From Protoeuglena noctilucae (Eukaryota > Chlorophyta > Pedinophyceae > Marsupiomonadales > Marsupiomonadaceae), in assembly GCA_958009085.1 (NCBI GenBank), contig OY253669.1, positions 124,001 to 188,000 on the forward strand: a stretch of DNA of 64,000 nt, read 5' to 3'. How positions within the stretch are numbered: position 1 is the first letter of the stretch; each line of letters begins with the position of its first letter. A model generated the notes under the pieces. The model searched no databases, was not told the DNA's origin, and worked only from the letters and a program-made list of their open reading frames with translations. The position numbers were made by a program, and so were the translations under genes. Below are positions 1 through 64,000 of this stretch, piece after piece.

Positions 1-97
1 TCATAGCCCCTTCCCCATTGCTAAACCTGACCTTAAAGCCTCAAAGCCTCAACCTCACCCTCACACTAACCCTCCCCACCCCCCTCTCTCCCCCCAG

Positions 98-574
98 CCT
101 GTTCCCGATCGTTCAGCCCGCCGGCCGCATCCCCGACCCCTACCAGGACGGCAATGCCCTGGGAGATGCCTTTTTGGAGCAGATATGGTATCAAGGTCGC
201 AGGGCACTGCAGCCGCCCCCCACGCTGCCGGGGGAGACGCTGTGGGAGACGCTGCACCACCACGAGCCGCCCAAGGTGAGATGGGGTTGATATTGATAGG
301 TGCGTGGTTTAATACTGATAATGGTTAACAGTGGTTGGTAGCGGTCTGTTTGGCGTAAGCTGCACGGTCATTGCGTGCGTCAAAACAAAGTGTTTCCTTT
401 CCTTTGCAGGGCTGGAGCACGCAGCCTCTCCCCAAGCCCAAGCCAGGCCGCGTGGACTTCAGCGCCACGGCACAGGGCACGGGTGCATTTGCAGGAGCAA
501 GTACAGCACATGCAGGGGCATTGGGTGTGATGGGGACGCTGGATGGCAGCGTGACGCTCAACCCCGACGCCTGA
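98..574 (+). CDS. 3' end of an unidentified protein gene (partial)
   Basis: Two terminal exons are visible, 98..275 and 410..574. The first follows a pyrimidine-rich acceptor (CCCCCCAG) and ends AAG|GTGAG; the second follows TTTGCAG and reads in phase 0 to a TGA stop. The 114 visible residues include a charged/aromatic stretch (GRIPDPYQDGNALG, then FLEQIWYQGRRAL) that looks like folded protein, followed by a Pro/Lys-rich linker and a small-residue Gly/Ala tail. I do not recognise the family. The 5' part lies outside the window, so neither start nor localisation can be judged. The 3' end faces the SRRM1-like gene, about 195 bp away in convergent orientation. Confidence 0.6.
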
Positions 575-769
575 AGCACGAAGCACACAGCAGCGAGGGG
601 AGGGGCTGACTTGACACTACTAAGTTGCGTGAAACGCGTTCAAAGGCGACAACACCAACTCCGTAAATGTATCAGATTAACAGGGCATGACATGGTGGAC
701 TAATATTCGTTGCGTCAGCCCAGGCCCTGCAAACCCCCACGTCACAACTGCAACCGCTCCCACACTGAC

Positions 770-2726
770 TTAGTAACCGTCCGACACAGATCGGGAGCGG
801 GAGGGGGAGCGGGAGCGGGAGGGCGATGGGGAGGGCGTAGGGGACTTGCTTGCCCCGCCCCGCCGACCCCGCCGCTCCTCACCCACCCGCTCCCTGCCCC
901 GCTCATCGTCCCGCTCATCGTCTCGATCGCTTCCCCGCTTCCTGCCCCGCTCCTCTGCCGTGGCGTCATGCCCATTCGTGCGCTTGCCACCCTCATTCTC
1001 CTCATCCCTGTCCCGTGCTGCACGCTTGTTGTTGTTATCGTCCGCACCCGCGCCGTCCTCACGCTCGCGCTTCCGGTCGCGACCCGCCCTATCGCCATCC
1101 CTGTCTCTCTCTCTCTCTCGCTCCCTCTCCCGCTCCCTCTCTCGCTTCCCATCCCTCTCGTCACCCCTCTCCCTCTCTTCGCCCCTGTCCCGCTTCCCAT
1201 CCCTATCGCCATCCCTCTCCCTGCTCCTCTCCCTCTCTTTGTGACGTCCCCCATCCCTCTCCCTCTCCCTTCCCCGCTCACCATCCCTGTCCCTCTCCTC
1301 ATCCCGCCTTCCATCCCTCTCCCTCTCCCTCTCCCTCTCCCTCTCACGTCCCCCATCCCTACCCCTCTCCCTCCTCTCATCCCTCTCCGCCTCCCACCAG
1401 CCCCTACGCCGCTCGCCACCTCTACCATCCCCACCCCTAGCATCTCCACCCCTCCCATCCCCGCCCGGCCCTCGGACGTCCCACCGCCGGCCACCCCGCT
1501 CCTCCCGCCCCCTCTCTTGCACCCCGCGCCCCCGGTCATCCCAGCGCCGACCCTCGCGCTCCCCACGACCCCTCTCCCTCTCCCTCTCCCCATCCCTCTC
1601 ACGACCCCTCTCCCTCTCCCTCTCCACAACCCGCTCCCTCTCCCTCTCCCCATCCCTCTCCCCCTCACGCCCCCGCTCCCCGTCACGCCGCCACCCCCCC
1701 TCGCCACCGCCCGCCTCCCCACGCCTGTCTCCGTCCCCAGCCCTCCCGCCCCAGCGCCCCTGCACCTCGTTACGAGCTGGCTCGATGGCCGGGGGGGGGC
1801 CGGGCAGAGGGGCGGCAGGCGGGGGTGGCAGGGACTGATTGGCCGGCTGAGGCGCGGGCGGGAAGTCGCGAGGCGCGGGCTGCGGGTAGAGAAAAGGGTT
1901 GACCGTGCTAGGAGAATCGCTGTTATGGCACATGGCGTTGCAAGCAGGGCACCCGCATTCTCACCATGCCCATCTGGTCGAGCATCCGGCGCTGCGGCTG
2001 CCGCTTCTCCCGCTCCTCCGCGATAATCTGGGCGGGGATGCCTGCAATAAAAGTCGACGTAATCTTGTTAAGTTATCTCGTGAGAGACCAGAGGCAGAAG
2101 CAGCCAGACCGGGCGCAGGCGCAGGCCCTCACCGCCGGGCCTATCTTTCGCGTCCAGAATGAGCGCCCAGAGCTCCCTCATGAACAGCGACGTGTTCTTC
2201 TCAAGGAATCCCGTCAACTGGATCTGAATCTCCTTCCCGTCCAGCTCATCTGCGGGCGGCCGCGGTGCACGAAGGCTCAACACGCGCTGCGCTGCCAAAG
2301 CGCTCCGTCGCTCGCGCGGGCGCCGGGACCCGGCCACCAGCACCTGCAGCTATATAAAAAGTGCTCGAAAAGCGGCAAGGCACGCGTCGCGGCTCACCTT
2401 GGTCGAGCATCTCAGCGACGAACCCCTGCAAGACCTCATCCTCCGCGCCCAGCAGCTGCGTGATGCGGTTGGCCGCCCATGTCTTGATCGACGTCATCGA
2501 CACCTTCCACTTCTGCGGAGCGGGTGGGAAGAGACGCGCCCGGATCGCGCGAGGGCCTTTTGCGTAACGTTACGACGCGTCCACACTAACATCCAGCCCG
2601 CGCCTGCTCCGCTTAGGCCGCGCGAACGAAGGTGTGCATAACGAATACGAACGCGCGGCTCACCTTGGGCGTCAGCTTCTCGTCCATGGACTTGTCAAAC
2701 TTCATCTGTTTCTTGAGGAGCGACAT
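770..2726 (-). CDS. SRRM1: SRRM1/SRm160-like splicing co-activator (PWI + RS domain)
   Basis: Five exons, complement(770..1879, 1965..2041, 2133..2249, 2398..2512, 2664..2726); all junctions are GT-AG and keep frame, giving about 493 residues. The start MSLLKKQMKFDKSMDEKL and the following PWI fold (SIKTWAANRITQLLG, then IQLTGFLEKNT and FMRELWALIL) closely match the SRRM1/SRm160 N-terminus, which binds nucleic acid and bridges SR proteins and snRNPs in the nucleus. The last exon of 1.1 kb codes a low-complexity Arg/Glu/Asp/Gly domain and ends in SR dipeptides (SPSRSRSPSRSRS) before DGY-stop. This exon makes the plus strand almost pure pyrimidine for 600 bp, which explains the long proline-rich open frame on the other strand. 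The start is the first ATG before the conserved PWI and is likely correct. Confidence 0.88.
1080..1710. repeat. Low-complexity polypyrimidine/polypurine tract inside the SRRM1 exon
   Basis: The plus strand is a run of CCCTCTC/CCCATCC hexamer-like units, the minus strand their GGGAGAG complement coding Glu-Arg-Asp-Gly repeats. It is coding sequence, not an independent element. Strand asymmetry of this length can form triplex DNA, but that is inference. Confidence 0.75.
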
Positions 2727-3777
2727 CTTGCTGCGGGCAGGAAGAGGGAAGCCGGGCCGCGTCACTAGGCATTGCGAGAAACTCGTAAGCTGACGGCGGA
2801 CGGCATCCGCATCGCCAAATCTCGGCCTGGCGCGTGAGGGGAAGCCCAGGCCTAGCCTGCGGGTCCTGCGCACATCCCGGCCTCGTGCTAAGCCGGATCG
2901 CGAGCGGCGCAAGTCCGCATCGCGCTCAGCGCAGGGACAGGGGGGAGGAACGGGCCAGAGAGCGAGCCGGAGGGCGATCCTGCGCTGCGGAAGGGCGAGC
3001 GGCAGTTCCCCCGCCCCGACGCCTCCCCGGCCGGTCGGACCTCCCCGGTCACCTCGCCCGCTTTCAATGGCAAACTCGAGCAAGGGAAAGTCGCTGAGCT
3101 GAGCCCTGCGTCGTTGTGGGCGTGTCAGGGGCTCAGCGCCCGGAAACACAGCGCAGGCAATCCCCGCGTGCACGGCACGAGCTGCATGGCCGCGCTAGTC
3201 CTGACGCAGCAGCCACTCACTCCTTGAACCTGGGGTCCTGGTCCCCCGCCACGCCCCGAAGGCCCGCCCCGGACATGGTGACGACCCTCGCGCAGCCTCC
3301 AAGACTGGACGCGGTTTGCAGACGCGCGGTGGATGCTGCACAGTGCGTGGAAGGGGAACGCTTGTTGGCCGGAGCGTCTTGGTCTGCAGCTTCATGAGCG
3401 CGCCTCACTCGCCAGAGGACGCACTGGCACGACTGCTGCCAGCAGATTCTTCAGCGCGGTTGATTGCCAAGCACATCCACTCTCGTGAGAGGCGTTTAGA
3501 GTGCTCTGTTTGAGTGGCCGTCCTGGTAGCCGTCAGGGACAGGGAACGTGCACACAAAGCCTGCCCTGGGCACCGGAAGCTCAGCAGCAGCAGCAGGGCA
3601 TCGTTTCTGGGATGCAACGGGTCGTGTCCGCACGCCAGACGGCGGCGGACCGTGCGCGGCCTGCGGGCGCCTCGGGCCGGGGAGCGTGCGTGCCGGCGCT
3701 GCCCCTTCCCTTCCCGCGCGCGCGCCGTTGCGCTGGCCGTCACCTTGCGAGGGCCACGCCGAGAGTGACCAATGTAG
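2727..3777. other. Divergent intergenic region SRRM1 / CCS1
   Basis: About 1.05 kb between the SRRM1 start and the earliest supportable CCS1 start. It should hold both promoters and 5' UTRs. Open frames here have no recognisable protein sequence. A 5' exon of CCS1 carrying a plastid transit peptide could lie in it, but I could not identify a donor with confidence. Confidence 0.4.
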
Positions 3778-6700
3778 ATGCGATCACGAACGTTTTCGAG
3801 GCCCCAAAGCCCCTGTCGGGGGAGCAGGCGAGGAGCGCTGCGTCGCCAGGTTATCCATTCCGCATTCATGCGCCGGCCGGCAGCCAGGTCGAGGGATGGG
3901 AATCAAGTTATTCACACGACCCGATTGCGACCGTCGGCGTGTCCCGCGAATCACCCCCGCGCGCGTGCGCCATCGTCGCAGGGTCTGCCGCCCTCCCGGC
4001 CCCCGGAGGACGGCAACCAGCTGCGAATCGCGTGGAGGGGGCTCCTGCGCGCGCTGGCCAATCTCCCGCTGGCGATCGCGGAGCTCGCCGCCCTCGCGGC
4101 CCTCTCCGCCGTGGGCACGGTCATTGAGCAGAACCGGTCACCCGATTACTACAGGTGCGGGGCGCCGTGCGGAGTATATATTGACAATGTACTCATCAGT
4201 TGCATTCGTCAACATCAAACGCGTGTATTCGCGCTCGGTCCCGCTCGCCCGATCCGCGGCGGAGAGAGCATGGGAGAGCGTACGCATGCCAAGTTCGCAC
4301 GTGTCCCCACCTCCACCCTCTCTCCCGCAGCACCTTCTATCCCAGCGACGGTCCCAGCAAGGTTCTCGGTTTCGTCACGTCGGATTTGATCCTTTTCCTC
4401 GGCGTCGACCACATCTACACCACACCCTACTTCCTGGGCCTGATGGCGCTGCTGGGGGCCTCCCTCGCCGCGTGCACCTTCACCAGGTGTGTGGGAGAGG
4501 CTGTGTAATAGTAGTTTTACTATCTGTGCTACAGTGACAGTATTACTACCTGTGCGATGATATCACCACCTCCACATTTGCACACATCCCCCAGCCACAC
4601 CTCATCATGCGCTGTGACACCCACATCCCCCATCTACTTCCCCAACCACACCTCACCATCCGCAGGCAATGGCCGACTGTGCGACTCTCGAGCCGCTGGT
4701 CGTTCAAATCGACCAAGACCGCCATCGCGTCGCTACCATTGGCCGAGTCCCTGCCTCGCTCCCGGCTGAGTGACTTGGCCCAGCAACTCTCCTTGAGGCG
4801 ATTCCAGGTCTTTGTGAAGGACGGGAAGCTCTACGCATTCAAAGGCATCGTGAGTGGGCATATGTGGAGAGGCCTGGATGATGTGTGGGCATGTTGGGCA
4901 TGCATGCGGGTGGTGGCAGTTGTGGTGGTGCATGAGCGTAACATATGCGGGAACGGTGGTGCTGGTGATGGTTGCTGTTACTATCGCTTGTAATACAACG
5001 ATTGCCACGCTCGCCCATGGCGCCCACGCTCACCCGTAACCCCACCCCCTCCAGGTTGGCCGCGTGGCCCCCATGGTGGTGCACGCCTCGATGCTCCTCT
5101 CCATGACGGGATTCGTGCAGGGGGCGCTGATGGGGTGGGAGGGGTCCGTGATGTGCCCGGTGGGGCAGGAGTTCGTGGCCGTGCAGGCAAGGGGTGGGGA
5201 GGGAGATATTAGTGGAAATAGGAGTGGAATGGGAGAGATGAGCTAGTAGGGATGGGCAGGCGAGGGGTGGAGGGGAGGAGCGAGGGTGGTAGGAGTGAGC
5301 AGGCTTTATGCATTCCGCTGCCCCTCTCGCTTGCACCCAGCCACTCCCACTCCAACACCCCACCCCTCACTTCACACACACCTCCCCCCGAAGCCCCCGT
5401 CCCCCGTCTCCATGTTCGCCCCTCTCCCCCCGCTGTTCCACACATCACCCCCGCAGCCCCTCTCCCTTGCACCCATGCTTGCCAGCCACTCTCACCCCAC
5501 TCCCCTACCCACCACACCTCCCCCCGCAGCCCCTCTCCCCCGTCTCGATGTTCGCCCCCCTCCCCGCCGGCTCCGACGCCGTCGTCCGCGTCAACGATTT
5601 CCGAATCGACCATCGATCCGATGGTCAGGTCGGTCAGTACTTCTCAGACGTATCGGTGCTGACGAGGGACGGGGAGGAGGTGACGCGCAAGACGGTGTCA
5701 GTAAACGACCCGCTCAGGTTCGGGGACATCACGGGTGAGCATGGGTGGGGTGTGTGGGGGTGTGGGTGTGGGTGTGGGTGTGGGTTGTGGGTGTGGGTGT
5801 GGGTGTGGGTAGGGGTGTGGGTGTGGGTGTGGGTGTGGGTGTGGGTGTGGGTGTGGGTGTGGGTGTGGGTGTGGGTGTGGGTGTGGGTGTGGGTAGCAGT
5901 GTGGGTGTGGGAGTGGGTGAGTGGGTGTGTAAATGGGAGGCAACTGTTGTTCACGCGTTCTTGTTGAACCTAGCTAAGACATTGCATCAACATCTACCTG
6001 ATCAACCATCAGGTACAACCATCAGGTCCCCCCCCCGCCCCCCCCCCCCCCAGCGTACCAGACGGACTGGGGCATCGCGGGCGTGCAGCTGCGGATCACG
6101 GGCGATGGCTTCGACGGTGCCACGCCCCTGGCCCTCCCCATGGCATCGCTGGAGGGGTCGGGGGTGCTGCAGGGGCGCGCGTGGGGGACCTTCCTGCCAG
6201 GTGAGAGAGGGGTGTTAGAGATGGGTTGGGTGTTGGGGTAATAGCGCTGCAGGGGAGGGCGTGGGGGACGTTCCTGCCGGGTGCGGGTGGGATGGAGGGT
6301 GGGTGTTGTGGTGTGTGGGGGATGGAAGGGTGGGGGCGTCATGGTGCACTGGTGCGTTATTGGTGCGCTGGGGGAGAGTCGGGCAGCGGAATTTGCCAGA
6401 AGCCCCTCGACATCTCTCAGCATGTGTGCTGATGGTTGACGGTACATTTGCTTTGCTCCGTGATCCCTTGCACCACCCATTTCCAATAGCAAGACGTTCC
6501 CCTGCCACCCGCAGTGGGCGCATCGACTGGCGACGCCAAGCCCCGGGGGGTGTCGCTGATTGCGCGTGACCTCCAATCGATCGCAATCTATGACGACAAG
6601 GGGGCGTTCGTGGGGGTGCGGAGGCCGGGGTCTGGCAAGCCCATTGAGGTGAGCGGGGTGGTGGTGGCTTAGTGGGTGGTGTTGATGGAGTGGGGTGGCA

Positions 6701-7203
6701 AGCCCATCGAGGTGCGTTAAGGTTGTTGATTGAGTTGGGGTTGTTGATTGAGTTGGGGTTGTTCATTGAGTGGGTGGTGTGCCAGGAAGCGCTGAGTGCT
6801 GATGCGTCGCACTGGGTGGGTCAGGCAAGCTTATTGAGGTGAATGGGTGGTGTTGATTGTGTGGGTGGGTGTTTAATGAGTGGTAGTTTGCCAGTGGGGT
6901 GGCGATGAGTACCCCATGCCCCACCCCCGTCAGGTCTCTGGCGTTTCGCTGGTGGTGGAGTCGATGACGGGCAGCACCGGCCTTCAGATGAAGACGGACC
7001 CGGGCATCCCCGCCGTGTACACCGGCTTCGGATTCCTCATCCTATCGTCTTTCATGTCATTCCTCCCTTTCATGCAAGTGTATGCCGTGGCAGATGGGGC
7101 CACGGTTCACGTGGGTGGCAAGACTAACAGAGCTGATGAGGACTTGCGGAGGGAGCTTGACGAGGTGTTTGATGCGGTGCCGGAGGTAACTGAGACGGCG
7201 TGA
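3778..7203 (+). CDS. CCS1: CCS1 (ResB-like) cytochrome c synthesis protein of the plastid
   Basis: Eight exons, 3778..4154, 4331..4486, 4666..4849, 5055..5186, 5530..5734, 6054..6200, 6515..6648, 6934..7203. The product is the thylakoid-membrane ResB/CCS1 subunit of System II, which with CcsA attaches haem to apocytochromes c6 and f. Diagnostic stretches are [19 protein letters not shown] plus IEQN (first membrane segment), [16 protein letters not shown] (second), [23 protein letters not shown] and [14 protein letters not shown] (lumenal domain), and the last membrane segment [20 protein letters not shown]. Family homology begins about residue 75; the Arg/Ser/Ala-rich leader from 3778 is plausible transit peptide, but an upstream exon joining at 3982 is possible. 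Intron 4 (5187..5529) starts CAG|GCAAGG and has no in-phase GT donor. Introns 4, 6 and 7 contain copies of neighbouring exon edges. Confidence 0.88.
5250..5480 (+). repeat. Decayed copies of exon edges inside CCS1 intron 4
   Basis: At about 5257 the motif GGGCAGGCGAGGGGTGG repeats the real donor region at 5181 (GTGCAGGCAAGGGG). At 5382..5430 a stretch repeats the acceptor and the first ~35 nt of exon 5 (real copy 5511..5566), with acceptor AG preserved as CCCCGAAG. A further half-copy with CCCCGCAGCCCCTCTCC lies near 5451. All are skipped if the conserved protein is made. Confidence 0.65.
5755..5900 (+). repeat. (GGGTGT)n minisatellite in CCS1 intron 5
   Basis: About two dozen near-perfect hexamers of GGGTGT, with two interruptions, lie directly after the donor of the intron 5735..6053. 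The same intron ends in an almost uninterrupted C run at 6028..6050 before its CAG acceptor, so it is G-rich at one end and C-rich at the other. Confidence 0.9.
6247..6285 (+). repeat. Copy of exon 6 end and donor inside CCS1 intron 6
   Basis: Repeats the true exon end at 6168..6200 (CTGCAGGGGCGCG through CTTCCTGCCAG|GTGAG) with a handful of substitutions; the copy keeps a GT after CTGCCGG. Confidence 0.75.
6694..6840 (+). repeat. Two copies of exon 7 end and donor inside CCS1 intron 7
   Basis: The true exon end GGCAAGCCCATTGAG|GTGAG (6634..6648) is followed by a copy at 6694..6711 (GGCAAGCCCATCGAG|GTGCG) and a more diverged one at 6823..6838 (GGCAAGCTTATTGAG|GTGAA). Only the first is conserved as coding and in frame with exon 8. 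Confidence 0.8.
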
Positions 7204-8758
7204 GACAGGTGGTAGGGGAGGGTGGCGTGGGGTTGGTGGTGTTGAGCATGTGGGGGGAGGGTGGTGCGGTGTGAGGGTGGGTGTGGACGGGTGGCAACGG
7301 AGGGTGCTTGCATAAAGAGGAGTGGCCGGATGACAGGCATGTGCATTTGAAATGAAAAGCACCGTTCAAGGGAAGGCGAAGGGGTGGGAGGGGCGCGAGT
7401 CTGGCACAGCAAAGCGTGCTGGGGCAACAGGGCGGCACTGGGAGTTACACTGCACACCCGTGGCAGGTACGAAACGCAGCAATACGAATGCTAGGGAAAG
7501 GGAATCGACAGGCGTGGCACGGTCACACGCAGTATGAAGGAGTCCCTCAAAGGGGCGCGTCTGCGGGCGCCGCTCCCGCGCCTGCTGCCCCGCGCTTGCG
7601 CAGACCCTCCCCATTCACGCCACCATTCCCGCCGTTGGGTCGTGTCTGCCCCAGCCTTGCCCGTCCGGCTCATTCTTGCAACAACGGAGTCTCCTCTGCG
7701 AGCTCGCTTGCCTTGGCCACCACTTCAAGGGCAAGGCTTGGGCGCCGCTTGGGTCCGACCAGCATCTGCGGTGTGGCGGTGGTGGTGTGGTTACGCGAAT
7801 GGATTGGCGGCTGTGGCTGATCACCCATGGCTATGTGCTATGACTTAATTGCACTCCATGACCCATCGTCATCTCAACAGTGCTCGACATCTGACCTGCC
7901 ACGCTCTCTGTCCTTGCCTCGGCAGCGGACAAGCANNNNNNNNNNNNNNNNNNNNNNNNNNNNNNNNNNNNNNNNNNNNNNNNNNNNNNNNNNNNNNNNN
8001 NNNNNNNNNNNNNNNNNNNNNNNNNNNNNNNNNNNNNNNNNNNNNNNNNNNNNNNNNNNNNNNNNNNNNNNNNNNNNNNNNNNNNNNNNNNNNNNNNNNN
8101 NNNNNNNNNNNNNNNNNNNNNNNNNNNNNNNNNNNCCCAGATCCGAGGGCCGCCGATGCTCACCTCCCGCGCCGCGGACTTGACCTCGCAAAAAGGGCGA
8201 TGCATGGGGGACGCGCGCGCCCATTGCGCCGGCCCGCGCGGAGTTGCGAGGGGGGATACCCTGGCCAGAGCCCCATGTTGCACCCCCGACCGACCGGGAC
8301 TCGAGAGCGGCCCGTGCTGACGCGCATCCCCCTCTCACGCTCCGTGTCCGTGCCCGGAAGGTGAGCCGGGCGGCCCGCTGCCTTCCCTGCTCGCCCCCAG
8401 CCGCGCTTCGCCTGGGCCGCTGTGCCCGTGCGCCCAGGGTTCCCGCGGATACGTTGCTGGCCGCCGCGTGTCGCTTGAGGGATATGGTCGGGATTTCTGG
8501 GGCCGGATCCGACCGTGGGTCCCGGGCGCGCTCGGGGGACGCGGCTGATCTGCGTGGACTCCCCGAGGGCCCCCGGGCGCGCCGGCCCATCCGGACGCGC
8601 GTTGCTCGAGCGCATTTTGTCGTTCTCTGGCTGCTCGTATTGGCACTGCGTCGATTCCGCGCCGGAAGCGGAGATGCGTGCCGCCTCTCGCTGGGCGGCC
8701 ATGTCCCCGACCCGCCGCGGCGTCCGGGCACCCCCGCAGGTCCTTCGCGTGCGGTAAG
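7204..8758. other. Intergenic CCS1 / EFL with assembly gap
   Basis: Holds the CCS1 3' UTR, the N gap and the EFL promoter and 5' UTR. I see no conserved protein or RNA gene on either side of the gap. Confidence 0.5.
7936..8135. other. Assembly gap (200 N)
   Basis: Exactly 200 N, a round number typical of a placeholder or estimated gap. The real sequence and length here are unknown, and features spanning it must not be trusted. Confidence 0.98.
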
Positions 8759-10546
8759 ATGGCGACCGACGGGAAGACGCACCTCAGCATCGTGATCTGC
8801 GGCCATGTCGACTCCGGCAAGTCGACGACGACGGGCCGCCTGCTCTTCGAGCTCGGCGGCATCCCCGAGCGTGAGATGGAGAAGCTGAAGGCCGAGGCCG
8901 AGCGTCTGGGCAAGTCGTCCTTCGCCTTCGCCTTCTACATGGACAGGTGCGCGGGCGGGGAGGGAGGGGCTGGGGGGTGCGGGCTGTGGGCGCCGCCGAG
9001 GGCGGGGAGGGGCGACGGCGGGGCGGGAACGCGCGTTTTGCCTCGCATTAGGGGATCGGGAGGGGCGCGGGGACCTGCAGCGGGCCGGCCGGCGCGCGCG
9101 AGCCCCCGCCCCAGCCCTTGCTGGCCCTAGTTAGGGCGCCGCCGGGGAGCGCGGGACACGACGCCCGGCCCGCCCCGCGCGCTCCCTGCAGGCAGAAGGA
9201 GGAGCGCGAGCGTGGTGTGACCATCTCGTGCACGACCAAGGAGTTCTTCACCGACAACTGGCACTACACCATCATCGACGCCCCCGGCCACCGCGACTTC
9301 ATCAAGAACATGATTTCGGGTGCCGCCCAGGCCGACGTGGCGCTGCTCATGGTGCCCGCCGACGGTAACTTCACGACCGCCATCCAGAAGGGCAACCACA
9401 AGGCCGGCGAGATCCAGGGCCAGACGCGCCAGCACGCGCGCCTCATCAACCTGCTGGGCGTGAAGCAGCTCATCGTGGGCGTCAACAAGATGGACTGCGA
9501 CGTGGCCAAGTACGGGAAGGAGCGGTACACTGAGATCGCCGACGAGATGAAGAACATGCTCATGAAGGTCGGCTGGAAGAAGGAGTTCGTCGAGCAGTCC
9601 GTGCCCGTCCTGCCCATCTCCGGCTGGATGGGGGACAACCTGCTGTCCAAGTCCGCCAACATGCCCTGGTGGACGGGCATGGAGGTCAAGGCCATGGACG
9701 GGCGCACGATCAAGGTCGAGTGCCTCAAGCAGGCCCTCAACGACTTCGTGTGCCTGCCCGACCGCAAGGCGGAGCTGCCCATGCGCATGCCCGTCTCGGG
9801 CGTGTACAAGATCAAGGGTGTGGGTGATGTGATCACGGGCCGCGTGGAGCAGGGCGCGGTGATGCCCAACGAGGAGGTCCGCTTCATCCCCACGCACACG
9901 GCGTCGATGGCGTGCGAGGGCAAGGTGTTCACGGTGGAGATGCACCACAAGCGTGTGGACAAGGTGAGGCGTGGGCGGGGGCGCTGGGGCGGGGGCGGCG
10001 GGTGCAGCTGAGCGCCGCCAGCGGCTGAGCGCTGTTGGAGGCTGCGGGGGCTGGGCTGGGCGGCCCTTGGCCTGGGCCTCAGGCGCGCCGGCTCCCTCTC
10101 GCGCCCCGCAGGCCATGACGGGCGACAACGTGGGCCTCAACGTGAAGAACTTGCCGAAGGAGAACATGCCCCGCGTCGGCGACGTCATGATCTACAAGAA
10201 GGACGACTCGCTCAAGGCCGCGGCCAGCTTCGTGTGCCAGGTGCAGACGCTCGACATCCCCGGGGAGCTCAAGCCCGGCTATTCTCCGATCGGGTTCGTG
10301 CGCACGGGCCGCTCGGCGTGCAAGCTGACCAAGATCGACTGGAAGATGGGCAAGGAGACGGGCGGCAAGAAGATGGAGGACCCCGTGTCGCTCAAGTCGA
10401 ACGAGGTGGCGCAGTGCGTGTTCGCGCCCATCCAGCCCTTCGTGTGCGAGACGTTCGACAAGTGCGAGGGCCTGTCGCGCATCGCCTTCCTGGACGGCAA
10501 CACGGCCGTGATGCTGGGCAAGATCGTCAAGGTCGAGTTCAAGTAA
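8759..10546 (+). CDS. EFL: Elongation factor-like GTPase EFL
   Basis: Three exons, 8759..8946, 9192..9963, 10112..10546; GT-AG throughout; 464 residues, the normal EFL length. It delivers aminoacyl-tRNA to the ribosome in the cytosol in place of EF-1alpha. G-domain motifs are complete: GHVDSGKS (P-loop), DAPGH (G3), NKMD (G4), with the SGW segment after. EFL rather than EF-1alpha is shown by the start [20 protein letters not shown] followed by [16 protein letters not shown], by [11 protein letters not shown], by the segment [20 protein letters not shown], and by the C-terminal [14 protein letters not shown] and [19 protein letters not shown]. Codon use is strongly GC3-biased, as expected for a highly expressed gene. 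The ATG has a purine at -3 (AAGATGG). Confidence 0.95.
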
Positions 10547-10990
10547 ACGCGCCGGGCCGCAGCCCTCGCTTCGCTCGATATTGCTGCCCCGTGCGCGGCG
10601 GCTGCGTGGCGGAGGGGCTGCCTTCCCTTTGCATTCGGCTCGCGGCGGCCACAGTTTCTGGGACGGGAGGCGCACAGCGGCGTGGGCAGGCATTTGAACT
10701 TACAGAGCACATGCAGCACGAACGAGGCACAATGCACGCGCTCGCGGGCCCGGCAAAGGCGGCAGGCAGTGACGGGTGCAGCAGCTGCAGAGCGCTGAAC
10801 CATGCGCACCCTGCCGTTAGGGTCCTGCCAACCACTCTAGCACAGCTCCCACAGCTCCGATCGGCAACGAAACAAGGCATCTACGGGATCGAAACACCGG
10901 GAGGGCGGGGCGGGCGTGGGGACTCCCATGTTAGGCAAGCAGACGAGGCAGGTGGGGCGTGTCCGGGCAGCATGCAGCCATCGACACCCA
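10547..10990. other. Convergent intergenic EFL / TFIIB
   Basis: About 440 bp between two stop codons, presumably both 3' UTRs. No other feature seen. Confidence 0.5.
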
Positions 10991-13323
10991 TCACCGCTTG
11001 TTGGGGTCCGGGAGTGTGGCGATGTCCGCGTCCGTGCTCCACGTGTCCGGAATGAGCTCCCTGGCGTAAGGGTACAGGTCGGCATAGGCGGCCACGAGCG
11101 TCGACTCCGCTTGGCCCGTCACTGCGGCATGGAAGGTCGATGCCGGTGGGCGTGTGGGCGCAGCGCAGCGCCGTAACGCGCGACAGGAATCCAATCTTTG
11201 TTACACAGACATGCGCGGCAGAGGTCAGTGAGGTAGGGTAACGCAGCAGGTACTAACTAAAGGGGCTGCACGCCTGGGCCACTAATGGGCCATGCGCACT
11301 GTGCAGCCCAGGGCTCGCTAGTTACTAACTCCTGCGTTGCGAGGTGACCTGACGAGACGTGCTTGGTGGTGAACGTCTGGGGCGCTTTGGGCAGCAGTGA
11401 CATCATGTAAATGATGGCGCCGGCGATTGTCGTGGGCTGCTTGGCGTCCCAAGGCCTGCAAGGGCAGTTAGCCGGCGTCGCTTTGCTTCGCTGCGAGACA
11501 CGCAACCAGCTTTGGACGCAGCCACACACGACATGCTGCCACCAACTACACGCTGCCACTCACCGGTGCGTCTTGGCCCCCGCGCCGTCCGCGTCCTTTG
11601 GCCTCGCACGGTCTGCCGCCTCCTGGCAAGCCTGCGAGAATGCTAATAATGGGGAGGGTCACCTAACTGCGCCTGTGCGCCACCGGTGTGTTACCCATCG
11701 CCACATCAACTGCCCGCTGCGGCCGACACCTCGGTCCCGAGCTGGGACTGGCGTTTCAAGTCAACCAGCGGGGTAAGTGGGTTTTTGGCTCCACAGAGCT
11801 ACAACAAACGCATTCCACGGGCTCTTGCGACCGGTCTAGTGCGACAGCGCGGGACAGGGGGTCACCGGCAATCAGTCGCGTCATGGCTCGGCACCGTCAG
11901 CTGTGGCACAACCCACAGCCCTGCAGGGCGCAGCACGCACCTGCACGAACTTCCAGTGGCTGCTGGACACGATGCCCATGTTGCGGAGGTAGCTGGTGAC
12001 GTTGGCCTGCGCCAAAGGACAACGGCTGGGTTGCAGCCATGCACGCCACGGCACAGACGGCGCAGCATGGCACGGCGCAGGTCGCTGCTCGTCCTAAGGC
12101 GGTCCTCAGAGACTCAACGACACGGCGCAGGTCGGGCTATGGCCAGAGAAAGGGCTACGTGAGTGCCATGGCGTGCACAGCCCGACTGCGACCCCTTTGC
12201 CATCCCAGCCGGCCATGGCAAACGGCGACCCCGCCTTTGCTCGCCTTAACGGGCGACCTGGCGCTGACGAGGAGCTCCCGCCACGACGCGTCGGCCTTCG
12301 CCAGGTCCTGCAATGCGGCCTCCACGGCCTTGTATGCCTTGTTAAAGACCTTGACCTCGAGCCCTGCCAAGGCGCTGACCTGCTTGAGCGTGATGACGCT
12401 GTTGTGGAGGTAGCTGGACCACCGCAGCACGGCCGCGTGCACTGCTGTGTTCTTCTTGCCGCGGATGTGCTGCGGAGAGGGACGCAATGGAGATGCATTG
12501 GTGACGACAGGGCAGTGGTGATGGCGGTGGGCACGTGTGGAGGTCGACGCGCACGCTTCCGCAGGAGCTAAACGCGCACGACAGGCCCGCGCATTGCAAA
12601 ACTTCGCCGCAGTGCGTGGGCAGCCGTGCAGGCTCGACGCCCCGTCTCGTGACTGCAGTCCATGACAGCGGCCACGCACCTGGGGGCAGTTCCGCAGGAT
12701 CTCCGCCATAATGGTCAGCGACCCTTTGAGGACGATGTCGGGTGCGTTGCACAACTCGCACCACCGCCGCAGCTCCCCCTCCGCCTGCTTCATGCGAGCA
12801 TCGTGCCCGGACGACCCCCCCGCCTTGGCCCTATTCATCGTCTGCGCAAGCATCTTCATGCCCTTCCCACCCGAGAGATACGTCCCGACGCCACCATTGG
12901 ACTTGGTGAAGTTCAGCTTCTTCCCGACGCGCTGCGGGGTTCGAAAGGACAGGGTTCGGGAGTTGGCAAGCTCCCGCAGCCCACCGCCACGCGCGTCGCC
13001 GTTCATCGCGGGATTCGTCGCCAGCGAATGATTCCATAATATGGTTACGTGCGATAAGTGCAAAGCAGGACGAAGAAACGCGTCGCGAAACGCACCGAGG
13101 GGTCGTGGTTCTGGTCCTTGTCCTTCTCGCTGAAGTCCCGCCACTCGGAACGCTCATCGAGCATCGCGGAGTCCAGAACCAGGCCACAAGCCTTGCATTC
13201 TACCCTTCCCTCGCGGGGATTGACCACCACCTCGTCGCATCCGCACTCATGGCACTGCGACCGCTGGGTAGCAATCGCGTGCGACGACCGCGGCACGGCG
13301 CCGTCGCGCAAGCGCCGTGTCAT
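10991..13323 (-). CDS. TFIIB: General transcription factor TFIIB
   Basis: Seven exons, complement(10991..11121, 11349..11455, 11564..11631, 11941..12006, 12269..12469, 12680..12931, 13096..13323), about 350 residues. TFIIB bridges TBP and RNA polymerase II at promoters in the nucleus. The N-terminal Zn ribbon is present (CHECGCDEVVV ... CKACGLVL), followed by the conserved RSEWRDF and by NHDPSRVGKKL, which appears only when the 13095..12932 intron is removed and so supports that junction. Two cyclin repeats follow: RGKKNTAVHAAV with SALAGLEVKVFNKAYKAVE, and AGAIIYMMSLLPKAPQ with VTGQAESTLVAAYADLYPYA. The repeats are diverged from plant and animal TFIIB, so a lineage-specific TFIIB-like paralogue is possible. 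The donors at 11348 (GTCACC) and 12268 (GTCAGC) are weak; a nearby GTTAAG could replace the second. Confidence 0.85.
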
Positions 13324-13825
13324 CGCGACAGGACCATAGGCACGCGATGTGCTTGGCAAAAAGCGCTCTGCGCCATTAATAGCGCCGGAGCGTGGCCTGC
13401 ACCTGAAGCACGCTCTGCATGGTGGCCCCCCGCAGCCTGCGGCTGCCGCCGCGCGGTTGCGCTGTCGGTGCTTCTCTATATGGCAAAACGGCGTCCGGCT
13501 GCGTGCAAAGTCGCAGACACCTGCGCTTGTGGACGCGGCTACGCTTCGCACAGCCTAAAGTCGAGCTTCCAAGACACAATAGCCTCTGCTGAGCCAAACG
13601 TCCGTCGACACCTCGCAGAAGGGCTGAATGTGCGTTCCGCTGGCGTGCCCCTTGGGTCCAAAACAAGGCATTGCTTTGACCAGTGACAGGTGACGGGGAC
13701 TGGCGCTTTCAACGAAAGCAGGGCGTGTCCTCCGCGCCTCAGCCCATCGTGCTCAAAATCGAAAATGACAATCGATCAATAAGCAACCGATATCTTAATG
13801 ACTCCTCCGCGCATGACCCGGCACG
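13324..13825. other. Intergenic TFIIB 5' flank / RS-protein 3' flank
   Basis: About 500 bp holding the TFIIB promoter and the downstream end of the next minus-strand gene. No further gene seen. Confidence 0.4.
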
Positions 13826-16800
13826 TCAGCCTCGCCCCCCCTTCCTCATGCCCCCTCGCATGTGCCTCGGGCCCCGCCCCGCCCCCATCCCGCCGCCGGC
13901 ATGCGCGACCCCACCCATGTGCTGCCCCCGACCCGCTCCGGGACCCCCGCCGCCGAACGCCCCCGCGACTTGCCCACCGTACCCGCCCCCGCCCCACCCC
14001 TGCGGGCCGCTGTGCGCATGACCCTGCAGCTGCATCGCCGGCGCCGCTCGCATGCCGTTGCCACGCGGCGGTGGCGGCGGCGCGACCGGCCCGACCCTGG
14101 GCTGGGCCCTGGGGGACGGCGGGCGGTCGTAGTAGTCGTGCTGGGCACCTGCGGGTGATGCAGCGGGGGCAGGTGGTGCAGCGGCGCGAAGCGGGCGGCA
14201 TGGCGGGGGAGGGTAGGGCAAGAGCATAGCGGGGCGGGGCACTGGATGTGATGGTGTTGTTGCCACTGAGTTGCTGTGCGCCCCGGACAGAAGGCGAGGT
14301 TTGTTAGCAGCCAACCAGACAAGCACAGCTCGTGAACATCGCTACTACTCAGGTAGTTTGGAAAGCAAGACAGCAAAAGGTTGAATCGCGATGCACGTGC
14401 CCTCCTAGGCCCGCCCAAGCGATGCGCACCTGCCGGGGCCGCCAGCCACCCCTGGCCTTGCTGTTGCGCATCCCAGCCCTGAGGAGTTCCTGTCGCCGCA
14501 GCACCGTGGGCCGTGTCTCCTGGCGCCTCCTGGGTCCGCTGGGACCTGCGACGGGGCCCCACGAAGCACAGGTGATGGACAGAGGGTGCTGGGGTCACTA
14601 ACACACACACTGCGTCTCGTCAACCCCCCTCACAGCCAACCCCACTCTCAGTCAACCCAACTGTCGGCCATTCCCATGCTCAAACCAACACCGCGTTCTG
14701 TCGACCTCACCCCCGCATCCCCTCCGCAATGCCTCCCACCTGCGGTCCCGGCCCGTCCGCCCCCGCCGCTCCCGGTCGCGGCCCCGCTCGCGCTCCCGGC
14801 TCCGCTCACGCCCCCGCGCCCGCCCCCCCTCCCTGTCGTGCCGCGGGTGCTTTGGCGATGGGGACTGCGACCGGCCCCCATCACTCAACGACCCACTCCT
14901 CGACGGCCGCCGCCCCCCGCGCCTCCCAGCCGGCGACCGGTCCCTGTCACGTGATGGTGAGCGGCTGTCGCTGGGCGAGCGCGTCGGTGACCGGCTGGGG
15001 GTCTGCGACGACCCCGGACCCGACCGTGACCGCGACCGCGACCGCCGCCCCCGCCTCCGCTTGGACTTGCTCAGCGCGTCCTGCATCTTCTCCACGTACG
15101 CGAGCAGCATCTGCGTCATCACCATCTGCTGCACCGCGGCCGCCTCCATCGGGGCACCCCCCACCGACCCCAAAGCGGCGAGGGCGGAGTCGGCCATGGC
15201 GGGGGTCACGCCGGGCAGCGCAGCCCCGGCGACGCCCAGCGCGGCGCGGACGGGGCTCCCGGCGAGCGCCTGGGAGTGCGGGGGCTGCCCGGCCGCCGCG
15301 ACGGGCGCCGGGATGCCCCGGCCCATGCCTGCCATGCCCAGCGCCCCGGGTGCTGCCACCCCGTTGGCCGCGTGGGGGGGTAAGGCGCTGCCCGGGGTCC
15401 CCATGGGCCGAGGGAAGGGCTTGTCGCCGGGCGAAGCGACCGGCCCTGCCCTCGCCAGCCCCACGCCGCTCGCGCCAGGGCCCTCCGCCATCCCGCCGCC
15501 ACCACCCCACGCGCCGGCAGGCCCCGCGCCCCGTCCCGCGCCATTCATACCATTAAAGCCCCCCACCGCGCCGCTCTGCCCCATGCCCCTGCCCCCAGGC
15601 ATCCCTGCAACCCCCACTCCCACGCCCCCGTTGCCCTGCACACGCATGCCGATGCCAGGCATACCCTGGCCTGGCCCCACGTTCCCGCCCGCGACCATCC
15701 CGGGAACCATGCCAGTGGCCATGCCAGAACCCATGCCAGTCTGCTGTGGCAGCCTCCCGCCTTGGGTCTCTGGCACACCACCCATAGGAACCCCACCCAT
15801 CCCACGCCCACCCTGCATGCCACCCTGCATGCCACCCTGCATTCCACCTAACACCCCGCCCGCACCCCCCACCGCGCCTGCCGCCATGCCCATCCCATGC
15901 ATCATCCCTTGCCCGGACATGTGGCCCATCCCACCCGCCCCCTGCGTGTTCATGTAAGCGCCCCCGGCACCCCGCATGCCTCCCATGCCACCCATGCCCA
16001 TGCCGCCCATGCCCATCCCCGCCGCCATACGCCCCTGGAGCATCTGCAGCGCTTGCATGGACTGACCACCCATGCCCATGCTCATGCCTGGGAATGCCCC
16101 CATGCCCTGCGCCCCCATGCCCTGAGCCTGCATACCCTGTGCTTGCATGCCTTGCCCCTGCATGCCTTGAGCCTGCATCCCCGCCTGACCCATCGCGACA
16201 CCCACGCCCCCCTGCCCCATCATCCCACCCATCCCCATGGCCCCCATGCCGCCCATCACGTGCTGCCCGTACGAGGGCAGCCCCGCACGCATGCCCACGC
16301 TCATCGGCACGCCCCCAGGTGAGTCCACAACGCCCCCTCGGTTCCTGCCGGGCGCGCTGCCCTGCGCTGAGCCGGGCCCGCCCATCCCTGGCGCGTGTAG
16401 CGCGGATTGTGGCCCCTCAAAGCTCCCCCGCAACTCATGCCCGGCCTGCTGCGTGCAATGGGGGGGCAGCAGCTACTAGCACAAGCATGCGGTGCGTGGC
16501 TGCATGCAGGCAGGGGCAGCGACAGGCACAAGCGGAGTTAGCTAAGGCCCTGCGTGGCTTTGGCACGGTCAACCGCGTTCTGGCATGCGCAAGAGGGGCG
16601 AGGCAGGCGGGACCGAGGAAGGAAGGGCAAGAGTGAGGCACGCATCGGCAAGGGATGGGGGCAAGGCACACAGCAATGCGTCCATAAACTAACAGGAGGC
16701 AAGGAAAAGCTGGCACAGTGACGATGTACGACATGGTGGCTATGCATGGGTGCAGAGTGTGCAGTGTGGGGCGGCAGCGGAAGGCGCAGAACGGCCGTGA

Positions 16801-18383
16801 GCATGATATCATGGCCCATGGGCCGACAGAGGCCCGCCGCCCTCGCGCAGGCGACGGAGACTGAAAAATGAACAAGATCATGGACGGAACAACCAGCCCG
16901 GCTCCCGAGAGCGGGCAGTGGCTGGGCGACGTGATGGCGAGAGGCACGAACCGACAACCAGAGTGCACGAGGGGTGTTGGGGTGTGAATGTGAGCGTAAC
17001 TGCCTGCTTAGGAATGTGAGAATCTGTGCTATGTGATGTGTGACGCGCGTCTGCAATCGCGCAACAAGGGAGTGTGGGAACATGAGGCAGTTGCGGTGGC
17101 TGTGGTAAGAAATGGCATGACACGGGGGCAAGGGGAACAAGAAACGACGCCATGACATCAACTCATCCATCCTAAAGCCAGCAAAGCCCTAGAGAAAGCC
17201 AGGGGTAAGGCATTGTCAGGGTGCGTTGCATGGTGGTACCCGCACACGCACATGCAACAGAGGGCAAGTGGAGGAAACAACAGGCGTGCACGGGAAGAAC
17301 AGGAACGGATGATGCATGCTAATAACAAAAGAACTCCCCAAAAGTGGCCATGGCTGGCAAACCGCAGGCCCATGGCATGGACATGGCAAAAAGGGCGAGG
17401 GTCCAAGGACCACCGGCGTGTGGTCCCTCAATGACATGCCATTGTTTGCATGCATGGCACCAGCGCGCCCCACACCTGTGGCGCGAGAGGAGGAGTGCGG
17501 GGTGGCGGAGCGGGTGCGGCGAGGGGTCGGCTGGGTGGGGGTGGCGCTGGGACAGGGGCGGGGCTCGGGCCCCCACCCCTCCCGCGGGCCGCGCCTGCGC
17601 CGCCACCTCGGCCGCGGCCGCCCCTGCCCGGCATACCCGCCGGCATCCGGCCCGCGACTGCCGGCGCCGTGCCGGGCATCGCCAAGTCGTGCCCAAACGC
17701 CTGCGTCGCGAAATACGTGGAGGCCCTCCCCAGCTGCTCGTCAGGCTTGACAGCAGCCCGATTCAGCAGATGTGTGCGCGATTAGTATGCGAAAGGCGCG
17801 CGCGCCCTCACCCGCGGCTGCTGGCCGCTTTCGGCCCGACCCCGCCCTCGGGCGTGCATCCCTGCCCCGCCGCGCCCGCGCGCAGGCCCCGCAGACCTCG
17901 GAGGGGGCGCAGGGATGCTCTGACGAGTATTTCCCGCCCAATTGTCTGGCCTGCCGGGCTGCATCGCGCCTCGGTGCGTCCCCCGGGACGCCTGCAGACG
18001 AAGGGACGTCCCCCATCACTCCGCGCCCGGCAAGCCCCCTTGCAGCACATAGGGCATCGCATCGCAGCCATGACGCGAGCTTCACCGTGCTGCGCGGAGT
18101 GGAGAGACCCGTCGTCTCGTCACCGCGCACCGCCGAGGGCGTCTTTGCCGCGGCGCTCGTCGCAGGCCGGTCCGTGGAGAACTCCCCGTCTGAGTCGTCG
18201 TGCGCAAACCTCCTGCAAAAGGTGCAGTCTCACGCTCGCAACGGGGTGCGCACGGCGTCCCGCGGGGCCGCGCTGTCCCCTGCGGGCCGTCCATGGTGAG
18301 GCCGCCCACCTGGCCACCTCCTCGTCCTCCTCCGCCCCCTCCATCATACCAGGGACGCTATCCTCCCCGTAGTACTCCTCCAT
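13826..18383 (-). CDS. Large Met/Gly-rich RS-domain protein of unknown function
   Basis: Seven exons, complement(13826..14148, 14430..14545, 14740..16445, 17476..17745, 17812..17991, 18131..18212, 18310..18383), 916 residues; every junction keeps phase. Order of parts: an acidic N-terminus (MEEYYGEDSVPGMMEG) and a Ser/Asp stretch; an RGG-like region; a short ordered segment (DEQLGRASTYFATQAFGHDL) that is the best candidate for a conserved motif; proline-rich and RGG repeats; about 350 residues of Met-Gly-Gln repeats (GGMGMGGMGG, GMQAQGM units); a predicted helix (MVMTQMLLAYVEKMQDALSK); an Arg-Ser domain (RSRSRSRSGPG ... PSRSPTRSPSDSRS); and a Gly/Arg tail. The composition suggests a nuclear RNA-associated, phase-separating protein. 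I could not place it in a named family. It is divergent from an RRM protein gene. Confidence 0.72.
15780..16190 (-). repeat. Short tandem repeats coding Met-Gly-Gly-Gln in the RS protein
   Basis: Includes three consecutive CATGCCACCCTG dodecamers around 15810..15845 and a run of CATGCC/CCCTG units at 16090..16190. All keep the reading frame (12-nt and 15-nt units), so they expand the Met-rich domain without disrupting it. Confidence 0.75.
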
Positions 18384-18961
18384 GGCGGCCCTCCTCCCCA
18401 AAGCGCACACGAGCGTCCGCGGAATCCCACTTCGTCCCCCGGAGCGGCGAGAGGAGAGACGGCGTGCGTTACCGCGACAGTTTCGCCCATCAGGAAGCGA
18501 AATCGGGTACGAAGTCCGCGAGATGAGCGGGACAAGGCCGAGGATTGACCTCGTCAGAACATGGTTTCCACGCTACTCCGGGAAACGCGGCGCTTCAGCC
18601 GTGACAGTGTTTGTCATGTCGGTCATTTGATCCCCGTCTCCTCGCCCGTTTTCTCCCGCCCGTCCTCTTGCCTCACGCGCCCGAGCTGGGCTTGGACGGA
18701 ACACCGCGGATGCCAGGGTCGCCCAGCGGTCTTGGTCAACCATCAAGCGCGTCGTGGCGGCCGTTCCGAGCTGCGTGGCCCCGGGTTTCCGCGGCCCGGG
18801 TCTCTGCGCTTACGGCGGTGTGGTGCCGCCGCCGTGATATCCTTTGTTTTCACTCTCTCATTTGCGAATAGCTCGGCGAGCGTGAAGCGGCGCGTCTCGG
18901 CGTCGAACCACGCCTCCTACCCTTCCCCCGCCCGCAGTCAGCCTGAACCGCGGCGGGGAGG
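18384..18961. other. Divergent promoter region, RS protein / RRM protein
   Basis: About 580 bp between two start codons of opposite strand. No coding exon recognised; presumed shared promoter space. Confidence 0.45.
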
Positions 18962-21727
18962 ATGCTGCCCACACAGGGAATTCCGAGCGCTGATGCGCTC
19001 GTGGAGGGGATGAGCGCCCTTCAGCTGGGCCAGATGGTGGGTGGGCAGGGGCTGGGCTGCCACGCAGGGACTCTGGCGCGCCCCGCGCCGCCTACAGGCC
19101 GTAAAGCGTTGCCGCATTGCGTCCTTGTGATGTAAGAGGCTTCTTCGTGCCGAGGACCGGCGGCGCGGCCCCCCCCGTCGCCCGCAGCTGGAGAAGGTGC
19201 AGGCCCAGACCATGGCCGGGGACGCGGGCGTGGGCGCATCGGCGAGCGGGCACCATGGGTTGACGGACGCGTTAGAGAGCAGCAATCCCGGCGCGGAGCT
19301 GGGTCGCGCGGGGCCCAGCTCGCCCGCAGACCCGAAGCACCGGCGCACACTCTGGATGGGCGGCCTTGAGCACCACGTCAGCGAGGCGTACATCCTGGCC
19401 GCTTTCCACGCCGCGGGGAGTCACGTGCCGATCAAAGTGCAGAGTGAGCCTTGCTAGGGGGGCCGCTGACTAAAGCACCTGCATCTCTGCGCCCGCGGCG
19501 CGATCTGCTTCCACCCTGTAGTTTTCAGCGCGATCATGCTCAATTGCTTGGCCCCGCGGCCTCCGCCCGCAGTCATGCGCAGCAAGCACGCCAAGCAGCC
19601 GCTGCCGTACGCCTTTCTGGAGTTTGCCACGCACGAGGCCGCGAAAGAGGTTCTCTATGAGTTGGTGAGGGCGTGGACCGTTGCGTTAGAGCCATCGGCG
19701 GCCGCCATCCCGCTTTCTGTGGCGCGCTCGCTGTCACTGCCGCCCCGGCCAGCAACTGCAGGTACCCCTGGTAGCGCCCGCCCCGCCCGCCCGCACAGTC
19801 CGGCAAGGCCGTCCCGGGAACTACGCGTCATTTCCGTCTCAACTGGGCCGCACTGGCCGTGGGGAGCGACAGCACGTCGCAGACTTCCCTCTACGTCAGC
19901 GGCCTCCCTCACGACATGACGGACTTCACGCTGGAGAGGCATTTCCGCGACCTGTTGGGGGACAAAGGTGCGCAGCGGCTCAGTTCCGGCACGATGCCGG
20001 AATTTAACGGCCCTAATCCGCGATCGGGGCCGCGGAGATGTCCGCCCGTGCCTTGCTGTTGTAGGCCGACGCATGCTGAGGTCCTCCGCCCGCCGCCTCC
20101 GCCCCGCGCGGGCGTTCCTCTTCTAATTTTGCTTTCTTTGACGTTTCACGGCGCGATCGCGGCCCGACCCGCCCGCAGTCACCAGCGCCCGGGTCATCCT
20201 GGACCATGCGACGGGGTCCGGGCGCGGGTACGGCTTTGTGCGCTTCTCCGACGTTCAAGCTCGCAACGAGGCGCTGCAGACGCTCTCGGGACACGAAGTA
20301 CGGCCGGGTTACCCCATCCGCGTCTCAGGTGCGTCGCTGGTTGCGGGTGGGACCGCATTGGCAGCATACCCGCACCCTGCTCGCCCTTGCCACCTCGCCG
20401 GGGCTCTCCAAGCTGCTCAGACGTAAGCCTTTAGCACCTGCCACGTCGGAACCCGGATCCATTCACCGAACGCGGGCTTTCCTACCCCTTCTGCACCCTC
20501 CGCACCCTCGCACCGGCCCCGGCGCAACCACGGCACGACCACGATCCCCCGCACCCCCGCAGTGGCCACGGAGAAGCGCTCCCCCGCGCCCACGCTGGCC
20601 AGCCCGGTGCAGGACCCCCTCCACGCGACTCTCTTCGTGGACGGTATCGGGTCCATGACGTCCCCGGACGTGTGGAAGATGTTTGAGGATTTCGGCACGG
20701 TCGTGAGCGTCAAGGTCCCCGGCAACCGCAGCTACGCCTTCGTGACGTTCCAGCACAGGGCGTCCGCGGAGGCGGCCATCCGGGCGCTGCACGAGAGGGA
20801 GCTGCCCACGGGGCAGCTGCGAGTGACATGGTCCAACAACCCGAAGTCGCTCGCCCGGTCGCCCCCCACCACCGAGGGCATGCACTCCGCCGCTTTGTCT
20901 CTCCTGAACCTCCTGCCCCAGCAGGCGCAGGTGGGGCTGCTGGCCGGCCAGGCGAGTGCCGCGTGGCTTTTGCTATCGTTGCACTGCGTCGCGGCCCGAC
21001 ACGACGCCGCCTGCCGACACGGTCGCCTTTGCTGGCCCCGCAGGTCCCCGGCATGTACCTGCTGCCCTACGCCCAGCCGCCCTTCTACGCCAGCGCCCCG
21101 TCCCCCGCGCTCCTGTCCCTCCAGGCCCAGCAGATGGTCTTGGCCCAGCAGGCGGGGTACTCGGCGGCCCCCACGAGCGTCGTGCCCCCGCTGCCCTACC
21201 TGGGCGCCGTGCAGGGCGTGGTGCCGCCCCTGATGCAGCAGAGCTACCTGCAGGGCGGCATGGGCGGGGTCGCGGGGCTGCCGGGCGTGGACGGTGGGCA
21301 GGTGGCGGGTGCCACGGCAGGTAGCGGCGTGGGCACGGCCGCAGAGAGGGAGCTGGCCCTTCAGATAGGCCTGATACAGCAGCAGGCCGCCCAGCAGGCA
21401 GCACAGCAGGCAGCACAGCAGGCAGCACAGCAGGCGGCGCAGCAAGCGGCGCAGCAGAGGTGAGAGGACGGGGCGGTGGGGTGGCTCTGGCCTAGCGGGG
21501 CCTACCAAGGCTGCCAGAGGGGCGCGGCGCGGTTCGCGACACGCGATGGCGATGCGACCAGTCTCCCTCGCGCCCGCAGTGGCCAGTCAAGGCCCTACAT
21601 GAGCGCCGCTGCGCTCGACGTGGGCGCCCTGGCTGGCATGGGGTCGAACCTGGCAGGGCAGGCCCAGGGGCTCTCGGACCAGGGCGCATACCCGTTCCCG
21701 GGATACATCCCCAGCTCCGGCCTGTAA
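18962..21727 (+). CDS. Three-RRM RNA-binding protein, RBP45/RBP47 type
   Basis: Eight exons, 18962..19036, 19188..19443, 19573..19664, 19799..19967, 20179..20328, 20563..20951, 21044..21459, 21580..21727; 564 residues. Three RRMs are visible. RRM1: TLWMGGLEHHVSEAYIL ... LPYAFLEFATHEAAKEVLYE. RRM2: SLYVSGLPHDMTDFTLERHF ... GSGRGYGFVRFSD. RRM3: TLFVDGIGSMTSPDVWKMFE ... SYAFVTFQHRASAEAAIRAL. This order and the LWMGGL signature match plant RBP45/47 and related TIA-1/Nam8-like poly(U)-binding proteins acting in pre-mRNA or mRNA metabolism. The C-terminus is Gln/Ala-rich with a (QQAAQQA) repeat at 21385..21459. Intron 6 (20952..21043) begins CAG|GCGAGT; using the nearest in-phase GT donor would insert about 12 residues. 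The start is the first ATG in frame; the short N-terminus has no targeting signal. Confidence 0.88.
21385..21459 (+). repeat. CAG/GCA-rich microsatellite coding Gln-Gln-Ala-Ala
   Basis: Repeating CAGCAGGCAGCA 12-mers at the 3' end of an exon, giving QQAA units. In-frame and interrupted. Confidence 0.85.
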
Positions 21728-23215
21728 ACGCACACGGCGCCGGCCCCAGGGGTCATTTACAGACCCCTGGCCGCATCGCCCTGGGTGCCTGGACCTCCGG
21801 CACCCCGACCCACCTCTTCCTGGACGCACACCTGGTATTGCCCGGCTCTTTTTAGCACCTGCCGGCCTCGTTGCCCTCCGGGAACCGCCGGGTCCCCGCT
21901 GTATGGTGCCCGTATGTCGCCTGTTTGCGGCTGCCCTCGACACGCCTCTTGCTGCGGCTGGGTCAGACGCCTCTCGCCACGAGGCGCGACCTGGTTCGCG
22001 GTGGGAGCACTCGCGGGCGGCCTGGCGGGCTGCGGGCCTCGCGCACTGGACGGCCCGCGAGGGAGCCTCCCCTTCGCACAGGCGCCGGCCTTGTCACGAC
22101 GAGCTGCAAGTCGTCGACTACACCGCTGGCCACGCCCGGACCTCTTTGCCTTGGCAGGATCACCCTCATCGAGTCAGAAAGCTTTGCGCGGCCTTCTCCA
22201 CGCCTTTGCCGCCAGCCCACGCCCCACGCCACCCCCGCGCCCACTCCACCTTCCGAGCGCCCGTCTCGCGCACCCAAGCCCCGTTTCCCATGTCGCTGGT
22301 TGGTACAGGAGACCCCCACCCTTCGCTGTCAGACACCCAAACGTCTGCAACGCTTGTTCTGCGATCGGCCGCCCCCTCACTTCGCCCCACTTGTTGCTGC
22401 CGCGGGGCTGGCTGCCCGCGGCTGGCCTCCGGGGCCGTTGCGCCACGGGCCCTGGAGGCCCGCACACCGCCGCCTCTGCCGTGCCGTCCCTTGCGCTTCG
22501 TCCCCTAGGACATCCCGTGCGCGCGTCGCCCACCGTAGGCCCCGCTCTGAGACCAGAGAGGGCGTCGACAGTACACCCACGCGCGTGCTTAGGCGCCCCA
22601 CAGTGGGTTGCACCCCCGGGGGCGCTGTCTTGGGACGTCTGAGGAGTTCGAGGCTTCTATTTGCGAATGCTTGGCGCGCTCTTCGGCGCGCTCGTCAGCA
22701 ATGCACGCGTCTGCGCTGCGCATCGTCGCCCCTAATCGTGGGGGTGGCGGGCGTAGTTGTCACGCCGACGGCGCCGCTGCTAGAGCCGCACTCCGCTGCA
22801 CCCACGCCCCCGCTCGTTGGCGTTTCTGAGGCCACTAACATTCAGGTTCGTACCACTCCGTTCCATTCTTTGCCCACTCTTCTGTTCAGGCCTGTGTGCA
22901 CGTCGTCCCCCCGCTCCCTCTGCCGTCTCGTCAAGCCATCTTGCAACCTGCTTTTCACGTAATAGGGGAGCTAGCTGCCATGTCACACATTGAAGGTCGT
23001 TCAAATCTCGCGAAAGCGCGGCAGCTGCGAACACTGATCAGCGTCAAACACCACCGCCATGGGCAGTCATCGACCCTGGTCCGGGATGGCAACAGTGCCT
23101 GCCTGGGTTCTTGCCAGGCCTTTTAAGCTGCTATCCACCACAGCATCGCATCGTCTGCCTATACCCAACAGCGCCCCTGAGCCCGCGACCCTGCAGCCGC
23201 CCCGGCAGGTCGTGA
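21728..23215. other. Long convergent intergenic region
   Basis: About 1.5 kb between two stop codons. It has long open frames on several strands, but all have the Arg/Pro/Ala composition expected of random GC-rich DNA and none contains a recognisable domain. Presumably 3' UTRs plus spacer; an unspliced non-coding RNA cannot be excluded. Confidence 0.4.
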
Positions 23216-26200
23216 TCAGTGGGCCGGCAGCACGTCGCTGAGCGCGTCGCTGTCGTCCCCCAGGGCCAGGTCCCTCAAGAGGCTGTCGTCCTCAGCGAGC
23301 ATGCTGAGGCTCACGTCTAGGCGATCGGCGAAACCTCCCGCCTTGGCCTCCTCCAGTGCCCACGAGACCCTGCGTGGTACGGGCCACACTTCTAACGTGG
23401 TCACCTTAGCACACCCTGGTGTTCGATCCGAATCAATAAGGGTGCGCGCCATAAGCGGACGTGTAAAGATGTAGCCAGGATAGATCAGGTATCGCTGTGG
23501 CAGCCGGACGAGGTACGGACAGCCATTGCGACCGCCACTGCGCGTCCACGCACGCGTCGACTTCAAGCCCATTGACTGGCCCAGAGCGCTGGCGCTTGCC
23601 ACACAAACGCACCTCAGGTCCTTGGCTTCCCGAGCAAATGCCTCCCAGGAGTCGCTCGCAAGGGACTCTGCGTTGGATATCCGCCCTTCGGATATGCGCC
23701 CTCTGGCCCCGAGCCCCGTATCAGATCCACCATCCGACGCGTCAACGCGCGCCTTCCCCTCATGGCTCGAGTGGCTCGGACTCGTCTCCTCGATGTCATG
23801 CGTGGCGGTCCTCTGTGCCGTCTTGATGCCGCTCGACCCGGGCGTGCTCGATGTCCCCGTCCACGCCGCGCTCCCTGGGGACCGGGACTGACCTGCACGT
23901 GGCACAAAGCAAGCTCAGATGAGTCAACTCAGATGATGTCTGCGAGCGACGACAGCGGGGCACTTTCTCGCGTCAGCCTGCGGACCAGTCAGCGGCACGT
24001 GCTGGGAGGCACGCGATGGGGCCACCTGCATGCCAGCAACCACTCACCCGTGGACAGGGAGTGCCGCGGGGAGTTCTCCCTCGTCGCTGCCGAGGGCGGG
24101 CGAGCGCTCCCCGACCCCGGAGAGGCCGACGGGCCCCGAGCCTGGGCTGGGGGGGTCCTGGTCTCACCAGGCGGGGACGTCGCCGCTGTCGCCGAGTGCA
24201 CATGGGGAGCATCTCTGGGCACCGACGACCGCTCCCTCAAGCCTATGGCTCCTACAACAGGATCCTGAGCCGTTTCTCCCGCAGTCTCGCCTCGGCTGCG
24301 GCCCCCGAAGTGCCCAGGCCCCACCGCAGACGCACCCCCCGGCAAGTCGCGACCAGGGCGCCGGGCAGCGCCGCCCGCCGACATCCCCGAGCTAGAGGAC
24401 GTCGAGGTCGTGGAAGCTATGGAGACGTCGAGCCCGTGCTGCCTCAGGACGGCGGCCCACGCCCTCCTGCCAGTCGCCGCGCTGTTGGACCCCCGCCCGC
24501 CCGCCTCGCCCGCCTCGCTCGACTCACTCGAGTCGCTTGCCATCATCTCCCTGACCCTGCGCAGCCACGCGCGCGTCGACTCGCCGTCGCTGTCCTCCCC
24601 GTGCCCCGATGCCGGACCGTTGCATACATGTGCCCCTGTGGCCATCCCTGTGACATCCTTCTCCGAGCCCTTGGGCCCGGGCCCCGACATCTCCGTCAAA
24701 TCGGACACGGTCAGGTCCTCCGGGACCCCGGACAGGCGAAGCTGGGAGTCCCCGTCCGGGTGACCCTCTGCAACGGCCGCCCCCGCAGTCGGGGCACCTG
24801 GGGACGTCGATGCCGCCTGCAGCGCGGCGGCCAGGCCGGCCATCCGGGCCGCGAAGGTGTCCTGCTCTGCGCCCGCCGCGCGGGGGCCGTTGCTGGCCGG
24901 CGGCTCGGCTCGACTGGCCCCGTGCGGCTGTGCAGGCACGTGCGCGGTGCCAGACGTGCGCAAAGCGTGGCCTGAGCCCTGGGCAGCACCGGTGCCGTTG
25001 TCGCGGACTGTGGCGCCCGCGGGCTGTCGGAGCGAGTCCCCGAGGCGCTCCCCGAGGGCGCCTGCAAGTGCCGTCGCCGTCTGGGCCGGTGGCCGTGCCA
25101 GGCCCGAGCCCAGACCGACAGCGGAGGCGCCCCTCGGCTCCGCTTTCCTAGCCTGCGCGGCTGCCGTGCGGTAGAGGCTCGAGGGAGTCTGGAGGAGGCT
25201 CTGGTCCAAAGACAGCGAGCTCAGCGAGGCGCTGTCAGAGGCGGCCACGGCCCCAGCCACGCCGCCAGCGTCGACCCCGACCTCGACCTGCGCCCACCGG
25301 AGAGTGGCAGAACTGATTGGCTACACGACAATCCTTTAATATGCATCTCGTCCATGGAGCCAGATTGACCGAGTGGCGCGTGGGCTCCCACGGTCGGGCA
25401 TTACTGGCGGCGGGAACTTACAGCAGCCATGGCATGCGGCAGGCGCCGCAGATGCGCGGCATTGCACGACAGTTACATCAACCCTCAACGAACCGTCACC
25501 TTCCAGGCCCCTGGGGTGTCCTTAAGGGCCGCCGCCACGAACCCCGACTCGTCGCGCCACAACCGACCACGGGAGGGGTACGTCCCCTCGTCTCCCGCGG
25601 CCGAGCTGTCCCCAGTGATGTTCAGCAGGTCGCTGAGACCCGAAAGACCCGTTGCCACGGAGCCTTCCGTGGGCCCCCCGCCAGCCGCCGCAATTCCCCC
25701 TGCACGACCCCCCGACCCGCCCGAGCCATACCCGCCCCTTTCCCCGCTCCGCCCGCCCGTGGCCGACGCCGGCGCGGCCTCTGCCATCGAGCCATGGAGC
25801 CCGATCCCGCCGCTGTGGTGCGGCGAGGCCCCCGCCCGGCGCGCCCGCTGGGCGGCACGCGAGGGGATGCCCGCGCTGGGGTCAGTCGACAGCGTGAGCG
25901 GCCCCAGGGCCGTCGAGTCGGTGCGTCCGTCCGAGGTGAGTCCCAGGGCGGACATCGAGAGGGAGACTTCGGTGGAGGACAGCCCTGCAGCCGCGTCCGA
26001 CAGGCCCAGGGCATCGGGCATTCGCCAGCCTCTCGCACTCGCCAGGGAGTGCGAGAGGTCGGAGAGGGACGACGAGGACGACAGCGTCTGCGGGAAGGGC
26101 GGGCCGGGGCGGTGTGAAAACTGAGATGGCGCCGAAAGAGACTTGACTGTGAGTGTCATGCCGACCAGACTGCATGAGTACAGGAGGACGAAGGAAAAGC

Positions 26201-29112
26201 TTATTACCGCTGATCGCTCCACAAAAGCATCCCTATAGCACCATAGAGCACCGGCGACGGCGATTCTGGACCACTTGCATCTCATGCATGCCCCGATAAC
26301 CTCCGCATTGCATTGCACTCCCCACATGCAGCCCCGCATCTCCAACCGCACCTCTTCCAGCGCTTGCAGAGCGTCGCTCGCATCGAGCCACGCCCGGTTT
26401 CGCCCGCCTCGGCCCCTCGCGACCCCCACACCAGCTCCTCCCTTGCCCAACCCTCCTGCAGTGCCTCGCACCCCACGCCGGTCCCCTCCTGCAGCCCCCC
26501 GCCGCAGCTCCTCAGCGTCTCTCAGCAGCTCCTGAATAGACGCATCCAGAGAGTCCGACGAGGCCGCGTCCCCCTGAACGTGGGACAAATTGACATGAGA
26601 CTGAGATCGATCGACCTGGCCCCGGCCGTCGTCGCAGCACCCAGTGTCACCACCGTCGCCATCATCCGGCCCCGTGCACGAGCTCGGAGCTGTAAACGAT
26701 TCCGGGGGCTCGGCAAGCGCCAGAGACACGGACGCCGGCCCCGGAATGCCTGGCGAGTCACAGCTGCCAGCTCCATGCTCGCCATCCACGTCTGCAGCAG
26801 TGCCATCCGCGGTTGCTTGCGCAGGGGCGCCCGTTACTCGCTCGGCCGCTTCCGACCGCTGCCCCATCGAGCCTGGTTCCCCAGCTCCCGTGGGCCTTCC
26901 GGCTTGGTCCGTTGCCATCACAGGCGCCTTCACCCCCCCGTCGGTGTCACCCGCGTCCCTGCCGGATCCCCGGCCGCCGCCCGGGCCCGGCTGGCTACCC
27001 ATAGACGCTATCAGCCGCTTGGGTTTCCACGCCAGTGTCGTTCGGGGCCCGCCCTGCGCAGCCGCGGCGCCCACACCCCCACCGCCCCCGCTCTCCCTTG
27101 GCAGCTCTGCGCCAGCACTGCCGCCTCCAGCCATGGGCTTAGGCAGGTCCTGCACGGGCCTCGGCTGCGGCGGGACACCCTCTGCCCCGCCACCCTCGTC
27201 TCCCGCCGCGTCCCCCCCCGCTGCACCTCTATTGTCACCCCGGCCACCCCCGCCCGCACCCCCGCCACTGTCGCCATGGCTTCCCCTCCCGCCCACCTCC
27301 GCGGGCCCCGTGGGCTTCTTGAGGAACGTTATTTCGAACGCCCGCTCGAGCCTCTTGGCGTGCTCCCGCACATCCACGGGCGCCTGCTGCACGGCAAACG
27401 CCAGGGCATCCTGTCGGTCGCGGTCGGCGGCCAAGCGCAGCTGGGCGTCCACGGCCTGGCGCTCTTGCAGCATGCGCTGCCGGAACTGCGATGAGGGCGC
27501 GGAGGTTCGGGGAATGAGGTGTAGAAGCCCAGCGCCTGTCGCTCACGCACCCCGATGCGACAAGCCAGCTGGCCATCTCCGACGCATGGCGCCCACGCTC
27601 ACCGCGGCCGCGTCGCCCCTCTGCTGCGCGATCTCGCCCATCTGCGCCTTGACGCGCGCCCTCTCGGCGTCCAGTTCCATCGCTCGCTCCGCTTCCTGCT
27701 CTGCTAGCTGCGGGGCACAGGAGGGACCGTAGACGGGGATGTCGATGCGGGTGCCAGCGGGGGCCAGGCGGGGCGGGTTGGGTCCAATCCAACTCGATTG
27801 ACAAAGTTATGGAATGATGTTGTGGAAAGGCGGAGGCAACGCGAGTTCCTACCCCACCTGACCCGTGTGGAAGTGACACCACGGGCCCTGCACAGCTGCC
27901 GACCCACCTGGCGAGTGTCCCCGCCGCGCCCGTCTGCCCCTGCATCCCTGTGCTTCTGCACGATCGTAGGCACGCCCAGCTCGTGCAGCCTCGTGAACTG
28001 TGGCAAAGGACACACTGTCGCTGTCACTCCACCCAGCCAGCCCCTGCCAACAGCCCATGTGAGGCCCCAGCAGTTGCTAGTTGAAGCCCCCAATAACAGT
28101 CCCCGTGTCCTCAGTTCCATGCCCCACGCGAGGACCTGCAAAACTCACCTTGAAGTCCCTCAGGCTGAACTGCCCCCGCTCCACCCGCTCCTTGTCCATC
28201 TTGTCGAACTCCTCCGCGAGCCGCGCCTGCCGCTCCGCCTCCTCCCGGTACCGCCGCACCGCCTCCGCGGCCCGCTCCGCCTCCGCCCGCATCGTCGCCT
28301 CCCACCTCGCTTTCCGCGCCTCCTGCTCTGCCCGGGCACGGCGCGCGTCGGCCGTGAGGACGTCGATGGCCTCCGCGGCCCGCTCCGACGACAGCTCCCG
28401 GAGCGCCTCGGTCTCCGCGGCGCGCGCCAGGTCGGCCCGCGCCCGCCCGGCGTTGGCGTCCCATGCCGCCCGGTGCGCCTGGTCGATGTTGGCCGCCGCC
28501 ACCTCGCACGCCCGCTCCAGGGCCAGCACCCGCGACAGCCGCCCCTCCTCCCACGCGTCGCGGAGCTCCTCCGCGATCGCCTCGCGGTGCCGGCGCTCCG
28601 CCTCCTCCCTGCGCCGCAGCTGCTCCCTGCAGAGCCACCATGACCGCAACAGTCATGCGAGTCATTGTGCTGTCCCTAGCGACCGCTGCAGTCGCAGGAG
28701 CCGCGGCCCCGGCTCCTATGCGCAGACGCACCTCGTGCGCTCGCTGTCCTGTTGTCGAACTTGCAGGAGGCGCTTGATGCGCAGGGCCTGGAGGTGCTTC
28801 TGCGACAAACATAACGCGTTGCGACTCAACGAGGGGGCCGGTCAAACACCTCGCACGCCCTGAGGCAGGTAGCTGATGCTCTTACGAAGCAATTCGCTGA
28901 GACCGCTGAAACATTCGAGTCCGCGAGCCGGGGCATCAGCAGCCAGCGCGACGTACCTTCCGCGCCTCTTCCTGCTCGCCCCAGGACAAGCGATACGTGG
29001 GCGCCCCGCTTTTCAGGGCAGTCTCCTCCGCGTCTCTGCGCATGCTCTCCGCCGCGTGCAGCCGCGCGGCTTGCGTCTCCCCGCGCGGGGTGCGGTCTCC
29101 AACTGCAAACAT
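23216..29112 (-). CDS. Large coiled-coil protein of unknown function (1430 aa)
   Basis: Ten exons, complement(23216..23369, 23613..23892, 24048..25287, 25500..26087, 26352..27485, 27603..27707, 27908..27997, 28149..28626, 28732..28799, 28957..29112), 1430 residues; all junctions keep frame and use GT-AG. The start MFAVGDRTPRGE lies in frame with the first helical exon. Residues ~1-370 are almost continuous charged heptads (KHLQALRIKRLLQVRQQDSE, then EQLRRREEAERRHREAIAEE, and EQEAERAMELDAERARVKAQ), interrupted by FTRLHELGVPTIVQKHRD. Residues ~375-450 form a last helix (RLERAFEITFLKK). The remaining ~1000 residues are Gly/Ser/Ala-rich and probably disordered, with scattered acidic Ser-Leu motifs. 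Such architecture fits a cytoskeletal, centriolar or ciliary scaffold, but this is inference and I cannot name the family. Confidence 0.72.
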
Positions 29113-29630
29113 CGCGCCGCAGCTGCGTGCCGCTGCCGACGATAGCGGCCCGCTTGGAGAACGTGGCAAGGATTCGCCACGAAGAGGGGAACTGCCTTTC
29201 GCGCTCGCAGGCACCCCACTGTCGGGGATGTGCGTTTGAACCGGACGTGTCCCTCCAGCCGCGCTCTGGGGCGCGCGAGCTGTGGGGTCCACACCGACGC
29301 CTTCTATTTGCAGCTCTCAGCCCGCGAGTCACACGCAGGACCGGTGATGTGGACGCGCCGCGTGACACGAAGCACCTGCGTTTCGATGACGTCAGACCCT
29401 GGGTCTGACGCTGGCCGCAGCTCGTGACAGCGCTGCCGGGTCTCATCCCGGCAGTCACAGCGTCCGTTCAGGACCACGCCTCGGTCCGCATCGTCACTGC
29501 CGTGCTACTTTGGGTCTTTACTGGCTCAGCCCCGCTCAGACAGCGGCACGCGAGCAACAGGAGGGTTGCCATCGTAATTTTTGCTGCTGATTCGGCCACG
29601 GGGCTGACGCTAGAGCGCTGGGGGGCCAAG
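29113..29630. other. Divergent promoter region, coiled-coil gene / GET1
   Basis: About 520 bp between opposed starts. No exon needed by either neighbour was found here. Confidence 0.45.
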
Positions 29631-30572
29631 ATGGCTCTGTTTGAGCTGCCCCCGTGGCTGGTCGAGCGGATCGAGTACCTGCTGGATCCGATGCGGCTCC
29701 TTTGCGTCGTTCTCGTGCTCAAGTTCCTCCATCGCGTGTTTGTGGATTTCAAGGTGCCGCCGCGAGGGCGCGCACCTCCTGCTGGCACAAGCCGTCGCCG
29801 TGCGTCGCCAACTAGACGAGAACTCCCGCTGCTTCATCGCCTTCCGCAGCTCGGCCAAAGCACGGGTCAGGCGGAGCAGTTGGAGCGGGAGGCGAAGGCC
29901 CTCCGGATGCAGGCAGCGGTCATGGCCGTGCCCAGCACCTTCGCCAAGGCTGCCAAGATGGAGAGGCAGGCGATCGCGCTGGAGAAGGAGGCAGAGCGGC
30001 AGCGTCAGGCCGCGGGGACCCCGAGCGCCGTCGCCCGGGCCGCGAAGGTGGGCCAGCGAGTGTCCGTGGGCGACGCGATGCCAGATGCCGGCATCCGCTG
30101 ACCTTTGGGCTCTTTTCCCCGGATCACCAGGTGTTCGTGGATTTCTTCACAACGTGGCTGGGTCGGCTGCTCGTGTTCGGGGGCTTCTTTGCCGGGGGGA
30201 TCCGACGCCCCATCCTCTTCGTGCCCGTCCCTGCCGTGTGGCCCCTCGCGTCTGCACTCAAGTGAGTCTGATCAACCACCGACCTCGGCTGTGGCGCAGT
30301 GGCTGCCGTGGGCTGGGCCGTGCGCATGCAGCTGGGTTTTGTGCCATTGCTGCACTGAGATGGGCAGGATTGGTACACAGGGAGCATGGGATTGGCCAGA
30401 GAGTTTCGCAGGGTAAAGGTAGCCACGGTTCTGTTGGATTGTCCTCGTAACCGTGACCCATCGCAGGGGCTTCCGCGGGGACCTGGCAGCGGGGGCGGTC
30501 TCGCTAATGGTGTGGTACCAGCTGTGCAACTGGGCAGCGACGGCGCTGTGGAGGAGGGTCATCCCGGGCTAA
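29631..30572 (+). CDS. GET1: GET1/WRB-like subunit of the tail-anchored protein insertase
   Basis: Four exons, 29631..29753, 29850..30047, 30131..30261, 30467..30572; 185 residues, a usual GET1 length. GET1 with GET2/CAML forms the ER-membrane receptor for the GET3 ATPase carrying tail-anchored proteins. Order of parts: an N-terminal membrane segment (MRLLCVVLVLKFLHRVFVDF), the cytosolic coiled coil that contacts GET3 (GQAEQLEREAKALRMQAAVM ... STFAKAAKMERQAIALEKEA), then two C-terminal hydrophobic segments (LGRLLVFGGFFAGGI and LAAGAVSLMVWYQLCNWAAT). The STFAKAAKMERQ motif is the family hallmark (TFAKYAKLQR in others). All introns are GT-AG. Confidence 0.9.
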
Positions 30573-30792
30573 AGCGGACACTACATGCCGCGCACTGCCG
30601 TGATGCGGGCTGGCTTGGCATTCAAGCGCGAGGGGGTTGGAGGATGGGTTAGTGGAGCTATTCACATAGAAAGCTTTCTCAAAAAGAGTGTGAAAGTGAA
30701 GTTGTCATCGATGACCATGTCGGACGAGTCAGCAAGCGCCCCTGGGCGGGAATGGGCCGGGAAGAGGAGCTGCCAACGCCGTCCACGCTTCC

Positions 30793-31263
30793 TCATGATG
30801 CCTTCTGCGCAGGCGGAAGCAGAGACAGCAGCGATGCGCCTGGGCCTCGACCAGAGTCGCAGCACCATCCAAGCGAGCGAATAACGTCTGGAGACGGAAC
30901 ATCGCTTCACACAAGCGGACAGCGTAATGCCACGGGCCGACCGCAGCGGCAGGGGACCCACCTTGGCATGGACGACTTTCTTCTTCATGTGAGAAAACTC
31001 CCCAAACTTGTGCCCCACCATATCCTCGGAAATCTTGACCGGGATGAAGCTGCAGGGAGGGGACGGGGCACGTTCAGCTGCCTCTCGGCACGTGTGTGAC
31101 CCGCCTCAGCCCTCCCGTGCATCCTGTCTCACCTCTTTCCGTTGTGGACCTCGTACGTCCGCCCCACGTGCGCTGGAAGGATCATTGACCCTCTGCTAAA
31201 CACCTGCTTGGCCGCCACCTCCACGATCGACCAGGGGCCCCTCCACAGCGCCCGCCTCCCCAT
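30793..31263 (-). CDS. RPS19: Ribosomal protein uS19, organellar (probably mitochondrial)
   Basis: Three exons, complement(30793..30804, 30962..31049, 31133..31263), 76 residues. uS19 binds the head of the small subunit next to uS13. The bacterial-type signature is complete: RRALWRGPWSIVEVAAKQ, SRGSMILPAHVGRTYEVHNG, FIPVKISEDMVGHKFGEF. Eukaryotic cytosolic uS19 is quite different, so this is an organelle subunit; plastid rps19 is normally plastid-encoded in green algae, so mitochondria are the likelier target. No targeting peptide precedes MGRRALW; an upstream exon could supply one (a CTGCAG acceptor lies just 5'), or internal signals suffice. The last exon is only 12 nt (Lys-Ala-Ser-stop). 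Confidence 0.82.
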
Positions 31264-32056
31264 CCCGACTGCTGCTGCAGGTTCCCAGCAATGGCCTGTG
31301 ATACGCTGCAGTGGGGAGCGCGCTGTCCTGCCAGCAGCTACGGTGCGTGGCCACCGCGTCCTCAGGCGCCCGCAATCGCTGCTCTTCGTCCGATTGCCGC
31401 CACGTGGCAGGGCGTCTTCGCAAATCTGCCCGGCAGGACGCACGAGCGGCGGAGGCTGACGGCCGACGCTGCCAGTGATGGTGGCTGGCCCGAAGCTCCC
31501 TCGCCCCGCTGCATCGTCCGCCACATCGAAGTCGTCGGAGTCCCCGCGTTGATAGCATCGACAGCGGTCATGGCTGGCCAGGAGGACGTCTCCAACAAAA
31601 TGGCAGCGATGGATATGGGGGATGAGGCAAGTCTGGGGGGGCGTTGGTTGATGTGGTGGGCCCGATGATCGCGGAAGAGAGGCATGCATCGGCATGACAC
31701 ACGCGAGCGTGTCTCGATGTGCGCGCGTCGCGTGATGCTAATTGGACTGCCCGGCACACTCGATGCCGCGGCGCCGCGGGGGCGGGAGCTGCCATCGCCG
31801 CGATGGCCCAGCTGTTGAGGTCTCGCATTGCGCCATCGCACCGTGGTGTAGATCTCCCGGGTTGGGCCGCGGGACGGGCGCCTGGGGATGGCATCGCCTA
31901 CCCCGGTTTGCTCGGCGGCCGCGCGCCGGTTAGGCCGTGGCTCGACCGTTCCCGCTGTCGCCGACGCGAACAACGCTTTAAATAGCACAATACGCGATAT
32001 GAATCGCGCCGGATTTCCACCGGCTGAAGCGGGCGGGCCCCGACCTCTGCGCGCAG
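31264..32056. other. Divergent region uS19 / aspartyl-tRNA synthetase
   Basis: About 790 bp. The AspRS reading frame has no ATG upstream of the [12 protein letters not shown] segment before an in-frame stop near 32000, so its true first exon may be here. I could not identify it; a presequence exon for uS19 may also be present. Confidence 0.4.
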
Positions 32057-35000
32057 GACGGCGTGGGACCCGACGACGGGGAGGCGGGCGGGGAGAAGCT
32101 CTCCAAGAGCCAGATGAAGAAGCTGGCGAAGAAGGCGGAGAAGGCGGCGAAGCGCGGGGGCGACGCCGGGCCCGTGCAGCGCGGGCAGGGGGCCGCCAAG
32201 GCACGCCGCGCTGCGCCAGGCTCGCTGCGCCCTCCGCGTCTGCCGTGTCCGCCCTGAGCCCGCGCAAACCCTATATTCGCTTTTCCTCCGCAGCTTATGA
32301 CGGAGGCGGACCCGGACGACCCTCTCCGCGACATGTACGGGGACCTTCCCCGCATCCAGTCGCAGCCGCAGGCGAGCCGCCCGCCGGGCCGCCGCTGCGC
32401 CCGCGTCGCATGAAAATACAGCAGCAGAAGTATGTTTGAGTATCCTTGGCCCGACTCGGGCGCGGCTCTCCGCGCTCCGCAGACGGGCCGCGTGTGGACA
32501 GACGTCATCGCGCTGGGTTCCGCGATGGAGGGCCAGCGCGTGCTCCTGCGTGGCCGCGTGCACACGACGCGGTCGAAGGGCAAGTCGGCGTTCCTGGTGC
32601 TGCGCCAGGGCACGGCCACGGTGCAGCTGGTGCTGTTTGTCGACGAGGAGAAGGTGTCGAAGCAAATGGTCAAGTACGCGGCGGGCATCCCCAGGGAGAG
32701 CATCGTGGAGGTCGGGGGCGACGTCGTCCGCCCGCAGGCGGCGATCGAGTCGTGCACCCAGGCGAGGGATATGCGTGATGGGGGGGCGGTGTCTGGGGGT
32801 GTGCTGGTGGGGCGGGATGCAGTGCTGGGGAACAGCTCTTGATGCTGGCAGAGGTGGCAATGTCTTGGATCACTCCTTTGTTGCCACTCCCGCCATCCCT
32901 AACACCCACGCCACCCCAGCCACCCCTGCCGCGTGCCGCACCACCACCCTTGTTCACCCCTTAACAACACCCCCCTCGGCTGTTGCAGAGTGACGTGGAG
33001 GTGCACGTTCGGCTGATCAAGGCCGTGTCTCGCGCCGATGCTCTGCCATTCGAGGTCACGGATGCTGCACGGGGCGAGAAGGAGATTGCAGAGGCGGAGG
33101 CAAAGGGGGAGACAATGGTGCGCGTGGGGCAGGCGCTGAGGCTGGACAGGAGGTGAGGGGTTGAGGGTTGTTATAGGTGGTGAAGGGGTGTGATGGTGCA
33201 TGTGTGGGGCAGACGCTGAGGCTGGACAGGAGGTGAGGGGGGGATGGCGAGGGCTGAGAGGAGAGTCGCAATCATTGTCACTTGCACACAATCCCGTTCC
33301 CTGGCGACTCACACTCCCCGCCAACGCTTCTCTCATCTCCCTCCCCACCCCTCCCCTCTGACCCGCTCCCCACCCCTCCCCTCCTTTCACCCTCCCTTCT
33401 CCCCTCACCCCCAACCCCCACTTCTCACCCCCCCTCACCCCCCAGGTACCTCGACCTCCGCACCCCCGCCAACCAGGCCATCTTCCGCGTCCAGTCCGCC
33501 GTTTGCGCGCTGTTCCGCGAGGCCCTGTCCCAGCGCGGGTTCATCGAGATCCACTCCCCCAAGCTCATCGCGGGGACGTCTGAGGGGGGCGCCGAGGTCT
33601 TCCGGGTCGAGTACATGGGCCGCCCTGGGTGCCTGGCGCAGTCGCCGCAGCTGTACAAGCAGATGGCGATCTGCGCGGACCTGGACCGGGTGTTCGAGAT
33701 TGGCCCGGTGTTCCGTGCGGAGAAATCCGAGACACACCGACACCTGTGCGAGTTCACGGGGCTCGACATGGAGATGGCCATCAAGGAGCACTACGACGAG
33801 GTGAGGGGGAGGGGAATGATAGAAAGAGAGATAATAACTGAGGAGCAATGCGACGAGGTGAGGGGTGGGAAGTGAGATGGGGAATGATAGTGGGGAAGAT
33901 GATAACCAAGGAGCAATGCGACGAGGTGAGGGGATTGGTCAAGTGACTATCAACGTGCACCATTACCTCTTACTTCAACTCCTGCATGCCCTCTTCCTGC
34001 ACACACACCACTCTCTCTCACCCCTCTCTCTCTCCCCAACACCCATCACCCTCTCTCTCCTCTCATCCCCCCAGGTGCTCGACGTCCTGGACGCCCTCTT
34101 CCTGCACACACACTGTCCCTATATATAGACTCCTACATATACCTCTCTACCCTCTCCCTTACCCTCTAGATCCTGGACGTGCTGGATGCCCTCTTCCTGC
34201 ACGTACACATCTCTCACCACTCTCTCTCTCTCTCTCTCTATTCCCACCCCTCATCACTTGTTACTTAACTCCCCTCTTTCCCTCACCCCCCAGGTGCTCG
34301 ACGTGCTCGACGCCCTCTTCCTGCACATGTTCCGCGGCCTCAACGAGCGCCACGCCCACGAGCTGGCCACCATCGGGGCGCAGTACCCGTTCGAACCGCT
34401 CAAGTTCCTCGACAAGAGCCCCCGCATCGAGTTCGCGGAGGGGGTGCGCATGCTGAGGGAGGCGGGGTACGAGATGGACGACATGCAGGTGTGCATGGTG
34501 GGGAGTGACTGATGTGGGATGGGATATAGAAATAGAAAGAGTAGGGTAACATGCGAGATGGACGACATGCAGGTGGGTGGAGTAAATATGGTATGGGTAG
34601 CATAGGAGGTACACGACATGCAGGTGGATGCATGGTGGGGCGAGATTTCAACATGGGGAAGGAGCAATGTGTAACTCATTACAATATTACCCCACATTCC
34701 TCTTGACAACCATTGCAGGACCTGAACACGGAAAGGAGCGATGTATCACCACACCCCATCCCCTTCACCCGTCACAGGACCTGAACACGGAGAAGGAGCG
34801 TGCCCTGGGCCGCCTGGTGCGCGACAAGTACGGCACAGACTTCTACATCCTCCACCGGTTCCCCTCCTGCATCCGACCCTTCTACACCATGCCCGCGCAC
34901 GACGACCCCAGGCGAGACCAGACACGCGCCTGTGCTTGGTAGAAGAGACGGAGGTGTATGTATTGTTGACTCATCTATGCTCGGCGTGGCATCGACACCG

Positions 35001-35357
35001 TTGCTCTTCCGCTACCCCACCCACCCACCCCACCACCCCACCCACCCACTCACCTGTCACCCCACCCCTGGCCTGCCCCGCAGGTACAGCAATTCCTTCG
35101 ACATCTTCATCCGCGGGGAGGAGATCATCTCCGGCGCCCAGCGCATCCACGAAGCCGACTTCCTGGCCCAGCGTGCCCGGGAATGCGGCATCGAGGTGGA
35201 GGGGATCAAGGATTACATTGAGAGCTTCCGGTACGGCGCGCCGCCCCACGGGGGCGCAGGCGTGGGGCTGGAGCGCGTGGTGATGCTCTTCCTGGGACTC
35301 GACAACATCCGCAAGACCAGCATGTTTCCGAGGGACCCCAGCCGGCTCACGCCCTGA
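32057..35357 (+). CDS. AspRS: Aspartyl-tRNA synthetase, cytosolic type
   Basis: Eight exons, 32057..32200, 32294..32371, 32483..32761, 32989..33152, 33446..33800, 34294..34488, 34778..34911, 35084..35357; at least 540 residues. Class IIb synthetase charging tRNA-Asp. Parts: basic Lys-rich helix ([15 protein letters not shown]), the eukaryotic linker [11 protein letters not shown], the OB-fold anticodon domain ([20 protein letters not shown]), then motif 1 ([18 protein letters not shown]), the flipping loop [10 protein letters not shown], motif 2 ([20 protein letters not shown]) and motif 3 ([20 protein letters not shown]). Introns 2, 3 and 7 begin CAG|GCGAGC, CAG|GCGAGG and CAG|GCGAGA, and intron 1 probably AAG|GCACGC. 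Introns 4, 5 and 6 hold repeated exon edges. The 5' end is unresolved: either an upstream exon joins at 32057 or translation starts at ATG 32114. Confidence 0.92.
33204..33240 (+). repeat. Copy of exon 4 end and donor inside AspRS intron 4
   Basis: Repeats GTGGGGCAGGCGCTGAGG through GACAGGAG|GTGAGGGG (true junction at 33152) with one substitution; about 80 nt downstream of the real donor. The copy retains a perfect-looking AG|GTGAG. Confidence 0.85.
33801..33930 (+). repeat. Two copies of exon 5 end and donor inside AspRS intron 5
   Basis: True exon end AAGGAGCACTACGACGAG|GTGAGGGG (33784..33808). Copies at 33841..33858 (GGAGCAATGCGACGAG|GTGAGG) and 33906..33924 (AAGGAGCAATGCGACGAG|GTGAG). 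The two intronic copies resemble each other (GCAATGCG) more than the exon (GCACTACG), suggesting the intronic copy was itself duplicated. Confidence 0.85.
33970..34205 (+). repeat. Three copies of acceptor plus exon 6 start inside AspRS intron 5
   Basis: True start after CCCCCCAG at 34293: GTGCTCGACGTGCTCG then GCCCTCTTCCTGCAC. Copies: near 33977 (CTCCTGCATGCCCTCTTC), at 34075..34105 (acceptor CCCCCCAG, GTGCTCGACGTCCTGG) and at 34170..34202 (acceptor CCCTCTAG, ATCCTGGACGTGCTGG). Each is followed by fresh pyrimidine tract. Only the last, outermost copy continues into the conserved protein. Confidence 0.87.
34554..34740 (+). repeat. Donor-side and acceptor-side exon-edge copies inside AspRS intron 6
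   Basis: Donor side: true GAGATGGACGACATGCAG|GTG at 34471..34488, copies at 34554..34572 and 34611..34623 (ACACGACATGCAG|GTGG). Acceptor side: true TCACAG|GACCTGAACACGG at 34778, copy at 34719..34740 after CATTGCAG. Confidence 0.87.
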
Positions 35358-35623
35358 GGGCAGCGACGCGCAGCGATATGCGCCGACCCGCATGCGGTCA
35401 CGGGCAGTTGCGTGTGACAAGACGAGTCGCACACAGCCACAAACAGCCGCGGTTAACGATATGCGCTTTGCTTCTGGTTGGTGTCACGATCTGTCGTGGT
35501 TCCCGCGCACGCGGCCAGTGTCGCTAGGACGGCAGCGCACGCATGCGCATGCGCCAGGCAAGGCCTGTGGGTCGTACCACTCGTTCAAGCCTCGCGACTC
35601 CACTCCACCACACCTGCCCCTAG

Positions 35624-37582
35624 TCACTCCGCCAGGCCCAGCTGCTGCCTGACCCCCCGTGCCAGAATCCCCGCCGCCTGTACCACCTCCTCCCACGTCG
35701 TGTGCCTCCCCACGCTCAGCCGCATCGTGCCCCGCATGCGCTCCACGCTGTACCCCATCGCCGCCAGGACCCCGGAGGGCTTGGCGTCTGCGCTGTGGCA
35801 TGCCGCCCCCGCCGGTGCCGCCACGCCTGGCCGGTCCGGCGCGCACCCTGCTCCCAGCTCCGAGAGCAGAGCGGCAGCATCTAAACCCAGCACGCTCACG
35901 GACGCCGTGTTGGGAAGCCGGCGACTCGCGTCTGCTGGGCCGTTCTCCAATAGCCGATCGGCGGCTGGGCCCAGGTTGGCGCGGAGGGTGTCGACGAGTG
36001 TCGCTCGCAGCGCCTCCATGTGCGCCGTCAGGGCCGCTTGCTCGCGTAATACCACCTTGGCAGCCGCACCCAGCGCCGCCACCATCATCACATTCTCGGT
36101 GCCTGCCCGCCGGCCCCCTTCCTGACCGCCCCCTGCAGGCAGGCGCCCGGGGCACGGCTGCTTTGATGTTGATGCAGCGCAGGTTGGATGGAAGGCATGC
36201 AAGTGCCACAGGACCTACTGTAACCTCAGGTCACACCCTGCGTACCGTGACGTCGCCATCACAGCAGCGTCGGTGCTGGGGCGTACGCGAACTACCACGC
36301 GTGTGGCACTCACCACATAGCATGCGGGCAACCGTGACGTGGGGAGCGACGACCAGTGCCCCGACGCCCTTCGGCGCCCCGAACTTGTGACCCACCACTG
36401 TGACCATGTCCGCATTCAAGGCAGCCATGTCGACAGGAATCTTCCCTGAGGAAAGAAACAAAACAGGGTTGTTAGTTAGGAATACAGGTTAGTACCTGCT
36501 ACTAAATTCCACTTCCACCGTTGGCATCCTGCACAGGCACTGCATGCGCAGCCGAGGGAGAGACGTGGAGGTAGAGACGAGTGTCAACGGCGCAGAGGTT
36601 CGGTAGCAGCTGGCTCTGGGTGGATACCGTGGTTGCCCATCATTACCTATGGACTGGGCCGCGTTACAATGGAGGAGAGCGCCATGGGAGTGTGCCACCC
36701 TTGCGATGGCTGCCACGTCCTGCACCGTCCCGACCTCATTGTTGCCGTGCATGATGCTGACCAGCACCGTCTCGGGTCGCATGGCCGCCTCCACGTCCGC
36801 AGGCGACACTGGGGGCGATACCAGACACGCATGCCAGCAAGGGCGGCCTCCCTCAGGGCAGCTGCGTCAATAGCACCCGCTCCCTACCCGCGCTCAGCAT
36901 GCGCCGGCTGTGACTATTTGTGACTCTCACCGAAGCCCTCCCCGTCCACACCAACCAAAGAGTAGGACAGGAGCCCGTGACCCTCCATCTGCGGGCACTT
37001 GAGCACATAGTGAGGTGCAGAGAGGGTGGTGACTGTTTTGCCTGATACCGCATGCTGGCCGTACGCACCTCCACTAGGAACTGCAGCACGGCAGGGTGCT
37101 CCGTGACACACGAGACGACGTGCGGGACGAACCCTGCGCCCCTCTGCCTTCTTGCGTGCATGCAGGTGCCCCAAATTGCCCAATTGTCCGCCTCAGTCCC
37201 GCACGACACTGCGCGTCTTATTACGGGGAATCGCGGCCTCGCTGCGCTGGTCACGAAGCAAATTGCACATCTGATATGCATATGCATTCTTCTACATGCT
37301 TTCTGCCCCGGCTCCAGCCCTCCCCAGCCCACCAAAGACCACGGAGTCGTCGCTGGGCGCGTTGACGAGTCGCGCTACCGCCGCCCTCGCGTCCTTCACG
37401 ATCGCCTGCGCCGAGCGACCGTACACGTGCCCCGAGCTTGGGTTACCCCAATGCGCGTCCGCGATAGCCGCCGCGACTTCCGGAAAAACCGGCGTGGTGG
37501 CATTGTAATCCAAGTATAAGCACGACTTCGTGGATGGGAGGCACTCCCCGAGGCCGGGGTCGGTTGCTCGGGGACGAGCCAT
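35624..37582 (-). CDS. SCLY: Selenocysteine lyase / cysteine desulfurase (SCLY type)
   Basis: Six exons, complement(35624..36132, 36314..36445, 36647..36808, 36931..36988, 37069..37208, 37333..37582), 416 residues, PLP fold type I. Visible motifs: YLDYNATTPVFPEVAAAI and HWGNPSSGHVYGRSAQ (N-terminus), SCGTEADNWAI, VVSCVTEHPAVL (PLP-stacking His), IMHGNNEVGTVQDV, VHMLCNAAQ-like LLHCNAAQSIG, GHKFGAPKGVGAL (Schiff-base Lys), GGGQEGGRRAGTEN, and the active-site loop AGAACHSADAKPSGVL carrying the catalytic Cys. The GAACHS loop and GGGQE..RAGTEN resemble animal SCLY more than mitochondrial NFS1 or plastid NFS2. It releases Se or S from selenocysteine/cysteine. No clear targeting peptide; probably cytosolic. 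All introns GT-AG. Divergent from CutA1. Confidence 0.88.
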
Positions 37583-38178
37583 CCTACGCCTGCGCCCGGA
37601 GGGACCCCCGGACGGCAAGGCGTGACACGGCCCACGTGTGACCGCAAGCATGTGCTGCAACGGCCCCACCCGCCCCACCCGAAAATCTCATGAACGATGC
37701 CACCCACCGATGAACAGTCAGGGGTATGTAGATGCGCAAAACGTGGACTTCTGACGTTTGCGGGCTCCTGACTGGCATGTGGGCCACGATCGTTTTGGCA
37801 GGGTTCGTCCTCGGCGTCCTCACAAAATCTATCGTCTTGCCTAGCACTCCCGTCTTGCAACCAGGTAACGGAGGATCGCTCGATAGTACAGAGCACCGCT
37901 CCGATGTTTGCGCGAGGGGTTCAGAGCCTCCTAGCCCGGACCTGCACTAGCGCTGCACACCGCCATCCCCGCGCTCTGCCTGACCCGCGCCTCGCCAGGA
38001 GAACGCTACTGCACTTCAGCTGGCTGGTATCCGCGGCATCGCCTGCGAGAGCCTCAGGCGCGGCCGCATCCGCCTCTTTCCTGTCTCTCCCCTTTGCTGC
38101 CTCGGCAGAAGCAGCACATAAGCTCTGCGTCCACGGCGCGAGCCCTCGCCGCATCGGTGCCTCGCAGACCTTCGCGCG
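37583..38178. other. Divergent promoter region SCLY / CutA1
   Basis: About 600 bp. A plastid transit-peptide exon for CutA1 could lie here, but no convincing donor/acceptor pair was found. Confidence 0.4.
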
Positions 38179-38603
38179 ATGGCGTCCGCGACCGGCGTTG
38201 TCGCCTGCTACGTGACCGTTCCGTCCCGGGAGGTCGCGCGAGGCATCGCCGAGTCCCTGATTTCATCCAAGCTGGCCGCGTGCGTCAACGTTATCCCCGG
38301 GGTCGAGTCCATGTACTGGTGGCAGGGCAAGATGGAGGTCGACAACGAGCTTCTGCTCATGATCAAGACACGCGAGGCCCTGGTCGGGTGAGGCGACCTT
38401 AACCATCAATGCTGGGCAGCTTCACGGCTCAGCACGCGCCGCCACTGATCGAAGCGTAGCACTATCGCTTGGCGCGCAGGGAGCTGACCGAAAAGGTACG
38501 CGCCGCACACCCGTACGATGTCTGCGAGGTCATTTGCGTCCCAGTGACTGGCGGAAACCAGCCGTACCTTGAGTGGGTCCTCGAGAGCACCAAGGAGGTC
38601 TGA
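38179..38603 (+). CDS. CUTA: CutA1 divalent-ion tolerance protein
   Basis: Two exons, 38179..38387 and 38480..38603; 110 residues, the size of the trimeric CutA core. Family motifs: VVACYVTVPSREVARGIAES, LISSKLAACVNVIPGVESMY, WWQGKMEVDNELLLMIKT, and after the intron VRAAHPYDVCEVICVPVTGG plus NQPYLEWV. CutA proteins form very stable ferredoxin-like trimers associated with copper tolerance; in plants they are plastid-targeted, here no transit peptide is visible. The ATG has good context (GCGATGGC). The stop is only 34 bp from the stop of the convergent GTPase gene. Confidence 0.9.
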
Positions 38604-38637
38604 CCGACGATTCAATCGTCGCTCACACAGTCAATAC

Positions 38638-40310
38638 CTAGGCCATACCGGCGTCGTCATCCAGGCGCAGGCGTCCCTGCCCGTCCCCGTAGCCTAGTGA
38701 GTGCCCGCGTGTGTCCCACCGATTATGCACGGCGTAGGCGCTCCAACCCCCGGAGCCCAATACCCCCGCCGGCCCCGGACCCCGGCCGCCCACGCCCGCA
38801 AAGCCCTGCGGCGCGCCAGGGGCTGCGTGCGGGCGACCCGGGACAGGGCCCGCTCCGCCCCCGTCGTCCCGCGCCCACTGGCCCCCGCCTGCGTGTGTCG
38901 CCTGGCCGTGTCTCGAGGCAGGCTCCTGTTGAAAGGCCGTGCGGCGGACGAGCGCGGTGGCTGTGTCCGCAGCTGCCCTGGAGAGCCCGGTTGCCAAATC
39001 TTGCGCCCCTCCTGCCGACGCCTCGCTCGGCGGTCGCCTGCGAGGTTCGCGGCAGGTAGCTGTCAGCCAGGCGACACGCGGCTCGTCACCACCCACCCCA
39101 TGCGCAGCAGCAGCTCATGCGCGTCTCACCCCTCTGAGTGTCGGAGTGCCCGGTCCAGAAACTCCTGGAGGACATGCATATCGAGCAGGCCCGTGATGGG
39201 CGCGCAGCGCATGTGGAAGTCGCCTGCGGGGACCAGCCAGACTGCCTGCTCTTAGACCGATGCCGCGCCACGCACTGACACAGCAGCATAGGGTCTATGG
39301 CTGGTGTGAAAAGCCGCACCTGCCACGCAGCCGGGGAGCTTGCCCTCCGTGTCGAAGAGAGGCAGGCCACCGTCGCTGCCCGCGTCCAGCCACCGCCGTG
39401 ACCGACTCGCCACCAGCCCAGCCGGCACCAGTCGCCCTACCTCCGACCGAGCCCAACTCAAGACCCTGCGACGAGGAGAGACCCAGACCCATAGCACATA
39501 TCGAGACAACGTCGCGAGCACTCGTGATGTCCCGCCTGACACCCCGGCAGGGCCGCACGCTCTCCGTGTGCTCGCCTGTCGATTTGCTGGGCCACCCCCG
39601 CCGGCAGGAGTCGCGTGACCAGCCCTGCGCGGCCCGTCTTGTCGGCCATCGTCCCCACGGTCAGCGTCGGCAGTCGCGGAGGGGGCTGGGGTGCCGAGCC
39701 AGACGTCCTTGGGGGCCCTTCACCCAAAAGCGCCCACTGCTCCCGCAGATACCTGAGACAGAGCGCTTCAAGGGACGTTTGTGAACTAGTAACAGCTAAA
39801 CAACTCGAAGCAGTGGTCGGACGCGGCCTCGCGGTGTCTGGCGAAGTACATTCCGAGTTCTCACCGGTCGAGGCCGTAACCAGAGCTCGCTGCGTGCACC
39901 AGGATCACCCCGTCCGCCTGCGCCGCCAGCGTCCGACGGATATCCTCGTATTTCGCCGCACCGCCCGTGTCGTAGAGCTCCACAAACACCGGCTGCCCGC
40001 GCTTCGGGTCTAAACAAAAGCGGCCCGTGCCTGCATCCCTGGACCCCGCAGCGACGTGGACATCGCAGCCCACTGTCGGCGCAGACCTCCCTGCGACCGG
40101 ACGAAGCGGCCCTGGCACCCGTCACGACAGCTCCCAGGCCGCCCACCATCGAAGGGGAGGCCCGGCCATGGACTTACCAAGTGCGTCGGCGTCCCCGCAA
40201 ATCGCTTGGCACAGGGTCGTCTTTCCAGTGCCCGGCGCCCCCACTACGACGATTCTCACGGTATGCACACGCTCAAGGTTCACAACGTTGGGCCACTCGC
40301 CAGCCCACAT
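38638..40310 (-). CDS. Rab-like small GTPase (RABL3 / LIP1 type)
   Basis: Six exons, complement(38638..39037, 39130..39223, 39320..39465, 39576..39752, 39865..40090, 40178..40310), 391 residues. P-loop GAPGTGKTTLCQAICGD; switch region TVGCDVHVA; G3 region FVELYDTGGAAKYEDIRRTL (Gly-Gly without the usual Gln, as in RABL3/LIP1); VILVHAASSGYGLDR; G4-like TLTVGTMADKTG where the usual NKxD/TKxD is degenerate. Plant LIP1 acts in circadian timing and animal RABL3 in Ras/ciliary processes; function here is inferred. The C-terminal ~130 residues are Gly/Ala-rich and unique, with no prenylation Cys at the end. Intron 4 (39466..39575) most simply begins CAG|GCGAGC; a GG|GTGTCA donor downstream is an alternative. 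The start ATG precedes the P-loop by 24 residues. Confidence 0.78.
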
Positions 40311-40458
40311 GAGCGGTGGCCCTGCCTATCCTACAAGAATGCGTGGTCTAGCGCTTCTGCGGGGAACACGCTACATGTCTGCAACCCTCACGGTCGTCGG
40401 TCCAGGAAAGCAGAGCTGCTGGGCGTCAGCCGCGGCTGCGCAACCGCAAGAATCGTTA

Positions 40459-41035
40459 TCACTGGGGGCCCACGACCACCATGTAAGGCCTGACTTCGTA
40501 AGAGGGAACGAGGCCGTTCTTGACGTATGGGTCCGCCTTGACAAAGGACTCGACCTCGTCCTGGGGAGGCGGCACGTGAGTTGATGTGGCATCATCGAGC
40601 TTCTCCACGCGCTCCTTGCAGCGATAGGGCCCCAGTACCACGCGTCACCTTCGTAACGTCTTTGAAGATGAACAGAGCGCCGTCGACAGGCTCCGCCAGC
40701 GCCCCAGCCATCACCATCTTGCCGGCGTCAAGCATCTGCCGTGCCCCGGCCAAGTGCTGCTCCCTGTAAGGCCCGCGCTGCGAGCGAGGAGACCGTGTTG
40801 ATCGTTTCAGCTGCCGAGAGCGCATGGCCGCTCTCCCCGGCCACCAGACCGTCACCAACGGATGGGCGTGGCCAAACCTGCAACGTACCTTCTCGAGAAT
40901 GTCGGGGACGTACTTGTAGAGCAGTGCGTAGTATCCTTTCGTCGCCCCAGACTGTGCCCTCACTTGCATCGCGCTGAACCTCCCGCGAGAGACGCGCGAC
41001 GCTGGGCCTCCCAGCCGGGCCAACGCCGACAGCAT
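40459..41035 (-). CDS. YciI-domain (YCII-related) protein
   Basis: Three exons, complement(40459..40560, 40649..40777, 40889..41035), 125 residues. After a basic, Ser/Arg-rich leader (MLSALARLGGPASRVSRGRF) that suits a mitochondrial or plastid presequence, the YciI fold is complete: GYYALLYKYVPDILEK, YREQHLAGARQMLDAGKMVM, GALAEPVDGALFIFKDVTK, then DEVESFVKADPYVKNGLVPS and RPYMVVVGP. The His in REQHL and Asp in the KADPY motif are the conserved family residues. Biochemical role of most YciI proteins is unknown. The downstream acceptor CCTCCCCAG at 40561 is preferred because the alternative would leave a 33-nt intron. Lies 148 bp upstream of the GTPase gene on the same strand and is divergent from the SIMPL gene. 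Confidence 0.87.
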
Positions 41036-41270
41036 CCGTGCAGCGCGGTCAGAGGTCGGGTCGGATACCGAGATGAATCGTGATACTCGCGCGCTGTGGC
41101 ACCTGGTTTCATCGCCAGGGGTTCAGGCTGGCAACGGCACTGGCAGCAACGTTTGGCTCCTACCGGGCAGAAAAGCATGCGTTGAGTGCAACTTGCAACA
41201 TTAAAAGGTGTTTGTTTATCGACTCCTGCGTTCCGCGCGCCCTGGGGACGTGACCGTCGGCAGCAGCAGC

Positions 41271-42518
41271 ATGCGCGCAGGTAAGGCGCGCGCTCGCTCC
41301 TTGCACGCGTGCCTGCGAGCTGCAAAACACAGAGTTGCCAACTGTGTGCTGCAGAGCAAACAGCTGCCAACGATGTGCTGCTCAGTACGCAGTTCTGGCC
41401 GCTGTAGCGGCCCTTGCGCTGGCGGCGACCGCGTGGGCGCAGCAGTCGACGCCCTCTGCCCCGACGGACTACGCGTGCGTGGGCCGGATCAACGCCGCGG
41501 GCCAGGCGTCGCTGTCGGTCGCGCCGGACAAGGCCGTGACCGCCTGGTCACTTCACATCAACGCCACGGACGCCAACAGCCCGCTGGTTACCCAGGCGGA
41601 CGCCCGCAACGCCACGGCGACAATCTTGCAGAACATCTTCTCGCAGCTCGGGGCGGACGGAATCCCCCAGCAGGCCCTTCAAACGGACAGCATCACCTTC
41701 TCGCCCATCAATCAGCGCGTCAAGGTGCTGCGGACGGACCTCGAGCCGCAGCTCACGTGCTGGTGCCAGGACGGCTGGGCGATGAAGAGCGACTGCTTCA
41801 CGTGGCAGGACCAGACGTCGGGGTGGAGCGCCACCGTGGCCTTCTCCGTGACGCTGACGGGAGCCAGCGTCGACCCCAAGACGCTCTCCGACGTCATCAG
41901 CAAGGCGAGGCCCGCGAAAGCCAGCTTGTCGGTGTCCCGGCCTTGCCGTCTGTTCACCGCGGCTGTAACGAATCTTCCTGGCTTGTCCCAGGTCCTCGCG
42001 GCGGGCAAGGACAATGTGACGCTCACCGACCTCCGCTTCGACTTGTCCAGCGACCTCCGCCAGAAGTCGGAGCTCGCCGTCGCCACCAAGGCCGTCGCGG
42101 ACGCCAGGAGCAAGGCAGACGCCTTTGCGCAGGCGGCCGGCGGCCGGCTGCAGCTTCCGCTGAAGGTCCAGGAGACGCCCATTACGGACGACAGCATCGG
42201 GACGCCCATCACGCTGACGCCGGTGCCCACCGCACAGCCCGCCCAGACGTCGGCCGGTGTGGCGACGTTAGCCACCAGGTGCGCCGCGCATGCGTGCCTC
42301 CCTGGCACCCTGTGCTGTCCTCGCTGATAATGGCCGTCCTGTGCGTGCGTGCGTGCGTGCGCAGGAATGTCGCCTCGCCGCTGGTGATGGCGGCCAAAGC
42401 GGCGCCCCAGACCGAGGCGGCGGTCTCCATGGATCCCTCCGCGGCACTGCCGGTCGCCCCCAAGCCCGTCGTGCTCTCCCAGGACATGTACGTCCTCTTC
42501 TCCATGTGCGCTGCCTGA
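41271..42518 (+). CDS. Secreted SIMPL (DUF541) domain protein
   Basis: Four exons, 41271..41280, 41393..41904, 41992..42278, 42365..42518; 320 residues. The first exon is a 10-nt microexon (ATGCGCGCAG|GTAAGG) whose joining to 41393 creates a clean signal peptide, MRAVLAAVAALALAATAWAQ, cut near AWA-QQ. The mature part has the SIMPL fold: VGRINAAGQASLSVAPDKAV, ATATILQNIFSQLGA, LQTDSITFSPINQR, WSATVAFSVTLTG, VLAAGKDNVTLTDLRFDLS and ARSKADAFAQAAGG. Family function is poorly known (outer-membrane or periplasmic oxidative-stress proteins in bacteria; interaction partners in animals). Intron 2 (41905..41991) starts AAG|GCGAGG, is 87 nt, and contains no stop in frame, so its retention would simply add 29 residues. 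Confidence 0.85.
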   Translation: MRAGKARARSLHACLRAAKHRVANCVLQSKQLPTMCCSVRSSGRCSGPCAGGDRVGAAVDALCPDGLRVRGPDQRRGPGVAVGRAGQGRDRLVTSHQRHGRQQPAGYPGGRPQRHGDNLAEHLLAARGGRNPPAGPSNGQHHLLAHQSARQGAADGPRAAAHVLVPGRLGDEERLLHVAGPDVGVERHRGLLRDADGSQRRPQDALRRHQQGEARESQLVGVPALPSVHRGCNESSWLVPGPRGGQGQCDAHRPPLRLVQRPPPEVGARRRHQGRRGRQEQGRRLCAGGRRPAAASAEGPGDAHYGRQHRDAHHADAGAHRTARPDVGRCGDVSHQVRRACVPPWHPVLSSLIMAVLCVRACVRRNVASPLVMAAKAAPQTEAAVSMDPSAALPVAPKPVVLSQDMYVLFSMCAA

Positions 42519-42770
42519 GGATTGTCAAGTTGTGCCACCGAGGGGCTCAGGAAGGCGTCGCTTAGGGGTGGTTTCTGGCGAGGGGGTGCGGTCCGAAAAC
42601 TGTTGGCTCCCTGGCCGCGCTGGATCCGAAAGAACTACATCCCGGCGCTTGTTTCGCAACGCAACTGAAATTGCGGCGCCTCTTTCGGGCCGTGAGGGTG
42701 ACCTCGACCTTCCGGGGGCTGCCTCCCGCCCGCGCGCCCGCGGCCGTGCCGGGACCCGGCGCGTCCTGCC

Positions 42771-45700
42771 ATGAGCGCGGTTGGGGCATGCAGCGCGCGC
42801 CCGGCTCCCTCGTGGGCGCGGGGCAGGCGCGCCGGCCCGAGGGGGGTGGTTGTGCGGTCTGCCGAGAACGGGGTGTCCACGCAGACGGGGAGCGAGCTGC
42901 AGCAGCTGAAGCTCGAAATCGAGCGTCTCAAGAACGAGAACTTGGCGCTGAAGATGCGCCTGGGCGTAGGTCGGGCCGCGCGGGGGCCTGTCGGGGAGGG
43001 GAGCCGGGCTGTGCGGCCAGCGAAGACCCCGTGTCGTCCGGGGCGCGCGCCGCCCCACACGTAACCGGCCGCGCTCGGCTGGGTTGCGACGCATCGCAGG
43101 AGCCCGCCCCGCCCCCGCAGAGGCAGGAGTGGTGAAGACCGACGCCCCGGCGAGCCTGCCGCCGGAAGCGGAGGATGTGCAGCCCAAACACAGCGACGCC
43201 ATGACGGGTGAGGACCGCGGCGCGCGCGCGAGATGCAATGCTGCGATTCGCGGTCCCGAGGCTCGTCCGGACTCGCGACCGGCGCCCGGGGGCCGGGCTG
43301 GATCATGCTTCCCGCTATCGTGCGCGCCCCGGGCTCGAGCCCCCGCGGCGCGCTCGGAGGGCTGCGCCGCTCCTTCGCATATATCCTCCTCTCTCCCCGC
43401 GTGCCCCCGGCGCCGCCCCTAGCCCCGCGACGGTTGCTCCAGCTCATGGCGACCCCGTCTCTCGCGCAGAGGAGGAAATCGCGGAGCTGTTGCAGGACGG
43501 CATCCGCTGGCCCGAGCGAGGCGAGGCCAATTTCTGGGAGAGGCCTCCGCGCACGTCCCCGCCGCCGTTCGAGCTGTACGACACGGGCGGGGGCGCCGAC
43601 GTGGTGCATCCCCGGGACAGGATCGCCCTCCACATCGTCCACATCACGGGTGAGCCATCCGCTGCAATTTATGCGACGCTCTTTCGTCATGCGTTCTCCG
43701 CTAGTGGGCGTCGCGCGCGCAGGGCGACCATACGTGCGTCACGGGACCATGCGAGCAGAGTGATGCCCACGGTCGTGTGACCATTCCCGTGCTCGCCCCT
43801 GTTCCCGCAGCTGAGATGGCCCCGGTCGCCAAGGTCGGGGGCCTGGGTGACGTGGTGACGGGCCTGAGCAAGGCCGTCATGGACCGGGGTCACAACGTGG
43901 AGGTCATCCTTCCCTTTTACGAATCCCTAGAGACGCACCGCGGCACGGCCGTCATGACGCAGCCGACGCTCGAGATGAGCTTCCAGTGCCCCAAGGGGCG
44001 CGTCTGGGACGGCGTCATGCAGCTGGGGGAGCTGCAGACCGAGGTCTACCGGTGCGAGATCGACGGCGTGCCCGTGGCTCTCATCCGCCCGGACTGGGGG
44101 CAGAGCAACCTGTTCAAGGTGCGCGGGTGGCGAGCAGGGGTTTCTAGTCTCGCTCTCGGCTGCTTCGATAGTTGCTTTGACTGCTGACCGTACGCTCCTC
44201 CTGACGCTCACCGTGGCTGACGTGGACAATAATGTGTGGAATGTGTGTCCCCCGCAGGGCGGCAAGATCTATGGTGGCTCTTACAACGAGCCCGAGGCGT
44301 ACCTGTACTTCTGCCGCGCCGCGCTCGAGTACCTGCTGCGCAGCGGGCGCAACCCGAACGTGCTGCACATCCACGAGTGGCAAGCGAGCGCCGCAGGTGC
44401 GGACACAAGCCTGTTGTGACTTCGTAACTGTTCTTCTCTTTGCTGTCTTCATCCCTCAAGTCGGCTGAGACGGAAGGGCATGCGAGCGGTGTGCCCCGCT
44501 GGGTGCTTCGACTGGTCTGAGTTGCTCTGCCTGTTCTGCCTGTGTCCCTCGCCCTCGCAGCCCTGTTGTACTGGATATAGCTCTGCTGTACTGGATAGCT
44601 CTGCCTACTATGCCCATGTCGTTCGCCCTCGCAGCGCTGCTTTACTGGGACTTCTTCCACGGCGTGGGCCTCACGCTGTGCCGGGTCGTGCTGACCATCC
44701 ACAACGTGGGCAACTCGGGGGAGATCAGCCAGCAGGAGTTCAGCGTCACGGGCGTGCCGGGAAACTTGTTTGCCACCATCGACAAGGCACTGGACGAGCG
44801 CACGGTGAGCGGGAATGCGAGAGTGGAGTCGGGGCAGATGATGAACATGCGCAGAGCCATGGGGGCTTTCTTACTTGGTTGATTCGACACTCCAGGGAAT
44901 GCCGATACCGGTCACCGCGATAGTGACGGGTGGCAACGAAGGCATTGGCCACTCTGACTCCGACCTTCTCGCCCCCGCCGCTGCAGATCGGTCACAACCC
45001 CGAGCGCCTCAACCTCCTCAAGGGCGGCATCATTTACTCCAACGCAGTCACGACCGTGTCGCCCACCTACAAGGTCGAGACATTGGAGCGCGGCGCGGCG
45101 GGGTGGCTCGCGTGAGTGTCTCGCGCCGCTCCGTGATTCTACCATATCCAGCGTGTTGTGTGTTCCTTGCTTTCCGTCCCTCGCCTTTCCTCGGCTCCAT
45201 CCCAGCTCTCTCTTTGACACGAAGAGCGTCGCCGCGGTTCCCACCCACCCAACACCCTTTCTGGCCCCGCAGCACCACGCTGAACCGCCCTGACGTCAGG
45301 CCCAAGTATTCTGGCATCCTCAACGGCATCGACATCGAGGCGTGGAACCCCACGGCGGACCCGACGATCCCCGCGCCCTTCTCCCCCGAAGTCCTCACCA
45401 CCAAGGCCCTATGCAAAAAGTACCTGCAGAGGGGCCTTGGGCTCGCGGAGAACCCCAACGCGCCGCTCTTCGTCTGCATCACCCGGCTGGTGAGCCGGCA
45501 GTCGGCATAGCTGGGGCGGTCGGGGTGGTGTGGTGTCCCAGCATGAGTGTGCTGTGCTCTCCATGACTTACTCAACCAATTGTGGCGTGCTTTGGCGTGT
45601 TGGGAGCAATCTCACCACTGGATGTGTACAACACCGCCCGCAGGTGCCCCAGAAGGGCATCCACATGATCGCGCGCGCCATCCGCAAGGCCAACGAGAGC

Positions 45701-46287
45701 GGGGCGCAGTTCGTGCTTCTGGGGACGGGGCACGCGGACGGGGAGTTCAAGAAAATGGCGGAGCACGAATTCCGCAACTCGGACAGGCGAGCGGCGGAGC
45801 TGGCGGGCGCCGCGAGACGCACATTAGCACCTGCGCAGGGCGGCTGCATGGCCGCAGTCGTACCGATACCATCACCATGCCTCCCTTCCCTCGCAGGGTC
45901 AAGTGCCTGCTCTTCTTCAGCGAGCGCCTGTCGCACCTCTTATACGCGGCGAGCGACTTCACGGTCGTCCCGTCGATGTTCGAGCCCTGCGGCCTCACCC
46001 AGATGATTGCAATGCGGTATGGGTCTGTGCCCGTGGTGCGGAAGACGGGCGGCCTGGCGGATACGGTCCAAGATGTGGACGCGGACGCTGGCGAGGGGAA
46101 CGGGTTTGTGTTCGAGGGGGCGGGGGACCACGACATGGCCGTGTGCATGGACCGGGCTCTGAGGCGGTACCACCAGGGCGGCGAGGGGTGGAAGGACCTC
46201 GTGCGGAGGAACATGAAGCGCGACGTGAGCTGGGGCAAGTCCGCCGCGGCGTACGCCAAGCTCTACTTCGAGATCGGGTTTGATTGA
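42771..46287 (+). CDS. SS4: Soluble starch synthase, class IV-like (GT5)
   Basis: Ten exons, 42771..42965, 43123..43207, 43470..43649, 43811..44118, 44258..44396, 44635..44804, 44987..45111, 45273..45489, 45644..45786, 45897..46287; 650 residues. Transfers glucose from ADP-glucose to alpha-glucan in the plastid. A basic Ala/Arg leader (transit peptide) is followed by a coiled coil (SELQQLKLEIERLKNENLAL) and the segment LLQDGIRWPERGEANFWERP, as in SSIV, which initiates granules. GT5 domain: HITAEMAPVAKVGGLGDVVT (ADP-glucose Lys), YGGSYNEPEAYLYFCRAALE, HIHEWQASAAALLY, NAVTTVSPTY, GILNGIDIEAWNP, RLVPQKGIHMIARAI and the GT-B C-terminal PSMFEPCGLTQMIAMRYGSV plus VRKTGGLADTV. Intron 9 (45787..45896) starts CAG|GCGAGC. 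The exon 1/2 junction has two equivalent solutions. Confidence 0.92.
44547..44600 (+). repeat. Acceptor plus exon-start copies inside starch synthase intron 5
   Basis: The true junction CGCCCTCGCAG|CGCTGCTTTACTGGGA (44634/44635) is preceded by a copy TCGCCCTCGCAG|CCCTGTTGTACTGG at 44549..44574 and a partial copy CTCTGCTGTACTGG at 44581..44594. Confidence 0.75.
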
Positions 46288-46758
46288 GCGGCAGGGCCGG
46301 AGGGGCTGGGGCTGCCAGTCGGCGCGTCTTGGCCAACACACGGCACGGCCTGCCCCGATGTCCGCCGGGCCGCGGGCCGCCTGGACTGGCATCCCGCGAC
46401 GTGACCCCCCTGTCCTCTCCAACCTGCACGGTAGATGTGTCGCGCACTTTTCCTGGCGAGGCCGCCTCCGCTGCGAGCCGTCACCCTCGGCTGGCTGCGA
46501 GGCTGCAGGTCGCCGAGCACGCTTTTCCCTACGTTGGGATGCCTCATGTACAAGCAGACGTTTTCCAGCTGCCGGGCCTGGTGCCGGCCCACAGCAAAGC
46601 CCCTTACCCTTCGCTCTGAGGTTCCCCATTTCCCCGTCACGCGCCGCTTCATATCTTCAAACCATTGAAGAGAGAACTCTGATGAAAGCGGGCGACGTGA
46701 GACGCGCCAAATAATCCTTACTAGTCCTCCTTGTCCTGATATGCGTCCTGATGTATCA
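46288..46758. other. Convergent intergenic region
   Basis: About 470 bp between the starch synthase stop and the stop of the small acylated protein. No gene recognised. Confidence 0.45.
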
Positions 46759-47182
46759 CTAGGCGCCCACTCCGTCAATGACCTCGCTCGTCTCGGATCG
46801 CGGCGACGAGATTCGAACGTTTGACTCCCGGGTGTCGCGAGCCGCCCTGCTCTCCGGCACGGGCGGAGGAGGGTCGCCGGGCTCCACAGGCCCCGGGCCT
46901 TCCCTGGGGAGCGTGTCTTGCGGTACCGGGCTCGGGTTGTCCCGCACCGGACCCACCACCGCCGTCGTTTGCTGCAGAGGAGGTGCGCGTAGCGGAGCAA
47001 GTCAAGGAAGCCGCATGCAACGGAGGCGTGCACTCTGGGCAGGGCGCATCGTGGGCGAGGGAGAGGTCCCTTACCTGCACGAGCTCCCTGTTGGCGATGG
47101 TGGGTGACACGGTGGGGCCGCCGCGAGGCCCGGGCCGCTCCTCCGGCTGATCTCCGGCCGGAGTGCTCTTCACGCAGCCCAT
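46759..47182 (-). CDS. Small MGC-type (myristoylated/palmitoylated) protein, novel
   Basis: Two exons, complement(46759..46971, 47075..47182), 106 residues, joined by a consensus GT-AG intron (CAG|GTAAGG ... CTCTGCAG). It begins MGCVKSTPAG: Gly2 with Ser6 is the N-myristoylation consensus and Cys3 a palmitoylation site, the dual signal seen in membrane-anchored kinases and Galpha/CBL-type proteins. The rest is Pro/Glu/Arg-rich and probably disordered, ending SSPRSETSEVIDGVGA. No domain is recognisable and I know no named family. The acyl motif, the good splice sites and moderate codon bias argue that it is real, but short size keeps confidence moderate. Confidence 0.58.
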
Positions 47183-47798
47183 GTCTCGCCGATTGGACCC
47201 CAAGCGTCGATTTCTGCGGGCAGAGCGTGAAACCTTGCGGTTGGCGGGGCAGGGGCGACGCATTGGCCGAGGCAAAATCGCTCTTCGCAGCGCTTAGCTG
47301 CGCACGTTACAGATTTCCCGAGATGCGTCACCTGTTTCTCAACAAAGGACCGCGTAACCGTGAGGCAAGGGCGCGCGAGATGAGGCTGGCTGCTACGCAA
47401 GCTTAGGCGTGCTAATTCACACCTGCAAAAGTGAATGAGCTCTGAACAGGCAAATGAACGCCAATTCCACGAGGAGACGCCGTTTTGGCTGCCCACGACT
47501 GGCATTCCTGCGTCTGACATGTTGGCGCGAGCTGCAGCTCACTGCGCGCGCCTTCCCCCGGTCACGCGGAAAGCACGTGTTCTGTGACCTACCACAGCGA
47601 TTTATGTCACGTCAAGTCTAGAGTTGGCGCGCTCTGGGAAGCACACATCGGACTAGAGGGTCGCCGCCCTTCGTGGAGCCGCACAGACGCGTGCCTGCCC
47701 TTCCATTGCCAGTACTCTTAGGATCTCTGAAGGAGCAGGGCGCGGGCCGGACTCAAGCCGGCTGGGGGCGGCCCGCAGGGGCATGTGGCGTGGGCGCC
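47183..47798. other. Divergent promoter region, small acylated protein / LRR protein
   Basis: About 615 bp, lower in GC and coding-like character than the flanks. No feature beyond presumed promoters. Confidence 0.4.
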
Positions 47799-49433
47799 AT
47801 GGCCAGCGAAGCTTTCGCGGGGGAGGAGACGCTGGAGCGGAGCCCACAAGGAGAATTCAACTTTGACTTTGACCTGACGGCAGAGTCAACGCTCCCGCCG
47901 ATCACTGGGCGCGGCACACGGGCAACTCATGGCGAGGCCAGGTGTGCCACGGCGCAACGGGCGGCCGGCGCGCTCCCGCCGACCCGTGCAGTGGCGGGAA
48001 GATCCTTTATGACGTCTGCTTTACATCCGCAGTGCCGACGAGAGCAATCCGCTCCAGGAGCTGGTGGGAGGCGGCCGGAACTGGAAGTACGTGCAGGGAT
48101 GTCGGGAGCTGCACCTGGGGCGGCGAGGGTTCCGCAAGCTGGCCAACTTCGAGCCTCTGGTGAACCTCGAGGCGCTCTGGATTAACGGCAACCGCCTCAG
48201 CTACGTCACCGGCCTCGACAACAACACGCGCCTCAAAGAGCTGTATGCCCACGACAACCAGATCGGGACGCTGCAAGGCAGCCTCAAGCTGATGAAGTTC
48301 CTCGAGGTCCTCGATCTGTCCAACAACAAGCTCAGGCGAGCTCCTGCCCTGCTTTTCCAGCTACCTTTCCGAACATCGCGGGGTGCATCGCACCGATCTT
48401 CAGCTCCCGTCGGCCCCCACTGCACGCAGGAACTTGGACAAGATCCTGCACTCGCTGCAGGAGCTCAAGTTCATCCGCAACCTCAACCTGCGCGGGAACC
48501 CGTGCTGCGAGGAGCCGGACTACCGCCTCTTTGTCATCCACCGCATGCCATGGGTGCGCGTGCTGGACCAGCATGTGGTGACCATCCCCGAGCGCATCCG
48601 CGCCGCCAAGCTCCTGGACCCCGCGAGCCAGGCGCGCGGGTCCGTGGCCTTCGGCTCGCGCGCCCCGGAGTTCTACGGCCCCTGGAACGACCCTGTGACC
48701 GAGGTGTCCGTGCTGGGGCAGCGCCTGCACCGGCAGGCCGAGCGCCTGCGCTCGCGCCACGTCGACCGCGGCCGACACGAGGACGAGACCCTCTTCACGT
48801 CCCTGGGCGTCGAGCGGCCGGACCTCGTCCCCGCCACGGTCCACATGGTCAAGAAGTACCCACCGCCACCGCCAGGGTGGGACCCCGACATCAGTGAATC
48901 GTACGAGCAGCGGTGAGGGCGTGGTGGCGCAGGGGCTGCTCGACGGCTCGCAGCCAGCGCTCGTCGCCGCGTGCCATCACGCTAGGAGCCCTGCCCATCG
49001 CCACAGGTTTCGGAGCCCCGCAGACGCACCCCCGCTCGTGCGGCCGGACAGCCCCGGGCCGCCCGAGGCGGGCGAGGCGCCGCCGTCGCGGAGCTCGCAG
49101 CGTGGCGCCGGGCCGGGTCCCGCGGAGAAGCTCACGCATCGGGAGATCCTGGCCATGATGCAGGGGCAGCAGTCGCAGCAACGACTGAGAGGGGTGGCAT
49201 CTGCAGGGGGGTCGCCCACGGCCGAGCGCGACGGGTACCGTCCGCGGGACATCTACCGCTTCACGACGTCGGAGCGGCACCCCGTGGAGGGCCTGTCCAC
49301 GGGCCAGGAGTCCAAGAGCGTGCGGTTCACCTCGACAGGGCTGCGTTTCGACCGCGAGGGCTTCCGGAAGTACGCCAAGCGCAAGCAGTACTCGCAGCCG
49401 GGGACGCTCAAGCGCCGCGAGGTGCGCGTCTAG
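47799..49433 (+). CDS. Leucine-rich-repeat protein (SDS22-like repeats)
   Basis: Four exons, 47799..47941, 48033..48335, 48430..48912, 49007..49433; 451 residues. About four LRRs are followed by an LRR cap: CRELHLGRRGFRKLANFE, NLEALWINGNRLSYVTGLD, RLKELYAHDNQIGTLQG, FLEVLDLSNNKLRNLDKIL, FIRNLNLRGNPCCEEPDYRL and the cap FVIHRMPWVRVLDQHVV. These 22-residue SDS22-type repeats mediate protein binding. The C-terminal 200 residues contain FTSLGVERPDLVPATVHMVK, KLTHREILAMMQGQQSQQRL and a basic end FDREGFRKYAKRKQYSQPG; such tails occur in ciliary LRR proteins, but that assignment is inference. Intron 2 (48336..48429) begins CAG|GCGAGC, with no GT in the required phase nearby. The stop is 17 bp from the LTO1 stop on the other strand. 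Confidence 0.85.
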
Positions 49434-49450
49434 CGGGGGCGGCGGGGTCG

Positions 49451-50068
49451 TCAGAAGTCGACGGGCGCGCTGCCGACGGGCCTTGCGCCTTCGCTGGGCG
49501 CGTGCAGCTGCTGCAGCGTCCGCGCGTACGTCCCGGTCAGTCCCAGCGCCGCCGCGGCGACCTTGAACCGCGACCGGATGGAGGGCAGGAGCTCCGACAG
49601 GCTGGCGTCGGTGGGGTCGGTCAGCGGGAAGCGCCGGAGCAGGTCCTCGAGCCCGTCGATCGCCTGGCACGCGCGCTCGCTGTGCAGAGCGCGAGAATGC
49701 GATGCTTGTGGCGAGCGAGGTCCCGGGAGGGGCATCCGCTGCGCGCCCGCGACGGTTTGGTGGAGAAAGTCACCTGAAGGCGCCAGCGTCCACGGATTGG
49801 AGACGTCTCCAGCTCGCGAGGCACCCAGCGTAAAACCCGACCTCCTGTCCTAACTCAAAGCCGCGATATATGCCGCTCTCCCGACCTGCAGTTGCCTAAG
49901 CGAGAGGGTCCGCGCCATCCCTCGCCGCTCTCCCGCCCCCCCGCTCGCCGCGTCCCCGCCGTCACCCTGCCGCAGACCCTCCAGCCTGCCCTGCGCCACG
50001 CCCTCCGAGTGGCCCGCGCGCACGGCCTCCTCGTCGGCGCGGACGACCGCCTCGAAGGGGTCGCCCAT
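49451..50068 (-). CDS. LTO1: LTO1 / ORAOV1-like adaptor with Yae1 domain
   Basis: Three exons, complement(49451..49679, 49774..49885, 49966..50068), 147 residues. LTO1 with Yae1 recruits ABCE1 (Rli1) to the cytosolic Fe-S assembly machinery. The repeated Gly signature of the Yae1 domain runs across both junctions: EEAVRAGHSEGVAQGRLEGL, RQGRESGIYRGFELGQEVGF and YAGCLASWRRL. The C-terminal helix LEDLLRRFPLTDPTDASLSE followed by IRSRFKVAAAALG matches the family. Introns are GT-AG, with a weak first donor (GTGACG). Exon 1 and all sequence upstream of it lie within an 860-bp direct repeat whose second copy, at 52.3-53.1 kb, precedes PRODH. This copy is the intact gene. Confidence 0.85.
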
Positions 50069-50738
50069 GCAAGGCCGCGCCTGCCCCGCCGAGGGGCCCT
50101 AGCAAGTGCGCGGTCCCCGGGCCATGCGCACGCGGGAGTCAAGGTCGGCGCTGGCCCCTTCTGCCGGACAAAGCCGTCCCTCGCACATCCGGACCCCGTC
50201 TGCCAAATGTAGTTGCAGCACAAAGCGCTACCGTCGTCGCGCGCCCGCCGACAGCGAGTGCTCCCACTCCGTCGACATGAGAATCAAAGCGGGGACCCGA
50301 TCATGCCCCGTTCCGCTCCACCTGCGGGATTCCCTAGCATCGGCGGGACGCAGCGCGTAAACGCGCCCGGTTTCGGACACCGCACCGTGCGACTAGGATG
50401 ATCGACGGGCAACCTCGTCCGCAGTTCGCGCACAGGGGAGGGCAGCTTTGTGCTGCCACCGTGCCCTCTGGAGCCCAAGCGTCCCGGCCCTCCCCGCGCC
50501 CACCGAAACGTGCGCGCGTCCATTCCACACGCGTGGTGCCCGCATAAGCCAGGTGAGCCGCCGTCCTTGCCGCTGGCGGCCCTCGCGGGGCGCCGGAGGG
50601 GCGGGCCGCGCCTTGCCGGGGGGCCAGGTCAGTCAGGCTCCTGGCGCCAACCCCGCGCCTCTGCACGCCCAAGACCCCACTTTCCGCGGCGCCCTCCCTC
50701 GTACGACGCTAGCGGACCGCCTCAGCGCATGATCCGGA
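49877..50738. repeat. Direct repeat copy A (LTO1 exon 1 and upstream promoter)
   Basis: Matches 52267..53128 at a constant offset of 2390 bp. Three mismatches fall in the first ~28 nt and at least one near the right end (GATCCGGAGCC against GATCCAGAGCC), whereas about 825 nt between them look identical by direct reading. Left limit falls at the LTO1 exon 2 acceptor. Confidence 0.9.
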
Positions 50739-52264
50739 GCCCACAGTCGCGATGTGTGCCGCATGCAGCTTGCCACAGGATGCAAGGAGGTCAGGCGCGC
50801 AGGTAGGGCACCTGAAAACCCTACACGACGCAAGGCCCAGAGGGAGACACAGAGGAGATGGGTGGAGACACAGAGGTCAGAGATAGCCGCCGAGCTAGCA
50901 AAGTGGGAGAGCAGGGCAAGCCCACCCCAGCCCACCAACCCCAGCTCCCCTGGCACACAGCGTGGGGTGGCTGCGGTGGAGGTTTTGGTGGAGAGGAAGA
51001 GAAGAGGTCCTGGGTGACAGAGATGGCTTCAAAGAAAGCACCATGGGCAGGGAGATGGACGTGGAGGTGTTGGGGCCACGAGGTAGCAGCAGCAACGGCG
51101 AGGCGGTGGTGGCAAGCAAGCGCAGACGAGATCCTATGGCTGGTGTAGGAGACGATGCGGCCAGTACCCAAGCCGAAGCGTCAGGAGGGTCGAGGAGCAG
51201 CACAGGGGTGCACCTGGGAGCGGGTGACCCGTTCGCCAGTGACGGCGCGGGACGATGATGGCCTGCAGAATCTCATACCAAAAGAGACGCCAAGCGGGGG
51301 ACCTGAGGAAGTCGGAGCTAGCACGAGTAGCGCCGAAGCGGAGGAGGAGCGCGGTGGGGGTGCCACGGTCAGGGCAGAGGCCGGGTGGCCCCACGGGAGG
51401 CCGGCGCCGTGAGGCTGGGCAAGGCATCTGTTGAGGTGCTGCCAGGAAAGAGGGGGCAGGGAGTCGAAGACGGAGTGCCACACGACCTGGGCCGTGCTGC
51501 AGGACACCGCAAGGTCCTGGAGGAGGTGGGGGCGTGTAGTGCAAACAATTGGTGACCGTTAGCCAGGCCGTGGAGGTCAGGTTAGCATGAAGGATGCCAG
51601 GGTAGCTGCCGCAGAGGGTGCCAATTGGGGTGTGCTGTCATCTCGCAGACGCTAGGCAAGGCTGGTCTGTTGAGTGCTGGCGACATTGAACGCCCTGCGA
51701 GGGGCCAGACACGCAGTGGGTGAAGTCGTTAGGGAAGACAGACGGAACCGTGGGCCCACGCTTGTCAACCCAAGCGTTGGCGGGGAAGCCAGGGCGGCCA
51801 GGGCCGTTGAGGCGGAGGTGGGTGTTGAGGGAAGCACAGAAAGTTGAGACGGATCTCTTTGGTCACATAGGTGTGGTTGAAGGTGTGGGAGACCGTGGTG
51901 GCGTCCACCACCTCAGAGAAAATGCGGTTTTACAGGGGGCTGGAGTGGGCACAGGGGCGATGAGCGATGCGACCAGTGCGAAGGCCCGATGACGGGGGCT
52001 GAGCGTCGGGACGACAGCGGCCCAGATTCCTGAGGCCGGGGCGTTGAGGAGCTGCACCCGATGCGACGGGCCAGTGCAGCAACTGTGCACGTGGTTGGCG
52101 GGGCAGGATAGGGTAGGGGGGGTCGTGGTTGGAGTTGAAAACGAGTGCGGGCCTGCAGCAGCGGGCCTGGGGTCAGGTGGGCCCACATATCACGGGAGCT
52201 TGATAGCGGGGAACATGCAGGTGGCGGTATAGAGGTCACGGATCAGTGGGTGGGTGCGGGCGGC
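50739..52264. other. 1.5-kb unassigned segment between the direct repeats
   Basis: Composition differs from the flanks: the plus strand is G/A-rich with few long codon-biased frames. The longest open frames are on the minus strand (for example 51134..51544 and 51181..51507) and have low-complexity Pro/Ser/Leu translation. I see no terminal inverted repeats, no poly(A) tail, no tRNA or rRNA. It may be a degraded mobile element or filler captured during the duplication; I cannot assign it to a family. Confidence 0.45.
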
Positions 52265-52458
52265 GCTCTCTCGACCTGCGGTTGCCTAAGTGAGAGGGTC
52301 CGCGCCATCCCTCGCCGCTCTCCCGCCCCCCCGCTCGCCGCGTCCCCGCCGTCACCCTGCCGCAGACCCTCCAGCCTGCCCTGCGCCACGCCCTCCGAGT
52401 GGCCCGCGCGCACGGCCTCCTCGTCGGCGCGGACGACCGCCTCGAAGGGGTCGCCCAT
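52250..52458 (-). pseudogene. LTO1 first-exon fragment in repeat copy B
   Basis: The ATG and all of exon 1 of LTO1 (52356..52458) are repeated intact with the donor, but homology stops at the exon 2 acceptor (here CGACCTGCGG on the plus strand, CCGCAG on the minus) and the next sequence is unrelated. Exons 2 and 3 are absent, so only a truncated peptide could be made. It is transcriptionally divergent from PRODH with the original promoter region between them. Confidence 0.82.
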
Positions 52459-53128
52459 GCAAGGCCGCGCCTGCCCCGCCGAGGGGCCCTAGCAAGTGCG
52501 CGGTCCCCGGGCCATGCGCACGCGGGAGTCAAGGTCGGCGCTGGCCCCTTCTGCCGGACAAAGCCGTCCCTCGCACATCCGGACCCCGTCTGCCAAATGT
52601 AGTTGCAGCACAAAGCGCTACCGTCGTCGCGCGCCCGCCGACAGCGAGTGCTCCCACTCCGTCGACATGAGAATCAAAGCGGGGACCCGATCATGCCCCG
52701 TTCCGCTCCACCTGCGGGATTCCCTAGCATCGGCGGGACGCAGCGCGTAAACGCGCCCGGTTTCGGACACCGCACCGTGCGACTAGGATGATCGACGGGC
52801 AACCTCGTCCGCAGTTCGCGCACAGGGGAGGGCAGCTTTGTGCTGCCACCGTGCCCTCTGGAGCCCAAGCGTCCCGGCCCTCCCCGCGCCCACCGAAACG
52901 TGCGCGCGTCCATTCCACACGCGTGGTGCCCGCATAAGCCAGGTGAGCCGCCGTCCTTGCCGCTGGCGGCCCTCGCGGGGCGCCGGAGGGGCGGGCCGCG
53001 CCTTGCCGGGGGGCCAGGTCAGTCAGGCTCCTGGCGCCAACCCCGCGCCTCTGCACGCCCAAGACCCCACTTTCCGCGGCGCCCTCCCTCGTACGACGCT
53101 AGCGGACCGCCTCAGCGCATGATCCAGA
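52267..53128. repeat. Direct repeat copy B (LTO1 exon 1 and LTO1-PRODH promoter)
   Basis: Second copy of 49877..50738. It ends about 70 bp before the PRODH start codon, so the repeat contains essentially the whole intergenic region that originally separated divergent LTO1 and PRODH. Confidence 0.9.
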
Positions 53129-53196
53129 GCCCGTAGCCGCCCGTTGCGCCCCGCTCGACCCCGACTCAAACGCGAAGCCCCGGCGCGCGCCGCAGA

Positions 53197-55410
53197 ATGG
53201 CGCCGAGGGGAATCAAGCGCATTCTCAAATCTTTCGCCGCTGCCGGCCCCGGGCTCGCCCGGGAGCCCTCCTCGACGACGGCCGCGCGGAGCTTCTCAGG
53301 TGAGCCGTGGGCAGCTGGGGGACCCCGCAGCTGGCGCGCCGGAGCCCGCGCCGCGCATCGTGACCGAGTCGTCGCCATTTCCGACGACCCGTGCGCCCAT
53401 TCGAGGACCGGGCTCGCCCCGCCCGCGGCTCCCGGGCGCGGACGAGCCCGCGCGTCAAACGGGCCTCGACGCGCCCCCCCTCCCGCGCCCCGGGCCGCGG
53501 GGAGTCGGATCGAAGGGTCCGGGAAGATTTCCGACATTTCATGCGACGTGGCCCCGCGTCCGCCCGCGCGCCGGGCCGTGACGGCGGCCGGGACTGCCTT
53601 CCAGCTCAGCCTTGCCACCTCAGCTGCGCCCCCCTCGTGCCCCGCCGCAGCCCTGCCGGTGCCCGAGCTCGTCAACGCCTACTCTCCGGCCCACGTGCAA
53701 GTCCTCGGCGACCCCGTCGAGGCCTCCCGGCGCCCCACGGAGGGCCTCGTCGACGGCCTCCTGCGCCGGGACCCCCCGTCCCCCCCGCACGTCCTCGAGG
53801 CGAAGGTCCACGCCGCGAGGGACCTCCTCGCCTTCGTCTCGCGGTCCTCCGGCGCCTCGCCCGCCCTCGCCCCGGACGCCGTGGACCAGGCGTACCGCGA
53901 GCATTCCACCGCCGAGCTCCTCCGCTCGGCGGCCGTCCTGCGCCTCTGCCAGGTCAAGCCGCTCGTCCGGCACGCCAATGAGCTCATCGGCCTCGGCGAG
54001 CGCATCTTCGGCCCCACGGTCACCCACGGCGTGATCGGCGCCACCTTCTACCGCCAGTTCGCCGCGGGCTACGATGTCCCCGACGTCCGCGCCTCGGCCC
54101 AGGCCATGATCGCCCGGGGCGTGTACCCCGTGCTGGACTACGCCGCGGAGGCGGACGTCGAGGACGCTGGCGAGGCCGGGGACCTGGCGGAGCAGGAGCG
54201 TGTCGAGCGCCAGTGTGACTCCCACCTCTACCGCACCCTCGAGAGCGTGCGCACGGCCGCCGCCGCCATGAGCCGGGCGTCCTGGCCCATGATTGCCATC
54301 AAGATCACCTCGCTCGCCAACCCCGTGCTCCTCGGTGCGCCGCTGTGATGGCTGCAAAGGTTGCACGTGCTCAGCCACAGTGCACCCGACGGCAATGAAG
54401 CATCACAGCCCTCGCCCTCGCCCCCGCAGAGCGTTTCTCCAAAGTCCTCGAGTCGTCCTTCTCGGGCGTGCACACCAACTCCGCCATGCCCCACACGCGG
54501 GGGTACCTCGATGCCGACGACGTGACGCGCCTCAACCGCGCCGTGGCGCGGCTCGACGAAGTCATGGTCCTCGCCGGCCAGGTGTGTCTCGACTGCGCAA
54601 GTCAGCAGCGGCGCGCTCGTCGCCCTGAGGATTGCCACGGTCAGCCGAGCCACCATCCCGCTGTCCCCAGCCCTCCTCAACCACCCAGCCCCTCCCCCGC
54701 CCCCGCAGCTGGGCGTCCGCGTCTACATCGACGCCGAGCAGTCCTACTTCCAGCCGGCCATCGACCACCTGGCCCTCGAGATGATGCGTAGGCACAACGC
54801 GGGGGGCGTGCCGGTCTGTGCCACGACGTACCAGTGCTACCGGAGGGACGCCCTGCCCCGCATGCTCGCGGACATGGACACGGCGCGCCGCGAGGGCTTC
54901 GCCTTCGCCGCCAAGACGGTGCGCGGCGCGTACATGCACCTCGAGCGGTCGCTCGCGGCGCAGACCGGGCGCGAGGACCCCATCCACGCGACGATCGAGG
55001 CCACGCACGAGTGCTACAACCTGGCGGTTGCCACGGGCATGAACGAGATGGCCGCGGGCAACAACGTGCACGTGATGGTGGCCACGCACAACCGCGACTC
55101 GGTCGCCCACGCCACGGCCATGATGGACGCCCTCCGCCTGCCCCCCTCGGGCGGGCCCGTCCACTTCGCCCAGCTCCTCGGCATGGCGGACTACCTGACG
55201 TACCCCCTGGCGCGCAGCGGCTACCAGGCCCGTAAGTTCACGCCCTACGGACCGGTCAAGCAGGTCATCCCCTACTTAATCCGGAGGGCCCAGGAGAACT
55301 CTGACGCCCTGGGCGCCGTGCGCCACGACCTCGCAGCCCTGCGCCGGGAGCTCTCGCGCAGAGCCCTAGGCCAGCGCGCGGGTCGTGCTTCGGCCAGCGC
55401 GGCCGCGTAG
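53197..55410 (+). CDS. PRODH: Proline dehydrogenase, mitochondrial
   Basis: Five exons, 53197..53299, 53331..53516, 53624..54334, 54430..54581, 54709..55410; about 617 residues. FAD enzyme of the inner mitochondrial membrane oxidising proline to pyrroline-5-carboxylate. Leader MAPRGIKRILKSFAAAGPGL is a typical amphipathic presequence. Catalytic-domain motifs: LVRHANELIGLGERIFGPTV, FAAGYDVPDV, MIARGVYPVLDYAAE, ASWPMIAIKITSLANP, VYIDAEQSYFQPAIDHLALE, TTYQCYRRDALPRMLADMD, KTVRGAYMHLER, GNNVHVMVATHNRDSV, FAQLLGMADYLTYPLA and PYGPVKQVIPYLIRRAQENS (Arg-Arg substrate pocket). Exon 2 codes a low-complexity Pro/Arg linker; its donor (GTCCGG at 53517) and the exon 3 acceptor are chosen for phase and are the uncertain part. 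Catalytic core is certain. Confidence 0.9.
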
Positions 55411-56157
55411 AGGGGAAGGACGGGACGAGTTCCTGTCTTCCCCCGATGGCTCCAGCTTCGTTTACTGCATAGGAAGGCGCGGGCGCCTCTAGGGGCGGAG
55501 AGGCCGGAGCCGAGACGCGGCCCCGGTTGCGGTGGCCGCCGTCGAGGCCCGCCTCCCGCCCCCGCCCCGCCTGCAAGATTCTGGGGTCTACTTGTCGCTT
55601 GGGATATCGTCATTCGTTGGGCTGTCCGTCATCGACCTCAGGGTTCCCTTGACGCCCTCCCAGGGTGATTCCAGCGTCGTGGATTGGATGTCGAATTGTC
55701 AGGCCGCTTTCCTTGTGGTAGTTCCCGGTCGGGGCCCCGGCCTTCGCGTAGTGCGCGTGCTGTGTGTGCCCAGGTCGTCTCCGTTTCGCACGCACCCCGG
55801 CGCGGGCTGGGAGCCTCCCCGGCCCGCGCCCGGCTGAGGCCGCCCCCTAATGCCGCGGGGCTTCATATAGCATCCGCCCCGCTCATTGGCAACGGCATGT
55901 GCGTTTCCGGGCCTAGGCCCAGGCCTTTCGTTTCGCTTGAACGCGACAGCGCATGCGAGGACTCTTATTCAAGCCGCGCCCAAGTGCCGCGAGGCTGGCA
56001 GTGCTCACATCGCCACTGAGGATGAGCACCGTGTGCCTGCAACTGAGCGCAGTCCGCAAGAACCTGACCTGAGCCTGCACTAGCCTAGAGGAACGAGGAG
56101 GGCAGCAGCAATGCCGCAGCTGTCGGGCCTGCCCCAATTGTTGCCTCATACCGTGCG
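55411..56157. other. Convergent intergenic PRODH / phosphatase
   Basis: About 750 bp between two stop codons. No gene recognised on either strand. Confidence 0.45.
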
Positions 56158-57812
56158 TCACAAGAAGGTCGCGTCCCCCGCCAGCATGTCAGGTAAACTC
56201 AAGACCGGGGCGGCAGGGGCCCAGCCAGTGCCGCTGACCCAAGGGCCCGGCTGAGCGCTCCCTCGTGCAGCCTCCCCGCGCCCGAGGCTGCCCCCCAGGC
56301 CATCCATCCCGTGCCCCTCCATCGCGAAGCCCTCCCGCGAGCCACTCGACGATGCCGAGAAGTCAGATGAGGAGCTGTCGCCCATTGACCGCTCCAGGGG
56401 CCCCCGCCCCACGGTGGACGGGGCAGACCCGACGAACACGCCGCGGCGGCGGATGTGCTCGAGCGCCCTCTCGATCGCGATACGCTTCTCCTCCTCGTAG
56501 CTCTCGGCCACGGGGCCCGGTTGCGTGGGGCAGGACGACGGCACATCGTCGGCAGCGAGGGCCGGGGTGCGCGCCGCCGGCACCGGCATGCCAGGCACCG
56601 CTCCCGCCGCGTCCCCGCTCGCGCCGTCGCTGCGCCGGGGTGGGTGCACCGCGCGGCCGGCACGCATCTCCAGCGCACGGAGCTGGGCGAGGAAGCCCGG
56701 GTTGGGTTGGACGGTGGGCCGTGCCGCCCGTAGCGTGTCGAGCGCCTCCTGGAGCGTCATGCCGCGGCGGAGGATAAGGTAGGCCGCGACCAGCGTGGCG
56801 GAGCGGGAGACTCCGGCGTAGCAGTGGACGAGGACCCCGCCCGAAGCACGGCCACGGTCGATGAAGGCGGCGATGGGCTCGAAGTGCACTGCGCGGGAAA
56901 ACGGAGCACCGGCGATCGCGAGGCGGCGCAGGGTGGCGGATGCGGCCGCGGCCCCTCGCGGCAGCAGCGGAGCACACCTGAGAGGTCCTCCGTCGCACAG
57001 TCGTGGACGTCCAGCGCCATGTACTCGATCTCTTCCTTGTAATAGCAAGGCACAATAGGACTGCGAGGGCGCGAGGGTTGGGGTTGGCGGGAAGGGGCGG
57101 CCAGCGCCTGGCGAGGGAGCACGGCTGCGGCGAGGCACGGTGGGGTCGCGCAAGGGCAGGCGTGCGAGAGGGCCTTGTTCGCTCGGCGAAGGGGCGCGCA
57201 GAGCCAGTATGATCCATGACACTGTCAATTGCAAGAGGACGGCGTCGGGGGGCGCCGTCTCGCCTGGCGTTGACGATGTGGGAGATGCGGGACTTGGTCA
57301 AGCCCTCCTTGTTCTTCGCGGCGGCCAGGCACCCCACGAAGACGCCCGGCACGACCTCCAGCGGCACATTGTCCTGCTTGGAGAATATCTTGAGCTGCGA
57401 GCGCGGGGCCGACAACGTTGCGCGCCTAGGTTGCCAGGTCGCACCCTTCCACCCCCCGAGCCGCGTCGGCCCGCGCGCGGGAACACGGGAGAAAGCGGCG
57501 GCGCACCTTTTTCAAGGCCTCAATCGCCGCCGCCCGCCGCTGCTCGTCCCCCGCGTCGCGGGCGGGTGGCCCTGGCACGGGCTGAGGGGGCTCCCTGCAG
57601 GCGGCGACGTGCGGGGCCGATTGACGGGCGACAGCGAAGAAGGCGCGACTCTGCGCATGCGGGTAGCACGAGCGGCCGGCCCGGGGAACGGCCGGCCCGG
57701 CAAACAGCCGACGCGCTGCAGATATAGGTCAGCGGCCAGCCGCAGCGGCGCGGGCGCCGTTGGGACGTTCCGCGCGGCCGCAGGCACAATCCTGCGCTCA
57801 CCGAACGCCCAT
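56158..57812 (-). CDS. Dual-specificity protein phosphatase
   Basis: Five exons, complement(56158..56888, 56978..57060, 57264..57394, 57507..57594, 57802..57812), 347 residues. Cys-based DSP domain near residues 45-200: LEVVPGVFVGCLAAAKNKEG, RISHIVNA, CYYKEEIEYMALDVHDCATE (general-acid Asp), FEPIAAFIDRGRASGGVLVH, the P-loop HCYAGVSRSATLVAAYLI (HCX5R), then MTLQEALDTLRAARPTVQPN and PGFLAQLRALE. The 140-residue tail is Ser/Pro/Gly-rich with one helix (ESYEEEKRIAIERALEHI). Likely substrates are phospho-Tyr/Ser/Thr of MAP kinases, not shown here. The first exon is an 11-nt microexon (MGVR-) inferred from ATGGGCGTTCG|GTGAGC and phase. Intron 3 (57061..57263) starts CAG|GCGAGA with no GT donor in the needed phase close by. 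Confidence 0.85.
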
Positions 57813-57939
57813 GACCACGGCGCGGTCGTGCAGGGCGACGAAGCCGGGCGAGGACGAGGTGGGAAGCCCTGCAGAGGGACGGTTCCTCCGCCCTATTCGC
57901 GGAGAGCTGTAACTTGACCGGTGCACTACAAGGTCGCGC

Positions 57940-60900
57940 GTGGCCGTGCCGGGCATTTCGAGCGCGATTTACCGGAGCGACGCCAACCGTCACGTCAGAA
58001 ACAGCGTCAAGGGCGAGCGCCTGTTTGATGACATCAGGCAGCTCTTTCGGGCCGAGATAGGTGCGGGTGACCCGTGTGCGGGCGAGCTGCTCCGACCAGT
58101 TTGCACCACCCGGCCCCATGGATGGGGGGCAGCAGCTCGCGGCTCCAATGACTCCTGTGAGCCCGCAGGACTCTCTCGCGGAGAGGTGAGGCCTCGCATC
58201 CGCCCGGCCCTTGTGGTTTGTCCGCCTTGTCCGCCGCACACACGCGATGGCGTCCTCCACCCCGCCATCGCGGCGTAGTACACGAGTGATGGACGAGGCG
58301 GCTGCCTTGCACGAAGGCGCGCGACGATCGGCCGTCCCCGGCAGCTGCGTGCGTGCTTGGGGAGCATGTCGACCAAAAGCTCCACGCTTTGCGCAGGGCC
58401 ATGGACGGTCTGCAGGAGGCATTCGATTGGCAGGCGAACGGCAAGTCCGGCACGGCGAGCGCCGTCGCCAGGCTGTCTTTGCAGGACATTGCGTCGATGG
58501 TGAGGGCAAAGATTGTGGCCCCCGCCGCCGCCCGCGTTCCGTTTCCTCCGCTGTCCCGACCGCCCTCCTCTTCTTTGCTGTGGAAACGCATCGCCGGCCG
58601 CCTTCCGGCTCCGCAGGACGTCGGGGCGCTCGGCCAGAACTCCCGCCTGGCTGCGACTGCCAACGGCGCCCCGGGCGCGGCCCGCAGCGCCGGCTCGCCC
58701 CCGCAGTCCCAGCGACACGTCCCGCGCGGGTCGGTCCACGCGCACACCGCGCCACCCGGCTCGGTCCATCCCCCGGACACGCCGGGGCTGACACCAGTGC
58801 ATCCGGTGCACATGCGCTCTCTCCAGGCGGACACGCTCGACCCCGACGCCTCCTTCGCTTCCAACGCGGGCCGCAAAGAGCTCTCCCTCGCGCGCGAGCG
58901 CACCACCCTCGAGATCAACAGCGAGAACGTGCTGCGCGGGGAGATGACGCTGCAGCGCTTGCAGGCGAGTTGCCGTGCGGCTCCGTCGGGCGCCGCGCCA
59001 GGCGCTCGCCGGTGGGCCCTCGCGCGCGACCCGCCCGCGTGTCGCTTCTCGCGCAGATGGGGGAGCTGCGCGCGCAGATCGTCGAGCTGGACCGTCAGGT
59101 CCGCAGCCTGAAAGGGGAGCTGACGGTCAGCGAGCGCATGCGTTTCGCGCTCATGTGCGCGAGCCAGGGCCGCATGATGGAGGCCCGGCAGGCCATGGCG
59201 CCGCTGGACCGCGAGCTGCGTCGGCTCCAAAAGGCGCGCCAGGAATCGGAAGCGGCGCTGGAGGAGCTGCGGGAGTCGTCGGAGCGGAGCAAAGCGGAGC
59301 GCGAGCGGGCCGTGGGGGACCTGCAGCGGGTGCTGGCCACGCGGGAGGAGGACGTGGCGTCGGTCGCCCGGGAGTACGAGGGTCGCGTCGCGCAGCTGCA
59401 GGGAGAGGTGGCGAGGCTGCAGGGCGAGCTGGCGCACCGGGTGAGGCGGCGACGACGACGATGCCCCGCTGTCGTTCCATTCTTCGCTCTCATTCGCCTT
59501 GGGGACCCACTTCACCGCTCGCTTGATGCCGCGAATGGCAGCCGTGGGTGCAGACCCTCCCGGCGCTCCCTTCCCCGGCATTTTGTTCATATTTCTGCTG
59601 CTGCGCGCAGGACAACGAGATCCGCGGCATCGCCGACCGCACGGCCCTCGAGGCCACGCGGCAGGCCATGGAGGAGCTGCAGCGGGAGCGCGAGGAGCGG
59701 CATCGCGAGTCCAAGGACCTGGCGGCCAAGGTGAGGGATGGGAGACTGGAGAGAGGCAGTGAGAGTGAGTGCCAGTACCTGGCGGCTAAGGTGAGCCACG
59801 GGCAGACTGGAGAGAGACCATGGGCGTAAGATAGGTAGAATGCCTGCCCGCCGCGATGATGGTAGCGTTTGGGCTCAAACCCACACCCCACCCCTGCCTG
59901 GCCCCTCCCATGCGAACCGCCCAGCCCTGCGTCGTCGGCCCCAGTACCAAGCCCAGATGCGCGAGCAGCGTGCGCACAGCGACAGGCTGCTGGAGGAGGC
60001 CCGGAAAGAGATGGAGGAGGTGCGGAGGGCCAAGGACGAGGAGGTGGCGTCCCTGAGGGAGGCCCACGCGAGGGCGGCGCGGGAGGCGGCAGCCAAGCAC
60101 GAGAGGGAGATGGAGGAAGAGGCCGAGAAGGCCGCCATGATACGGTGCGTTGAGAGAGATGGGATGGGTGTTGGTAGCACGCGGATCTGTGGCGCTGGCC
60201 GGGTTTTTCGTGGCACTGGAAGCGGCGCTGGCTGCCTCGATTCGCGTTCGCTTCCCTGCTTCTCACTTGCGTCTGTCACTTGTGTCTTTCTTTCGTCATA
60301 CACTTATGTCTCACTTGCTTCTCACTTGCATCTTTGTGCTCCGTTCCACCCAGGCGCGAGGCGGCCCAGCGGTACGAGGCCCTGGTGAAGGAGGAGCGGG
60401 AGCGGTGGCAGGCCCGCGCCGAGCGCGCCGAGGCGGAGATCGACCGCGTGCGGCGCGAGGAGGCGCAGCGGTCGGAGGAGGACGCGCGGGCGGTGCGGGA
60501 GGCGGCGACCAGGGAGAAGGAACTGGCACTGGCGCGGGTGAGGGGTGGGAGCGGTGGGGTTTGGTGGGGTGGGGATTGATACGGAGCGGTCAAGTGTGTG
60601 AGGGGCTGGAGATGGAGAGCAGGGGTGCAGGGGTGCAGGGCTTGGGAGGTCTTGAGATAGTGGAGAGAGGGAAACAGGAGGTGATGCATTGCTTGTACGT
60701 GTGCCACCCCACAGGTGCGTGAGGAGGCGGAGGATGCGATCGACGCCGAGCGCCGTGCGGCGGAGGAGCTGCGCCGGGAGCACGAACGTGAGGTGCGGCA
60801 GCTGAAGGAGCGGTACGAGGGCGCGCTGCGAGACATGGAGGCAGCGCTGAGACGGCGGGCGGAGGAGGTGGTGGGGTCGCTGGAGGGGCAGCACCGGGGC

Positions 60901-63412
60901 GAGGTGGAGGCGCTGCGGGCGCGGCTGGAGGCGGGGGAGGGCGCGCGGGAGCGAAGGCTGGTGGCCGAGCTCGAGACCGAGCGGGCGCGCAACCGGGAGC
61001 TGGCGGCCGAGGTGGCGGCCGTGTCGGGGCAGTTCCGGTGGCAGGTCGACGCGCTGCGGGCCCAGGTGCGGGGGGCAGGGTGGGGCGGGGTCAGGCTTAG
61101 CATGCAGATGCCAGGGCAGGGCGGGTGCAGATACATGCGCTAGGCGGCCGGGCGTAAGCAAGCTGAAAGGCATGCCGAGGCATCCTGTGCATCGACCCAT
61201 CGCTGCTTGTTGTCGGCGTGGCGTGCAGGTGGAGGAGGAGCGCGCGGCTGCCGAGCGGGAGCTTCAGCAGTCGCGGCAGCGGGTGGAGAGCGAGGTGGCG
61301 CGGAGCCTGTCAGACAAAACGGCTCCCCTGCAAGCCGACGTGGCCCGGCTGGAAACGGAGGCGGCCATGCTGAGGCACCGGCTGGAGCAACAGGTGCCCG
61401 CTCGGGGCTGCCGGCGTCCATAGCCTGGACTGGCCCCATGTGTTCTGTCGTTCAAGTCGTCGCACTAGTTCAAGTCGTCGCAAGAAGGCATGGAAACCCT
61501 TTACTGGTACCATGACACGGCCTATGTGATCTCTGTTAACTGCAGGAGCAGCGTGCCAAGGACCATTACGAGGCAGAGCTGGGCCGCGTGCGCGTGGAGC
61601 ACCAGACGGTCGTCGCAGAGATGCGCAGGGCTCAGGGGGCGCTGGAGGGGCAGCTCAAGGCGGCCAAGCAGAGGTGAGCGCACGCGCGCTGGGCATGCCG
61701 GTCTGGGATGCGCATGGGCCTTTTGGATAAACAGCACAGCAGCCCCTGTGTCCACTCCAGCCGCATTGCCGTCAAGCCCTCGTTGCCATGTGTCCGACGC
61801 AAACAACCAGCACGTATAGCTACCTCCACTGCCAGGTGTCAACCTCGCCCCCACCGCTTCTTTCCCAGGCTTGCGGACGAGGCGGCGGCGGTGGAGGAGC
61901 GACTGGTCAGGGAGCGCCGGGAGGCTCAGGAGGCAATGCAGGAGCAGGAGAGGGGCTTCATGGACCGCGTGAGGGGCTACGAGCGGGAGATCGAGCAGCT
62001 GAGGGAGGAGGCGCGGGAGAGGATCGGGAGGTCCGGGTCCCAGGCAAGGGTAGCAGTGGAGGTTGCGGCATGAAGTGATACCGATACGGCAGCTGAGCAT
62101 GAAACTGAGACACCTCTCCTTGCCCTCGTGTCGCAGGCGAGGGAGGAGATCGATCGGGTGCTGCGGTCGGCGTCGGCGGAGTCCGAGCGGCTGCGGCGCG
62201 ACGCGGACGGCCTGCGCGGGCGGCTGCGGGAGGCGGAGGACGCGCTCGCCTCCGCGCGGGAGGACGCGTCCCGCCGCGCCGAGCGCGTCCGCGTCCTCGA
62301 GGAGGAGCTGCGGAGGAGCGGGGACGACCTGGCGGCAGCCTATGAGGCCGTGCGCAGGCACCGTGCCGAGCAGGCCGCGTACCGGGAGGTCGCCGAGCGC
62401 GCCGAGATGCTCCAGATGGAGCTGGGGGCGGCGCGGGCGGCCCTCGCGGACGCGCAGGAGCGGCTGGCGCGGTCGGGCGCGGGGGCCATCGGGCGCCGGG
62501 GGACCCCCAAGTGGGCGCTCCCCGGCGACGACGTGGGCTACACCGACCAGTACGAGGCGCACCGGGGCGGGCTGCCCGTCTACCCGCGCTTCTCCCCGGA
62601 GCGGTAAGGGCGCGCTGGGGCCGCGGTATGGCTGCAGGGGCAGGGGGGTTGACGGGATTGCTTAGCGCATCACAGTCCAGGCCCACCCCATGGTGTTTGG
62701 AAATAGATGGCATGTGACATACCATCTGTTGATGCAGAGCGTGAACGTGACGCCTCGCTGCCCACTTGATTGCGCAGGACTCGCGGCACGCGGGACGACG
62801 AGCCGGGACCGACGCCGCGGTCGGCGGGGCCCAAGCGTGAGGCTAATGCGGAGGCAGCCGCATCGCCTTCCGGGCGTATGGCCGGCGGGGGCCCCCGGAA
62901 CCCCGCGACGCGGAGCCCGTCGGGCCTGCACACGATCGTGCTGGCCAAGGACGCTTTAGGAGTGCGGTGAGTCACGACTGACGTGCACTGCACTGCTGCT
63001 TTTCTGATGCTGTCTGAGAACGCCTGCCCCATCTCCCTCGCAATCGCAAGGGACGTCGCGTCATGTCTTCTATGCATGGGGCTCTCACAGATTCGACGTG
63101 TTGGCTGGACATGGCTCTTAAGTGCATGTCTAATCATGCGCCTGCCCCACCCCTCGCCGCAGGATGGTAGGCGCCTCGCCCCCCAAACGAGAGCAGGCCA
63201 AGATCGAAGAGGAGATGGAAGAGGAGGCGGGGCCGGTTGCACCCCGGCCGCACCGCGTGGCAGCGTCGCCTCTGCGTGGGGCAACGGCGGTGTCAGGCTC
63301 CCCAGGGCAGCGGCACCTGCTGCTGCCCGGCGGCTGGGTGACGGACTATGGCGACGGCATAAGCGTGCCGGACCGGCGGGGGTACGCTTTGGGGGAGCTG
63401 GAGCGGCCGTGA
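57940..63412 (+). CDS. Large coiled-coil protein of unknown function (at least 1078 aa)
   Basis: Fourteen exons seen: 57940..58060, 58345..58499, 58617..58964, 59057..59440, 59611..59730, 59945..60144, 60354..60537, 60715..61065, 61229..61393, 61546..61673, 61869..62043, 62137..62603, 62778..62966, 63163..63412. The N-terminus (GISSAIYRSDANRHVRNSVK, FDDIRQLFRAEI, VDQKLHALRRAMDGLQEAF) looks globular or short-helical. From about residue 270 to 910 the protein is one long coiled coil rich in Glu/Arg/Ala (EIVELDRQ-like IVELDRQVRSLKGELTVSE, AATREKELALAR, LRREHEREVRQLKERYEGAL). The C-terminus is Pro/Gly-rich, ending RRGYALGELERP. No ATG precedes 57940 in frame, so a 5' exon is missing. Intron after 58964 starts CAG|GCGAGT; the one after 62043 is CAG|GCAAGG or a GT alternative. 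Possibly cytoskeletal or ciliary; unproven. Confidence 0.75.
59731..59800 (+). repeat. Tandem copy of exon end plus donor, coiled-coil gene
   Basis: The true junction ACCTGGCGGCCAAG|GTGAGG (59717..59736) is repeated about 60 nt later as ACCTGGCGGCTAAG|GTGAGC (59777..59796), with the following GGGAGACTGGAGAGA-type sequence also duplicated. Unit length about 60 nt. Confidence 0.85.
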
Positions 63413-63626
63413 CGGCCGCGTCGGTAGCCCATACGCGACACACAACACATGCTTGCCACATCGCTTGCGATTTCCCTCCCTCGCTGCATGCCCTTGTGTC
63501 CCTCAAGCGCTGCTCAATTTAATGGCTGCGCGATGGTTCCTACATCAACAGGCGTCTAATGAGACGGAGATCGGGACGCGTTGCGTCTCACCGAAGCGCC
63601 TCGCGACGGGTGCGGGTGCGGGCGGC

Positions 63627-64000
63627 TCAGCGGCGGTTGTCGCGGCGGTCGTCGCGGCGGCGGCGCTGCTGCTCCTGCTCCATGAGGATGACGAGGAGGC
63701 GGATGAAGATGCTCAGCACGTCCGTGAAGAGCTGCATGGCGTCCTTGATCACGCGAGTGGAGAAGGCGTCCGGGACGTGGGACTCCTCGGCGCGGGCGAT
63801 GATGAGCTGCGTGTCGAAGAGAACGTACCCTGCGAGCAAAGCGAGTCGCGTGGGTGGGTTGCGCAGCAGCATCGCAAGACACCAACCAGGCACCCAATCA
63901 TGCACGTGTTGTCAGTCATCTTCCAAGGCCCCGCGGGTGCCGGGACCCGCGCGCCCGCCGCGATGCCGAGGTCGTGCGGCGCTCACCCATGAAGACGGCC
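63627..64000 (-). CDS. Bax inhibitor-1 / TMBIM family protein, C-terminal part
   Basis: Two exons are visible, complement(63627..63829, 63987..64000 and beyond); the gene continues past the window edge. The last exon codes the family's C-terminal signature: GYVLFDTQLIIARAEESHVP (YDTQ motif with the conserved Asp of the Ca2+/pH-sensing pair), STRVIKDAMQLFTDVLSIFI (A..L..D..) and the last membrane segment IRLLVILMEQEQQ, followed by a basic tail RRRRDDRRDNRR. BI-1 proteins are multi-pass ER or Golgi membrane channels that modulate Ca2+ leak and cell-death sensitivity. Junction ATGG|GTGAGC to CTCGCAG|GGTAC keeps phase. Confidence 0.88.

Follow-up and report, generated by a model that had tools for sequence, protein, structure and literature searches.

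Exon-edge copies inside introns of a Protoeuglena noctilucae locus suggest intron growth by tandem duplication across exon-intron borders

Introduction

How does an existing spliceosomal intron become longer? Intron growth is less studied than intron birth, and the question is raised by a locus of the chlorophyte Protoeuglena noctilucae, where three consecutive introns of an AspRS gene hold copies of the edges of their own neighbouring exons together with the splice sites. An earlier note on this DNA had read these copies as the trace of intron growth by repeated small tandem duplications. Here we follow up this reading over the whole stretch that was analysed (64,000 nucleotides of contig OY253669.1, positions 124,001 to 188,000; hereafter the window).

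The window is eukaryotic DNA with a GC content of 66.8%. Gene models were obtained with a small gene finder of our own construction, trained on the window and run with strict settings, and give 107 introns of at most 700 nt. The genes include an EF-1alpha-family GTPase with an EFL-like look, a nuclear ResB/CCS1-like gene and a starch synthase, three genes whose presence would suit a chlorophyte green alga, as well as AspRS and a coiled-coil gene; the exact-junction homology check covers AspRS alone, and the other models rest on the gene finder. A degenerate pattern derived from AspRS exon 6 has no related sequences in the viral and the bacterial/archaeal collections.

Results

The protein predicted from the outermost sites of AspRS introns 4–6 aligns without gaps to human cytosolic AspRS over all three junctions (E = 2.5e-164), in agreement with the earlier claim that the outermost copy is the one joined. 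Intron 4 (33153–33445, 293 nt; this and all features below lie on the plus strand) would thus use the donor after 33152 and the acceptor before 33446, a junction over which the alignment is gap-free. It contains one donor copy, D2 (33176–33247, donor after 33232), whose source is 33096–33167. This copy holds 57 nt of exon edge, 89% identical to the exon, and about 15 nt of intron, and 72 of the 80 nt of the unit are repeated.

Intron 5 (33801–34293, 493 nt) carries, counting the used sites D1 and A1, three donor-type and four acceptor-type edges in the order D-D-D-A-A-A-A. The donor copies are D2 (33829–33857, donor after 33857, 69% identical to the exon) and D3 (33897–33925, donor after 33925, 79%). 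They are followed by the acceptor copies A4 (33970–34003, 71%, decayed with loss of the AG), A3 (34075–34108, 94%, AG intact, with homology extending upstream into the intron) and A2 (34170–34203, 82%, with TAG).

Intron 6 (34489–34777, 289 nt) has three edges of each type in the order D-D-D-A-A-A. The final 19 exon nucleotides of D2 (34541–34572) are identical to those of D1, and D3 (34597–34623) is followed by intron sequence resembling that behind the used donor (34468–34508 against 34603–34645). The acceptor copy A3 (34644–34669) is decayed and is equalled by 0–1 of 1000 shuffles, while A2 (34719–34743) has 24 of 24 aligned bases identical, with small indels. All the copies listed in the earlier note are thereby recovered, with donor copies ending at 33232, 33857, 33925, 34572 and 34623 and acceptor copies starting at 34075, 34170 and 34719; the decayed acceptor copies at about 33970–34003 and about 34644–34669 are additional.

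To measure how specific such copies are, we searched each junction (36 exonic and 24 intronic nucleotides) against the remainder of the same intron, with the junctions of other introns as controls. A score of at least 22 was reached by 10 of 192 junctions, in eight introns of four genes, and by 0 of 17,892 controls; the next own-junction score, 21.5, is closely matched by that junction's own controls. In AspRS the own-edge scores are 25–44, against a maximum of 17.5 for the edges of about 93 other introns each. When exon bases alone were used, 8 of 205 edges scored at least 13, compared with 0 of 2247 and 0 of 372 controls. This test gives the same picture, and similarity of splice consensus is therefore not the cause. 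The exon-edge copies are specific to their own junction, far beyond chance.

The ten high-scoring junctions comprise the donor of AspRS intron 4, both ends of introns 5 and 6, and one junction in each of five introns in three further genes of the window. In the ResB/CCS1-like gene, intron 5187–5529 has an acceptor-spanning copy (5315–5432, source 5451–5569, period 136 nt), intron 6201–6514 a donor-spanning copy (6246–6320, source 6166–6238) and intron 6649–6933 two donor copies (6666–6714 and 6818–6880, together spanning 6666–6880). The starch synthase intron 44397–44634 has an acceptor-spanning copy (44512–44574, source 44586–44648), and intron 59731–59944 of the coiled-coil gene a donor-spanning one (59740–59830, source 59684–59769).

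This recurrence across four genes bears on the concern that the copies are an assembly or sequencing artefact. The assembly is a draft, as a gap of 200 N at another place in the window shows, but substitutions and indels separate most copies from the exon, mostly at 60–94% identity, and we regard an artefact as scarcely credible.

Further observations were made in the ResB/CCS1-like gene. Intron 5187–5529 shows possible decayed GC-donor copies (GCAG|GCGAGGGG) at 5230–5300, which lie below significance. Intron 5735–6053 consists mostly of a (GTGGGT)n array (5745–5929) that begins directly behind the donor and may represent donor-side growth carried to an extreme. A weak acceptor-side duplication at 4589–4663 lies just upstream of the probable true acceptor (about 4663) of an exon overlooked by the gene finder, and the intron concerned is a possible ninth copy intron.

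What kind of event produced the copies? They are head-to-tail, collinear and in a single orientation, and within the intron donor copies are confined to the 5' part and acceptor copies to the 3' part. Homology that takes in the exon and intron parts together is complete in intron 59731–59944, where a 60-nt unit repeats both GAGTCCAAGGACCTGGCGGCCAAG from the exon and AGACTGGAGAGAG from the intron, and between D2 and D3 of AspRS intron 5. In intron 5187–5529 a 118-nt alignment covers most of the 136-nt unit, and homology is no more than partial between D1 and D2 of intron 6 and in intron 44397–44634. To judge from the sequences, local tandem duplication across exon-intron borders would fit these features best.

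Templated insertion during break repair would be different, mending breaks within the intron with nearby stretches, exon edge included, rather than duplicating an adjacent block. The exon share of the copies, ranging from 16 to 57 nt, speaks for it, as does D2 of intron 6, whose exon edge is fresh while the intron sequence behind its donor differs from that of D1. This is the least tidy case for tandem duplication, which needs a later deletion or conversion to account for it. Templated insertion is nevertheless unlikely in our judgement, given the collinear, same-orientation copies and the several introns in which exon and intron parts were copied jointly across the complete unit.

Known routes of intron origin were also compared with the arrays, and four were rejected. 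Intron birth by tandem duplication over AGGT (the Rogers model) expects sequence from the downstream exon to follow the donor and sequence from the upstream exon to precede the acceptor. Both are absent, and the model is rejected on this ground: swapped-edge scores are just 3–9 in all eight copy introns (the own-junction scores of 23–44 come from longer queries and are not on the same scale). Tandem multiplication of whole introns expects alternating donor and acceptor copies, in place of the donors first and acceptors last that were found. Nested insertion of a block made of an intron plus its edges expects equal numbers of both types, whereas the ratios are 2:1 in intron 4 and 3:4 in intron 5, with one-sided sets elsewhere. 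For introners or transposon-derived introns, none of the 17,892 cross matches reached 22, and self-BLAST of the window gave no repeat common to the copy introns.

The copies within an array are related to one another. In intron 5 the similar pairs are A4 with A2, spaced about 200 nt apart, and A3 with the used A1, about 220 nt apart, and therefore a two-unit block was seemingly duplicated. The donor copies D2 and D3 of this intron both read AATGCG at a place where the exon reads ACTACG, and A2–A4 share CA-rich downstream bases absent from the exon. In intron 6, D2 and D3 have common upstream bases, and A2 and A3 common downstream bases (GATGTATCAC/AATGTGTAAC), neither with a counterpart in the exon; copy kinship in intron 6649–6933 does not resolve. 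Since the extra copies mostly share features missing from the exon, a founding duplication followed by expansion within the intron is suggested, and one founding border duplication per junction would fit better than repeated independent strikes on the junction. Between exon and copy, 51 of 342 G/C sites but 15 of 177 A/T sites have changed. This AT bias would be expected if each copy derives from the exon and drifts.

The earlier note had described inner copies as progressively decayed. Intron 6 does show such a gradient, but intron 5 does not: there a farther copy can be better preserved than a nearer one (A3 94% against the nearer A2 82%; D3 79% against D2 69%), so decay is not always graded. 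Nor does intron length track copy number among the three AspRS introns, as had been proposed, with 293 nt for one extra copy in intron 4 and 289 nt for four in intron 6. Growth by serial border duplication is consequently retained in part. The duplications are tandem, affect both intron ends and occur in three other genes too; on the other hand, copy number and decay are ungraded, and repeated strikes fit worse than a founding duplication with later expansion.

Within the window, the copy introns have a median length of 291 nt versus 158 nt in 38 well-supported others (p = 1.5e-4), a difference that alone is weak evidence because longer introns offer more room for copies. Once the duplicated units are subtracted, the median of the copy introns is 159 nt, against the 158 nt of other introns. 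Without these units intron 5 would be reduced to about 43 nt and intron 6 to about 21 nt; about 20 nt lie between the two innermost edges of intron 6. So little remains after subtraction that introns 5 and 6 consist almost wholly of duplicated border units. The copy introns start unusually G-rich and end unusually C-rich.

The arrays also bear on splice-site choice. The coding continuity described above suggests that the outer sites are used at AspRS introns 4–6. Over 12 nt, D1 and D2 of intron 4 have identical donor scores, as do D1, D2 and D3 of intron 5, and local donor strength therefore cannot account for the choice. A choice governed by closeness to the exon would resemble exon definition. 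Survivorship also matters, since loss would be the usual fate of a duplication in which the inner copy became the used one.

Use of the inner AspRS sites is predicted to bring a premature stop in seven of eight cases, and use of D2 in intron 5 to add 19 amino acids in frame. Alternative splicing as the purpose of the copies was rejected on these stops and on the frame, which is not kept. Selection could instead keep inner sites as alternative or poison sites that tune expression; stops are what poison splicing would give, and a full donor score is retained by D2 of intron 4 and by D2 and D3 of intron 5. We consider this very unlikely, because the copies decay, with the AG lost in A4 of intron 5 and A3 of intron 6, the frame is not respected, and copies occur in unrelated genes.

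To ask whether borders are duplication hot spots, we scanned the window for local duplications, setting aside simple-sequence arrays (1.1–1.8 kb and 5.7–5.9 kb), coding repeats and copies of copies. At a score of at least 22, no complex non-coding duplication off the borders was found in the whole window; weaker off-border duplications number three (2388, 4589 and 51411). Simulated tandem duplications in introns and intergenic DNA were detected in 98–99% of cases at 8% divergence per copy and in 86–87% at 13%. With borders making up 0.26 of the target, the location of eight of eight introns gives p = 2e-5, or 0.005 when counted by genes. The latter rises to 0.03 when double detectability is allowed for in addition, and to 0.04 when the three weak duplications are also scored as misses. 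The copy introns cluster by gene (p = 0.003), and all are in plus-strand genes. In this small sample, border duplications outnumber other non-coding ones; border targeting of duplication is suggested, not shown.

Discussion

Taken from the sequence, the account that we consider quite probable is that small tandem duplications straddling a border added length to spliceosomal introns already in place, with the outer sites kept, and that inner expansion and neutral decay followed. A tandem duplication with a unit of about 57–136 nt would straddle the exon-intron border, each event copying the splice site together with 16–57 nt of the exon on one side and tens of nucleotides of intron on the other. 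With the outermost donor and acceptor still in use, the duplicate would land inside the intron, leaving the protein unchanged and the intron longer. Later duplications among the repeats would multiply the inner copies, including a step of about 210 nt (two units) at the acceptor of intron 5, and the inner copies would then decay neutrally. The sequence itself shows the copies, their order, the unit-long homology in several cases and the coding continuity at the outer sites. What we infer is the DNA event, for which slippage, template switch and end joining are candidates, and a preference of the spliceosome for the splice sites nearest their exons.

The closest described case is the RdRp gene of potato, in which a tandem duplication over an intron-exon border, carrying the 3' splice site, pyrimidine tract and exon edge, gave a new intron (PMC4974935). 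Both systems share the border-crossing tandem duplication with splice site and exon edge. In potato the duplicated acceptor is used, yielding the new intron and an extra exon (PMC4974935), whereas here the inner copies are apparently silent, the old intron grows, donors as well as acceptors are affected and there are several copies. The AGGT model of intron birth by tandem genomic duplication (reviewed in PMC3443670; Drosophila cases in PMC2891723) likewise involves local duplication of splice-like sites, but it places swapped exon sequence inside the intron; here swapped edges are absent and the units hold real intron edges.

Multi-copy 24-nt tandem repeats associated with introns in fission yeast (PMC3629103) resemble our arrays as serial repeats with splice-like sites within an intron. 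Those repeats are exonic coding units across which the intron arose (PMC3629103), while in the window pre-existing borders were copied. In Arabidopsis TOUCH3, to go by its citation in PMC4974935, a whole intron was multiplied with flanking exon, a tandem duplication that also takes in intron and exon sequence; an event of that type would be expected to give donor-acceptor-donor-acceptor order, in contrast to the donors followed by acceptors seen here. Our search of the open-access literature turned up no account of introns growing through border duplication at both of their ends. The copies are best labelled a variant of tandem-duplication intron evolution, acting as growth of existing introns.

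Selection would scarcely see a border duplication that leaves the outer site in use, and such events could thus lengthen introns stepwise while sowing decoy or alternative splice sites. Their footprint can be traced and dated, since selection preserves one of the copies, the exon. Identical duplicated donors offer a direct test of exon definition versus intron definition in a short-intron lineage. A bolder proposal is that, in this lineage, borders act as hot spots of duplication, that border duplication with array expansion is a main route of intron lengthening, and that the arrays show splice choice to follow position over strength; we find this combination possible but somewhat doubtful.

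Other features of the window

GC-AG introns seem frequent, as in AspRS intron 7 at 34912 (CAG|GCGAGA) and the ResB/CCS1-like intron at 5187 (CAG|GCAAGG). A direct repeat of 869 bp (49874–50742 and 52264–53132, 99.5% identity, spacing 2.39 kb) has no obvious LTR ends and may be a recent segmental duplication, a pair of element ends or an assembly duplicate. Finally, a long degenerate array of CCCTCT type at 1098–1790 adjoins a minus-strand gene whose translated pieces, judged by eye, are SRRM1-like (PWI domain).
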